Shown in pieces: positions 1-45,969 of a stretch of DNA of 45,969 nucleotides. The DNA is from Candidatus Poseidoniia archaeon (lineage in GTDB: Archaea > Thermoplasmatota > Poseidoniia > MGIII > CG-Epi1): positions 1 to 45,969 of the forward strand of contig JASMLC010000013.1 in assembly GCA_030748895.1 (NCBI GenBank). The letters run 5' to 3'. A program made the position numbers and the translations under genes. Positions within the stretch are counted from its first letter, which is position 1. The number at the start of each line of letters is the position of its first letter. Below the pieces are notes generated by a model, which did no database searches, was not told the origin of the DNA, and saw only the letters and a program-made list of their open reading frames with translations.

Positions 1-45
1 GAGGAAGTCCGTGAATTCTGCGCTGGCTTCCCGCTGCCACACTAA
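1..45 (+). CDS. glyA: 3' end of a gene, probably serine hydroxymethyltransferase (partial)
   Basis: The first 45 bases read in frame 1 as 14 residues, EEVREFCAGFPLPH, followed by TAA. From family knowledge, serine hydroxymethyltransferases, which interconvert serine and glycine using tetrahydrofolate and PLP, often end in a helix of the form V-x-x-L/F-C-x-x-F-P-L. The match is good but rests on 14 residues only. The gene enters from outside the window and is followed directly by a T6 run. It converges on the sulfotransferase-like gene. Confidence 0.45.
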   Translation, partial: EEVREFCAGFPLPH

Positions 46-59
46 TCTTTTTTAAATAG
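46..59 (+). terminator. Oligo-T terminator after the partial gene
   Basis: A run of six T (48-53) follows the TAA stop at 43-45, within an AT-rich stretch in otherwise GC-rich DNA. Archaeal RNA polymerase can terminate at oligo-T without a strong hairpin, and no hairpin is visible. The position between convergent genes fits a terminator. The same AT-rich stretch could instead be mistaken for a TATA box, but no rightward gene begins at the expected distance. Confidence 0.3.
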
Positions 60-74
60 TAGTAGTCGAGGATT

Positions 75-797
75 TTAACCGCGTAGCCTATGCTTTCGCA
101 GCCGCTCGTAGTGCGGCTGGCACACGTCCAGGATTGCCTGCTGGGCTGGCGCCAGCTCTCCTTCGCGCGGCCGCCACGGCTGGAAGCCGGTCGAGCGGTT
201 GACGGAGTCATACCAGTAAGGCGCCCAGACGCCGTCGCTGTCGCGCGGGCCGGATGGCCATGCCAGCATTTCGTCGCGAAACTCGATGCTGAGGCGCTGG
301 CAGAGCGTGCCCAGCACCTTGCGCGGGTCGGTCAGCACATCCTTCGCGTCGAGCACCGGTGGCACCTCGCCCGTGAGCTCGCGTACGTAGTCGAAGATTT
401 CCGCCTGTTGCAGGATACCCACGTCGTCTACCGTCACGTCGCCCCTCTTGCGGGCGTAGGAGAGTAGCACCTCGCGCGGGTCGCGAATCAGGAAGCAGTT
501 CCGCACTTCTGCCATCCAGCCGCGATTAATGTGCGGCAGCAAGTGGTGCGTCATCTGTTTCTGGTAGAATATTGCGGATTCGACCGGCGCCAGTAACCCC
601 GCGACCGCGCGCTGCCAGTCGGTCTCGCCGGCGGCGATGACCTCGTCGCGGCCAGGGTGCTCGATGCCGGTTTCCGCGAGGAAGTGCGCGTAGAGCGGCT
701 CATCCACCACGACCGTATCGGGGCGATTCTCCCACGCACGCATCATCGCCGTTGAGATGTTGCGCGGGCCGGACCACATCGCGATGCGCAACGTCAC
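75..797 (-). CDS. Sulfotransferase-like P-loop protein
   Basis: The 240-residue product opens with MTLRIAMWSGPRNIST. The GPRNIST segment (residues 10-16) matches the phosphosulfate-binding loop of PAPS-dependent sulfotransferases. An IRDPREVLLSYARKR segment near residue 104 resembles the 3'-phosphate-binding R-D-P motif of that fold. The substrate cannot be read from sequence. The GTG start (797-795) overlaps the stop of the upstream aminotransferase gene as GTGA, so the two are probably translated together. From family knowledge, proteins of this type are often encoded beside, or fused to, class IV aminotransferases, including plant BCAT-like proteins. Sulfotransferase chemistry itself is unproven for this branch, so it may act as another kind of nucleotide-binding transferase. 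Confidence 0.75.
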   Translation of the reverse strand: MTLRIAMWSGPRNISTAMMRAWENRPDTVVVDEPLYAHFLAETGIEHPGRDEVIAAGETDWQRAVAGLLAPVESAIFYQKQMTHHLLPHINRGWMAEVRNCFLIRDPREVLLSYARKRGDVTVDDVGILQQAEIFDYVRELTGEVPPVLDAKDVLTDPRKVLGTLCQRLSIEFRDEMLAWPSGPRDSDGVWAPYWYDSVNRSTGFQPWRPREGELAPAQQAILDVCQPHYERLRKHRLRG

Positions 798-1693
798 GCT
801 TGCTCCAGCATCCGCTCGTAGAGTCCGCGCAGCCGCGCCGTCACTGGCCCGGGCGCCGGGAGGGTGCGGCTGTCGATGCTGCGGGCGGGCGTTACTCCCC
901 CGAAAGTGCCGGTGACGAACGCCTCTTCCGCTTCGCGGAGCGCCGCGGGCGGGAAGTCTGCCTCGCTACAGGTGATGTTGTTGTCGCGGCAGAGGCGGAG
1001 TATCGCCTGGCGGGTAATCCCGCCGAGGCAGTAGCGGCCGGTAGAGGTGCGCACCTCGCCGCCGGCGACGTGGAAGAAGTGGGTCGAGTTGCAGGTCGAG
1101 ACGTTGCCGTGCGGGTCGAGCATGATGCCCTCGTCGCCTCCCAGTGCGGTTGCCTCGCGGCAGGCCTGGATGCAGTTGTGCTTGCTGAGGCTGTTGATGC
1201 GCGGGTCCTGCACTTCGGGGCCGGGCCGCCGCGTCGTCACGCTGACGAGCGCGATTCCGCGTGTGTAGAGCGCCGGGTCGGGCGTCTTCCACTCGGGGAT
1301 GATGACCAGCGTCGGCCCGCCCGCCGAGGCGCGCGGGTCCTGGAACGGCGTCGCCTTGGGTCCGCGCGAGACGACCAGCCTCACGTGCGCACCGTCTTCC
1401 ATCTCGTTCGCCGCGATCGTGCGGTAGAGTTCGCCCTCCAGCTCCGCCAGTGTTAGCGGCAGCTCGAGGCCGATGGCTGCGGCGCCCGCTACCAGCCGTT
1501 GCAGGTGCTCCGGCAGGAACGCGAATTTCCCTTTGTGCAGCCGCAGTCCCTCCCAGACCCCGTCACCGAGCAGGAAGCCGGCGTCGAAGACCGAGACAGT
1601 GGCGGCGTTGCGCGGCAGCAGTTCGCCGTTGACGTTGACGAGCACGCTGGCATTGCGTTCGTCCTCGAGGCAGGCGTGCGTCCCGGTTGCCAT
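794..1693 (-). CDS. Class IV aminotransferase (branched-chain or D-amino-acid type)
   Basis: This is a PLP-dependent aminotransferase of fold type IV, probably acting on branched-chain or related amino acids. From ATG 1693 it has 299 residues, normal for the family. The segment FDAGFLLGDGVWEGLR (residues 36-51) is the family's N-terminal signature. Lys171 in SLSKHNC is the expected Schiff-base lysine, followed by the PLP-binding segment DPHGNVSTCNSTHFF. The frame is open to a GTG at 1741, but the only TATA-like element (about 1743-1751) would put transcription start near 1720, downstream of that GTG, so ATG 1693 is preferred. Downstream it overlaps the sulfotransferase-like gene. Substrate preference (BCAT, D-alanine aminotransferase or aminodeoxychorismate lyase) is not settled; the neighbour argues for a BCAT-like enzyme. 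Confidence 0.8.
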   Translation of the reverse strand: MATGTHACLEDERNASVLVNVNGELLPRNAATVSVFDAGFLLGDGVWEGLRLHKGKFAFLPEHLQRLVAGAAAIGLELPLTLAELEGELYRTIAANEMEDGAHVRLVVSRGPKATPFQDPRASAGGPTLVIIPEWKTPDPALYTRGIALVSVTTRRPGPEVQDPRINSLSKHNCIQACREATALGGDEGIMLDPHGNVSTCNSTHFFHVAGGEVRTSTGRYCLGGITRQAILRLCRDNNITCSEADFPPAALREAEEAFVTGTFGGVTPARSIDSRTLPAPGPVTARLRGLYERMLEQA

Positions 1694-1742
1694 CACCCTG
1701 CCGATGCGACTGCGCTTATTGAGAACGCGGGTAACCGCCACT

Positions 1743-1751
1743 CTAATTTAG
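1743..1751. promoter_or_regulatory. Shared TATA-like element between divergent genes
   Basis: The near-palindromic CTAATTTAG is the only AT-rich element between the leftward aminotransferase gene and the rightward surface-protein gene. It lies 20-27 nt before GTG 1770/ATG 1773, giving a leaderless rightward mRNA. It lies about 50 nt before ATG 1693, giving a leader of about 25 nt leftward. One element could serve both directions. Confidence 0.45.
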
Positions 1752-1769
1752 CAGCCAGCGGACTCGCCT

Positions 1770-4700
1770 GTGATGACTCGCCGGGCGACCGTGCTGCTGC
1801 TGGTGCTGCTGCTGGCACTGCCGCCCGCCAGCGGCGACTGGACCATGTTCGGCGGCGACGCCACCCACAGCGGCCTCGCCGCGCCGACCGAGCGCTCGAT
1901 TGACAAGCGCGAGCCCGTAGTCTCATGGGACCGCGGCAACGGCGACCCCGGCACCGACTGTAGCGGCGTAATCGAGTGTGAAACAGTCTTCTCCTGGGGC
2001 AGCGTCATCGGCAACTTCTCGGCCGGCGTCGACGGCGAATACGACCGCAATGTGCTCCACATCGCTTACGCGACCGCCGAGGAGGATGGCGACGACCTGC
2101 GCGGTTTCCTCGAAATCCGCGACGGCGGCTTCCCCGGGCGGTTGATGTGGCGGCGCGACCTCGGTATTGTGCGCGACAGCTCCAACAACTCGCTCGAGAC
2201 TGATTTCACCAGCTACGACGCAGCTTACGCGACTCCCACGCTGGGCGACTTCAATGGTAACGGGCGGCCCGATATCGCCATCGCGACCCCGCACGGCGTC
2301 GTGGAATTCTTCGAGCCGAAGATTAGCTGGAATTCGGGCTCGGGCACCTACGGCGGTTCCGGCGCAGTCTGGTCGAACGGCCACTGGTCTTACGATACCG
2401 GCCTCACGATTATCCGCTCCAACCCGGCCGTCAGCGACCTTGACGGTGGCGACGATCTGGTTATAAGCGGCCTCGACCCCGCCGAAGGCACGGCAGCGGT
2501 CGTTGCGCTCGACGGCGACGGCACCCGCCTCTGGCGCTACGAGTTCGACGCGACCGAGGTATCGTCGCCGGTAGTACTGCGCGAGGGTGCCAGCCGCAAA
2601 ATCTTCGTTTCGTACCACGACAACAGCAACCTGAAGGTGTACGGCATCCAGGGCGGCAACGCGATTTCGGGCTGGGGGCCAAAGACGGTCGGCAGCATCG
2701 TTGACCCGGCCGATAGCAACTTGCACCCGCTGCTGCCGAGCCTGCTGCTCGCGGATTTTACCGACGATAGCGGCACTGAAATCATCGTACCGCGGCCGGC
2801 GCCTGAGGATAGCGGTGACTCCAGCCTGCATGTCTACCAGCTGGACGGGACGGCGGCGGCCGACTGGGGCTCCAGCTACACTTTCAGCGACGGCGGCGAC
2901 ATGGATGCGACGCCCGCCATCGGCGACGTCGATGGCGATGGCGACCTGGAGCTGGTGGCGGTCACCTGGCTTGACCCCAGCGCCACCACCAACACCGAGG
3001 AGACGCATGTCTGGGCGCTCGAATCGGACCGCACGCAGCTATGGCACACCACCTACGACACATCGTCCGGGGGCGGCGGCTGGGATGACGACGAGCACGC
3101 GATTTCGTCCCCCATCCTGGCAGTCATCAACACCGAGGACAGCCTCGGCAGCGACAACTGGGACGTCTTCAGCTGCACCACCCCCGAGTGCTTCGCGCTC
3201 GACGGCAGTGACGGCCGCAGCGGCGGCGGAGGGCAGCCCGAGCTGTGGCACGTGACGCTCGAGAATCGCGAGAACTCCAACCGCATCTTCAACTCGCCGG
3301 CGGCGTCCGACGTCGACGGCGACGGGCTGCTCGACCTTATCGTGGACGGCTCGGTCTGGTCGGCCGACCTCGCCGACCTTGCGGTCTACCGCGACGACAT
3401 CACGATTACCAACTCCGATGACGACGAGGTCGATACGGCGCTCGAGGGCGAGGAGCTGACTTTCTTCCCGCTCACGGTGCGCAACGAAGGCAACCACGAC
3501 GCGCTTGATATGACAGTCGAGGTGCGGCTGGACGACCCCGCCAGCGGCGAGCTGCTCCATGAAGAGCAGGAGCTGGACATCGACGCCAACTCGGTGCTCG
3601 ACCTGACCAGCTTCGACTGGACTGCGCCGGCGCCGGGCGACTACCGCATCTGGGTCGTCTGCGTCATCGACGCCGGCAGCAATGAGGAGGTGCGCTACGA
3701 TAACAACAACGCCAGCCGCCCGCTCACCGTTCGCCCCCAGTACGGCGTCGCGCTGGCGGCCGCCAACGCGACGCAGGACGCCGACCCCGGTGCCAGCGTC
3801 GGCTTCAGCGTCACGCTGCGCAACAGCGGCGTCGTGGCCGACAACTACACGATTACGGCGACGCTCCCCGCTGGCTGGAGCGGCAGCTGGCCGGCTAACG
3901 CCAGCGACGTCGCGCCGAACGGTACGGTCGCGCTGGCGCTGACGGTTGACGTCAACGGTAGCGCGACTGCCGGCGAGCACCTCGTCACGCTTACCGCCAC
4001 TTCGCAGGGCGACGCGAACGCCAGTGCCAGCCTTGCGCTGCGCGTCAATGTCTCGCAGCATTACGGCGTCGCGCTCGAGCTGCCGGTCGTGGCGCAGCGG
4101 GTATTCCCCGACACGTGGGTTTCCTACCCGGTGCGCGTCACCAACAGCGGCAACGGCAACGACACGTTTGATTTGTTCACCGGCACCGACTGGCAGGCGC
4201 AAATCCGCATCGGCGGCGCGCCCGCCGGTCAGGTCAGCCTCGGCCCCGGCGCAACCGCGCAGGCCGAGCTACGGCTGCGCCCGCCCGCTGAAGCGGGCTG
4301 GAACGAGTCGCGCGAAATATTCTTCACCGCCACATCGCAGGGCAATTCGAGCCATAGCGCGACGGTTGTGACCAACACCTCGGTCGGTGGGCTGATGGCC
4401 GCCTCGCCTGTCGCCGGCGCGTTGCCGGGCGGGGTCGCCTCGTTCCGGCTCGAGCTGGCGAACCTCGGCGACAGCAGCGACGATTTCGAGCTGGCACTGG
4501 TCGCGGGCGACCCCGGCTGGGAGCAGACGCTCGAGCCGGCGTCGCTGACGCTGGCGGCCGACGAGCACGGCTTCGCGTGGCTCAACTTCACTATTCCGCG
4601 CGAAGCCTCTCCGGGGACGGCGTACAACCTCACCCTGCGCGCCAGTAGCAGCTCGATGCAGGAGCAGGTGGCGCTGCGGCTGGAAGTGCTGGCGCCTTCA

Positions 4701-7355
4701 GGGCTGGGCCTCTGGCCGCTCGAGGAGGGCAACGACCGCGCTTTCGTCGACCCCGGCGCGACCGCCTTCTTCGATTTGCAGGTGCTGAACCACGAAGATA
4801 CGGCGCTGGACGTCAGCCTCGCGGCGACGCTGCCGGCCGGCTGGAGCGGTAGCTTCGACAACGCCAGCGGCTGGTCCAAGTCGGTCCCGGCTGGCGGCTC
4901 GGCGACGGTCTCGCTCGGAATCACCGCGCCCGACGACGCCGAGGCGGTCGAGACCGCGCACGCCGTGATTGAGGCGACGTCGGGCTCACGGCTGGCGCGG
5001 TTCCACGCCAATATTACGGTCAACCAGGATTTCGGCGTCGCGGTCGCGATGCCTCCCGAGGCGAAGTTGCTCGGTAACGTCTCGACGACGCTGCGCTTTA
5101 CGGTTACCAACAACGGTAACGGCGCCGACTCGCTCGAAATCACGGTGGGCGGCGCGTGGGTTAGCGGCTCGACCGAGGCACTGTCGTTCGCGCCGTTCGA
5201 GTCGCGCGAGCTGACCGTCATCGCCAACCCGGGCATGGAGGCGCCCGGGACGCTGGCGCAGCTGACCGTTGATGCGCGTTCGCTGACCGCCGACGAGGCG
5301 GGGCTCGACGTCACGGCGAGCAACAGTAGCGCGCTGGTCGCGACCGGCCTCCAGCTGCTGGCCGCTCCCGAAGGGCCAGTCGCGCCGGGCGAGACGGTGC
5401 AGTTCCTGCTCGGCGCGGTCGCGCTCTACGACCCCGGCAGCGCGACGACGCGGCTGGTGGTCGAAGCGCAGGGCGACGACGCCGGCTGGGCGACGGTCGC
5501 CGGCATCGAGAATTTCGAGGGCCGTGATACCCTCATCGTCAAGGTGGGCGTGCCGGAAATCGTGACGGTTAACGTCACCGTCCCGGCCGACGCCAGTGCC
5601 GGCGCGCACGCGATTACGCTGCGCGTCGAGGATAATGAAGAGCCGGCGCATGTCTCGACCGTCGCGCTCGAGTTCGAGGTCTCGCAGTCGCACGGGCTGG
5701 AGCTGCTGCTGGTCTCCGGGCCGGCGACCGTCGCCCCCGGCGGCGAGGCGAACTGGCTGGTTGACTTGCGCAACAGCGGCAACGGCAACGACAGCGCCAG
5801 CTTCACGCTCGAGGGGCTGCCAGCCGGCTGGAACGCCAGCTTCACGCCCGATAACGCCACGCTCGGCGCCGGCGCGAGCGCGGCCATCGGCCTGCGCGTC
5901 TCCGTCGGCAGCGACGCGACCGCCGGTAACCACGGCTTGACGCTGGTCGCTCAGGGGGCGGGCGCGAACACCAGCCTGCCGCTTGAGCTTAACGTCAGCT
6001 CGACACGCGGCGTTTCGCTCGTAATGACTGATTCCGCGTCGCAATCCGGCCGCGCGGGGCAGACCGTCTTCTACCGCTACACCGTTACCAACAGCGGCAA
6101 CGCGGCTGACACCATCGAGCTGGATGCGAGCGGACTGCTCGCGACGCAGGGCAGTGCAGTCCTCGACTGGACCGTCGCGACCCTTGGCGCCGGCGTGGAG
6201 AAGCCGGGTTACCTGCGCATCACGGTACCGGATGGCTCCGGCCCCTGGAGCGGCACCATTTCGGCGCGCTCGAGCAGCGACCCGGCGGTGGTCGATACGG
6301 TCGCGCTTACGCTCGCCTCCGAGTCGGTCTCCGACGCCTACTTGGAGGAGCTGCGCATCTCGCCCTCGTCGCCAGAGGAGGGCGACCGCGTGACCGCGTC
6401 GGTGACTGTGCTGGCGGGCGGCACTGACCTCGAGAGCGTCTACGTCGGCTTCTACCTCGACGGCACCTTCATCGGCGGCGAGCGGGTCAACCAGATTGCC
6501 GCCGGCTGGCGCGACAAGGTCGTGACCGTCAGCTTCGACGCGACCGGCGGCAGCCACCGCCTCGAGGCGGTCATCGACCCCGATAATGAAGTGGCCGAGA
6601 GCGACGAGTCCAACAACGAGCTCGAGCTTGCCTTCACCGTCGATAGCGGCAGCGGGCGGCTGCCGTTCTACCTGCTCTTTGTCGCGCTGGCCGCAGTCGG
6701 CGGCGCAGTCTACTACCGCTACCGCAACCGCGACCGGAAGCCGGCGCTGCCGCAGCGGCCCGGCCCGAAGCTGGCCGACGAGCCATCGGTAAAATTCCCG
6801 CTGGTGCTCAACTGCCAGCAGTGCGGCTCACGCGTGCGCGTCCCGCGGCCGGGCGCCTTCCGCTGTCCCGCCTGCAAGCACGTGGCGCGCGTAGAGCCGG
6901 ACGGCGCCATCGTCGACCACGACGCGCCGCGCGCCGAAGCGCCGGCCGGGCCGCCCCCGGAGGAGCCGCCCGCGCCGGCTGCCGCGCCGCAAGTCGACGC
7001 GGCCGCCGAAGCGCCCGCGCCCGAAACGGCGGCGCCCGCAGCGCCACCGAACGAACGCAGCGCGCGCATGGCGGCGTTCTTCGGCGACGCGTCGTCCCCG
7101 TCGCCCCCGCCGCGCGCGCCGTCGGCAGCCGACCCCCGGTCACGCGACGAGCGACTGGCGGAGCTGCGCGCAGCTCCGCCCGCAGAGCCGGAGCCCGAGG
7201 CGGCTGCCGAGCCGGCGGTGCCCGCCGCGCCGGAACCGGAACCGCCCGTGGAGGCGGAGGCGGCGCCCGCTGCCGAGGAGGCCGAGCCCGAGCCCAAGAA
7301 GTCGAAGAAGAAGGGGCCGCGCGATTTCGGCCCCAGCATCGGCGGACTGGGATGA
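1770..7355 (+). CDS. Giant surface protein: beta-propeller, NEW3/CARDB repeats, TM helix and cytoplasmic zinc ribbon
   Basis: The product has 1861 residues from GTG 1770 (1860 from ATG 1773). It starts with a signal peptide (residues 1-22). An N-terminal propeller opens with DWTMFGGDATHSGL, typical of PQQ-type propellers, and contains FG-GAP-like repeats such as LGDFNGNGRPDIAIA (near 158), IGDVDGDGDLELVAV (near 383) and a third near 511. A CARDB-like domain covers about 555-645. About eight tandem repeats of roughly 105 residues follow, with YGVAL/GLEL-type starts near nt 3738, 4063, 4390, 4705, 5032, 5345, 5690 and 6008. A second CARDB-like domain spans about 1525-1625 and one TM helix about 1631-1652. 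The cytoplasmic part holds a CxxC...CxxC ribbon (Cys1682, 1685, 1699, 1702) and a long Pro/Ala/Glu-rich tail ending in lysines. Many N-x-S/T sequons suggest glycosylation. The likely role is adhesion or S-layer-associated binding; the ligand is unknown. Its stop overlaps ychF. Confidence 0.85.
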   Translation: MMTRRATVLLLVLLLALPPASGDWTMFGGDATHSGLAAPTERSIDKREPVVSWDRGNGDPGTDCSGVIECETVFSWGSVIGNFSAGVDGEYDRNVLHIAYATAEEDGDDLRGFLEIRDGGFPGRLMWRRDLGIVRDSSNNSLETDFTSYDAAYATPTLGDFNGNGRPDIAIATPHGVVEFFEPKISWNSGSGTYGGSGAVWSNGHWSYDTGLTIIRSNPAVSDLDGGDDLVISGLDPAEGTAAVVALDGDGTRLWRYEFDATEVSSPVVLREGASRKIFVSYHDNSNLKVYGIQGGNAISGWGPKTVGSIVDPADSNLHPLLPSLLLADFTDDSGTEIIVPRPAPEDSGDSSLHVYQLDGTAAADWGSSYTFSDGGDMDATPAIGDVDGDGDLELVAVTWLDPSATTNTEETHVWALESDRTQLWHTTYDTSSGGGGWDDDEHAISSPILAVINTEDSLGSDNWDVFSCTTPECFALDGSDGRSGGGGQPELWHVTLENRENSNRIFNSPAASDVDGDGLLDLIVDGSVWSADLADLAVYRDDITITNSDDDEVDTALEGEELTFFPLTVRNEGNHDALDMTVEVRLDDPASGELLHEEQELDIDANSVLDLTSFDWTAPAPGDYRIWVVCVIDAGSNEEVRYDNNNASRPLTVRPQYGVALAAANATQDADPGASVGFSVTLRNSGVVADNYTITATLPAGWSGSWPANASDVAPNGTVALALTVDVNGSATAGEHLVTLTATSQGDANASASLALRVNVSQHYGVALELPVVAQRVFPDTWVSYPVRVTNSGNGNDTFDLFTGTDWQAQIRIGGAPAGQVSLGPGATAQAELRLRPPAEAGWNESREIFFTATSQGNSSHSATVVTNTSVGGLMAASPVAGALPGGVASFRLELANLGDSSDDFELALVAGDPGWEQTLEPASLTLAADEHGFAWLNFTIPREASPGTAYNLTLRASSSSMQEQVALRLEVLAPSGLGLWPLEEGNDRAFVDPGATAFFDLQVLNHEDTALDVSLAATLPAGWSGSFDNASGWSKSVPAGGSATVSLGITAPDDAEAVETAHAVIEATSGSRLARFHANITVNQDFGVAVAMPPEAKLLGNVSTTLRFTVTNNGNGADSLEITVGGAWVSGSTEALSFAPFESRELTVIANPGMEAPGTLAQLTVDARSLTADEAGLDVTASNSSALVATGLQLLAAPEGPVAPGETVQFLLGAVALYDPGSATTRLVVEAQGDDAGWATVAGIENFEGRDTLIVKVGVPEIVTVNVTVPADASAGAHAITLRVEDNEEPAHVSTVALEFEVSQSHGLELLLVSGPATVAPGGEANWLVDLRNSGNGNDSASFTLEGLPAGWNASFTPDNATLGAGASAAIGLRVSVGSDATAGNHGLTLVAQGAGANTSLPLELNVSSTRGVSLVMTDSASQSGRAGQTVFYRYTVTNSGNAADTIELDASGLLATQGSAVLDWTVATLGAGVEKPGYLRITVPDGSGPWSGTISARSSSDPAVVDTVALTLASESVSDAYLEELRISPSSPEEGDRVTASVTVLAGGTDLESVYVGFYLDGTFIGGERVNQIAAGWRDKVVTVSFDATGGSHRLEAVIDPDNEVAESDESNNELELAFTVDSGSGRLPFYLLFVALAAVGGAVYYRYRNRDRKPALPQRPGPKLADEPSVKFPLVLNCQQCGSRVRVPRPGAFRCPACKHVARVEPDGAIVDHDAPRAEAPAGPPPEEPPAPAAAPQVDAAAEAPAPETAAPAAPPNERSARMAAFFGDASSPSPPPRAPSAADPRSRDERLAELRAAPPAEPEPEAAAEPAVPAAPEPEPPVEAEAAPAAEEAEPEPKKSKKKGPRDFGPSIGGLG

Positions 7356-8533
7356 AGGTCGGGCTGGTCGGCAAGCCCAACGCGGGCAAGTCCACCTTCT
7401 TCAGCGCGGCGACGGCGGCCGACGCGCAAATCGGCGACTATCCTTTCACGACCATCGACTCCAACGTCGGCGTCGCGCACGTCCGCCGCGAATGCCCCTG
7501 TGGCTCGCTCGGCGTCGAATGCGAGCCGCACAACTCGCCCTGCCTGGGTGGCACGCGCTACCTGCCGGTCGAGCTGGTTGACGTCGCCGGGCTTGTGCCG
7601 GGCGCGCACGAGGGGCGGGGGATGGGCAACCAGTTCCTCGACGACCTGCGGCAGGCGGACGTGCTCATCCAGATTGTGGACGCCAGCGGCAGCACCGACC
7701 TCGAGGGCAACCACGCCGACGGGGCGGACCCCATGCGCGAGGTCGAATTCCTCGCCGGCGAGCTGCACCACTGGCTCGCCGGAATCATCCTGCGCAACTG
7801 GAGCCGCTCGGCGCGCGCGGTCGAGTCGGGCCGCGCGCTCGAGGATTTCCTCGCCGAGCGGCTGGCGGGGCTCGGCTTTTCGCGAGAGCAGGTTGTCGCC
7901 GCCCTGCGCGAGTGTGACCTGCCGGCGAACGTGCAGGCGTGGGGCGACGCTGACGGCCTTGCCCTCGCGCAGACGCTGCAAACGCTCGGCAAGCCCATCA
8001 TCGTTGCGGCCAACAAGGCGGACATCGCGCCGGCCGCGAACTTGGCGGCACTGGCGGCGGCGGGCGGCATCCCGGTCGCCGCCGACTACGAGCTGGCGCT
8101 GCGCAACGCCGCCAGGGCTGGCCTTCTTGAATACCGGCCGGGCGACATCGAGTTCGCGCTCGCCGACGGCGCCAGCCTCAGCGACGCGCAGCGCGCTGGG
8201 CTCGAGCGCATCGCCGCGTTCATTTCAGGAGTCGGCGTCGATGGGGCCGGCACCGGCGTCCAGCGCTGTCTCGAGGCGGCGGTGCTCGAGCGGCTCGACC
8301 TGATTGCCGCCTTCCCGGTCGAGGACGAGACGCACTACGCCGACTCGCACGGCAAGGTGCTCCCGGACGGCTACCTGCTGCCGCGCGGCGCGACCGCGCT
8401 GGCCTTGGCGTACAAGGTGCACAGCGACATCGGCGACGGCTTCATCCGCGCCATCGACTGCCGCACGAAGCGTATCATCGGCAAGGACCACGTACTGCAG
8501 GACGGAGACGTGGTGAAGATAGTCGCGGGTTGA
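7352..8533 (+). CDS. ychF: YchF/Obg-related GTPase with TGS domain
   Basis: This cytosolic P-loop GTPase/ATPase is related to OLA1/YchF and is thought to act with ribosomes. The G1 loop GKPNAGKST occupies residues 7-15. The G3 motif DVAGL begins at Asp77, and NKAD lies at 221-224. The last 80 or so residues, including [14 protein letters not shown], form a TGS domain. At 393 residues it matches the archaeal YchF class. The Cys-containing insert after G2 ([12 protein letters not shown]) is also usual for archaeal members. ATG 7352 overlaps the stop of the giant surface protein gene as ATGA. The open frame extends upstream to 6821, but that part only mirrors the surface protein gene in another frame, and the GTPase family begins at MKVGLVGKP. 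Confidence 0.92.
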
Positions 8534-8535
8534 GC

Positions 8536-8543
8536 GCTATAAC
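8536..8543 (+). promoter_or_regulatory. TATA box of the nurA-herA operon
   Basis: GCTATAAC lies 21-28 nt before the nurA ATG at 8564, just after the ychF stop. The spacing predicts transcription start at or next to the ATG, so the mRNA is probably leaderless. Confidence 0.55.
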
Positions 8544-8563
8544 CCCGCTCCCCTTCCGGCAGT

Positions 8564-9511
8564 ATGGACCCGGTGCGCGCGCAGCTGGACGCAATCGCGG
8601 CACGGCTCGCAGCGCACGGCATCGCTGCGCCGGGGACGGAGTTCGCGCCGCTCGCGCCGGGTGAGGCGCCCGCGCTGGTCGCGGCGGTCGACGGCTCTTC
8701 GCGCACGCTGCTCGACGGCGGCGCCTTCGCGGTGGTGGCGCTGCGCGCCGGGCGCGTCGTGGTGCGCGACGGTGCCGTGGCGGAGCGCGAGGCGCCGCTC
8801 GAGGTGCGGCTGCTCGAGGCCGGGACATTTGCCGACGAATGGAGCGAGCGCTACCGCAGGGTGACCGGCCGGCTGCCGGCCGAGCAGCCCGCGGACTTGC
8901 AGACGGCACTGGAGTGGCTGCGCGAGCTGGCGGAAACCGAGGCGGCGCTCGCCGCGCTCGAGGCGCTCGTGGCGGTGCTGGAAGCGAGCGCCGACGATGC
9001 ACTGCTGCTGCTCGACGGCGCGCTGACCAGCCCGCACGCGCCGGCGCGTGACGCGCTGCGGCTGGTGCTCGACCGCGCTGACGCGGCGGGCGTGACCGTG
9101 GCGGCGGTCGCCAAGCGCTCGGCGCTGGCACGCGACGGGGCGCCGCTGCTGCCGGCGCTGATGCGCGACTCGCCCGACGGCTGCTGGCGCGCGCCGCTGG
9201 ACTGCGACAGCCTGGGAACGCCGGGCGCGGTGCGGCTCAACCCCGCTTCCGAGTGGGCGTTCCGGCTGGATGTCGCCGGCGGCGACTACGGGGCGGTCGC
9301 GGCGTCGCTGGCGGGACTGGCGCGCGACGCCGTCTATCCCGGCTACCCGTGGCCGCTGGCGCAGGCGCACAATCTGGTCATTATCGACGGCGACCTTACC
9401 GAGTCGCTGCGGCAGGCGCTGCAGGGCGCGGCGCTCGAGCAGGGGCTGGCGCCGGGGGCATGGGACGTTTTATTCAGCGACTACCATGAGGTGCTCGACC
9501 GGAGCGTATGA
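8564..9511 (+). CDS. nurA: NurA 5'-3' nuclease
   Basis: NurA works with the HerA translocase in resecting DNA double-strand ends to make 3' single strands for recombination. The 315-residue product has the NurA acidic motifs: VAAVDGSSR with Asp43 near the N-terminus, LLLDGALT with Asp151, and LVIIDGDLTE near the C-terminus. These match the metal-binding aspartates of the RNase H-like NurA fold. The middle is long, Ala/Leu/Glu-rich and probably helical. The stop overlaps the herA start (ATGA at 9508). A TATA box 21-28 nt upstream suggests the pair has its own promoter. Mre11 and Rad50 genes are absent from this operon. Confidence 0.88.
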   Translation: MDPVRAQLDAIAARLAAHGIAAPGTEFAPLAPGEAPALVAAVDGSSRTLLDGGAFAVVALRAGRVVVRDGAVAEREAPLEVRLLEAGTFADEWSERYRRVTGRLPAEQPADLQTALEWLRELAETEAALAALEALVAVLEASADDALLLLDGALTSPHAPARDALRLVLDRADAAGVTVAAVAKRSALARDGAPLLPALMRDSPDGCWRAPLDCDSLGTPGAVRLNPASEWAFRLDVAGGDYGAVAASLAGLARDAVYPGYPWPLAQAHNLVIIDGDLTESLRQALQGAALEQGLAPGAWDVLFSDYHEVLDRSV

Positions 9512-11034
9512 TGGAACTGGGACGAATTGTTGGCCGCAACGTAACCGAGGCAAAATTCCGCTGCCCCTACGGGGAATACCTGGCGCTGGGCGAAATAGTC
9601 GTGGTCGAGGACGCCGAGACCGCGGAGCCGTATTACCTGCGGGTCTTCAACGTCACCTACGGCGCCGAGGCGGCGGGTGAGGACTGGTTCGAGCGCACCG
9701 CCGGCCACATGCTGGCGATGGATGGCGCCGAGATGGAATACGGCTTCGCCGACAAGGAGCGCCGGCTCTACAAACTGGCGTCCGCGAGCGTGCTGGGGGT
9801 GCTGCGCGACGGCAGGTTCCGCCGCGCCAAGGGGCTGGTGGCGCACTTCTCCGGCGTGCGCCGCGCTCGCGACGCCGATTTCGAGTTCCTGCCGTCGGAG
9901 ACGCTCACCGTCGGGCGGCTGCGCAGCGGCGACGAGCCGCTGCCGCATCGTGTCGGGCTGGCGCCGGATGCGCTGCCCTACCATATCGGCATCTTCGCGA
10001 CGACCGGCATGGGCAAGTCCAACCTGCTCAAGTGCTTCTGCGCCAGCGCGCTGGAGTCGGGGCAGGCGGGGCTGCTGGTGCTCGACCCGCACGGCGAATA
10101 CTTCGACGGCGGCGTCCCCGACCGGCGCGGGCTGACGCACCACCCGCGCGCCGACCGGCTGGCGGTCTACTCGTCGCGGCCACTCTCCGGCAACTACAGC
10201 CAGCTGCGGCTCTCGGCAAGCGAGGTCGAGGTGCGCGACCTGCTGCACCTGTACGACTTCTCGGGGCCGCAGCGCGAGGCGCTCAACGCGGCACGACAGC
10301 GCTACCAGCGCAACTGGCTGGTCGAGCTGAACGAGCGCAACGCCGAGCAGGTCTCCGAGGAATTGCACGGCGAGTTCCACCCCGGGACGATTGGCGTCAT
10401 CAAGCGGCGGCTGCGCTACCTGTGGCAGTTCGACCTGCTCTCGGGCGACCCCGACGTCACGGCGTCCGAGGCGATAATTGCGCACCTTGACGCCGGGAAG
10501 GTGGTGCTCGTCGACACCAGCAACATGTTCGAGACCGAGGAGCTGCTGGTCTCGATGGTGCTGGCGCGCGCGGTCTTCGAGTCGCACAAGGCGAAATACG
10601 CGCAGCCGAAGGAGTTCGCCAAGCTGCCGCCGGTGCTGGTGACGCTCGAGGAGTCGCAGCGGCTGCTCTCGGAGACGCGTGGCAACGTCTTCGCGCAGAT
10701 TGCGCGCGAGGGGCGCAAGTTCCGCGTCGGCCTTTGCGCGGTGAGCCAGCAGCCGAAGCTGCTCCACTCCGAAGTCCTGAGTCAGTTCAACACGCTCTTC
10801 GTGATGGGGCTGGCCGACCGGCGCGACCGCGAGTCGCTACAGGTGTCCGCCAAGCAGGACCTGTCGCGGCTCGATATGGAAATTCAGACGCTCGCGGCGG
10901 GCGAAGCCATCCTGACGTCACCGCACGTCCCGTTCGCGTTGCCGGTGGCGGTCGACCTTTACGAGGATTATCTCAAGGCACTTCCGCCCCCGGAGGAGCA
11001 GCCGCAACGGGCGAGTGATGACGGATTCTTCTGA
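9508..11034 (+). CDS. herA: HerA DNA-translocating ATPase
   Basis: HerA is a hexameric FtsK/HerA-family ATPase that pumps DNA to the NurA nuclease during end resection. The 508-residue product begins with a HAS-barrel-like domain (GRIVGRNVTEAKFRCP). It then has Walker A ATTGMGKSN with Lys170 and a following LLVLDPHGEYFDGG segment typical of HerA. A Walker B-like VLVTLEESQRLL lies near residue 375, and AREGRKFRVGLCAVSQQP resembles the family's sensor region. ATG 9508 overlaps the nurA stop as ATGA; ATG 9511 (TGATG) is equally plausible and shortens it by one residue. The stop overlaps the next gene. Confidence 0.92.
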   Translation: MMELGRIVGRNVTEAKFRCPYGEYLALGEIVVVEDAETAEPYYLRVFNVTYGAEAAGEDWFERTAGHMLAMDGAEMEYGFADKERRLYKLASASVLGVLRDGRFRRAKGLVAHFSGVRRARDADFEFLPSETLTVGRLRSGDEPLPHRVGLAPDALPYHIGIFATTGMGKSNLLKCFCASALESGQAGLLVLDPHGEYFDGGVPDRRGLTHHPRADRLAVYSSRPLSGNYSQLRLSASEVEVRDLLHLYDFSGPQREALNAARQRYQRNWLVELNERNAEQVSEELHGEFHPGTIGVIKRRLRYLWQFDLLSGDPDVTASEAIIAHLDAGKVVLVDTSNMFETEELLVSMVLARAVFESHKAKYAQPKEFAKLPPVLVTLEESQRLLSETRGNVFAQIAREGRKFRVGLCAVSQQPKLLHSEVLSQFNTLFVMGLADRRDRESLQVSAKQDLSRLDMEIQTLAAGEAILTSPHVPFALPVAVDLYEDYLKALPPPEEQPQRASDDGFF

Positions 11035-11704
11035 AATCGCCGAGCGGCTCGCCCGGGTGCGCGCGGCGGTCGCGACCGCCGCGCGCGAGGCAAACCGGGA
11101 CCCCGCGGAAATAACGCTCATCGGCGTCAGCAAGCGCAAGCCGCTCGCCGCCATCGAGGCGGCGTTCGCCGCTGGCCTGCGCGACATCGGCGAGAACCAC
11201 GCTGACGAGCTGCTGGAGAAGGCGGCCGCCTTCGCCCCCGACGGGCTGCGCTACCACTTCATTGGCCGGCTCTCGTCGCGTCGCGCGCGTAAGGTCGCTC
11301 GCCAGGCGATGCTCATCCACACGCTCGACTCGCTGCGGCTGGCGCGCAAGCTCTCGCTCATCGCGCAGGAAGAGGGGCGTGAAGTTCGCGCGCTGGTGCA
11401 GGTGAACCAGGGCGGCGAAGCGACTAAGGGCGGTGTCGCCCCCGACGCGACCGCGGCGCTGGCGCGCGCCGCCGCCGCGCTTTCGGGGCTGCGCGTCGTG
11501 GGGCTGATGTCCATACCGCCCTTCGACGACCGGCCGCGCGACTGGTTCCGGCAGCTGAGGCAGCTACGCGACGTGGTCGCCGCGGAAACGGGCATTGCAC
11601 TACCGGAGCTCTCGATGGGCATGTCGCACGACTTCGCCGCGGCGATTGCCGAGGGGGCGACGCTGGTGCGGGTGGGGACGGCGATTTTTGGTGCGCGCGA
11701 CTAG
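11018..11704 (+). CDS. YggS/PROSC-type PLP-binding protein
   Basis: This belongs to the alanine-racemase-N-fold family that carries PLP without known catalysis and helps keep PLP and amino-acid pools in balance. The 228-residue product has VSKRK with Lys39 as the PLP lysine, IGENHADELLEK, HFIGRLSSRRARK in place of the usual HFIGxLQxNK, and a C-terminal LSMGMSHDFAAAI phosphate-binding segment followed by RVGTAIFGARD. Length and motif order are normal. ATG 11018 is preferred over GTG 11015. Either start overlaps herA by 17-20 nt, with GGAGGAG at 10992-10998 upstream. Its TAG stop shares the CTAG at 11701-11704 with the stop of the converging Lrp gene. Confidence 0.88.
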   Translation: MTDSSEIAERLARVRAAVATAAREANRDPAEITLIGVSKRKPLAAIEAAFAAGLRDIGENHADELLEKAAAFAPDGLRYHFIGRLSSRRARKVARQAMLIHTLDSLRLARKLSLIAQEEGREVRALVQVNQGGEATKGGVAPDATAALARAAAALSGLRVVGLMSIPPFDDRPRDWFRQLRQLRDVVAAETGIALPELSMGMSHDFAAAIAEGATLVRVGTAIFGARD

Positions 11705-12144
11705 ATTACGACCCGCGGCTCCTGCTTCACCGTGTTGAGCACCAGCGAGGTGTTCGTCCGTTCAATGTGCGGTTGCGAAAGTGTGGACTTGATGAACGCG
11801 TCCATCTCGGCCCGGTCGCGGAACCGCGCCAGCACCAGCGAGTCCCACTCACCCGTCACGTCGTAGACGCCGAAGACGCGCGGATGCTCGGCGACGGACG
11901 CCTGCACGGCGATAATCTGCCCCTTGGCGATGCGCATCTGCATCACGGCGGTGAGCGTGAAGCCCGCTTGCTCGGCGTCAATATCGGGCAGGAAGCCGCG
12001 CAGGACGCCCGTCTTGTGGAGCCGGCGCAGCCGGTTGCTGACGGTCCCCAGCGCAACGCCAATGGCGGCCGCCAGCTCGCGCTGCGAGGCGCGACCGTCG
12101 GCGTTCAGCGCTGCCAGTAGCGCGGAGTCGGTCCTGTCCAGCAT
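11701..12144 (-). CDS. Lrp/AsnC-family transcriptional regulator
   Basis: This 147-residue DNA-binding regulator has an N-terminal winged helix-turn-helix: LDRTDSALLAALNADGRASQ, then ELAAAIGVALGTVSNRLRRL around residues 24-43. A C-terminal RAM/AsnC ligand-binding domain contains VYDVTGEWDSLVLARF. The family senses amino acids and often controls its own gene. The gene is divergent from the glutamate synthase operon, a classic Lrp target in bacteria, so control of nitrogen assimilation is a reasonable inference. A TATA-like element at 12166-12172 and a perfect palindrome at 12149-12162, next to the predicted transcription start, fit autorepression. The effector cannot be told from sequence. Confidence 0.9.
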   Translation of the reverse strand: MLDRTDSALLAALNADGRASQRELAAAIGVALGTVSNRLRRLHKTGVLRGFLPDIDAEQAGFTLTAVMQMRIAKGQIIAVQASVAEHPRVFGVYDVTGEWDSLVLARFRDRAEMDAFIKSTLSQPHIERTNTSLVLNTVKQEPRVVI

Positions 12145-12148
12145 GAAT

Positions 12149-12162
12149 TGAACATTTGTTCA
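12149..12162. promoter_or_regulatory. Palindromic operator at the Lrp gene start
   Basis: TGAACATTTGTTCA is a perfect 6-2-6 inverted repeat beginning 4 nt upstream of the Lrp ATG (12144), between its TATA-like element and the start codon. A dimeric regulator bound here would block transcription start. The site is also about 45-60 bp upstream of the TATA element of the glutamate synthase operon. The palindrome is seen directly; the binding protein is inferred. Confidence 0.55.
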
Positions 12163-12165
12163 GTC

Positions 12166-12173
12166 TTATTAAG
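12166..12173 (-). promoter_or_regulatory. TATA-like element of the Lrp/AsnC gene
   Basis: Read leftward, the sequence is CCTTAATA (12173-12166). It lies 22-29 nt before the ATG at 12144, predicting a leaderless mRNA. The palindrome at 12149-12162 lies between this element and the start. Confidence 0.45.
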
Positions 12174-12207
12174 GTTTACTGCTGGTTTGCACAGTTTTTC
12201 CGCATTT

Positions 12208-12216
12208 GTTAAATAG
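12208..12216 (+). promoter_or_regulatory. TATA box of the glutamate synthase operon
   Basis: GTTAAATAG lies 28-36 nt before ATG 12244, which would give a very short leader. It is the most AT-rich rightward element in the 99-bp divergent region between the Lrp gene and the operon. Confidence 0.5.
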
Positions 12217-12243
12217 AGTCTGCTGCACTGCGGCCTGTTATTT

Positions 12244-13659
12244 ATGGCGATGGCCGAACCGCGTAATGAGCAACTGGAGGGTGACGCAGCGACCGCTCTG
12301 TCGGTCGGCTATCGCCGTTACCATATCGACACCGCGCCGACGCCCGACCTGGCCGACCTGCCGCACCGCTTTCTCGTCGAGGTCAACCGCGTCGAGCTGC
12401 TGAAGCTGCTGGTGCAGGAGACGTGGGAATACTGGGGCCACTGGGACGTGGTCGCCGCGCGCCCCTGCGTCTACGGCGTTTTCTCGGGGCCGGTGGGCGG
12501 CTTTGCGCCGCGGCCGGAGCATTGCGTCGGCTGCCTGCGCTGCACCATCCAGCACCCCGGGGCGGTCACCATTCGCCACAACCCCGAGTGGCAGGCGTGG
12601 GGCGACGCCTATCTGGCGCCGAAGCTGGTCGAAACCATCCTGTCTGAGGCAGCGCTGGGCGCGGTGCCGGTCAAGGGGCAGGGCTATCGCGGGCGGTTCG
12701 GCGGCCCAGGCTGGGACCGCATCTGGACAGACATGTCCGAAATCGTGCGGCCGACGCGCGACGGCATCCACGGCCGCGAAGTCATCTCAACCGTCGTCGA
12801 TATCGGCTCGCGCCCGATGCATCTGGCAACCGACGGCGACGGTGAGCGGCCGCGCTGCCTGCAACTACAGCTTCCCATCCTGTTCGACTCGCCGCCGGAG
12901 TCGGCGCAGAGCGTCGAGATGGCGCGACTGCTAGCGCACGCCGCCGAGGAGCTCGAAACGCTGGCGTTCCTGCCGCTGCCGCTGGTGCGTGAGGCGGTCG
13001 CCGCTTCGCCGGCGGTCGTCCCGCAGCTGCGCGTCGCGGAGCTCGAGGCGCTGGCGCCGGCACCGCGCATGGTCGAAATCCTGGACGACGCCCCCGCCGC
13101 GCTTGCGCTCACCGACGCCATCGTTTGCGAGCGGCTCCCGTTCGAGCCGGGCTGGCGCGAGGCGCTGCTGGCGTCGATTGCCGCCGGCGTGCGCGTCTTC
13201 CACCTTGTCGCAGACTACCACGGCCGCGGCGATGGCCGTTTCGTGCGCGACCTGGCGATGGAGGCGCACGCGTTGCTGGTCGAGAAAGGGCTGCGCGACA
13301 TGGTGACGCTCATCGGCAGCGGTGGTATCGCCGCTGCCGAGCATGTCCCGAAGGCGATTATCTGCGGCTTCGACGCCGTCGCGCTCGACACGCCGTTGCT
13401 GGCGGCGCTACAGGCGCAGCCCGATGGCAGCGTTACCGACGCCGCGACGGCGCGCTTCAGGCTTCCCGCGAGCCTGGATGTCGAGTGGGGCGTCCAGCGA
13501 CTGAAGAATTTGTCGGCAGCGTGGCGCGACCAGCTGCTCGAGATTCTGGGCGCGATGGGGCTGCGCGAGGTGCGGCGGCTGCGCGGGGAGCTCGGCCGCG
13601 CGATGTTCCAGCGCGACCTTGAGCGCGAGGCGTTCGGGGGGATTGACGGCTATGAGTAG
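12244..13659 (+). CDS. Glutamate synthase FMN-domain (GltB2) paralogue with altered Fe-S ligands
   Basis: This 471-residue protein resembles the archaeal split glutamate synthase central domain. The segment WTDMSEIVRPTRDGIHGREV is typical of archaeal FMN-type GltB proteins. The C-terminal half keeps barrel-like elements such as DMVTLIGSGGIAAAEHVPKA. An N-terminal ferredoxin-like motif has Cys94, Cys97 and Cys100, but the expected fourth Cys before Pro is His104 (C-x2-C-x2-C-x3-H-P). The C-terminal Cys cluster found in the next gene product is missing here. It heads the operon, and its stop overlaps the next start by 8 nt. It may be a non-catalytic or electron-carrying partner of the true GltB2. 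The glutamate synthase family call is fairly firm; its precise role is open. Confidence 0.72.
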   Translation: MAMAEPRNEQLEGDAATALSVGYRRYHIDTAPTPDLADLPHRFLVEVNRVELLKLLVQETWEYWGHWDVVAARPCVYGVFSGPVGGFAPRPEHCVGCLRCTIQHPGAVTIRHNPEWQAWGDAYLAPKLVETILSEAALGAVPVKGQGYRGRFGGPGWDRIWTDMSEIVRPTRDGIHGREVISTVVDIGSRPMHLATDGDGERPRCLQLQLPILFDSPPESAQSVEMARLLAHAAEELETLAFLPLPLVREAVAASPAVVPQLRVAELEALAPAPRMVEILDDAPAALALTDAIVCERLPFEPGWREALLASIAAGVRVFHLVADYHGRGDGRFVRDLAMEAHALLVEKGLRDMVTLIGSGGIAAAEHVPKAIICGFDAVALDTPLLAALQAQPDGSVTDAATARFRLPASLDVEWGVQRLKNLSAAWRDQLLEILGAMGLREVRRLRGELGRAMFQRDLEREAFGGIDGYE

Positions 13660-14959
13660 CGTCCCGAGCCCGCAGCTAGTCGAGAAGGTCACCCACTACC
13701 TGCACCAGGGCTTCCACGACCGCTCGCACGCGCTGCTCGAAGCCCCACCTGCTCTGGGCGACCCGCGCTGGACCGACGAGCTGATTATGGCGACCTGGTT
13801 CCAGGCCGAGCACGGCCGCCCGCCAGATGACATCGAGTATCGTGTCGGTCGCTCGGGAGGCGGTTTTGACAGGCTCGACTTCAAGTTTCTTCCCGAGGGC
13901 GAATGGCTTGCGCACAGCGATGCCATTGGCACCGCCATTCCGCTGAACCGGCGCGACCCGGCGCGACAGGAGCTTGAGATCGCTCTGCCGGTCTACGGCG
14001 GTGGGATGTCCTACGGCTCGGTCTCCGAGGAGGTGATGGTCTCCCGAGCTATTGCCGCCCAGGAATTGGGCACGCTCACCTGCACCGGTGAGGGAGGCTA
14101 TCCCGACGGGCTGAAGCCCTACGCCGACAGCGTCATCACCCAGATTGCGACCGGCCTTTTCGGCGTGCGCGAGGAGACCATCCAGCGCGCGCCGATGGTC
14201 GAGTTCAAGTACGCGCAGGGCGCGAAACCCGGCCTTGGGGGGCACCTGCTGGGCGATAAGTCCACCACCACCGTGGCAGACATGCGTGAGTCCGTTCCGT
14301 GGGTATCGCTCTTCTCTCCCTTTCCTTTTCATTCGGTCTATTCCGTCGAAGACCATCGCAAGCATATCGACTGGGCCATGACCATGAATCCCGACGCAAT
14401 AATCTCTGTAAAGGTCTCAACACCGATTGACGTTGACATGGTTGCTGTTGGTTCCTACTACGCCGGTGCGCATGTTTTCCACATAGATGGCAGCTATGGA
14501 GGAACTGGCGCAGCTCCAGAAATTGCGAAAAAGAACATTGCGATGCCCATTGAGCTTGCCATACCGAAGGTGCACCGGCACCTTGAGCAGGAAGGCATTC
14601 GTGACCAAATTACACTGATTGCTAGCGGTGGAGTGCGTACGGCTTGGGATATCGCCAAAGCCATTGCCCTTGGGGCTGACGGTTGTGTTCTCGGCACGTC
14701 AGAACTCATCGCAATGGGATGCACACGTTGTTCCAACTGTGAACGGGGCCGTGGCTGTCCTTTTGGACTTACGACCACTGATCCGGAACTGAAGGAGTGG
14801 GTGCACCCCGACTGGGGCGCCATGCGGGTCGGCAATCTCTACATTTCGTTCCAGTGGCAGCTGCGTGACATCCTTCGCAGACTCGGACTGACCACAATCT
14901 CTGATTTGCGCGGCCGTCGAGATCTACTGCGCTACATCCCGGAGGAGTTCGAGGCGTGA
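13652..14959 (+). CDS. Glutamate synthase large-subunit FMN domain (GltB2)
   Basis: This protein should bind FMN and a 3Fe-4S-type cluster and reduce 2-iminoglutarate to glutamate. The 435-residue product contains PVYGGGMSYGSVSEEVMVSR and TCTGEGGYPDG, a loop with GAKPGLGGHLLGDKS, and IDGSYGGTGAAPEIAKK. IASGGVRTAWDIAKAIALGA is the phosphate-binding part of the barrel, followed by Cys357, Cys360, Cys363 and Cys369 (CTRCSNCERGRGCP). ATG 13652 is chosen because the family sequence starts there and it overlaps the upstream stop; an earlier start at 13619 would lie in another gene. Base composition drops sharply within the gene from about 14290 on, while the protein stays intact. Confidence 0.85.
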   Translation: MSSVPSPQLVEKVTHYLHQGFHDRSHALLEAPPALGDPRWTDELIMATWFQAEHGRPPDDIEYRVGRSGGGFDRLDFKFLPEGEWLAHSDAIGTAIPLNRRDPARQELEIALPVYGGGMSYGSVSEEVMVSRAIAAQELGTLTCTGEGGYPDGLKPYADSVITQIATGLFGVREETIQRAPMVEFKYAQGAKPGLGGHLLGDKSTTTVADMRESVPWVSLFSPFPFHSVYSVEDHRKHIDWAMTMNPDAIISVKVSTPIDVDMVAVGSYYAGAHVFHIDGSYGGTGAAPEIAKKNIAMPIELAIPKVHRHLEQEGIRDQITLIASGGVRTAWDIAKAIALGADGCVLGTSELIAMGCTRCSNCERGRGCPFGLTTTDPELKEWVHPDWGAMRVGNLYISFQWQLRDILRRLGLTTISDLRGRRDLLRYIPEEFEA

Positions 14960-17496
14960 GCCGCGACGCCTGGATTGGAGCGGTGACGCGTAGCCGGGAA
15001 GAGTTACCACATGCGCGTCCACCGGTGGATGGTGCAGCCGAAGGTGGCTGCGGTGTCATTGGCTTCGCTTCGACCGTTCCTGTAGCAGCTCGCCATATGC
15101 TACAATCGCTTGAACAGATGCGCAATCGCGGTAACGGAAAAGGTGGTGGCATCGCTGCAGTGGGTCTTGATTCAGAACAGCTGGGTGTTGACAGAGGGAC
15201 ACTGGAGCAGGACTACCTGCTCGCTGTGGCATACCTTGATGCTTCTGTCCGCAAGGAAGTGGAGTTGTTTGTCAAGAATGCCTACGAGATAGACCATGTC
15301 CATGAATTCCCTGTCAGCGAAGACTGGGACAGTATCGAGGGACTCGAGGTACGGCCACCAGATGTGGCAGCCTATTTCGTGCGCCCTCGTGCCGGGATGC
15401 TGGCTACTTTCGCCGAGGCCGTCGAGTTGCCGCACGGACTTCCGCCAACAGAGCGTGAGTTAGCTGACGAGTACGTATTCCAGACATCTTTCCGGCTCAA
15501 CACTCATTTCTATGCGGGTGACCGTGGAACACAGGCTTTCGTCCTGAGTCATGGTCGTAACCTCCTAGTCCTGAAGATGGTCGGTTATGGGGACGACGTC
15601 ATTCGATGCTACCAGCTTGAGAATCTGAGTGCACATGTCTGGATTGGCCACCACCGCTACCCCACAAAGGGCAAGGTGTGGCACCCCGGCGGGGCACACC
15701 CCTTCGTTGGGTTGAACGAGGCGCTGGTCCACAATGGCGACTTCGCCAATTACGAGGCGGTCTGCGACTATCTCGCGCAGCGCGGACTGCGACCGCTGTT
15801 CCAGACTGACACCGAGGTTTCGGTGCAAGTCTTCGACCTGCACCACCGGCTCTACGGTTACCCGCTCGAGTGGGTCATCGAGTCGCTGGCGCCGACGACC
15901 GAGCGCGACTTCACGCTGCTGCCGCCCGACCGGCAGGAGCTCTACGACCAGCTGCAGGCGACCCACATCCACGGTTCGCCCGACGGGCCGTGGTTCTTCA
16001 TAATCGCGCAGTCCGTGCCGGAAGCGTGGCGACTCATCGGCATCACCGACACCAGCATGTTGCGCCCGCAGGTTTTCGCGCTACAGGAGGGCGAGGCGCA
16101 GATTGCCTTTGCCGCATCCGAGAAACAGGTAATCGACGCCGCGCTCGAGTCGCTCTCGGAAGCCGATAACCGCTTCTGGCCGCGCGCCGACCGCTACTGG
16201 AACGCGCGCGGCGGGTCGCACACCGACGGCGGCGCGTTCATCTTTTCGGTCGTCCCCGACGGCGACCGCTTCCGATTGCAGTGCACCAACAAGTTCGGCG
16301 AGCGCATCACTCTCGGTGATGCGCCGCAGCCGCACACGCTCGCGTCGCACCCAGCGAGCGAGGCTGGCGTCGCCGCCGACGCGCCGGCCGCGGAGGCGTT
16401 CGCCGCCTTCCGGCAAGCCGTTCTGCAGTGGGGCTACGGCGAGCTGCGCGGCTTCCTGCACGAAGTCGAAAAACGGCTGCGAGGCGAAGCAATCGCGCTG
16501 CTGACGCTTCTGCTCGACCGGCGTTACCCGACCGGCGAGCTGCGCCGCAGCTCGCTGCTGGCGCTCGTCGATGAGTCGCTCGAGCGGCTGCTCGGTGCGG
16601 TCGCTGACGCCGAGTGCGACGCATACTGCGCTGGTCGCGGCGCCCCGGACGGCCGCACAGCCGTGCTCGACGCCCGCGGCTTCGACATCGAAGGCCCCAA
16701 GTCGCTGGCAATTGCGGTCGCCGACATGATGCGCGGCGGCTGGCGCCGTTTCCTGGTTTACGGCTGCCACGGCCACCGCTTCATCGCCAACGCCTTCGGC
16801 CCCGACAGCGGCGACATCTGCATTGACGTCTACGGCTCGTCTGGCGACTACCTTGGCTCGGGGATGGACGGCGCACGCGTCGTGGTGCACGGTAACGGAC
16901 AGGACCAACTGGGACAGATTCTGAAGTCGGGTGAGCTGGTAGTCCACGGTGATGTCGGCCAGACATTCATGTACGGTGCCAAGGGCGGCCACGTCTTTGT
17001 TCAGGGCAACGCCGCCGGCCGTCCGCTGATTAACTCGGTCGGCCGCCCGCGCGTAGTCATCAACGGCACCTGTCTCGACTACCTGGCGGAGTCGTTCATG
17101 GCGGGCGACCCGCTCAACGACGGCGGTTTCGTCATCCTGAACGGCCTTGAGTGGGATGACGACGGCGAGCTGCGCGAGCTGCCGACGCCCTACCCGGGCG
17201 GCAACCTGTTTTCGCTGGCGTCGGGCGGCGCTATCTACGTCCGTGACCCGCACCAGCGCGTCACCGCCGACCAGCTCAACGGTGGCGACTTTGCGCCGTT
17301 CACCAGCGCCGACTGGGCAGTGGTTGAGCCGCTGCTGCGGCAGAACGAGCGCGAGTTCGGCCTGCCGGTCGCGCGGCTGCTCGAGGTCAACGGGCAGCCG
17401 CGCCGGCCGGGCGAGGTCTACCGCCGCATTCAGCCCGCCGCAACCAAGGCGCTACAGGCCGAAGAGGTGTGGGTCGCGCACGCCCAGAATGGCTGA
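14956..17496 (+). CDS. Glutamate synthase amidotransferase fused to GXGXG domain (GltB1-GltB3)
   Basis: The 846-residue product joins two domains that archaea often encode separately. The N-terminal class II glutamine amidotransferase would release ammonia from glutamine. Its nucleophile is probably Cys32 in GGCGVIGFA, after a roughly 31-residue extension that may be a cleaved propeptide. HHRYPTKGKVWHPGGAHPF and ALVHNGDFANYE are typical of this domain. The C-terminal GXGXG beta-helix (about residues 560-760) includes GSGMDGARVVVHGNG, GELVVHGDVGQTFMYGAKGG and VQGNAAGRPL. No NADPH-binding GltD gene is present, so the electron donor is unknown (ferredoxin is plausible). GTG 14956 overlaps the previous stop as GTGA. 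The first 700 bases are much lower in GC than the rest. An MgsABC/GlxBCD-like N-methylglutamate synthase is an alternative. Confidence 0.82.
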   Translation: MSRDAWIGAVTRSREELPHARPPVDGAAEGGCGVIGFASTVPVAARHMLQSLEQMRNRGNGKGGGIAAVGLDSEQLGVDRGTLEQDYLLAVAYLDASVRKEVELFVKNAYEIDHVHEFPVSEDWDSIEGLEVRPPDVAAYFVRPRAGMLATFAEAVELPHGLPPTERELADEYVFQTSFRLNTHFYAGDRGTQAFVLSHGRNLLVLKMVGYGDDVIRCYQLENLSAHVWIGHHRYPTKGKVWHPGGAHPFVGLNEALVHNGDFANYEAVCDYLAQRGLRPLFQTDTEVSVQVFDLHHRLYGYPLEWVIESLAPTTERDFTLLPPDRQELYDQLQATHIHGSPDGPWFFIIAQSVPEAWRLIGITDTSMLRPQVFALQEGEAQIAFAASEKQVIDAALESLSEADNRFWPRADRYWNARGGSHTDGGAFIFSVVPDGDRFRLQCTNKFGERITLGDAPQPHTLASHPASEAGVAADAPAAEAFAAFRQAVLQWGYGELRGFLHEVEKRLRGEAIALLTLLLDRRYPTGELRRSSLLALVDESLERLLGAVADAECDAYCAGRGAPDGRTAVLDARGFDIEGPKSLAIAVADMMRGGWRRFLVYGCHGHRFIANAFGPDSGDICIDVYGSSGDYLGSGMDGARVVVHGNGQDQLGQILKSGELVVHGDVGQTFMYGAKGGHVFVQGNAAGRPLINSVGRPRVVINGTCLDYLAESFMAGDPLNDGGFVILNGLEWDDDGELRELPTPYPGGNLFSLASGGAIYVRDPHQRVTADQLNGGDFAPFTSADWAVVEPLLRQNEREFGLPVARLLEVNGQPRRPGEVYRRIQPAATKALQAEEVWVAHAQNG

Positions 17497-17534
17497 CGAC
17501 CAGTATTTAAAATGGGGGCGGCGTTTTTCAGACG

Positions 17535-18194
17535 TCAGCGCAGCAATCCCGCGACCGCTTCCGCCGTCGCTTCCGCGAGCGAGTCTAGCAGCAGCTCCGC
17601 TGCGCCCAGCAGCTCGCGCGGCCGCGTCGTTGCGACCGCCAGGCAGGCGAAGCCGCCCGCGTGCGCCGCCGCGACTCCGTCAGGCGCGTCTTCGACCACG
17701 ACGCATCGCTCGGGTGGTAGCCCGAGCAGCTCCGCGGCGCGGAGGAAGACGTCGGGCGCCGGCTTGCCGTGCGGGACTTCATCGCCGCACGCCGCGGCCG
17801 CGAACGCGTCGCTGAAAGGCATCTCGGCCAGCACCAGCTCCAGATTCTCGCGCGGCGTCGAGGTGCCAATCGCGAGCCGCCATCCATCGCGCCGCAGCGC
17901 CGCCACCAGTGACGCGATGCCCGGCAGCGGCGCGAGCCGGCCGCGCGCCAGCTTGCAGTAGTGGCGCTCCTTGCGTGTCGCGTGCGCCTCCAGCTCCGCC
18001 GCCGGCAGCGGCCCGAGTGTGGCGGTGATGATGGCGTCGTTGCGCTGGCCGTGATGCTCACGGAACCAGCCTTCGTCCACCTTTTCGGCGATGCCGCTCT
18101 CGCGCGCCCAGCGCTGCCACGCACCGAAGTGGAACGCCGAGGAATCGACAATCACGCCGTCAAGGTCGAAGATAACGCCGCGCTGGCGGCTCAT
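17535..18194 (-). CDS. HAD-superfamily phosphatase (beta-phosphoglucomutase-like)
   Basis: This 219-residue cytosolic haloacid-dehalogenase-type hydrolase has motif I VIFDLDGVIVDS with nucleophile Asp10 and acid/base Asp12. Motif II is IGTSTP, the motif III lysine lies in HGKPAPDVF, and motif IV is VVVEDAPDGVAAAHAGG. A helical cap between motifs I and II marks subclass IA. Such enzymes act on small sugar or alcohol phosphates; the substrate cannot be predicted. ATG 18194 overlaps the stop of the upstream membrane-enzyme gene as ATGA, so the two should be co-expressed. The open frame extends further upstream, but the family sequence starts at MSRQRGVIFDL. Confidence 0.85.
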   Translation of the reverse strand: MSRQRGVIFDLDGVIVDSSAFHFGAWQRWARESGIAEKVDEGWFREHHGQRNDAIITATLGPLPAAELEAHATRKERHYCKLARGRLAPLPGIASLVAALRRDGWRLAIGTSTPRENLELVLAEMPFSDAFAAAACGDEVPHGKPAPDVFLRAAELLGLPPERCVVVEDAPDGVAAAHAGGFACLAVATTRPRELLGAAELLLDSLAEATAEAVAGLLR

Positions 18195-19153
18195 GCCGCG
18201 TCGCTCGTCTCGGTCCGGAAGTAGTGGTAGAAGCAGAACATCGCGACCGCGCCCAGCAGGTGCCACAGCGCATGCCCCTGCAGCAGCGTGTCCGGCTCGC
18301 ACAGCGCGCCCCCCTGCTGACTCGCTCGCCAGATGAAGCTTGCTAGCAGGTATGCCGCGAAGCCGCCCCAGAAGTAAGGCGAGTAGGTCCGCTGTAGCCT
18401 GATTTCGTCGAGCTGGTAGAGGAACCACGCCAGCAGTAGCATGAAAATTATGATTATGACACCGACCTGTTCGCGAACGAAATCGACGGGATTGTAATTG
18501 AAGAGGATAAGTATCCCCGTAATCGGCACGAGGAAGATTGCCAGCGGCTGGCGCTGGTAGCGGATGGCAGTCTCCTGCGCCAGCCAGATGGCAATTGCGA
18601 AACCCCAGACAAAGAGTCCAATACCGTATTGCCAGTGCAGCACGCTCAGCAATGCATTGGTCCCGAGATAGCCCGCGAGGAATTGTCGTTCGTCCCAGCC
18701 GAGGAAGCGCGCGAAGTTGTAGAACACCGGCATCGTGATGTACATCATCATACCGCTGAGATCGAGCCACCCACCCCAGTCGGTGTTGAAGCCGTGCATC
18801 GCGAAGCTGCCGACGCCGACCGCGATGCACGCACCGCCATAGGCGGCGGTGAACCAGCTGCGGGTCGCCAGCGATGGCCGCCCCGCGACCGGGTCGTGCT
18901 GCATCCGCCACAGCACCCACAGCCCGACCAGCACGAAGGGGATGTTCGATAGCGTGTTCGCCGGCTCGCGGATGAAGCCGGCCGTGATTCGCTCGCAATA
19001 ATGCGCCGCGTCGCCAATCCTGCCGTCGGACGCGGCGCCCCAGCTGCCGTCGTTCAGCGCATACGCGAGCGCGAAGGCCACAAAGATGGCGACGACGACG
19101 GCGAGGCCGACACAGAACTCGCGGCGGTCGCGGAGGTAGTCGGCGTCAATCAC
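18191..19153 (-). CDS. Ceramidase-like (CREST-superfamily) membrane hydrolase
   Basis: This 320-residue integral membrane protein has about seven hydrophobic segments. From family knowledge, alkaline ceramidases and other CREST-superfamily hydrolases share a Zn site made of Ser, Asp and three His. The sequence shows REPANTLSNIPF near 62-73, GSFAMHGF with Ser117 and His120, LDLSGMM with Asp131, and GHALWHLLGAVA with His294 and His298. These match the expected set in order. Family substrates are lipid amides such as ceramide; whether an archaeal lipid amide serves here is unknown. The GTG start at 19153 is supported by a TATA-like element at 19172-19180. It is coupled to the downstream HAD phosphatase. 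Confidence 0.72.
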   Translation of the reverse strand: MIDADYLRDRREFCVGLAVVVAIFVAFALAYALNDGSWGAASDGRIGDAAHYCERITAGFIREPANTLSNIPFVLVGLWVLWRMQHDPVAGRPSLATRSWFTAAYGGACIAVGVGSFAMHGFNTDWGGWLDLSGMMMYITMPVFYNFARFLGWDERQFLAGYLGTNALLSVLHWQYGIGLFVWGFAIAIWLAQETAIRYQRQPLAIFLVPITGILILFNYNPVDFVREQVGVIIIIFMLLLAWFLYQLDEIRLQRTYSPYFWGGFAAYLLASFIWRASQQGGALCEPDTLLQGHALWHLLGAVAMFCFYHYFRTETSDAA

Positions 19154-19171
19154 GGCTGGCGAGCCTCCGCC

Positions 19172-19180
19172 GGTTTAACC
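19172..19180 (-). promoter_or_regulatory. TATA-like element of the ceramidase-like/HAD operon
   Basis: Read leftward this is GGTTAAACC, 19-27 nt before the GTG start at 19153. It lies between the tRNA 3' end and the gene, and supports the GTG as a leaderless start. Confidence 0.4.
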
Positions 19181-19190
19181 ACTTCCGCGC

Positions 19191-19266
19191 TGGTGGGCCC
19201 GCCTGGATTTGAACCAGAGTCAATGGCTCCCAAAGCCACAAGGATGCCAAGCTACCCCACGGGCCC
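19191..19266 (-). tRNA. tRNA-Pro, anticodon TGG
   Basis: The minus strand folds as a complete cloverleaf. The acceptor stem GGGCCCG (19266-19260) pairs with CGGGCCC. The D arm has GGGTAGCTTGGCATCC. The anticodon stem GTGGC/GCCAT closes the loop TTTGGGA, giving anticodon TGG (proline, CCA codons). The T arm has loop TTCAAAT. The discriminator is A73 (19194), and CCA is encoded at 19193-19191. There is no intron. A TATA-like element at 19287-19296 inside the end of the upstream acetyltransferase gene could drive it. Confidence 0.95.
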
Positions 19267-19286
19267 GCCGGCTTCGCGAGCGGGTG

Positions 19287-19296
19287 TAGTAAATCA
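19287..19296 (-). promoter_or_regulatory. TATA-like element of the tRNA-Pro gene
   Basis: Leftward TGATTTACTA ends 21 nt before the tRNA 5' end at 19266, the usual archaeal spacing. It overlaps the last codons of the GNAT gene. Confidence 0.4.
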
Positions 19297-19863
19297 ATGT
19301 GTTGGCCGCTCGAGCAGGTAGTGCGGCACGCGCTGCGGGCCGCACGCCCCGGTCTCCGCCAGCCGCATCCCGACGTAGGCGAAGCCGAGCCGCCGCAGCA
19401 CCGCTTGCGAGGGGCGGTTGCCGGGGAGCGTGCTGGCGCTGACGCGCTCGAGCTTCAGCTCGCGGAAGCCCCACGCCAGCAGTGCGGACGCCGCCTCGGT
19501 CGCGTAGCCCTTGCCCCAGCGCGCGCGCGCGACCCAGTAGCCGAGCGTCGCCTCGCGGGGCTGCTGCCGTTCGGCGGGCGCGGACGGGGCGGCGAGCACG
19601 GGTTGCTCCCCCGGCGCGGCTGACTGTGTCAGCCGCACACCGCCGATGAGCGCGTCGGAGTCGCGCAGCGCGATGATGCCTTCCCATCCGGCCCCAGGCG
19701 CCGCGGTGCGCTGCATGAACTCGCGCGCGTCTGCGAGCGTGTAGGGCCGCGGTAAATTGCAGAGCCAGTCGCTGACCGCCGGCGGGGCGATGGCGGCCGC
19801 CAGTGGCTTCAGGTCCTCTTCGCGACAGGAGCGCAGCCGCAGCCGCTCGGTGAGCAGCTCCAT
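19294..19863 (-). CDS. GNAT acetyltransferase (RimJ/RimL-like)
   Basis: This 189-residue protein has the layout of the RimJ/RimL branch of GCN5-related N-acetyltransferases. It starts with LLTERLRLRSCREEDLKPL. The acetyl-CoA-binding region is LGYWVARARWGKGYATEA (R/Q-x-x-G-x-G/A type), followed by ELKLERVSASTLPGNRPSQ and VLRRLGFAYVG. An Ala/Pro/Gln-rich insert of about 20 residues precedes the core strand. The family acetylates protein N-termini, amines or antibiotics; the target is unknown. It follows the PRC-barrel gene by 5 nt and is probably co-transcribed with it. Confidence 0.85.
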   Translation of the reverse strand: MELLTERLRLRSCREEDLKPLAAAIAPPAVSDWLCNLPRPYTLADAREFMQRTAAPGAGWEGIIALRDSDALIGGVRLTQSAAPGEQPVLAAPSAPAERQQPREATLGYWVARARWGKGYATEAASALLAWGFRELKLERVSASTLPGNRPSQAVLRRLGFAYVGMRLAETGACGPQRVPHYLLERPTH

Positions 19864-19868
19864 TGGCG

Positions 19869-20156
19869 CTACTCCTCGAATTCCATTTCCGCGTCGGCGA
19901 CCTCGGCGGTCTCGCCGAACTCGAGCGGTTCGGGGAAGTGGCGCAGCACGACCACGTCGTCGAGGTCCTGCACCCAGCGGTAGGGTACGATGATGCTGGC
20001 GCCGTCCGGGACCAGCCGCGGCTCGGTGCCGGTGACGTAGAGGCTGTCGATGCGGCGCGAGGTCGTATCGAGCCGCACGTCATGGACTGTGCCGAGGTGA
20101 GCACCGCGGCGGGTGTAGACCGACAACCCGATAATGCGTGAAGCCTCGTGGAGCAT
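19869..20156 (-). CDS. PRC-barrel domain protein
   Basis: This small 95-residue protein has a PRC-barrel fold pattern: IIGLSVYTRRGAHLGTVHDV, RIDSLYVTG, and SIIVPYRWVQDLDDVVVL, followed by an acidic tail. Stand-alone archaeal PRC-barrel proteins are common and have been linked to RNA metabolism and cell division (CdpB family), but the function of this one is not clear. It is divergent from the eS17 gene across a 75-bp region. A leftward TATA-like TTAAG near 20178-20184 is 22-28 nt before ATG 20156. The GNAT gene follows 5 nt downstream. Confidence 0.75.
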   Translation of the reverse strand: MLHEASRIIGLSVYTRRGAHLGTVHDVRLDTTSRRIDSLYVTGTEPRLVPDGASIIVPYRWVQDLDDVVVLRHFPEPLEFGETAEVADAEMEFEE

Positions 20157-20177
20157 GGCCGTCGATTGCAGGCGGGC

Positions 20178-20184
20178 TTAAGGC
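20178..20184 (-). promoter_or_regulatory. TATA-like element of the PRC-barrel/GNAT operon
   Basis: Leftward CCTTAAG lies 22-28 nt before the ATG at 20156. It is weak by sequence but well placed. Confidence 0.35.
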
Positions 20185-20201
20185 GTTTCGTTCCGCAGCG
20201 T

Positions 20202-20210
20202 ATTTATATA
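20202..20210 (+). promoter_or_regulatory. Strong TATA box of the eS17 operon
   Basis: ATTTATATA is one of the best TATA matches in the window. It lies 22-30 nt before the eS17 ATG at 20232, predicting a leaderless, strongly expressed mRNA. Confidence 0.65.
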
Positions 20211-20231
20211 GGGCGCGGGTGCCGCGGCTGC

Positions 20232-20423
20232 ATGGGTCAGGTCAGGCCGACTTACATCAAGCGCATCGCCATCGAACTGGTGAAGAACCACGGCGACCGC
20301 TTTACCGATGACTTCGACCACAACAAGCTGCAGGTCGCCGAGCTGACCGACGTCAGCTCCATCTCCATGCGCAACCGTATCTCCGGCTACGTTACCCGCT
20401 ATCGCAAGCAGGAACAGGCGTGA
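20232..20423 (+). CDS. rps17e: 30S ribosomal protein eS17
   Basis: This 63-residue ribosomal protein is shared by archaea and eukaryotes. MGQVRPTYIKRIAIELVKNH opens it. DFDHNKLQVAELTDVSS and MRNRISGYVTRYRK follow, matching archaeal S17e along its whole length. It sits behind a strong TATA box, and its stop overlaps the GTG start of the geranylgeranyl reductase gene as GTGA. This couples a ribosomal protein to a lipid-synthesis enzyme. Confidence 0.95.
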   Translation: MGQVRPTYIKRIAIELVKNHGDRFTDDFDHNKLQVAELTDVSSISMRNRISGYVTRYRKQEQA

Positions 20424-21718
20424 CCAGGTACGACGTCGTCGTCGAAGGGGCAGGACCGGCAGGCGCTACGGCGGCATACTACCTCGCAAAACAGGGGCGC
20501 TCGGTGGCGCTGGTCGACCGCGCCAAGTTCCCGCGCGAGAAGGCGTGCGGCGGCGGCCTCTGCGTGCATATCGAGGAGTTCGACCACATCGTTGAGAACT
20601 GGGACGATTTCCTCGAGAGCAAGTGCACGCGCGGTATCGTCTACGGGCCGGACGGCCTCGCCGTCGATTACACGCAGGAAACGCCGTTTTTCTACAACAT
20701 CCGCCGCTTCACTTTCGACAACAAGCTGGTCGAATACGCGGTTGGGGCGGGCGCGACGCTGATGGAGGGTATTGCGGTGAAGGATTTCCAGGTCGAGCCC
20801 GACAAGGTCGTCACCGAACTGCGCGACGGCAGCAAGCTCGAGAGCGAAGTCATCATCGGCGCTGGTGGCGCGTTCGACATGGTCGCACGCCGCATCCGCG
20901 CCGACGAGGGGCTGCCGATGAAGTGGGCCGACGAGGATATCGCGACCGCGCTCTATTTCGAAATCGAGGTCGGCCGCGAATACATGGACGCAGTTTACGG
21001 CCCCGAGCGCATCTCGATGGCGCACATCAAGTACAACGGGCTTGACGGCTACGGCTGGTCATTCTCGAAGGATACGGTGCTGAATGTCGGCATCGGCTGC
21101 CCTCGCTCAACCATCCGCCGCGCGAAGGCGGAGAACCCGGAGTGGGACGAGCGGCAGTACCTGCTCGACTACGTCGCGACGCTCAAGGAGCAGGGGTGGT
21201 TCCCGCGCAACCTCGAAGTCAGCCGCGACATGCTCGCCGGCTCCAACATCCCGGTCGGCATGGGGCTGCAGCCGAGCGCCGGCGACCGGATGATAGTCAT
21301 CGGCGACGCCGGCGGTTTCGTGTCGCCGCTCTCGGGCGAGGGGCTCTACTACGCGCTCGACTCGGGGCGATTGGCTGCGGAGACGCTGGAGAGGCTGTTC
21401 GAGAGCGATAAATTCTCCAAGGTGGAGCTGATGGAGTACCACCGCGCGTGGCGCAACAAGTGGGGCGACGACCTGGAGTGGCTCAAGGTGGCGTGGCACC
21501 TGCTGATGTTCATGCCTTCCTCGCTCATCCGCTACGCTGCTCTCGACGAGGAGACCAAGATGTTCTTCACCCACATGTTCGTCGGCTCGATGCCGGCCTA
21601 CCAAATCAAGAACAGGGTGCTGGCGCTGATTGCAGAGGGTGTGCTGAAGCAGGATGTCCTGCCGCTCCTGCAGCGGCGTGAGGTCCTGGTGCCCGAGGTC
21701 AGGTCGCCCGCAGCCTGA
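20420..21718 (+). CDS. Geranylgeranyl reductase family FAD enzyme
   Basis: This 432-residue flavoprotein belongs to the family that saturates geranylgeranyl chains, most likely the digeranylgeranylglycerophospholipid reductase of archaeal membrane lipid synthesis. The N-terminal Rossmann motif is VVVEGAGPAGATAAYYLAKQ. Next comes FPREKACGGGLC, the conserved PREKxCGGG region of the family. The second FAD-binding motif is VIGDAGGFVSPLSGEGLYYA near residue 293. The length is typical. The GTG start overlaps the eS17 stop. Saturation of another isoprenoid, such as a quinone side chain, cannot be excluded. Confidence 0.88.
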   Translation: MTRYDVVVEGAGPAGATAAYYLAKQGRSVALVDRAKFPREKACGGGLCVHIEEFDHIVENWDDFLESKCTRGIVYGPDGLAVDYTQETPFFYNIRRFTFDNKLVEYAVGAGATLMEGIAVKDFQVEPDKVVTELRDGSKLESEVIIGAGGAFDMVARRIRADEGLPMKWADEDIATALYFEIEVGREYMDAVYGPERISMAHIKYNGLDGYGWSFSKDTVLNVGIGCPRSTIRRAKAENPEWDERQYLLDYVATLKEQGWFPRNLEVSRDMLAGSNIPVGMGLQPSAGDRMIVIGDAGGFVSPLSGEGLYYALDSGRLAAETLERLFESDKFSKVELMEYHRAWRNKWGDDLEWLKVAWHLLMFMPSSLIRYAALDEETKMFFTHMFVGSMPAYQIKNRVLALIAEGVLKQDVLPLLQRREVLVPEVRSPAA

Positions 21719-21727
21719 AGTCGAAAC

Positions 21728-21735
21728 CTATAAGA
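21728..21735 (+). promoter_or_regulatory. TATA box of the 358-residue membrane protein gene
   Basis: CCTATAAG lies 25-32 nt before ATG 21760, predicting a leaderless mRNA. Confidence 0.5.
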
Positions 21736-21759
21736 ACAGTAGTCCGGGGTCGCTACGCG

Positions 21760-22836
21760 ATGTCAGCTGACGAATCCTGGGATGAAGACTGGGACGATGA
21801 TTACGAGGAGACCATATTCGGTATGCCGGTGCGCACCTTCCGGATTAGCGTGGCAGCCGTCCTCGCGGTACTGCTGCTGCTGGTCGCCTCGCTGGTCTCG
21901 ACCAGTTTCGGCCTCTACAGCGGCGTCGGCTCGGTGACCATCGCCGCCAACTACGATGGCTTCGGTCCGCTCGACGAGGAACTCAAGTTCAAGGTCTACC
22001 TGACTTCGCCCACCCTTGGCCGCCTTGCGACCGACTCAGGCAGCTACGCGGTGAGCTACGACCACGAGGTACGCGCGCACGGCAGCTTCAGCTACTCCAA
22101 AGCGGGAATTGGTACCGTGACCATCCCGGTCACTGACTTCTTCGTCGCCAACGGTGAATACACTATCACCGTCAGCGCCGGCGACGCGAGCGATTCCGTG
22201 AGCATGGATATCTCGCGCAACGCCGACTACGCGATTGGAATCGTCAATTTCTTCGGTGGTACCTTTGACGACTCGCGCTATACCGAGTCGTTCGCAAGCG
22301 ACCCGCAGGTAACGCTCAGTTTCACCGATTCGGCCGGACCCGGAGGCGAGCTGGTGTTCCCGGTCGCCAACGGTTACTTCGATATTTTCTACTTCGAGAA
22401 CTCGGACTACAACAACAAGGACAGCTGCGACGGCGACTGCGACGACAACTACGAGGCTAACAAATGGAACGGCTGCTACTGGAATAGCGCCGTCAGCGGT
22501 TGTTCCCCCTCCGGCGGCCGCTCCTCATCCGACTGGAACGACGAGGACAACCTCGTCCAGCGCATTTTCTTCAATATCTCTGGCGACACCTACTCCTGGA
22601 ACCTCAAGGACGAGGGCGTCCAGTACGGCAATAGCATAGACTACACCATCCCGCTCGACAAGGAAACTCTCCGCCAGCACGAGCAGGTTGACTTCACCGT
22701 CGTAATCCACTTTACCAATACTTTCGCCGATGCCAACTGCGGCAACATCGAGAACACCGACTGCGACCGCGAACTCGACCGCGTCGAGAAGGATGGCCGC
22801 TCCGACTGGGAGTGGTTCGCGCTCGAAGGCAAGTAG
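21760..22836 (+). CDS. Orphan single-pass membrane protein with Asp/Cys-rich outer domain
   Basis: I do not recognise a family. The 358-residue product starts with about 28 strongly acidic residues (MSADESWDEDWDDDYEE), then one TM helix (about 29-50, ISVAAVLAVLLLLVASLVS). A long outer domain rich in Asp, Ser, Tyr and Asn follows. It looks beta-rich, with a segment such as VTIPVTDFFVANGEYTITVS suggesting an Ig-like or fibronectin-like unit. Near 220-250 a Cys/Asp-rich loop (DSCDGDCDDN, then NGCYWNSAVSGC) could bind calcium or form disulfides; two more Cys lie in NCGNIENTDC near the end. It has its own TATA box and converges on the MFS gene. A surface or envelope role is inferred from topology only. 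Confidence 0.8.
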   Translation: MSADESWDEDWDDDYEETIFGMPVRTFRISVAAVLAVLLLLVASLVSTSFGLYSGVGSVTIAANYDGFGPLDEELKFKVYLTSPTLGRLATDSGSYAVSYDHEVRAHGSFSYSKAGIGTVTIPVTDFFVANGEYTITVSAGDASDSVSMDISRNADYAIGIVNFFGGTFDDSRYTESFASDPQVTLSFTDSAGPGGELVFPVANGYFDIFYFENSDYNNKDSCDGDCDDNYEANKWNGCYWNSAVSGCSPSGGRSSSDWNDEDNLVQRIFFNISGDTYSWNLKDEGVQYGNSIDYTIPLDKETLRQHEQVDFTVVIHFTNTFADANCGNIENTDCDRELDRVEKDGRSDWEWFALEGK

Positions 22837-22852
22837 GCGCAGTGCTACGGAA

Positions 22853-24001
22853 TTAGCGTTGCTTCCAGGCCCACGCTGACGGCAGCACCGCCAGCGCGCA
22901 GAGCGCCGCCATCACCTGCGGTGCCTCCCACTGCACCGCCAGCACCAGCAGCGGCGCGCCGAACGAGAGTCCGAAACGCAGCGCGAAGGTGAAGCCGTAG
23001 AGCACGGCGCGCCCTTCAGTATCAGTCAGCTCCGCCAGCCGGGTGTTCAGCGCCGGCTGGCTGCCGTAGGTGAACGCGCCGAAAACCGCCATCCCTGCCG
23101 CCGCGAGCCAGAGCCCGCCCGGCAGCGCCCCCGTCAGGCCACCCGCCAGCAGCGTCGCGCCGGCGAGCACCCCCAACGCGGCGACGAAAATCACCACGCC
23201 GGCGCCATACCGTTCGATGGCGCGGCCGGCCGCCAGCGTGCCGGGGATACCGGTGACGGTCGCGACCGCAATCAGCAAGGCGACCGTCGGCGCGGCGCCT
23301 TGCGGGGTCACCTCCAGCGCAGCCAGGAAATCCTCGACCTCGAGCGGCGTGATGACCATCACCGACCGGAACGCGAAGCCGTTCAGCGTCGAAGCGGATT
23401 GCAGCGCGATGACCGGCAGCGTCAGCAGTGCCAGCAGCGCGCTGCGCCCCCGCACGGCGGAAACCGCGGGCGCCGGCACCGTGCCGAGCCCGAGCAGCAG
23501 TGTCGCTACCGCTCCTGCGGCGAAAATCCAGAGCACGCCCTGTGGGCCGATCCACGGCCACGCCCACGCGGCGGCGAGCAACGGGCCGGCAACCTGCCCG
23601 ATGTTGCCACCGACGCCGTTGCGCGCCAGCGCGCGGCCGGTGCCGTCGGGGTAAGCCTCGGCCAGCACTGCCATCCCGGCCGGGTGGTAGGCGGCCAGCC
23701 CGGCGCCGCAGATGACCAGCGCGGGGCCGGTTTGCGCGGGCGACGCGGCCGCCAGCACAAGGCCGGCGGCCGCGAGCGCCAGCCCGCCCGTCATGGTCTC
23801 GCCGGGGCGCTGCGCCGCGAGCCAGCCGGCGGGGAAGGCGCCGAAGCCGTACGCCATCCCGCCCAGCGCGAACCAGCGCACCAGTTCCACGCGCGTCCAG
23901 CCGTCGGTCGCCACCAGTCCCAGAATGAGTACGGGAATGCCGAGCAGCACGGCGTGTGTGTAGCCGTGGTTGACGGCGAGATACCAGTCGAGACGCTTCA
24001 C
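22853..24001 (-). CDS. MFS transporter
   Basis: This 382-residue multi-spanning protein has about 12 hydrophobic segments and the glycine-rich layout of the major facilitator superfamily. Examples are YGFGAFPAGWLAAQRPGE after the second segment, the motif A position, and GGNIGQVAGPLLAA in the middle. The HPAGMAVLAEAYP segment resembles transporters of the fosmidomycin-resistance type. The substrate is not predictable. The GTG start (24001-23999) overlaps the stop of the upstream glycosyltransferase gene as GTGA, so the two are translationally coupled, perhaps in making and moving a glycolipid or in envelope upkeep. Confidence 0.82.
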   Translation of the reverse strand: MKRLDWYLAVNHGYTHAVLLGIPVLILGLVATDGWTRVELVRWFALGGMAYGFGAFPAGWLAAQRPGETMTGGLALAAAGLVLAAASPAQTGPALVICGAGLAAYHPAGMAVLAEAYPDGTGRALARNGVGGNIGQVAGPLLAAAWAWPWIGPQGVLWIFAAGAVATLLLGLGTVPAPAVSAVRGRSALLALLTLPVIALQSASTLNGFAFRSVMVITPLEVEDFLAALEVTPQGAAPTVALLIAVATVTGIPGTLAAGRAIERYGAGVVIFVAALGVLAGATLLAGGLTGALPGGLWLAAAGMAVFGAFTYGSQPALNTRLAELTDTEGRAVLYGFTFALRFGLSFGAPLLVLAVQWEAPQVMAALCALAVLPSAWAWKQR

Positions 24002-24675
24002 CGGAAGTCCGCCATCTTGGTCAGCAGGAACCAGAGATTGCGGATGCCGTCTTCCATGGTATTCAGCTTGACGTCACCAATCCGCGCGCGGTATTCGACC
24101 GGGATTTCAAGCACATTCAGCCCGCGCCGGAAGGTCTCGATTTTTATCTCTTCCGAGAGCGGCATCCCGTCGCTGGTGAGCTGGATTTCTTTTAATATCT
24201 GTCGTCTGAAAATCCACATGCCGGATTGCGAGTCGTGGATGTGGATTCCGTGCAGGATATTGGTCGCCTGCGTGAGCGACCAGTTGCCCACTTTGTGGGT
24301 CATCGACATTGCGTTGGAGTCCATCATCGAGAGCCGGTTGCAGGTGATGAAGTCCAGCCCGCGGTTGAGCAGCAGCGCCAGCACGTGCGGGATGACTTCG
24401 GCCGGGTAGGTAGTGTCGCCGTCGAGTGTCGCGATGAACTCGCCCGTCGCGGCGGCGAAGCCCGTTTTGTAGGCGCGACCGTAGCCCTTGCGCGGCTCGT
24501 TGATTACGCGCGCGCCGCGCTTCTCCGCCTCGGCCGCGGTGGCGTCGGTCGAGTTCCCGTCCACGACGATGATATCCACTTCCAGCCAGTTCAGGTCGCG
24601 GGGAATGGCGTCGATGGTGGGACCGATGGATTCGCCCTCGTTTAGCGTCGGGATGACGACAGTCAGCGTCCGCAT
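23998..24675 (-). CDS. Family 2 glycosyltransferase (dolichol-phosphate mannose synthase-like)
   Basis: This 225-residue GT-A enzyme probably moves a sugar from a nucleotide donor to a lipid phosphate for surface glycosylation. TVVIPTLNEGESIGPTIDAI opens it. IIVVDGNSTDATAAEAEKRG and GYGRAYKTGFAAATGEFIA follow, and TLDGDTTYP carries the metal-binding D-x-D. SQSGMWIFRR and the C-terminal PVEYRARIGDVKLN match DPM1-like members. There is no C-terminal TM anchor, as in the short soluble DPM1 class. It starts 22-29 nt from the bidirectional TATA element at 24697-24704. Its partner downstream is an MFS transporter. Confidence 0.87.
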   Translation of the reverse strand: MRTLTVVIPTLNEGESIGPTIDAIPRDLNWLEVDIIVVDGNSTDATAAEAEKRGARVINEPRKGYGRAYKTGFAAATGEFIATLDGDTTYPAEVIPHVLALLLNRGLDFITCNRLSMMDSNAMSMTHKVGNWSLTQATNILHGIHIHDSQSGMWIFRRQILKEIQLTSDGMPLSEEIKIETFRRGLNVLEIPVEYRARIGDVKLNTMEDGIRNLWFLLTKMADFR

Positions 24676-24696
24676 CGGCCGGCGGATGGCGCCCCC

Positions 24697-24704
24697 GTTT
24701 TAAG
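24697..24704. promoter_or_regulatory. Single TATA element shared by divergent genes
   Basis: GTTTTAAG is the only AT-rich element between the leftward glycosyltransferase (start 24675) and the rightward small membrane protein (start 24725). TTTTAA reads as a TATA-like box in both directions and is almost exactly midway, about 21-29 nt from each start. Confidence 0.5.
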
Positions 24705-24724
24705 GGCGTCCACGCTCGAGCGGT

Positions 24725-24901
24725 GTGAACCCGTTCCTGCGCAAGTTGATGGCGGCACTGTCGCTCTTCGTCGGGCTGATGACGATGCTGGTGTGGTACC
24801 ACTGGGCCGACAGCACGTTTGGACACCTCGCAATTGGATTGGTGTTGACCATTGGTGGGGTAGCGCTGGCGGTGCAGGCGCTGCACGACTCCGCGCCTTA
24901 A
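24725..24901 (+). CDS. Small two-helix membrane protein
   Basis: A 58-residue frame starts at GTG 24725 and stops at TAA 24899-24901. It reads as a basic N-terminus (VNPFLRKLMAAL), two hydrophobic stretches (about 9-24 and 33-51) and a short tail (ALHDSAP). It fills the gap between two well-called genes, has a TATA element 21-28 nt upstream, and its end abuts the TATA element of the ABC gene. No family is recognised. The good promoter spacing and membrane-protein composition support a real gene, possibly an accessory to the ABC exporter downstream. Confidence 0.6.
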   Translation: MNPFLRKLMAALSLFVGLMTMLVWYHWADSTFGHLAIGLVLTIGGVALAVQALHDSAP

Positions 24902-24904
24902 ATC
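24897..24904 (+). promoter_or_regulatory. TATA-like element of the ABC exporter operon
   Basis: CCTTAAAT lies 22-29 nt before ATG 24926. It overlaps the stop of the small membrane protein gene. The spacing favours ATG 24926 over GTG 24908 as the ABC start. Confidence 0.45.
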
Positions 24905-24925
24905 CCCGTGTCGGGTGGCGCGCCG

Positions 24926-25896
<971 letters not shown>

Positions 25897-25900
<4 letters not shown>

Positions 25901-26682
25901 GCCAGCTCTCGGGGCTCTACGCCATCTGGCTGCGCGAAGTCAAGGTCTTCTTCCGCGAGTATTCGCGGCTAGTCGGGAGTGTACTGACACCACTATTATG
26001 GCTCGTCGTGGTCGGCAAGGGCATCGGCGCCTCCATCGTGGACGACGAGAGCTTTGGCGGGGTCGGTTACGATACCTTCATATTTCCCGGAATATTGTGC
26101 ATGACAGTCCTGTTCCAGTCGGTATTCTACGGACTCTACATCGTCTGGGACCGGAAAATCGATTTCCTCAAAGAGGTGCTCGCGGCGCCGCTCCATCGCT
26201 CGACCATCTTCCTCGGCAAGGTGCTGGGCGGGGTCACCGACTCGATGGTGCAAGTCACGATAATCGTTGTTTTAGGATACTTCATCTTCCCCGAAGCGAC
26301 CTACACCGTGCAGAGCCTCGCCATCGTCTATCTCTTCATGTTCCTGCTGGCGGTGACGATGACCTCCATCGGGCTGATTATCGGCTCGCGCATGGAGTCC
26401 CCTGAGGGGTTCTCGCTGGTCGTGAGCCTAGTCGTGTTCCCGATGTATTTCCTCAGCGGTGCGCTCTTCCTGAAGAAGAACCTGGTCAACGAGGCGCCCT
26501 ACCTCTACTGGGCGACGGTCGCCAACCCGGTCAGCTACGCCGTCGACGCCATCCGCTACACGCTGCTCCCCGTCGAGGCGTTCAACGAGTTCGGGCTGGC
26601 GCTCGACCTCGCGGTGCTGGGCGGCTTCTGCGTCGCCCTGCTCGGCGTCGGCACGCTGGCGTTCCGCACCATGCGGCTCTGA
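25897..26682 (+). CDS. ABC-2 type transporter permease
   Basis: This 261-residue membrane subunit has about six TM segments. It opens with YAIWLREVKVFFREYSR, the usual amphipathic entry helix, followed by LVGSVLTPLLWLVVVGKG. SPEGFSLVVSLVVFPMYFLS precedes the last helices, and NPVSYAVDAIRYTL is the conserved ABC-2 C-terminal motif. ATG 25897 overlaps the stop of the ATPase gene. The pair resembles DrrAB/daunorubicin-type exporters, but such systems also move lipids, O-antigen-like glycans or peptides. It converges on pyrK. Confidence 0.88.
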
Positions 26683-26715
26683 AGCCACGTCCCCGCCAGG
26701 CGACCTCCCGCCCGC

Positions 26716-27516
26716 TCAGAGGCGGCGCACGACGCCGCCCGCCTCGTGGACGACTTTGCCGAACTCGACCGAGTCCGCAAGCTGCTCGCCGCTGAGCACA
26801 GGACCGTCCTGGCAGACGAGGTCGCGGTCAATCGTGCACACCCCGCACAGGCCGACACCGCACGCCATGTAGCGCTCGAGGCAGAGCTCGGCCGGGATGC
26901 CGCTCGCGAGCGCCCATTCCAAGGCCTTGACGAGCATCGGCTCGGGACCGCAGCTGTAGAGCATGTCGGGGCTGCGCCCCTCGAGCAGGTCAGTCACGAA
27001 TCCCCGGTGGCCGGCCGAGCCGTCGTCGGTCGCGATTTCGACCCGGCCGGGGAATTCGTCGCGGTGGAAGATTTCAGCGGCGGTCGCGCCGCCCAGCAGC
27101 GTCAGCGGCTCGACACCGCTCGCGGCGAACGCCTGCGCCAGGAAGAGCAGCGGCGGCGCCCCGACGCCGCCCCCCATCAGCAGCGGGTGCCGCGCGTCGA
27201 GCGAGAAGCCGTGGCCGAGCGGCCCCGTGACGGCGAGGCTGTCGCCGGGCCGGCACGCCAGCAGCGCCTTCGTGGTCGGGCCGAGGTCCTTGACCGTCAG
27301 CCGCAGCCGCCCCGGCTCCCAGCCGGCGACCGACATCGGCACCGCGTCGCACACTTCGCGGCCGAAGCCGGCCGGTGGCTGGCGCAGCGCGACCATCACG
27401 AACTGCCCCGGCACCGGCTGCGCTTCCCACCCCACGCGTGGCGCCAGCCAGAGCGAGTGGCCGACACTGGTGCGATTGTCAATTTCCGTGATTTCGGCCG
27501 CGACGGGCCGCTTCAC
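26716..27516 (-). CDS. pyrK: Dihydroorotate dehydrogenase electron-transfer subunit
   Basis: PyrK carries FAD and a 2Fe-2S cluster and passes electrons from PyrD to NAD in pyrimidine synthesis. The 266-residue product has an N-terminal FAD barrel (QFVMVALRQPP), an NAD-binding part with LLMGGGVGAPPLLFLAQAFA, and the PyrK cluster motif with Cys219, Cys224, Cys227 and Cys235 (MACGVGLCGVC...LVC). GTG 27516 overlaps the pyrD stop as GTGA, the junction type used throughout the window; GTG 27525 would add three residues. It stands directly downstream of pyrD, so the pair forms a class 1B enzyme. Confidence 0.92.
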   Translation of the reverse strand: MKRPVAAEITEIDNRTSVGHSLWLAPRVGWEAQPVPGQFVMVALRQPPAGFGREVCDAVPMSVAGWEPGRLRLTVKDLGPTTKALLACRPGDSLAVTGPLGHGFSLDARHPLLMGGGVGAPPLLFLAQAFAASGVEPLTLLGGATAAEIFHRDEFPGRVEIATDDGSAGHRGFVTDLLEGRSPDMLYSCGPEPMLVKALEWALASGIPAELCLERYMACGVGLCGVCTIDRDLVCQDGPVLSGEQLADSVEFGKVVHEAGGVVRRL

Positions 27517-28433
27517 GGCAGCCACTCCAGGGCGTTGCCGCGGAATTGCTCGAGCGTGGCGTAGCCCTTGCTTTCCATCCAGTCGCCCAGCTCGGCGGCG
27601 ATTTCGCCCAGCCGCTCCGGGTTTCCGCCCAGCGCGGTCCCGACCTGCACCGCCTGCGCGCCGCAGAGCAGGTATTTCGCCGCGTCGGCGCCACTGGTGA
27701 TGCCGCCGATGCCGACGACCGGCGTCGCGTGCCCGCCGTCGCGCAGCGCGCGCACCGCCCTGAGGACGCAGCGCAGGCCGATGGGGAGCAGCGCCGGCCC
27801 CGAAAGGCCGCCGAAGGCGTTGCCGAGCACCGGCGCTTCCAGCTCGGTATCGATGTCGAGCGCCGGCATCGTGTTGATAGCGCTAATCGCAGCCGCGCCC
27901 GCTTCGGCGCAAGCGACGGCGATGGCGCCGATGTCGCTGACGTTAGGCGAGAGCTTGGCGATGACCGGCAAATGCGCAGCGGCGGCAGCGACCGCCGCCG
28001 CCGCTGCGTCGGGGTCCTGCGCGGTCAGCAGCCCCGTCCAGGCCGCCTGCGGGTGCGGGCAGCTCAGGTTGATTTCAGCCAGCTTCGCGCCCGCCCCGGC
28101 GACGCCCGCGGCCAGTTTGCCGAACTCCGCGGGCGTGTCGGCGACGAGGTTGGGGATAACCGGCACCGTGCCGCCGCGCAGGTCGAATTCGTCGAGGAAT
28201 TCGGCCAGCCCGGGATTGGGCAGCCCCATTGCGTTCATCCAGGTCCCCGGCGCGACTTCCGCCACCGTCGGGCCGGCGTAGCCGGGGCGCGCTTCCAGCG
28301 AGATGGATTTGGTTACGAGCGCGCCAGCGCCGGAGTCGGCCATTCGCGCCAGTATGCCCGGCGTCGAGTCAAGGATTCCCGAGGCGAGCAGGACGGGATT
28401 GGCGAGTTCGAGCCCCGCCAGTTCCACACGCAT
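27513..28433 (-). CDS. pyrD: Dihydroorotate dehydrogenase, class 1B catalytic subunit
   Basis: PyrD oxidises dihydroorotate to orotate with FMN in the cytosol. The 306-residue product opens with MRVELAGLELANPVLLASG. ALVTKSISLEARPG carries Lys42, and NAMGLPNPGLAEF matches the family's N-x-x-G-L-x-N-P. INLSCPHP has Cys125, the catalytic base of class 1B enzymes. GIGGITSGADAAKYLLCGA binds the FMN phosphate. The frame is open up to 28478, but that codon lies inside the TATA-like element at 28478-28484, so ATG 28433 with a leader of about 20 nt is preferred. pyrK follows. Confidence 0.92.
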   Translation of the reverse strand: MRVELAGLELANPVLLASGILDSTPGILARMADSGAGALVTKSISLEARPGYAGPTVAEVAPGTWMNAMGLPNPGLAEFLDEFDLRGGTVPVIPNLVADTPAEFGKLAAGVAGAGAKLAEINLSCPHPQAAWTGLLTAQDPDAAAAAVAAAAAHLPVIAKLSPNVSDIGAIAVACAEAGAAAISAINTMPALDIDTELEAPVLGNAFGGLSGPALLPIGLRCVLRAVRALRDGGHATPVVGIGGITSGADAAKYLLCGAQAVQVGTALGGNPERLGEIAAELGDWMESKGYATLEQFRGNALEWLP

Positions 28434-28477
28434 TTCGACCACGCTGCTGCCTCCAGCGGCCAGTCGTGCCGGCCCCA

Positions 28478-28484
28478 CTTAAAG
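28478..28484 (-). promoter_or_regulatory. TATA-like element of the pyrD-pyrK operon
   Basis: Leftward CTTTAAG predicts transcription start near 28455, about 20 nt before ATG 28433. It lies in the short gap after the stop of the subtilase gene, so pyrDK need not depend on readthrough. Confidence 0.4.
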
Positions 28485-28502
28485 GCCAGCTTTGCGAGTG
28501 GA

Positions 28503-31500
28503 TTACTCGCGCAGGACGAACTGCGACTGGCAGTGGGGGCAGCCCAGCTGGACCGGCCGCTGCGGAGTCGCGACGCTGATTTGCCTCTGGCAGGCGGGGC
28601 ACGCCAGCTCGAGCTGGCCGTCATCGAAATCATCGAAATAATCCTCATCCTCGCGCAGCCGGTTCCACGCCACCGCACCGCCCGCCAGCACAACCGTCGC
28701 GAGCAGCAGCAGCCCCAGCAGCCGTACCCAGCTGCCCCCGTCGTCCCCACCGCCACCCGTGCCAGTTACGGCGGGGCTGACGACGACGCTGACCGCCGCG
28801 GTCGCGACGCCCCCGCGCTCGTCGGTGACGGTGAGCGTGGCGGTGTAGGTTCCCGCCGTGTTGAAGATGGTCGTGAAGCTCGCCATCGATTGCTGGCTGA
28901 AGGGCGTCCCGCCCTCGTTGACGACGCTCCACGCATACGCCAGCTGCACGTCGTCCCCGTCGGGGTCGCTCGAGCCGACGGCCGAGAATGTGACTTCCTG
29001 CCCCGTCACGGCGGCGAGCTGGACCGCGGTCCAGCCACCGCCGGGCAGCATCGCCTGCGCGACCGCCAGCGGCTGCTCGTTCGGAGGCGGGACGACCGTG
29101 ACTATCGCCTGGCGGGAGCTCTCGTCGGCGGTCGCGGTGAGCTGGATTGAGCCGGCGGTCGCGGGCGTCCAGCTGAACGCCACTTGCTCGCTATTGCTGG
29201 CGTCAATCTCGAGGTACTGTTCGCCGATGGCGCCGCTGAATTCCGCCAGCTGCACGGTGACGCTCCCGTCGGCTCCGCCATCGTTGGCGACCGTGACGGT
29301 CACGGTCGCCGCGACGCCCTGCGTCATCGGCTGGCTCGTCGAGATGGCTTCGACGCTGAAGAGCGGTCCAGCATCCTCAATCGCGAAATCGAATTCGGCC
29401 TCGTTGTTAGCGGTCGATGCCTCGGCCGGGTCAGCGCCCGAGAGCGTCACCGCCAGCCGGTGGTCGCCCGCCGTCGCTTCCCAGTCGGCCGAGAGCACCT
29501 CTTCGGCGCCGGCGTCCACCGCAAGGCCATCCCACGCCTCGAGCGCGCTGCCGTCCAGCTCGAGCGCCACATCCACCTCGCCATCGGTCTGGCCGAGATT
29601 GCGGACGACGAAGTTGATGGTGACTGTCACGCCTTCCTGTAGCGTGCCGTCGATTTCCAGCGCAGCGGCGGCGAAGTCCGGCTCATCGGGCGGCGGCGCG
29701 ACGCTGACCGACAGCGACCGCTCGTCGTTACCCGAATTCTGGTCCTGCGGCTCGACGTTGACGATGCGTGCCGAAAGCGAGCGGTTGCCTTCGCTGGCGG
29801 TCCACTCGGCGGCGATTTCCATTTCGCCGCCGGCTGCCAGCGCGCTGCCGCTAACTGTCGCGAAGCGGCTGCTGCCTTCGTAGAAGCGCACCTCGAAGCT
29901 GTCGGCTGGCTCGTCGCCCTGGTTGCGCACCGTCACCGTCACCGTGACCGGTTCGTTGTGGACCGGCTCCGCCGGATCGGTCGCGAGCGCCGCCAGTGCC
30001 AGGTCGACGCCTTGCGGGGGTGGCGCGACGCTGACTTCCAGCTCGAGTTCGTTGTTGCCCCTGTTGCCATCCCCGTCGGCGGAGACCTTGGCGAGCAGCG
30101 TGTAATCGCCCTGTACCGGCTCCCAGTCGACACCCCAGTCGAACGTCGCGCCGGGGCCTAGCTCCGGCACCGTGGTTGAGCCAAGTTGCGTCGAGTCGGC
30201 GTGGAGCGTTAGCGTCGCTTCCTCGAGCATCGCGTCACCGCTGTTCTCGACGGTGGTGCTGACACGTACCGTGTCGCCTTCGGCCGGCGCGTCCGGCTCG
30301 GCCGCGAGCGCCGCAATGCTTCCGTCGGGCTGCGCGATGTTCACGAACTCCCACGCGTCGACGTAGCCCCATCCGGAGTAGTAGTTGTATTTCGAGCTGT
30401 TGTCCGGCTCGGAAGCAGCGCCCCACGGCTCAGAGAAATTGCGCATGCGCCACATCACCTCGTTCTGGCTGCTGCCCGGCTCCAGTCCGGGGTCGTCCTG
30501 CAACATCAGCGCCGCCAGCCCCGCTACGTGCGGGCACGCCATGGATGTGCCGTCCATGGTGGTGTAGCCATCAGTCGCAATTGTAAATGGCGCCGGCGCA
30601 CCCGCCGCGGCGCGGATGCCGCTTCCGGGCGCGACGACGTCGGGCTTCATCTCATCCCAGCGGTCGTCGTCGCCGTCGCTCTGGCGCGGCCCGTAATTAG
30701 AGTAGCTTGCAACCGGGTCGCCGTCGCGGTCGACCGTGTCCTGGTCGTCGGTCGCGCCGACCGCGATAACCCAGTCGCCCGCTGCCGGTGCGGGGACTAC
30801 GTTGTCGCCGTCGTTACCCATCGCCGCCACTGCTACGATACCAGCCGCGACCGCGGCGTTGGCCGCTTGCGAAACCGAGTCAGAACCGTCGCTGCCGCCG
30901 CTGGTTCCGACCGACATCGACATCACCTGGATGCCGGCGGTGCCGGAGCCCCAGTCTTCGTCGGCGTGGTCGGCGCACCACTCGATGCCTTGCAGCACAT
31001 TGCCGCCCGCGCCGAGGTCGGTCATCACCTTGACGTCGACCAGCCGTGCCTCGGGTGCGACTCCCATGTAGTCCGGCTCACCGTCGCTATCGTCGTCGGT
31101 TTCGCCGCCGGTCCCCAGCGCGGTCGAGGCGGTGTGTGTCCCGTGGCCGTTACGGTCGTCGGGGTCGCCGCCGCTGTCCTCCTCGGTCGTGTAGGCGTTG
31201 CAGCCGCCGACGCAGTCCACTCCCGCAATGAACCGCCCTTCGAAAGTTTCGTGCTCATTGTCGACGCCAGTGTCGAGGATGGCGATATTGACGCCTGCGC
31301 CCTGCAACCCGCGGTCCCACGCAACGTCATCGTAGGTCGACGAGTCGCGCGCCTTGACCGCAGGCACCGAGGTGCTGAGCAGCGGGTAGTAGATGGCCTG
31401 CCACTCGACCAGCTTGAGGCTCGGTAACGCCGTCAGCCAGCCCAGCTTGTGCGCCGGGACGTCGTCGAGCTGCCAGACCGGCAGGTAGTGCGACTCGTAG

Positions 31501-31736
31501 CTGGATGCCAGCCCCAGCGCGCCGAGCGCCCGGCGCTGTTCAGAGCCGGGCGCCACGTCGAAGACGAGGAATATGTCGACAGCCTCGCCTCGCGCCACCA
31601 GCGGTGCCAGCCGGTCATCGAGTCCGTCGCCGTCGCCGTCGAAATAGTTCGGGGTGAACTCGGGCGCTGCGGGCGCCGGCAGCGCCGGCGCCCCCGACAT
31701 GAGCAGCAGCATCGCGACTACGACATAGCGGAGCAC
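28503..31736 (-). CDS. Secreted, membrane-anchored subtilisin-like protease with CARDB/PKD domains and zinc-ribbon tail
   Basis: The product has 1077 residues. A signal peptide covers 1-21 and a prodomain-like segment runs to about 130. The S8 catalytic domain has Asp155 (IAILDTGVD), His198 (NGHGTHTAS), oxyanion Asn308 (AAMGNDGD) and Ser398 (DGTSMACPHVAG), so it should be active outside the cell. After about residue 475 come at least four CARDB-like Ig domains of about 100 residues. A PKD domain (about 895-985) follows, then a TM helix (about 1000-1023). The short cytoplasmic tail is acidic (REDEDYFDDFDDG), then a CxxC...CxxC ribbon (Cys1046, 1049, 1066, 1069). A TATA box at 31759-31768 lies 23-32 nt before ATG 31736. 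It follows another secreted peptidase gene on the same strand. Confidence 0.9.
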   Translation of the reverse strand: MLRYVVVAMLLLMSGAPALPAPAAPEFTPNYFDGDGDGLDDRLAPLVARGEAVDIFLVFDVAPGSEQRRALGALGLASSYESHYLPVWQLDDVPAHKLGWLTALPSLKLVEWQAIYYPLLSTSVPAVKARDSSTYDDVAWDRGLQGAGVNIAILDTGVDNEHETFEGRFIAGVDCVGGCNAYTTEEDSGGDPDDRNGHGTHTASTALGTGGETDDDSDGEPDYMGVAPEARLVDVKVMTDLGAGGNVLQGIEWCADHADEDWGSGTAGIQVMSMSVGTSGGSDGSDSVSQAANAAVAAGIVAVAAMGNDGDNVVPAPAAGDWVIAVGATDDQDTVDRDGDPVASYSNYGPRQSDGDDDRWDEMKPDVVAPGSGIRAAAGAPAPFTIATDGYTTMDGTSMACPHVAGLAALMLQDDPGLEPGSSQNEVMWRMRNFSEPWGAASEPDNSSKYNYYSGWGYVDAWEFVNIAQPDGSIAALAAEPDAPAEGDTVRVSTTVENSGDAMLEEATLTLHADSTQLGSTTVPELGPGATFDWGVDWEPVQGDYTLLAKVSADGDGNRGNNELELEVSVAPPPQGVDLALAALATDPAEPVHNEPVTVTVTVRNQGDEPADSFEVRFYEGSSRFATVSGSALAAGGEMEIAAEWTASEGNRSLSARIVNVEPQDQNSGNDERSLSVSVAPPPDEPDFAAAALEIDGTLQEGVTVTINFVVRNLGQTDGEVDVALELDGSALEAWDGLAVDAGAEEVLSADWEATAGDHRLAVTLSGADPAEASTANNEAEFDFAIEDAGPLFSVEAISTSQPMTQGVAATVTVTVANDGGADGSVTVQLAEFSGAIGEQYLEIDASNSEQVAFSWTPATAGSIQLTATADESSRQAIVTVVPPPNEQPLAVAQAMLPGGGWTAVQLAAVTGQEVTFSAVGSSDPDGDDVQLAYAWSVVNEGGTPFSQQSMASFTTIFNTAGTYTATLTVTDERGGVATAAVSVVVSPAVTGTGGGGDDGGSWVRLLGLLLLATVVLAGGAVAWNRLREDEDYFDDFDDGQLELACPACQRQISVATPQRPVQLGCPHCQSQFVLRE

Positions 31737-31758
31737 GGCCGGGACGGGGTCGCGCGCG

Positions 31759-31768
31759 TAAATAAAAG
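31759..31768 (-). promoter_or_regulatory. TATA box of the subtilase gene
   Basis: Leftward CTTTTATTTA lies 23-32 nt before ATG 31736 in a very GC-rich context. A leaderless mRNA is expected. Confidence 0.6.
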
Positions 31769-31790
31769 TGCGGGGGCGCCGCCGCCTGCG

Positions 31791-34517
31791 TTACAGCAGC
31801 TGCCGTCGCGCAACCGCCCATGCCACGATACCGCCCCCCGCCAGGCCGAGCAGCAGCGGCAGCCCCCAGCCGGGTTCGTCGCCGACGCGCAGCGTAAAGG
31901 TGAGGTTCACCTGCACCCCCGGCTGCTCCACGCTGCTGGCGCTGAAGCTGACGCTGTAGCTGCCGTCGGCCCCAGCGACCCCGAGTAGCCGTACCTCGCG
32001 CGTCTCGAACGATGCCAGCTGCATGTAGCTCTCCGAGAGGTGCAGTGCAAGGCCTTCCGGCAGCGCCTTCGTCAGCACCACTGTTTCGGGGCCGTTGCCC
32101 GCGTTGGTGACGAAAAGCGACCAGCCGCCGCCCTCGCGCTCGGACGCCGAAAGGCGCAGCCCGTGATACTGCGGCACGTTCACCGCAAAGCTCGCGTTGC
32201 CGGCCGGGAAGCCGTTGCGGTCAACCAGCGAGACGCCCACCTCGTGCGGGCCGGCGACGCTCTCGAGCGCGGGGGTGATGCGGATGCGGGTGGTTTCGCC
32301 ACCGGAGAAGGAGAGATACGAAATGTCGTATTCTCCCCCGCCCGGCCATTCTATAATGTTGGATGACAGGTTATGTCTCCGGACATACCACTCGGTAAGG
32401 GTAGTGTAAACTGCCATTTGCTCCGCTTCCCATCCCATCGGCAGGTTCAGGAACACTTCACCAGAATCATACGACTGCGGCTTGGAACCAGTTGTGCTCA
32501 AGTTAACCTCGAGCCCGCTGAATCCCCCGTCCTCAAAGCTGGATGGGACCAGGGTCTCGACCTGAATTTCATAGTCATGCGCTTCAACCGGGAAAAATGT
32601 GAAATCAAGGCTGGCGGAGTTGTCGGCCGGGTTTTCGTCGCCTGATTCGGACTGCACCGTCAGCGAAGCGTGGTAGGGGCCGGTGTAATCCTCAAGCGTC
32701 TGGTTGTAATCAGTTGTGGAATCGTAGTCCTGCCATGAAGAGACGACTTTGACCATAACCAGTCCATGGAAACTGAACTGATTCTGATAAGCTATTAAGA
32801 TAATTCTTTCATCTGGCAAAATATTGCCGGCCTCAAACAGGTTCGGCTGGCCGTTGTTATCGAACACCAGGGTTACGTTCTCGGCTACAGTTGACCCCTG
32901 GTTGTAGATTGTAGCATCAAACGATACATCGTCACCGACCTGCTGGTGTTGTGGCGAGCCGAATAATTTACCCGGGAAATTTGTGAAATACTCCACCACG
33001 AGGTCCGGCAGTTGCAGGTCCACCACCAGGCCCTCCGCGATGAGGTGGTCCTGCAGCCAGCCGTCGCCGTCGTAGAGCAGCGCATCGAGCCGGTAGCTGC
33101 CGGAGCGCGCCGGGCGCAGCGTGACGGCGGGGAGCGTGCCGCCGCCGCCTCCGCTGAGCGCGTGTTCCTTGTGCGCGACGATGTTGCCGTCGCCGTCCTG
33201 CAGGAACAGCTCCAGCCGGGCGGCATCGCCAGCGTAGCTGCCGCTGAGCGTGATGTTGGCGCCGTCGGCGCTCGCGTTGGCGGCGAGCGACGCGTGTGGT
33301 TGCGGCAGCTCGGAGTTGAGCGCGTCGATGAAGGCGCGCCAGCCGCCGCCCTCCGCGGCGGCTGCGAGGTCGAAGTAGCGCGACGACGGGGTCGAGGCGG
33401 GGTAGTAAATCGTGAGACCGTACGCGTCGCTGACGTCGCGGCGGCCCGGCATCGTCCAGTGGTCCTCGACGACGGTGGCGTTCGCCTGCGCCTGCCGCAC
33501 GCGGTCGCCCGCCAGCCGCACCGCCGGCGACGGCGTCCACTCGGCGGTGCGCAGCGTCAGGTCGTACAGGTCGCGGTAGTAGCTGTTCTCGAACACCTGC
33601 GCATTGGCGCGGGCGTCGTTCACCTCGTCGCGGTAGAGCGTCTGCACCGCGCGCAGCTCGTGGCCGAAGTCGGAGATGGCGGTGTTGAGCGGCTCAAGCT
33701 GCGCGGTGTCGATGACCGAGGCGGTGACCGAGTAGCCGCTCGGGATCGAGCCGTTACGGTAGCTCTCGACGTAGGTGTAGACCACTACCTCGAGCATCTC
33801 TTCGCGGCTCGTCTCCGCGCCGAGCAGCGGCAGCAGGTGGTTGTAGGTCCACCCCTCCTGCGGCTCGTACGCCTCGGAGCCGTGGATGTAGGCGGCGTGC
33901 TCGCGCAACTCGTACGCAATCTCGAACATCCCCATCAGGCAGGCGTCGAAGCCAACCAGCGTCAGCGGCCCGTGGCCGGTCGCGCTGCGGTATTCCGCGA
34001 GCGCCCCCTCGATTTCTGGCACCGTCAGGTAGCTTCCGCCGTCCTCGGCGACGCGCTTGAAGCCGTTGCCGTGGTTCCAGATGACCAGGATGCGCTCCTG
34101 CGCCGGGTATTCCGTCGTCGCCCACGCCAGGAAATCGCGCAGCGTGGCGGGGTCGCCCATGTCCAGCTCGTCGCCCCAGCCGCTGCTGATGTCGGCCAGC
34201 GGCGTCTCCTCGAGGCCGTTGCGCAGCACGCGGTAGGCGCGGCTGTCGCTGTCGCCCGACTGGTCGACCAGCGCGACCACCTCGCGGCCGCCGTTCGAGC
34301 CGGCCGCCTGCATCTCGAACAGGTCGTCGGCCGCCTCCTCGGAGAGCGAATTGTCGCCCGCCATGTAGACGTAGAAGCCCCACTTCGGCAGCGGCTCCCC
34401 GGCGCCCGCCGTGCCCAGCAGCGAGCCCCCGAGCGGCAGCGTGGGGCCGGGCAGCGCGACTGGCGGCGCGAGCAGCAGCAGCGCCAACAACAATGTAACA
34501 AGCCGCCCCGGGGACAT
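31791..34517 (-). CDS. Secreted clostripain-like (C11) cysteine peptidase with repeat domains and TM anchor
   Basis: The 908-residue product starts with a signal peptide (MSPGRLVTLLLALLLLAPPV). The catalytic domain of about 380 residues begins at KWGFYVYMAGDNSLSEEAAD. The His/Cys dyad is His149 (VIWNHGNGF) and Cys193 (GFDACLMGMFE), exactly the C11 pattern; these enzymes cut after Arg or Lys. Beta-rich repeats of CARDB/NEW3 type fill about 430-880, and a TM helix with short basic tail ends it (LLLGLAGGGIVAWAVARRQLL). The frame is open to 34850, but the signal peptide and the TATA box at 34538-34547 fix ATG 34517. Between about nt 32300 and 32990 GC content falls sharply (20 of 60 bases at 32761-32820) without breaking the frame. 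Confidence 0.88.
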   Translation of the reverse strand: MSPGRLVTLLLALLLLAPPVALPGPTLPLGGSLLGTAGAGEPLPKWGFYVYMAGDNSLSEEAADDLFEMQAAGSNGGREVVALVDQSGDSDSRAYRVLRNGLEETPLADISSGWGDELDMGDPATLRDFLAWATTEYPAQERILVIWNHGNGFKRVAEDGGSYLTVPEIEGALAEYRSATGHGPLTLVGFDACLMGMFEIAYELREHAAYIHGSEAYEPQEGWTYNHLLPLLGAETSREEMLEVVVYTYVESYRNGSIPSGYSVTASVIDTAQLEPLNTAISDFGHELRAVQTLYRDEVNDARANAQVFENSYYRDLYDLTLRTAEWTPSPAVRLAGDRVRQAQANATVVEDHWTMPGRRDVSDAYGLTIYYPASTPSSRYFDLAAAAEGGGWRAFIDALNSELPQPHASLAANASADGANITLSGSYAGDAARLELFLQDGDGNIVAHKEHALSGGGGGTLPAVTLRPARSGSYRLDALLYDGDGWLQDHLIAEGLVVDLQLPDLVVEYFTNFPGKLFGSPQHQQVGDDVSFDATIYNQGSTVAENVTLVFDNNGQPNLFEAGNILPDERIILIAYQNQFSFHGLVMVKVVSSWQDYDSTTDYNQTLEDYTGPYHASLTVQSESGDENPADNSASLDFTFFPVEAHDYEIQVETLVPSSFEDGGFSGLEVNLSTTGSKPQSYDSGEVFLNLPMGWEAEQMAVYTTLTEWYVRRHNLSSNIIEWPGGGEYDISYLSFSGGETTRIRITPALESVAGPHEVGVSLVDRNGFPAGNASFAVNVPQYHGLRLSASEREGGGWSLFVTNAGNGPETVVLTKALPEGLALHLSESYMQLASFETREVRLLGVAGADGSYSVSFSASSVEQPGVQVNLTFTLRVGDEPGWGLPLLLGLAGGGIVAWAVARRQLL

Positions 34518-34537
34518 CAGCCTGCCTGCCCCATGAG

Positions 34538-34547
34538 CGATATAAAG
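34538..34547 (-). promoter_or_regulatory. TATA box of the C11 peptidase gene
   Basis: Leftward CTTTATATCG lies 21-30 nt before ATG 34517. It is a strong match and decides the start codon. Confidence 0.6.
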
Positions 34548-34563
34548 GTCAGCCGGATGCGCT

Positions 34564-35136
34564 TCAGTCGCGGGCGGCGTCGCCCGCGGGCGACGCCGCC
34601 TCGCCCTCGGCCGGAGCCGAGAGCGCGACCCAGAGCGGGAGCCCGACGAGGGTGAAGGTGACGATGCTCGAGAGCAGGTGGTAGAGCATGAACGGCAGCC
34701 CCAGTGTGTAGACCGCCAGCAGGTTGCCCGGCGTGTGCGCCCACCAGAGCCAGAAGACGCCGAAATTGGTCCAGCCGTCGTAGACCGCCGCGAAGACGAC
34801 CCCCGCGCCGGCGAAGCGCATCGCCAGCCCGGGCGAGAGCCGCCCGCCAATCTGCGGGCGCCAGCGGCGCGACGCGAGCGCGACGAGCAGGAAGCCGGAA
34901 TAGGTGAAGGCGATGATGGGCGAGCCCCAGAGATAGCCGAGCCACCAGTCGCTCAGGAGCATCATCCCCATCGTCACCGCGACCGCCCACGCGAAGGGCA
35001 GCAGCATTGCCGCCAGGAAGGTGGCGACCATCACGGTCTCGACGTTGGGGTGCGCGTGCAGCGCAATCCGCCCCCCCGCGCCGAGCAGCAACAGCACCCC
35101 GGCGGTGAGCGGCAGCGGCAGCCGGCTCTGTTCCAT
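34564..35136 (-). CDS. DUF6580-like (ECF substrate-binding-like) membrane protein
   Basis: This 190-residue protein has about five or six TM segments. AHPNVETVMVATFLAAMLLP early on, MLLSDWWLGYLWGSPIIAFT in the middle, and YDGWTNFGVFWLWWAHTPGN followed by GLPFMLYHLLSSIV fit the DUF6580 pattern as I recall it. That family resembles substrate-binding S components of energy-coupling-factor transporters. No EcfA or EcfT gene is nearby, so the substrate (vitamin or metal) and even a transport role are guesses. ATG 35136 is preferred over farther upstream codons because the hydrophobic protein begins there and a TATA box sits at 35158-35166. Confidence 0.65.
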   Translation of the reverse strand: MEQSRLPLPLTAGVLLLLGAGGRIALHAHPNVETVMVATFLAAMLLPFAWAVAVTMGMMLLSDWWLGYLWGSPIIAFTYSGFLLVALASRRWRPQIGGRLSPGLAMRFAGAGVVFAAVYDGWTNFGVFWLWWAHTPGNLLAVYTLGLPFMLYHLLSSIVTFTLVGLPLWVALSAPAEGEAASPAGDAARD

Positions 35137-35157
35137 CGCCGGGCGCAGGCCGGGCGC

Positions 35158-35166
35158 TATTAATAT
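35158..35166 (-). promoter_or_regulatory. TATA box of the DUF6580-like gene
   Basis: TATTAATAT reads similarly in both directions and lies 22-30 nt before ATG 35136. It overlaps the last base of the uracil-DNA glycosylase stop codon, so this gene has a promoter of its own. Confidence 0.5.
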
Positions 35167-35819
35167 CAATCGCGGAGCGATGACAGTACGGCGGAGAATT
35201 GCTCTTCCGACAAGCGCCGCGTGTTCAGGTTGTAGCGGCTGGGGTGGTAGCTGTCGACCAGTTCCCACCCGACGCCGGGCAGCGCGTGGCGCGCGCCATG
35301 CCCGAAGGCGAAATCGACCTGCCGGCCGCCGACGGTCGCGATGACCTGCCGGTGCGCTACGCCCCCCAGCGCCAGCACGGTATCGAGCCGCGGCAGCAGC
35401 GCCAGCTCGCGCTCGAGGAATGGCCGGCAGCGCTTCAGTTCGTCGCCGGTCGGCTTGTTCTGTGGCGGCGCGCAGCGCAGCGCGTTGGCGATGCGCACGC
35501 CGTCCAGCGCGAGCGGGTCGTCCCGCGAGCGCGATTCCGGCCCGCTGCTCCACCCCTGCTCCCACAGTGCGCGAAAGAGCAGGTCGCCAGCGTAGTCGCC
35601 GGTGAACGGCCGCCCGGTGCGCCCGGCGCCGTGGGTGCCAGGCGCCAGCCCGACGATGAGCAGCCACGCGTTGCGGCCGCCAAACGACGGCACCGGCCGG
35701 CACCAGTAGTCGTCGCGCCCGAAGCCGGGCTTGCGGCCGCGCTCGCGGACGTCAGCACCGTAGGCGACGAGTCGCGGGCAGAGGCGGCAGCCGATGATGT
35801 CGTCCGCCAGCGCCCCCAT
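35166..35819 (-). CDS. Uracil-DNA glycosylase, family 5 (UDGb type)
   Basis: This 217-residue base-excision repair enzyme removes uracil or other deaminated bases from DNA. Motif A is LIVGLAPGTHGAGRTGRPFTGD (residues 54-75). It is the family 5 form, lacking the acidic residue of families 1 and 4. The C-terminal motif is DSYHPSRYNLN. Four Cys spaced for a 4Fe-4S cluster are Cys11, Cys14, Cys116 and Cys131. It is the last gene of a run with three AIM24 genes; its ATG at 35819 shares one base with the preceding TAA stop (TAATG). Confidence 0.9.
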   Translation of the reverse strand: MGALADDIIGCRLCPRLVAYGADVRERGRKPGFGRDDYWCRPVPSFGGRNAWLLIVGLAPGTHGAGRTGRPFTGDYAGDLLFRALWEQGWSSGPESRSRDDPLALDGVRIANALRCAPPQNKPTGDELKRCRPFLERELALLPRLDTVLALGGVAHRQVIATVGGRQVDFAFGHGARHALPGVGWELVDSYHPSRYNLNTRRLSEEQFSAVLSSLRD

Positions 35820-36490
35820 TACTGGTTATCGCTCTTGACCGGCCGGAACGGGTGAACCCAGCTGGCGAGCGTGCGCGGGCTGCGCGTCTGCACCCACAGC
35901 TTGCCGCGGCCCTGATAACGACTGACGAGCTGGTCGCCGAACAGGAACGCGCCGATGGAGCGGCCGGTGCGGCCGATACTGTAGTCGAGCGACGACTGCC
36001 ACGCGACCGCGTAGCCGCTGTCAACGGTGTAGTTGCCGTTGACCGCCACTTCCTGGATGTCGCCGTAGGAGTTGAAGAAGAGCAGCCCCGTTCCCGTGAC
36101 CTGTAGCGCGAGGAGCCCTTCGGCGAAAACGCCGGTAAAGCCTTCGAAGCTCACCGAGGTCTCGATGTCGCCGCTGTGCCCGAGATACGCGCCGCGCTCC
36201 ATGATGAGCGTCTCGTCGTTCATCTCGTACGGCACGATGTCGCCCGGGACGCCCGGCGCCAGCGCAATCTTTCCCGCGGCACCTTCGGCGTAATAGGTGT
36301 TCTGGAAGAAGCTCTCGCCGCTAACCATGCGGCCCAGTCCCTTCAGCAGCCCGCCGCGCGCTTGCGTGCGCACCCGGATGGAGTCGTCCATCCACGCCAT
36401 CGCGCCCGCCTCGGCGACCAGCTCCTCGCCCGGCGACAGCTCGATTTCGGCCGCGGCGTAGCCCGGTCCGCAAATCAGGCGGTGGCGCAT
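35819..36490 (-). CDS. AIM24 / TIGR00266-family protein, copy 3
   Basis: This 223-residue beta-sandwich protein belongs to the AIM24 family. ELSPGEELVAEAGAMAWMDD is the hallmark N-terminal motif, followed by ESFFQNTYYAEG, GDIVPYEM and a C-terminal GRGKLWVQTRSPRTLASWV. The biochemical role of the family is not established; yeast Aim24 is mitochondrial and affects membrane-complex assembly, while bacterial and archaeal members are uncharacterised. This copy is the most divergent of the three in its N-terminus (RHRLICGPGYAAAEI). Its ATG shares one base with the stop of the preceding copy (TGATG). Confidence 0.88.
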   Translation of the reverse strand: MRHRLICGPGYAAAEIELSPGEELVAEAGAMAWMDDSIRVRTQARGGLLKGLGRMVSGESFFQNTYYAEGAAGKIALAPGVPGDIVPYEMNDETLIMERGAYLGHSGDIETSVSFEGFTGVFAEGLLALQVTGTGLLFFNSYGDIQEVAVNGNYTVDSGYAVAWQSSLDYSIGRTGRSIGAFLFGDQLVSRYQGRGKLWVQTRSPRTLASWVHPFRPVKSDNQ

Positions 36491-37188
36491 CAGTTATCCC
36501 TCGGGGGCAGCAGTGGCCCCAGCGCGCTGCCGAGCCGGTCGCGGTCGTGCGACTGCACCAGCACGCGGCCGTTGCCGCGGAACTTCAGCACCAGCCCCTC
36601 CCCGGAAAGGGCAGAGGCAATCCAGCCGCCCGCCTTGCCGATGTCGTACTCGAGTCCCTCGGTAAAAGCGACGATGTGGCCGTTATCAATCGTGATTCCG
36701 CCGCGCACCTCGACTTCCGAGATGCGGCCGTAGGCGCTGACCAGCAGTTCGCCCTGCCCCGCGGCGCGGACGTAGACCAGTCCCTCACCCGAGAACATCC
36801 CTTTCTTCAAGCCCTGATATTGCGTGTCCAGCTCGACTCCGCTCGACGCGCCGAGGAACGAGCCGCCGGCGCAAATCCACGTTTCGGCACCGACTTTCAG
36901 CGACGAAACTTCGCCTTGCAGTGTCGGCGCAAGGCCGACTTCGCCCGGTGCGTTATCCTTGACGCGGTAGGTCGAGAGGAAGAACGACTCGCCCGCGAAC
37001 ATCGCCTTGGCGCCCTCCTTGAGCGCGCCCCAGAGGCCGCCGCCCTCGCGCTTGCGCGACTTGATTTCAATGTCCATATTGCCCGAGGCGCGATACATCG
37101 CCCCCGCTTCGGAGACGAACTCCTCGCCCGGCTGTAGCGTCACCAGCGCCGAGCCGAATGCTCCTCGGTTTGCGACGGTTACGTCCAT
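36490..37188 (-). CDS. AIM24 / TIGR00266-family protein, copy 2
   Basis: This 232-residue member of the same family has TLQPGEEFVSEAGAMYRASG at the start, a basic insert (KSRKREGGGLWGALKEGA), GESFFLSTYRVKD, and a C-terminal LKFRGNGRVLVQSHDRDRLG. It is the middle gene of the tandem set and begins 1 nt after the stop of copy 1. The copies share the order of motifs but are far apart in sequence, so duplication is old or members were kept for distinct roles. Confidence 0.88.
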   Translation of the reverse strand: MDVTVANRGAFGSALVTLQPGEEFVSEAGAMYRASGNMDIEIKSRKREGGGLWGALKEGAKAMFAGESFFLSTYRVKDNAPGEVGLAPTLQGEVSSLKVGAETWICAGGSFLGASSGVELDTQYQGLKKGMFSGEGLVYVRAAGQGELLVSAYGRISEVEVRGGITIDNGHIVAFTEGLEYDIGKAGGWIASALSGEGLVLKFRGNGRVLVQSHDRDRLGSALGPLLPPRDN

Positions 37189-37189
37189 T

Positions 37190-37843
37190 TCAGAGCCTCG
37201 GGGTGAGCCAGCCCGCCAGCCCCGGCAGCGTGCGCGTCTGGACCCACACCTTGCCGTTGCCCTGGAACTTGATGACCAGCCCCTCGCCCGACAGGAAGGT
37301 TGATTTCAGGTTCCCCATCCCGCCGATGCTGTATTGCAGCGACGGCTCGAAGGCGACCAGATGGCCGGTATCAACCGTAAACTTTCCCGTGACCGATTGC
37401 TCGATGACGCCGCCGTAGGCGTTGTAGAACAGCTCCCCCGTGCCGGAAACCTCAATCAGGAAGGCGCCCTCGCCCGAGAAGAGCGCGCGCAGCCCACCGA
37501 ACTTCGCCTTGACGCTCAGTCCGGGGGTGCAGGCGAGGAACGCGCCGGCGGTCAGGAAGACGCTGTCGCCGTTCATCTGGCGGTGCGTCACCGTTCCGGG
37601 CAGCCGTGGTGCAATCGCGACGGTGCCGCCGTCGGGGTGCGTGAAGCGGCCGACGAAGAATGATTCGCCGCCGAACAGCTTGCGGATGATGGCGCCGAAG
37701 AACGAGCCGAGCCGCTTTGACTGCGCCTCCATGTGCGACGACATGCGTGACATCGCCCCCGGCTCCGCCAGCAGCTCCTCGCCCGGCCCAAGCTCGACGA
37801 TAACCTCACCGTAATCGGGGTTGCCCTCAATCTCAAATCGCAT
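37190..37843 (-). CDS. AIM24 / TIGR00266-family protein, copy 1
   Basis: This is the first gene of the tandem set, 217 residues. It shows ELGPGEELLAEPGAMSRMSS, GESFFVGRFTHPDGGTVAIA, GDSVFLTAGAFLACTP and a C-terminal KFQGNGKVWVQTRTLPGLAG. A TATA box at 37865-37872 lies 22-29 nt before ATG 37843, so this gene leads the four-gene run AIM24-AIM24-AIM24-UDG. The family function is unknown; stacked beta-sandwich subunits could form a hetero-oligomer from the three products. Confidence 0.88.
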   Translation of the reverse strand: MRFEIEGNPDYGEVIVELGPGEELLAEPGAMSRMSSHMEAQSKRLGSFFGAIIRKLFGGESFFVGRFTHPDGGTVAIAPRLPGTVTHRQMNGDSVFLTAGAFLACTPGLSVKAKFGGLRALFSGEGAFLIEVSGTGELFYNAYGGVIEQSVTGKFTVDTGHLVAFEPSLQYSIGGMGNLKSTFLSGEGLVIKFQGNGKVWVQTRTLPGLAGWLTPRL

Positions 37844-37864
37844 GCGCCCGCCACTTGAGGGGCC

Positions 37865-37872
37865 GATATAAG
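37865..37872 (-). promoter_or_regulatory. TATA box of the AIM24-UDG operon
   Basis: Leftward CTTATATC is 22-29 nt before ATG 37843. It lies back to back with the rightward TATA of the CARDB surface protein gene. Confidence 0.55.
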
Positions 37873-37887
37873 ACCGTCGTGAACACT

Positions 37888-37896
37888 CTTATTAAG
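37888..37896 (+). promoter_or_regulatory. TATA-like element of the CARDB surface protein gene
   Basis: CTTATTAAG predicts transcription start near 37916, leaving a short leader before ATG 37928. The leader contains AAGGGAG, a possible Shine-Dalgarno, which is unusual in this mostly leaderless window. It also argues against the GTG at 37907. Confidence 0.45.
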
Positions 37897-37927
37897 CAGC
37901 AGCAACGTGCGCGCGAAGGGAGATTAC

Positions 37928-40828
37928 ATGGAATCCAACAATGGAAACAAACTCGCTTCGTTCCTTCTTGCAGGAGCGCTACTGCTTTCGGGACTGCTAG
38001 TTTTCCCAACCGCTGCAGGAAATCCGGGACCAGACCTCTGGCTCAGTGATTTCTACGAGCCTGCTGGAAGTCCACCTCCACGCGCTGACACGCTCTATGA
38101 GGTCTACTTGGCGTGGGAGAACAGTGGCGACGCCGACGCTAATGGTGTACGAATCGGTATCGACGACGAGGATGGCAACCAGATGGCCATCTCGGACTAC
38201 ATTAACATGGGTGCCGGTGAGACCGGCTCGCTGACGTTGAACATCACCTTTGACAGCGTGGGGGAGACTATGCCTGTCGCGATTGTAGACTACGACGAGA
38301 CCGTCAGTGAGGACGACGAGGACAACAACGAGTACGAGGGCTGGTTCAACGTCGAGCCGAAAATAGGCATTGCCGACGTCTGGGCCGATTTGGATATTGA
38401 GGACACCGAGGCTCAGGCAGGCCAGCAGATGCTGCTCCGCTTCAGCATCGGCAACTCCGGCAACGTCAGCACCGCTACGCCGGTAACACTTGGTCTCTTC
38501 TTCGAGGAGGCAGGCGATGAACCGCAGAACTGGATTGACCCCACTCCACTGCACTACGACTACATCCAGCCCCCACCCCCGGGTGAGGAAGGAGGTGAGA
38601 TGATGGAGTTTGAGTGGCAGGTTCCCCAGGACACCGATGATGGATGGTATGAGTTCACTGTAATTGCCGATTACTACGAAAACAACACTGAGGACAACAA
38701 TATCTCCAATAACCGGGACACCCACGAAATCTGTATCGGTGACTGCACCTTGCCCGACCTGACTTGGTACGAGGCGGCTCAGGAATCTATAACTCTAAGT
38801 CCTCCTGAGGCGATAGCGGGTGAAGTGGTAACCGTTATCTATGCCCTGGCCAACATCGGCGAGGGTGCCGCGGGACCACCAGCTATCGTAATCAACCTTG
38901 AGGTGGAAAAGTGCCCGTGTGATGGCAGCGGCTGGCAGCAGGTTAACACGACTGGCGACCTGCGTGTGACGATTGGCGCCGGCCAGACCTTTAGTTCCGA
39001 GGAAGAGCTGGGGCTGAACTGGTCGATTCCCGAAGATGGCCCGGGCGACTGGGACCTGCGCATCGTGATTGACCCTGACAACAATCTTGAAGAGGCTCGC
39101 GAGGACAACAACAACCTTACCTGGTATGATGCCCATGAGGACTACCTTGAGGTAATCGAGCGCAAGCCGGACCTACGGGTCGCAGGTGTCTCGACTCCTG
39201 GTCAGGCATACGCAGGTGATACCATCGACCTCGACCTCCATATCCAGCAGAGCGAACTGGGAAACAAGATGGCGACCGACACCAACGTGCGGCTGCGCAT
39301 CACCGACCCCGAGCTGCAGGAATACGGCCCCTACACCCTCGGACCGCTTGATGTCGGAACCTTCCCGGACATAATTTTCTTCACCTTCGAGTGGGATATT
39401 CCGCTCAACTGCGGCGGTAGCGCCTGTATCGGTGACTACACGCTGGAGGTCATGGTCGACCCCGGCAACGAGATTGATGAGTGGGACGAGACTAACAACC
39501 TGCGCAACGACCTCTCGATTAATGTGAAGGAAATGCTCCCTGACCTGATTGTCAGCGACGTGGTAATCACGCCGGTCGACGAGGACGGCAGCGCCGCGGT
39601 CGGCGTCGCCAGCACCATCACCGCTGTCGTCAGCAACATTGGGCTGCGCGACATGAGTCCGGGCGAAGGGGCTGACTTCGAGGTTACCTTCAGTACTGCG
39701 GCTCCGTCCTATTCCGTGATTGGCACGACCGCGGTTGGAATTGCTCTGGCGATTGGCGAGTCAGCCAACGTCTCGATTGGCTACATCTTCACTGACCTCG
39801 GCACCTACAAAGTAGTGGCCGAAGCTGACGCGGCTGACGACATCAACGAGATGGACGAGAGCAACAACGAGGCGTACGATATCCTCCCGGCCGTGACGAG
39901 CATCGACGGCTGGGTGCAGAATGTCACGACTACCGATGGCCTTTCGGGCAAGAATCATCCTCTCAGCTTCGAGATTGGTTTCAACAACCTCCCGGCTTCG
40001 GGCTGGCAATACCTCTTCTTCCGCGTGACCGTGGAGGGAACCGGTGGCTGGGGCGACGTTCTCCAGCTCGAGGCTGGTGAGAATTTCCTTGTTTCACCCG
40101 AGAAACCAAGCGGGGAACCGAGCGACTGGCGACCAGAAAACTGGTCCAGCGCTATATTCATGCCCAACACAGCCTACGTCAACCTGACCGCGGCGAATCC
40201 CAACGCGAACATCACGGTCAACTGGGTGCCCGACAAGGACCGTAGCGACAATTACACAATCACGATCAAGGTTTTTGCCATGATCGATACCGATGAGGAC
40301 AACAACGCCGCGACGACCACTGCCAACATCGAGAAACTGACGACCGACCTGCTCATCGAGAAGATGTCGGTCAAGGATACCGCCAGCTCGGTGCAGATAA
40401 TCGTCGACGTACTGTTCGTTGAGGGCGAGCAGTCGACCCTCTGGGACGTCGAAGTCTCGCTCAAGGTGTATGACTGGGATGACTACGCTGCCGACAGCGA
40501 CGCCGCGGTACCGCGCGAGAATCTCGGAACCAAGACTATCAACGGTGGGCTGTCGCGTGGCAGCAGCTGGTCGCTCACTTTCACCTGGGCGCGCGAGAAG
40601 GGCGAGTTCATCTTCGTCGCCGAGGTTGACCCCAACAACAAGGTGCGCGAAATCAACGAGGTTAACAACGTCTACGCCTCCGATGTGGAGGAGTTCGGCG
40701 ATGTCAGCACCGGCGGCACCGACAATGGTGGCGAGGACGATGGCGGCCTCTTCGGCATTCCATCTATCTCGGGAATAGCGGCGCTTTCGCTGCTCGGCAC
40801 GGTAGCCCTCCTGCGTCGTCGTCGCTAA
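37928..40828 (+). CDS. CARDB-repeat surface protein with C-terminal sorting-type tail
   Basis: The 966-residue product starts with MESNNGNKLASFLLAGALLL, a signal peptide ending near residue 30. Tandem CARDB-like domains of about 100-130 residues follow, each with features such as DNNEYEGWFNV, DPDNNLEEAREDNN, DPGNEIDEWDETNN and DPNNKVREINEVNN: the closing D-x-x-N-x-x-x-E/D-x-x-E-x-N-N turn repeats at least six times. A Gly/Asp-rich linker leads to GIPSISGIAALSLLGTVALL and four Arg, the motif-helix-basic layout of archaeal PGF-CTERM-type sorting tails, though the PGF itself is absent. It is probably an abundant surface or S-layer-associated protein. GC content is lower than in the neighbours, mainly in the first 1.3 kb. 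Its stop overlaps the GPN GTPase start (TAATG). Confidence 0.85.
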   Translation: MESNNGNKLASFLLAGALLLSGLLVFPTAAGNPGPDLWLSDFYEPAGSPPPRADTLYEVYLAWENSGDADANGVRIGIDDEDGNQMAISDYINMGAGETGSLTLNITFDSVGETMPVAIVDYDETVSEDDEDNNEYEGWFNVEPKIGIADVWADLDIEDTEAQAGQQMLLRFSIGNSGNVSTATPVTLGLFFEEAGDEPQNWIDPTPLHYDYIQPPPPGEEGGEMMEFEWQVPQDTDDGWYEFTVIADYYENNTEDNNISNNRDTHEICIGDCTLPDLTWYEAAQESITLSPPEAIAGEVVTVIYALANIGEGAAGPPAIVINLEVEKCPCDGSGWQQVNTTGDLRVTIGAGQTFSSEEELGLNWSIPEDGPGDWDLRIVIDPDNNLEEAREDNNNLTWYDAHEDYLEVIERKPDLRVAGVSTPGQAYAGDTIDLDLHIQQSELGNKMATDTNVRLRITDPELQEYGPYTLGPLDVGTFPDIIFFTFEWDIPLNCGGSACIGDYTLEVMVDPGNEIDEWDETNNLRNDLSINVKEMLPDLIVSDVVITPVDEDGSAAVGVASTITAVVSNIGLRDMSPGEGADFEVTFSTAAPSYSVIGTTAVGIALAIGESANVSIGYIFTDLGTYKVVAEADAADDINEMDESNNEAYDILPAVTSIDGWVQNVTTTDGLSGKNHPLSFEIGFNNLPASGWQYLFFRVTVEGTGGWGDVLQLEAGENFLVSPEKPSGEPSDWRPENWSSAIFMPNTAYVNLTAANPNANITVNWVPDKDRSDNYTITIKVFAMIDTDEDNNAATTTANIEKLTTDLLIEKMSVKDTASSVQIIVDVLFVEGEQSTLWDVEVSLKVYDWDDYAADSDAAVPRENLGTKTINGGLSRGSSWSLTFTWAREKGEFIFVAEVDPNNKVREINEVNNVYASDVEEFGDVSTGGTDNGGEDDGGLFGIPSISGIAALSLLGTVALLRRRR

Positions 40829-41607
40829 TGGCGCACACGGCGCTGCTCTTCTTCGTCGGTCCGGCTGGGGCGGGGAAGTCGACGCTAGTCGCGACGCTCA
40901 AGGAGTGGCTCACGCTGCAGCGCTTCGACCCCATCGCGCTGAACCTCGACCCGGGTGCCGAGACGATTCCCTACGCGCCCGATATCGACGTGCGCGAGCG
41001 GCTGACGCTGCGCGACGTGATGACCGAATACGGCCTCGGTCCCAACGGGGCGCAGGTGGTCTGCGCCGACCTGCTGGCGGTCGAGCTGGAGTGGCTGCAG
41101 AAGGAGGTCGAGGCGCTCAACTGCGACTACGTCATGGTCGATTCCCCGGGGCAGACCGAGTTGTTCCTCTACCGCGAGGCGCCGCGCGTTTTCGTCGATG
41201 GCCTCTCGTCGCGCACTGGGCTGGTGATGCTCTTCGACCCGTTGCTGTCGCGAACACCGGCCGGTTTCGTGACGCAGCTGCTGCTTGCAGCAGCTGCGCA
41301 CCTGCGCTTCCCGGTGCCGATGTTCCCCGTCCTGACCAAGTCGGACCTGCTCGAGCCCGAGGAAGTGGACCGCATCCTCGGCTGGGCTTCCGACCTCGAG
41401 ATGCTGCGCGGCGATATGCCTCCCGGGGAGGGGATGGATGCCATCCTCTCGGGCGAGCTGCTGCGGGTGCTGCAGACGCTGGCGCTCGAGAGCCAGCTTG
41501 TGGCGGTCTCGGCGCGCGAGGGTGAAGGGATGGACGAACTCTATTCACTCGTGCAGAGTGCCTTCGCCGGCGGCGACGACCTTGAGGCGCACGTCGACGC
41601 GCACTAG
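40828..41607 (+). CDS. GPN-loop GTPase
   Basis: This is a 259-residue dimeric GTPase of the GPN family. Eukaryotic members help assemble and import RNA polymerase II; the archaeal role is unsettled. The P-loop is GPAGAGKST (residues 11-19), and the defining Gly-Pro-Asn is residues 71-73 (YGLGPNGAQ). The G3 motif is MVDSPGQTELF, and the G4-like TKSDLL lies near 171. Length and motif order fit archaeal members such as Pyrococcus PAB0955. ATG 40828 shares one base with the TAA of the surface protein gene, so its translation may be coupled to it. Confidence 0.92.
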   Translation: MAHTALLFFVGPAGAGKSTLVATLKEWLTLQRFDPIALNLDPGAETIPYAPDIDVRERLTLRDVMTEYGLGPNGAQVVCADLLAVELEWLQKEVEALNCDYVMVDSPGQTELFLYREAPRVFVDGLSSRTGLVMLFDPLLSRTPAGFVTQLLLAAAAHLRFPVPMFPVLTKSDLLEPEEVDRILGWASDLEMLRGDMPPGEGMDAILSGELLRVLQTLALESQLVAVSAREGEGMDELYSLVQSAFAGGDDLEAHVDAH

Positions 41608-41608
41608 C

Positions 41609-41617
41609 ATTAAATCC
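41609..41617 (+). promoter_or_regulatory. TATA box of the leucine-catabolism operon
   Basis: CATTAAATC lies 20-28 nt before ATG 41637, directly after the GPN GTPase stop. It predicts a leaderless mRNA for the four-gene operon. Confidence 0.5.
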
Positions 41618-41636
41618 CGCGACCTCTCGCCGCCAG

Positions 41637-42389
41637 ATGGCTGCCGCGCCGGAGGTCCGTATCGAGTCACGCGACGATGTCCTGCGGCTGGTCCTCAATC
41701 GCCCGCAGAAGGGCAATGCGCTGACCCCCGAGATGATGGGCGCGCTGACCGCCGCTTTCGCTGGCGCCGCCGAACATGTCGGCCTGCGCGCGGTCACGCT
41801 CGCGGGTGCTGGAAAGCAGTTCTGCACCGGTGCTGACCTGGGCTGGATGGCGTCGCCGCCGACGGTCGAGCAGGGCGAGGCGCTAGCCGAGCTGTTTCGC
41901 ACCATCGCCGAGTGCCCGTTGCCGACGCTAGCGCTGGTGCAGGGCGGCTGCTACGGCGGCGCGATGGGGCTGGTGGCGGCGTGCGACTTCGTGCTCGCCG
42001 GCCCCGAGGCCGAGTTCGGTTTCACCGAGGTGCTCGTCGGCCTCGCGCCGGCAGTGATTTCACCATGGGCGATACAGCGGATGGGGGTGGCTCGCACGCG
42101 CGAGCTGTTCCTGACTGGCGAGCGTTTCGATGCACTGCGGGCACTCGAGTTGGGGTTGCTCACGGACGTGGCTAGTAACCTGGAGGCAGTGGCTGACGCG
42201 CTGCTCAAGGAGCTGCGCGCGGGCGGGCCGCAAGCGCAGCGTGCCATCAAGGAAATGCTGCTGACACGCGATGAAACAATTGAGGAGCGCAACGCCCGGT
42301 TGGCGCGCGTCATTACAGCGCTCCGTGATTCTGACGAGGCGCAGGAAGGCGTCGCTGCCTTCCTCGAGAAACGGAAGCCGGAGTGGTAG
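41637..42389 (+). CDS. Enoyl-CoA hydratase/isomerase family (probable methylglutaconyl-CoA hydratase)
   Basis: This 250-residue crotonase-fold enzyme contains the oxyanion-hole segments KQFCTGADLGWM and GGCYGGAMGLVAACDF, and EFGFTEVLVGLAPAVISPW with a probable catalytic Glu. The family hydrates enoyl-CoA thioesters. Its place at the head of an operon with methylcrotonyl-CoA carboxylase-type subunits makes 3-methylglutaconyl-CoA hydratase of leucine breakdown (LiuC/AUH) the best guess. Its TAG stop is followed immediately by the next ATG. Confidence 0.83.
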   Translation: MAAAPEVRIESRDDVLRLVLNRPQKGNALTPEMMGALTAAFAGAAEHVGLRAVTLAGAGKQFCTGADLGWMASPPTVEQGEALAELFRTIAECPLPTLALVQGGCYGGAMGLVAACDFVLAGPEAEFGFTEVLVGLAPAVISPWAIQRMGVARTRELFLTGERFDALRALELGLLTDVASNLEAVADALLKELRAGGPQAQRAIKEMLLTRDETIEERNARLARVITALRDSDEAQEGVAAFLEKRKPEW

Positions 42390-43862
42390 ATGCGGCGGGT
42401 ACTGGTCGCGAACCGGGGCGAGATTGCGTGCCGGGTTATCCGCGGCTGCCGCGAACTTGGCCTCGCGACGGTCGCCGTCTATTCAGAGCCAGACGCGAAC
42501 GCGCCGCACGTGCGGCTGGCCGACGAAGCGGTCGCCCTCGGGCCGGCAGCGCCAGCCGAGAGCTACCTCAACGCGAAGAAAATCATCGCGGCGGCGCGCG
42601 CCAGCCGCGCCGACGCCATCCATCCCGGCTACGGCTTCCTCTCCGAGAACGGCGACTTCGCCGCCGCGGTCGAGGAAGCGGGGCTGGTCTTCATCGGCCC
42701 CAGCGCGGAGACGATTCGCCAGATGGGCGACAAGTCGGCCGCCAAATTGCTGATGCAGGACGCGGGCGTCCCGGTCATCCCGGGTCACGACGGGATTGTC
42801 GGGGATAACTTTGCAACGGTTGCCGAAAAAATCGGGTTCCCGCTGCTAGTAAAGGCGGCCGCCGGTGGCGGCGGGAAAGGCATGCGCGTCGTCGAGGACG
42901 CGGACGGCCTCGAAGCGGCCGTCGAGGCGGCGCGGCACGAGGCTGAGGCGGCTTTCGGCGACGGCCGACTTCTCCTCGAGCGATATATAAATCGGTCACG
43001 CCACATCGAAGTCCAGATTCTGGCTGATAACAAGGGCCATACGGTGCACCTCGGCGAGCGCGAATGCTCGCTCCAGCGGCGGCACCAGAAAGTAATCGAG
43101 GAGGCGCCGTCGCCCGCGCTGACGCCCGAGCTGCGCGAGCAGATGGGCGCAGTAGCCGTCGCCGCCGCAAAAGCGGTCGGCTACCGCAACGCCGGCACGG
43201 TCGAGTTTCTGTTCCAGGACGGCGAATTCTGGTTCCTCGAGATGAACACGCGGCTGCAAGTCGAGCATGGTGTCACCGAACTTGCCTATGGCGTCGACCT
43301 CGTCAAGTGGCAGCTGCGGATTGCCGCTGGCGAGCCGCTAACGCTGCGGCAGGAGGACATTGCGCCGCGCGGCCACGCTATCGAGTGCCGTGTCTATGCC
43401 GAGGACCCGGCGCGCAACTTCCTGCCGTCACCCGGCCGTATTCGGCGGCTACGCGAACCGACGGGGCCGGGAATCCGGGTCGATTCCGGCATTGTCGAGG
43501 GGCAGGAAATCGGCACCGACTACGACCCGCTGCTCGCCAAGCTGCTGGCGCACGACGCCACGCGTGAAGATGCGCTCGACCGTATGACGCAGGCCCTGCG
43601 CGATTACGTAATCCTCGGGCCGACGACCAACATCGCGCACCTTGAGGCGCTGCTGCGCCACGACGCGTTCCGCGCGGGGGAGCTGGACACGCACTTCATC
43701 GATACTCACTTTAGTGAATGGGTGCCCGCAGCGCCATCGCTGGAGGCGCTCGTCGTGGCGGGAGCAACTCGTGGTGGCAGCGGCCAGCCGTCGACAACGG
43801 CTGTCGGCCGTGACCCGTGGTCACCGTGGGGCGGCCAGTCGGGCTGGCGGCAGGGGGTGTGA
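42390..43862 (+). CDS. Biotin carboxylase subunit of an acyl-CoA (methylcrotonyl-CoA type) carboxylase
   Basis: This 490-residue ATP-grasp enzyme carboxylates biotin using ATP and bicarbonate. It opens with RRVLVANRGEIACRVIRGCR. IHPGYGFLSENGDFA, LLVKAAAGGGGKGMRVV (the ATP-binding glycine-rich loop), ECSLQRRHQKVIEEAPS, FLEMNTRLQVEHGVTE and RGHAIECRVYAEDP follow in normal order. Beyond the biotin carboxylase core (about 450 residues) it ends with RDPWSPWGGQSGWRQGV. This resembles the D-P-W...G-W-R stretch that starts the linker domain in fused methylcrotonyl-CoA carboxylase alpha chains. The next gene continues that domain in the -1 frame after a G5 run at 43853-43857, so this looks like a split alpha subunit. 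Confidence 0.9.
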   Translation: MRRVLVANRGEIACRVIRGCRELGLATVAVYSEPDANAPHVRLADEAVALGPAAPAESYLNAKKIIAAARASRADAIHPGYGFLSENGDFAAAVEEAGLVFIGPSAETIRQMGDKSAAKLLMQDAGVPVIPGHDGIVGDNFATVAEKIGFPLLVKAAAGGGGKGMRVVEDADGLEAAVEAARHEAEAAFGDGRLLLERYINRSRHIEVQILADNKGHTVHLGERECSLQRRHQKVIEEAPSPALTPELREQMGAVAVAAAKAVGYRNAGTVEFLFQDGEFWFLEMNTRLQVEHGVTELAYGVDLVKWQLRIAAGEPLTLRQEDIAPRGHAIECRVYAEDPARNFLPSPGRIRRLREPTGPGIRVDSGIVEGQEIGTDYDPLLAKLLAHDATREDALDRMTQALRDYVILGPTTNIAHLEALLRHDAFRAGELDTHFIDTHFSEWVPAAPSLEALVVAGATRGGSGQPSTTAVGRDPWSPWGGQSGWRQGV

Positions 43863-44350
43863 TGTCGCAAACCTTCCGCTGCGGCGACTCGCAGTACGCG
43901 GTTGCGCTGCGGCAGCGCGGCGACGAGTTCGCGGGCGAGGTGGACGGAGAACCGGTCGAGGGGCATCTCGAGCAGCTTGAGGAGGGGCTCTACGAGGTTG
44001 ACGCCGGCGCGGGGGTGGTGCGGGTGCACGTCGTGCGCGACGGCCGTCGCACTTGGGTCCACTGCCAGGGGCAGGCGTGGGAGCTCGAGCACATCGCCGC
44101 CGCGCGAAACGCTGAGGCAGAGGCGGCGAGTGACCTGTTGCTCTCGCCGATTACCGGCAAGCTGGTTGAGCTGCGCGTCTCCGCAGGCGATTCGGTTACG
44201 CAGGGCGACACGCTCGCCGTGCTGGAAGCGATGAAGATGGAGCACCGGCTGCGCGCGCCGCGCGGCGGCACGGTGGCGCAAGTGACTGCGACCGCCCCGG
44301 GCGGACAGGTTCGCGAGCGCGAGCTGGTAATTGAGCTGGAGGCTGCTTGA
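43862..44350 (+). CDS. Biotin carboxyl carrier protein with part of the BT linker domain
   Basis: This 162-residue protein has a C-terminal biotinyl domain with EAMKMEH; Lys125 is the biotin site. The domain runs from [20 protein letters not shown] to LVIEL. The N-terminal 80 residues ([19 protein letters not shown] and so on) are beta-rich and resemble the second part of the BT linker domain of fused MCC/PCC alpha chains. ATG 43862 overlaps the preceding TGA (TGATG). The frame is open upstream to at least 43817, as expected if the ORF once ran on from the biotin carboxylase. Its own stop overlaps the next gene as TGATG. Confidence 0.88.
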
Positions 44351-45966
44351 TGGAGCCGCTCGCGAGCAATATTGATACCGCCGATTCTGGTTACCTGACC
44401 AATGTCGAGCAGAATCGCGCGCTGGTGACAGAGCTGAAAGAGCGATTGGCGCAGGCGCGGGGCGGCGGTTCAGCGAAGGCAGTCAAGCGCCACCGCGCGC
44501 GCGGCAAGTTCACTGCCCGCGAGCGGATTGACGTGCTTCTCGACCGCGGCGCGCCGTTTCTCGAATTCTCGCCACTGGCGTCTGATGGAATCTACGATGA
44601 TGACGTGCGGTCGGCCGGCATCGTTACCGGCATCGGCGTCGTCCATGGGCGCGAGGTAATGGTTATCGCCAACGACGCGACGGTCAAGGGTGGTAGTTAC
44701 CTCCCGCTGACGGTCAAGAAGCATTTGCGCGCACAGGAAGTGGCTGCCGAGAACCGACTGCCCTGCATCTACCTTGTCGATAGTGGTGGCGCGTTTCTGC
44801 CGGAACAGGACGAAGTTTTCCCCGACCGCGAGCACTTCGGCCGCATATTCTACAACCAGGCGCAGATGTCGGCCGCCGGAATCGCGCAGGTCGCTGTCGT
44901 GCTCGGCAGCTGTACCGCTGGCGGCGCATATGTCCCGGCGATGAGTGACGAGACAGTTATCGTTCGTGAACAGGGCACTATCTTTCTGGCGGGGCCGCCG
45001 CTGGTGAAAGCCGCCACCGGCGAGGACGTGACGGCGGAAGAGCTGGGCGGGGCGGAGGTGCACTGCCGCGAGAGCGGCGTCAGCGACCACATCGCGCAGG
45101 ACGACCAGCACGCGCTCGAAATCACGCGCTCTATCCTGGAAAATTTGAACCGCTCCCCGAAGGCGAAGCTGGAGGTGACCCCGCCCGAGGAGCCGTTGCA
45201 CGACCCTGCCGAGATTTATGGAATACTGCCAAGCGACCCGCGGCAGCCGTTCGACGTGCGTGAAATCATCGCGCGCATGGTCGATGGCTCGCGCTTCCAC
45301 GAGTTCAAGCCACTCTACGGGCCGACGCTCGTCACCGGTTTCGGCCGGCTGATGGGCTACCCTGTCGGGATTCTCGCCAACAACGGCGTGCTCTTTTCCG
45401 AGTCAGCACTGAAGGGCACACACTTCATCGAGATGTGCTGTCAGCGCGGAATTCCGCTGCTCTTTCTGCAAAACGTCACCGGTTTCATGGTCGGCAAGGA
45501 ATACGAGGCCGGCGGCATCGCCAAGGATGGCGCCAAGATGGTGATGGCAGTCTCCAACGCTGCCGTTCCGAAGTTTACGGTCATCATTGGCGGCTCGTTC
45601 GGTGCAGGCAACTACGGCATGTGCGGCCGCGCCTACGGGCCGCGCCAGCTCTGGATGTGGCCCAGCGCGCGCATCTCGGTGATGGGCGGCGAGCAGGCCG
45701 CGACCGTGATGGGCATCGTCCACGAGGCGCGGGCGAAACGGAAGGGCGAGGCGGTGGACGAGGCCGGGCTCGAGGCCATGAAGGCGACGGTGCGCGAGCG
45801 CTACGCGTCCATGTCCTCGTCCTTCTACGCCACCGCCCGGCTCTGGGACGACGGCCTGATCGACCCCAGGGACTCGCGCCGCGTCCTCGGCCTCTGCCTC
45901 AACCTCCTCGACGAGGCCGGCCGCCGCCAGCTCCACCCCAACACCTTCGGCGTGGCGCGGTTCTAA
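44350..45966 (+). CDS. Carboxyltransferase subunit, methylcrotonyl-CoA carboxylase type
   Basis: This 538-residue crotonase-fold carboxyltransferase moves CO2 from carboxybiotin to an acyl-CoA. Its sequence resembles the methylcrotonyl-CoA carboxylase beta subunit (MccB/LiuB) more than propionyl- or acetyl-CoA types. Examples are [57 protein letters not shown] and [20 protein letters not shown]. The product is complete, ending at TAA 45964-45966 with [13 protein letters not shown] 44350 (TGATG with the previous stop) is chosen; the TTG at 44347 only adds one residue. With the hydratase and alpha-type subunits it completes two consecutive steps of leucine catabolism. Confidence 0.9.
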
Positions 45967-45969
45967 GGC

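Follow-up and report, generated by a model that had tools for sequence, protein, structure and literature searches.

The window, the whole stretch of 45,969 bases analysed here, is contig C13 of G000, a Marine Group III (MGIII) euryarchaeote MAG of 1.41 Mb with 97.3% completeness and 0.4% contamination. Its nearest relatives are the Euryarchaeota MAGs NP112 (PCBV01; G005) and Cayman_92_shallow (PSPB01; G001), and the Marine Group III euryarchaeote CG-Bathy1 (MIYU01; G007) belongs to the same family. Within the genus, identity to G000 over long stretches is about 91-93% for G001 and G002, about 85% for G004, and about 79% for G003 and G005. The window carries a glutamate synthase operon with the following features (GC3 is the GC content of third codon positions):

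12244-13659, plus strand: divergent glutamate synthase-like protein, 471 aa (Pfam PF01645, E 1.3e-5, the match covering only the C-terminal part of Glu_synthase; GC3 0.86)
13619-14959, plus strand: GltB2-type glutamate synthase FMN/Fe-S domain protein, 446 aa (Pfam PF01645, E 1.8e-89)
13795-14065, plus strand: separate putative recombinant tract, with the G005 (NP112) lineage as its near-identical counterpart (site patterns)
14276-15636, plus strand: low-GC3 patch, a putative segment from a lower-GC, G003-like congener (codon model; identity to G001)
14789-14842, plus strand: probable native island within the patch, with G001 identity at all 54 bases
14956-17496, plus strand: class II glutamine amidotransferase (GltB1-type) fused to a GXGXG (GltB3-type) domain, 846 aa (Pfam GATase_6 and GXGXG)
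15551-15636, plus strand: portion of the patch for which G003 also has sequence, 96.5% identity to the window
16861-17010, plus strand: possible short second G003-like tract (third-position identity)

The second and third genes hold the elements of a predicted GltB-type module, namely a Glu_synthase domain with Fe-S cysteines and a class II amidotransferase with an Ntn cysteine and a GXGXG domain. Both frames are open, with a four-base overlap. The Fe-S cysteine cluster of GltB2 (14720-14761) is intact, the Ntn cysteine codon of the amidotransferase (15049-15051) is kept together with its surroundings, and GHHRYPTKG (15646-15672), slightly past the right edge of the patch, is intact as well; frames and motifs are thus preserved across the patch, as a preliminary description of this DNA had proposed. 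The left edge of the patch falls within the gltB2 gene and the right edge within the amidotransferase gene, while the gene at 12244-13659 is native flank, with G001 as its closest congener.

In the true reading frames GC3 drops from about 0.85 to about 0.52 in the patch and then returns. Measured in 180-base windows, it is 0.80-0.88 immediately 5' of about 14300, 0.43-0.63 over 14339-14878, 0.48-0.62 over 14956-15675 and 0.77-0.92 beyond about 15600, such that flanks of about 0.72-0.92 enclose values of 0.43-0.63 through most of 14339-15675. Substitutions lie at third positions both inside and outside the patch, and the dip is therefore not an artefact of ORF calling. When each synonymous codon was scored under G003 versus G000 usage, a two-state model singled out one segment, 14276-15636, at a log-likelihood ratio of 64 nats; the maximum among 1000 simulations with identical amino acids and G000 usage was 12.2 nats. 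The collapse and abrupt return of GC3 reported in the preliminary description are borne out by both analyses, its limits of 14290-15650 were correct to within about 15 bases, and its count of 26 G or C among the 60 bases of 14401-14460 is exact. The breakpoints can be placed at about 14254-14287, between the last cluster of G001-shared sites and the first run of sites peculiar to the window, and at about 15630-15741, in the conserved stretch around GHHRYPTKG.

The genome background was sampled as twenty 20-kb stretches of G000 (400 kb), in which whole low-GC genes are present and real-frame patches with an intragenic edge are few. Several candidates for further patches were dropped. The large intragenic GC3 steps in stretches L215, L212 and L218, several of them similar in size to the dip, have their substitutions at other codon positions and reflect wrong-frame ORF calls; for those in L214 and L221, an alternative frame of high GC3 is open. 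In the window, the apparent ultraconservation of 25.9-26.6 kb and 34.4-34.9 kb is the same frame artefact, and a lower-GC segment at 13804-17475 of L220 was rejected as a G003-type tract in that G001 has it too.

Two congeners, G001 and G005, have sequence across the patch, and comparison with them shows that gene order, frames and length are unchanged, the alignment to both being free of gaps over 13619-16080. Over the same alignment columns GC3 is 0.44-0.71 in the window, 0.65-0.81 in G005 and 0.80-0.93 in G001; because neither congener has the dip, the genes themselves do not account for it. Third-position identity between the window and G001 is about 0.75 to the left, about 0.39-0.56 in most of the patch (about 0.50 overall) and 0.71-0.77 to the right, while codon positions 1 and 2 remain about 0.98-0.99 identical over most of the gltB2 part. 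At all sites the corresponding values are 0.898 in the left flank (the G005-like tract excluded), 0.791 in the patch and 0.894 in the right flank. Local selection or constraint on codon usage, by way of RNA structure, expression or an overlapping signal, could in principle lower GC3 without foreign DNA, and the dip does cross the four-base gene overlap, where translational coupling could matter. Such an explanation is extremely improbable, however, given that the same genes, aligned without gaps, have no dip in G001 and G005, that silent divergence rises together with the dip, and that the right end is common to G003 at 96.5% identity.

The event at this locus is specific to the window lineage and is not shared by G001 or G005. 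A reading in which the patch is instead an ancestral state, retained in the window and G003 and overwritten independently in G001 and G005, is very unlikely: recombination is common in the genus, and a reverse exchange is found elsewhere (ABC transporter, 24.9 kb, described below), but two independent replacements with identical edges would be required, and G001-G005 identity in the patch (0.842) is normal for the pair (0.851 in the left flank).

The source of the patch is indicated by G003, whose contig C16 starts at window position 15551 and so overlaps only the last 85 or so bases of the patch. Over 15551-15636 identity to the window is 0.965 for G003, 0.791 for G001 and 0.774 for G005, and over 15742-16080 it is 0.808 for G003 and about 0.90 for G001 and G005. 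The site patterns change likewise: over 15552-15630 the window agrees with G003 alone at 13 sites and with G001 and G005 against G003 at none, whereas from 15741 on the dominant pattern is agreement with G001 and G005 against G003. By these patterns the right end of the patch is a G003-type allele, and since near-identity to G003 at this end drops beyond 15741, the donor would be G003-like. Codon usage points the same way, in that the patch favours G003 over G000 by 60 nats and each flank favours G000 by about 90; the GC3 of G003 is close to that of the patch, at about 0.61 across sampled genes and about 0.55 within the amidotransferase gene. When a full-length donor of the patch was sought in the family, matches came only from G001, G005, the distant G007 and, over 150 bases, G003. 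Codon usage and divergence suggest a single donor for the whole patch, inclusive of the 1.27 kb at 14276-15550, to which no G003 sequence extends.

These observations agree with what allelic replacement predicts. The nearest relative changes sharply at both edges, as seen at the right edge from site patterns with G003, G001 and G005, and at the left edge from the fall in G001 identity and from codon usage. A donor of matching composition is identifiable in G003, from the right end (96.5%) and the codon-usage fit. In protein trees of both patch and flank the window lies within the MGIII genus with 100% support, and the donor would on this ground be a congener. The preliminary description had held that a common placement of patch and flanks, with smooth codon usage, would count against replacement; the nearest relatives of the two differ.

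The patch is not the only mosaic element of the operon. Over 13775-14066 the window matches G005 at 44 sites and G001 at one, against ratios of 7:17 and 9:19 in the G001-like flanks (permutation P < 0.0002), which defines the G005-like tract at 13795-14065. This tract and the G003-like patch together imply two or more foreign tracts at the locus, derived from two congeners. Within the patch, the 54 bases at 14789-14842 include ten consecutive polymorphic sites shared with G001 (permutation P 0.004) and are probably a native island; GC3 climbs to about 0.75 at about 14770-14959, before the gene junction. Further downstream, third-position identity to G003 reaches 0.90 and 0.83 in two windows at 16861-17010, compared with about 0.5 around them.

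Similar tracts recur elsewhere in G000, and neither this recurrence nor the G005-like tract had figured in the preliminary description. In L216, a stretch of contig C6 of G000, a gene at 14019-17216 switches from native to G003-like at 16420-16434, with 75 native to 7 G003 sites before the switch and 63 G003 to 13 native sites after it, as GC3 falls from about 0.85 to about 0.55. The resulting tract, from 16420 to about 17100, has a sharp intragenic edge and groups with G003 against G001, G002 and G004. In L207, a stretch of contig C2 of G000, the codons at positions 1211-2000 have a third-position identity to G003 of 0.80-0.90, which then falls to 0.47 further on, and are probably a third G003-like tract, again intragenic; a long stretch beside it that is conserved genus-wide may be ribosomal RNA.

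Exchange in another direction is suggested by the ABC transporter region of the window (24908-26600), where G005 is nearly as near as G002. Third-position identity of the window over 24908-25900 is about 0.86-0.97 to both G002 and G005, and around the transporter that to G005 is only about 0.5-0.65. Three further sites in the window were observed. A gene at 37907-40828, encoding a 973-aa protein with CARDB repeats, has uneven and lower GC3; at 37.9-40.0 kb its silent sites are near-identical to those of G001 and G002, with flanks at about 0.8 and no G003 alignment, and part of this gene has possibly spread recently between species. A low-GC stretch at 32261-32991 lies within a clostripain-family (Peptidase_C11) gene on the minus strand (31791-34850), and no relative aligns with it at the DNA level. 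At 19153-19172, beside a tRNA (19194-19266), about 2.3 kb present in G003 and G005 is missing from the window, marking a variable site.

The alternative to replacement already raised in the preliminary description is chimeric assembly, wherein G000-like and G003-like populations coexisted in the metagenome and the assembler switched to the low-GC one and back within a conserved operon. Every genome compared is a MAG, and at or beside the right breakpoint there are exact G003-shared runs of 73 bases (15551-15623) and 59 bases (15637-15695), which can accommodate k-mers of usual length, although the shared runs beyond the right edge are short (26 bases, 15715-15740). G003 contigs moreover end inside both clear tracts, at window position 15551 and at 16919 of L216, as assembler confusion would give; the chance of such an end is about 0.14 and about 0.06, each tract taken singly. 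Real shared alleles would break assembly graphs too, however, and these contig ends are not decisive. For a chimera, the assembler would need to switch twice in 1.4 kb, twice more around the G005-like tract some 200 bases upstream, and again in L216, and the probable native island at 14789-14842 would have to be accommodated. The MAG, 97% complete and 0.4% contaminated, yielded no second, native copy of the region. Finally, the tracts differ in their distance from G003, with about 97% nucleotide identity at the patch versus 93-95% in L216. Misassembly is accordingly judged improbable, if less so than the other alternatives, and the evidence supports the original proposal, homologous replacement by DNA from a lower-GC relative, with G003 as near kin of the donor at the right end.

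It is thus considered probable, from the sequence comparisons above, that the patch arose by homologous (allelic) replacement between congeneric species about 20% diverged, with a G003-like donor. DNA of a lower-GC Marine Group III congener close to G003 would have entered the cell, by whatever route, and recombined by homology into the glutamate synthase operon, where some 1.36 kb spanning the gltB2/amidotransferase junction would have been replaced, presumably by RadA-type strand exchange. A homologous, in-register exchange of this kind accounts for the preservation of both frames and the absence of any gained gene. As read from the alignments, the replacement altered codon usage and some 37-54 residues relative to the congeners: within the patch GltB2 differs at 15 of 227 residues from G001 and at 13 of 227 from G005, and the amidotransferase at 39 of 227 and 24 of 223, respectively. 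The exchange probably left the enzyme working. At the divergence of G003 from G000, about 20%, most organisms that have been tested recombine homologous DNA inefficiently.

Mosaic genes produced by short-tract interspecies exchange are familiar (for example from Neisseria); with these the MGIII patch shares intragenic tracts, sharp edges and raised silent divergence, but for the patch no selective agent is known. Among archaea, interspecies homologous replacement has been obtained in the laboratory between Haloferax volcanii and H. mediterranei, at about 14% divergence (review, PMC4500145). The two cases are alike in that sequence shared by archaeal species is replaced in register, regardless of gene borders (PMC4500145); the MGIII patch differs in that it is read from MAGs of uncultured marine archaea, is about 1.4 kb long and would span about 20% divergence. 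Single-cell genomes of deep-ocean SAR11 reveal promiscuous homologous recombination, commoner within than between species, and, as proposed here, frequent mosaic exchange of core genes in deep-sea plankton (PMC12374537), whereas the MGIII exchange involves more distant congeners and is based on MAGs rather than single cells. Among the papers searched, none dealt with recombination in Marine Group III. The replacement would be an ordinary, known kind of gene exchange, although at a somewhat wider divergence than in the Haloferax case and across a gap between species that is unusually wide.

Taken with the one or two tracts elsewhere and the exchange in another direction, the foreign tracts at this locus, at least two in number, raise the tentative possibility, toward which we lean less than to its contrary, that MGIII archaea often swap core-gene segments across about 20% divergence, their genomes being fine mosaics and the divergence barrier to recombination weak. 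Intragenic mosaics of either origin, biology or assembly, can mislead single-gene trees and MAG quality scores in MGIII. If the replacement is real, a GC3 dip accompanied by sudden near-identity to one congener would be a simple mark for mapping exchange where species differ in G+C, and core metabolic genes would be subject to homologous replacement among uncultured marine archaea that belong to clearly distinct species.
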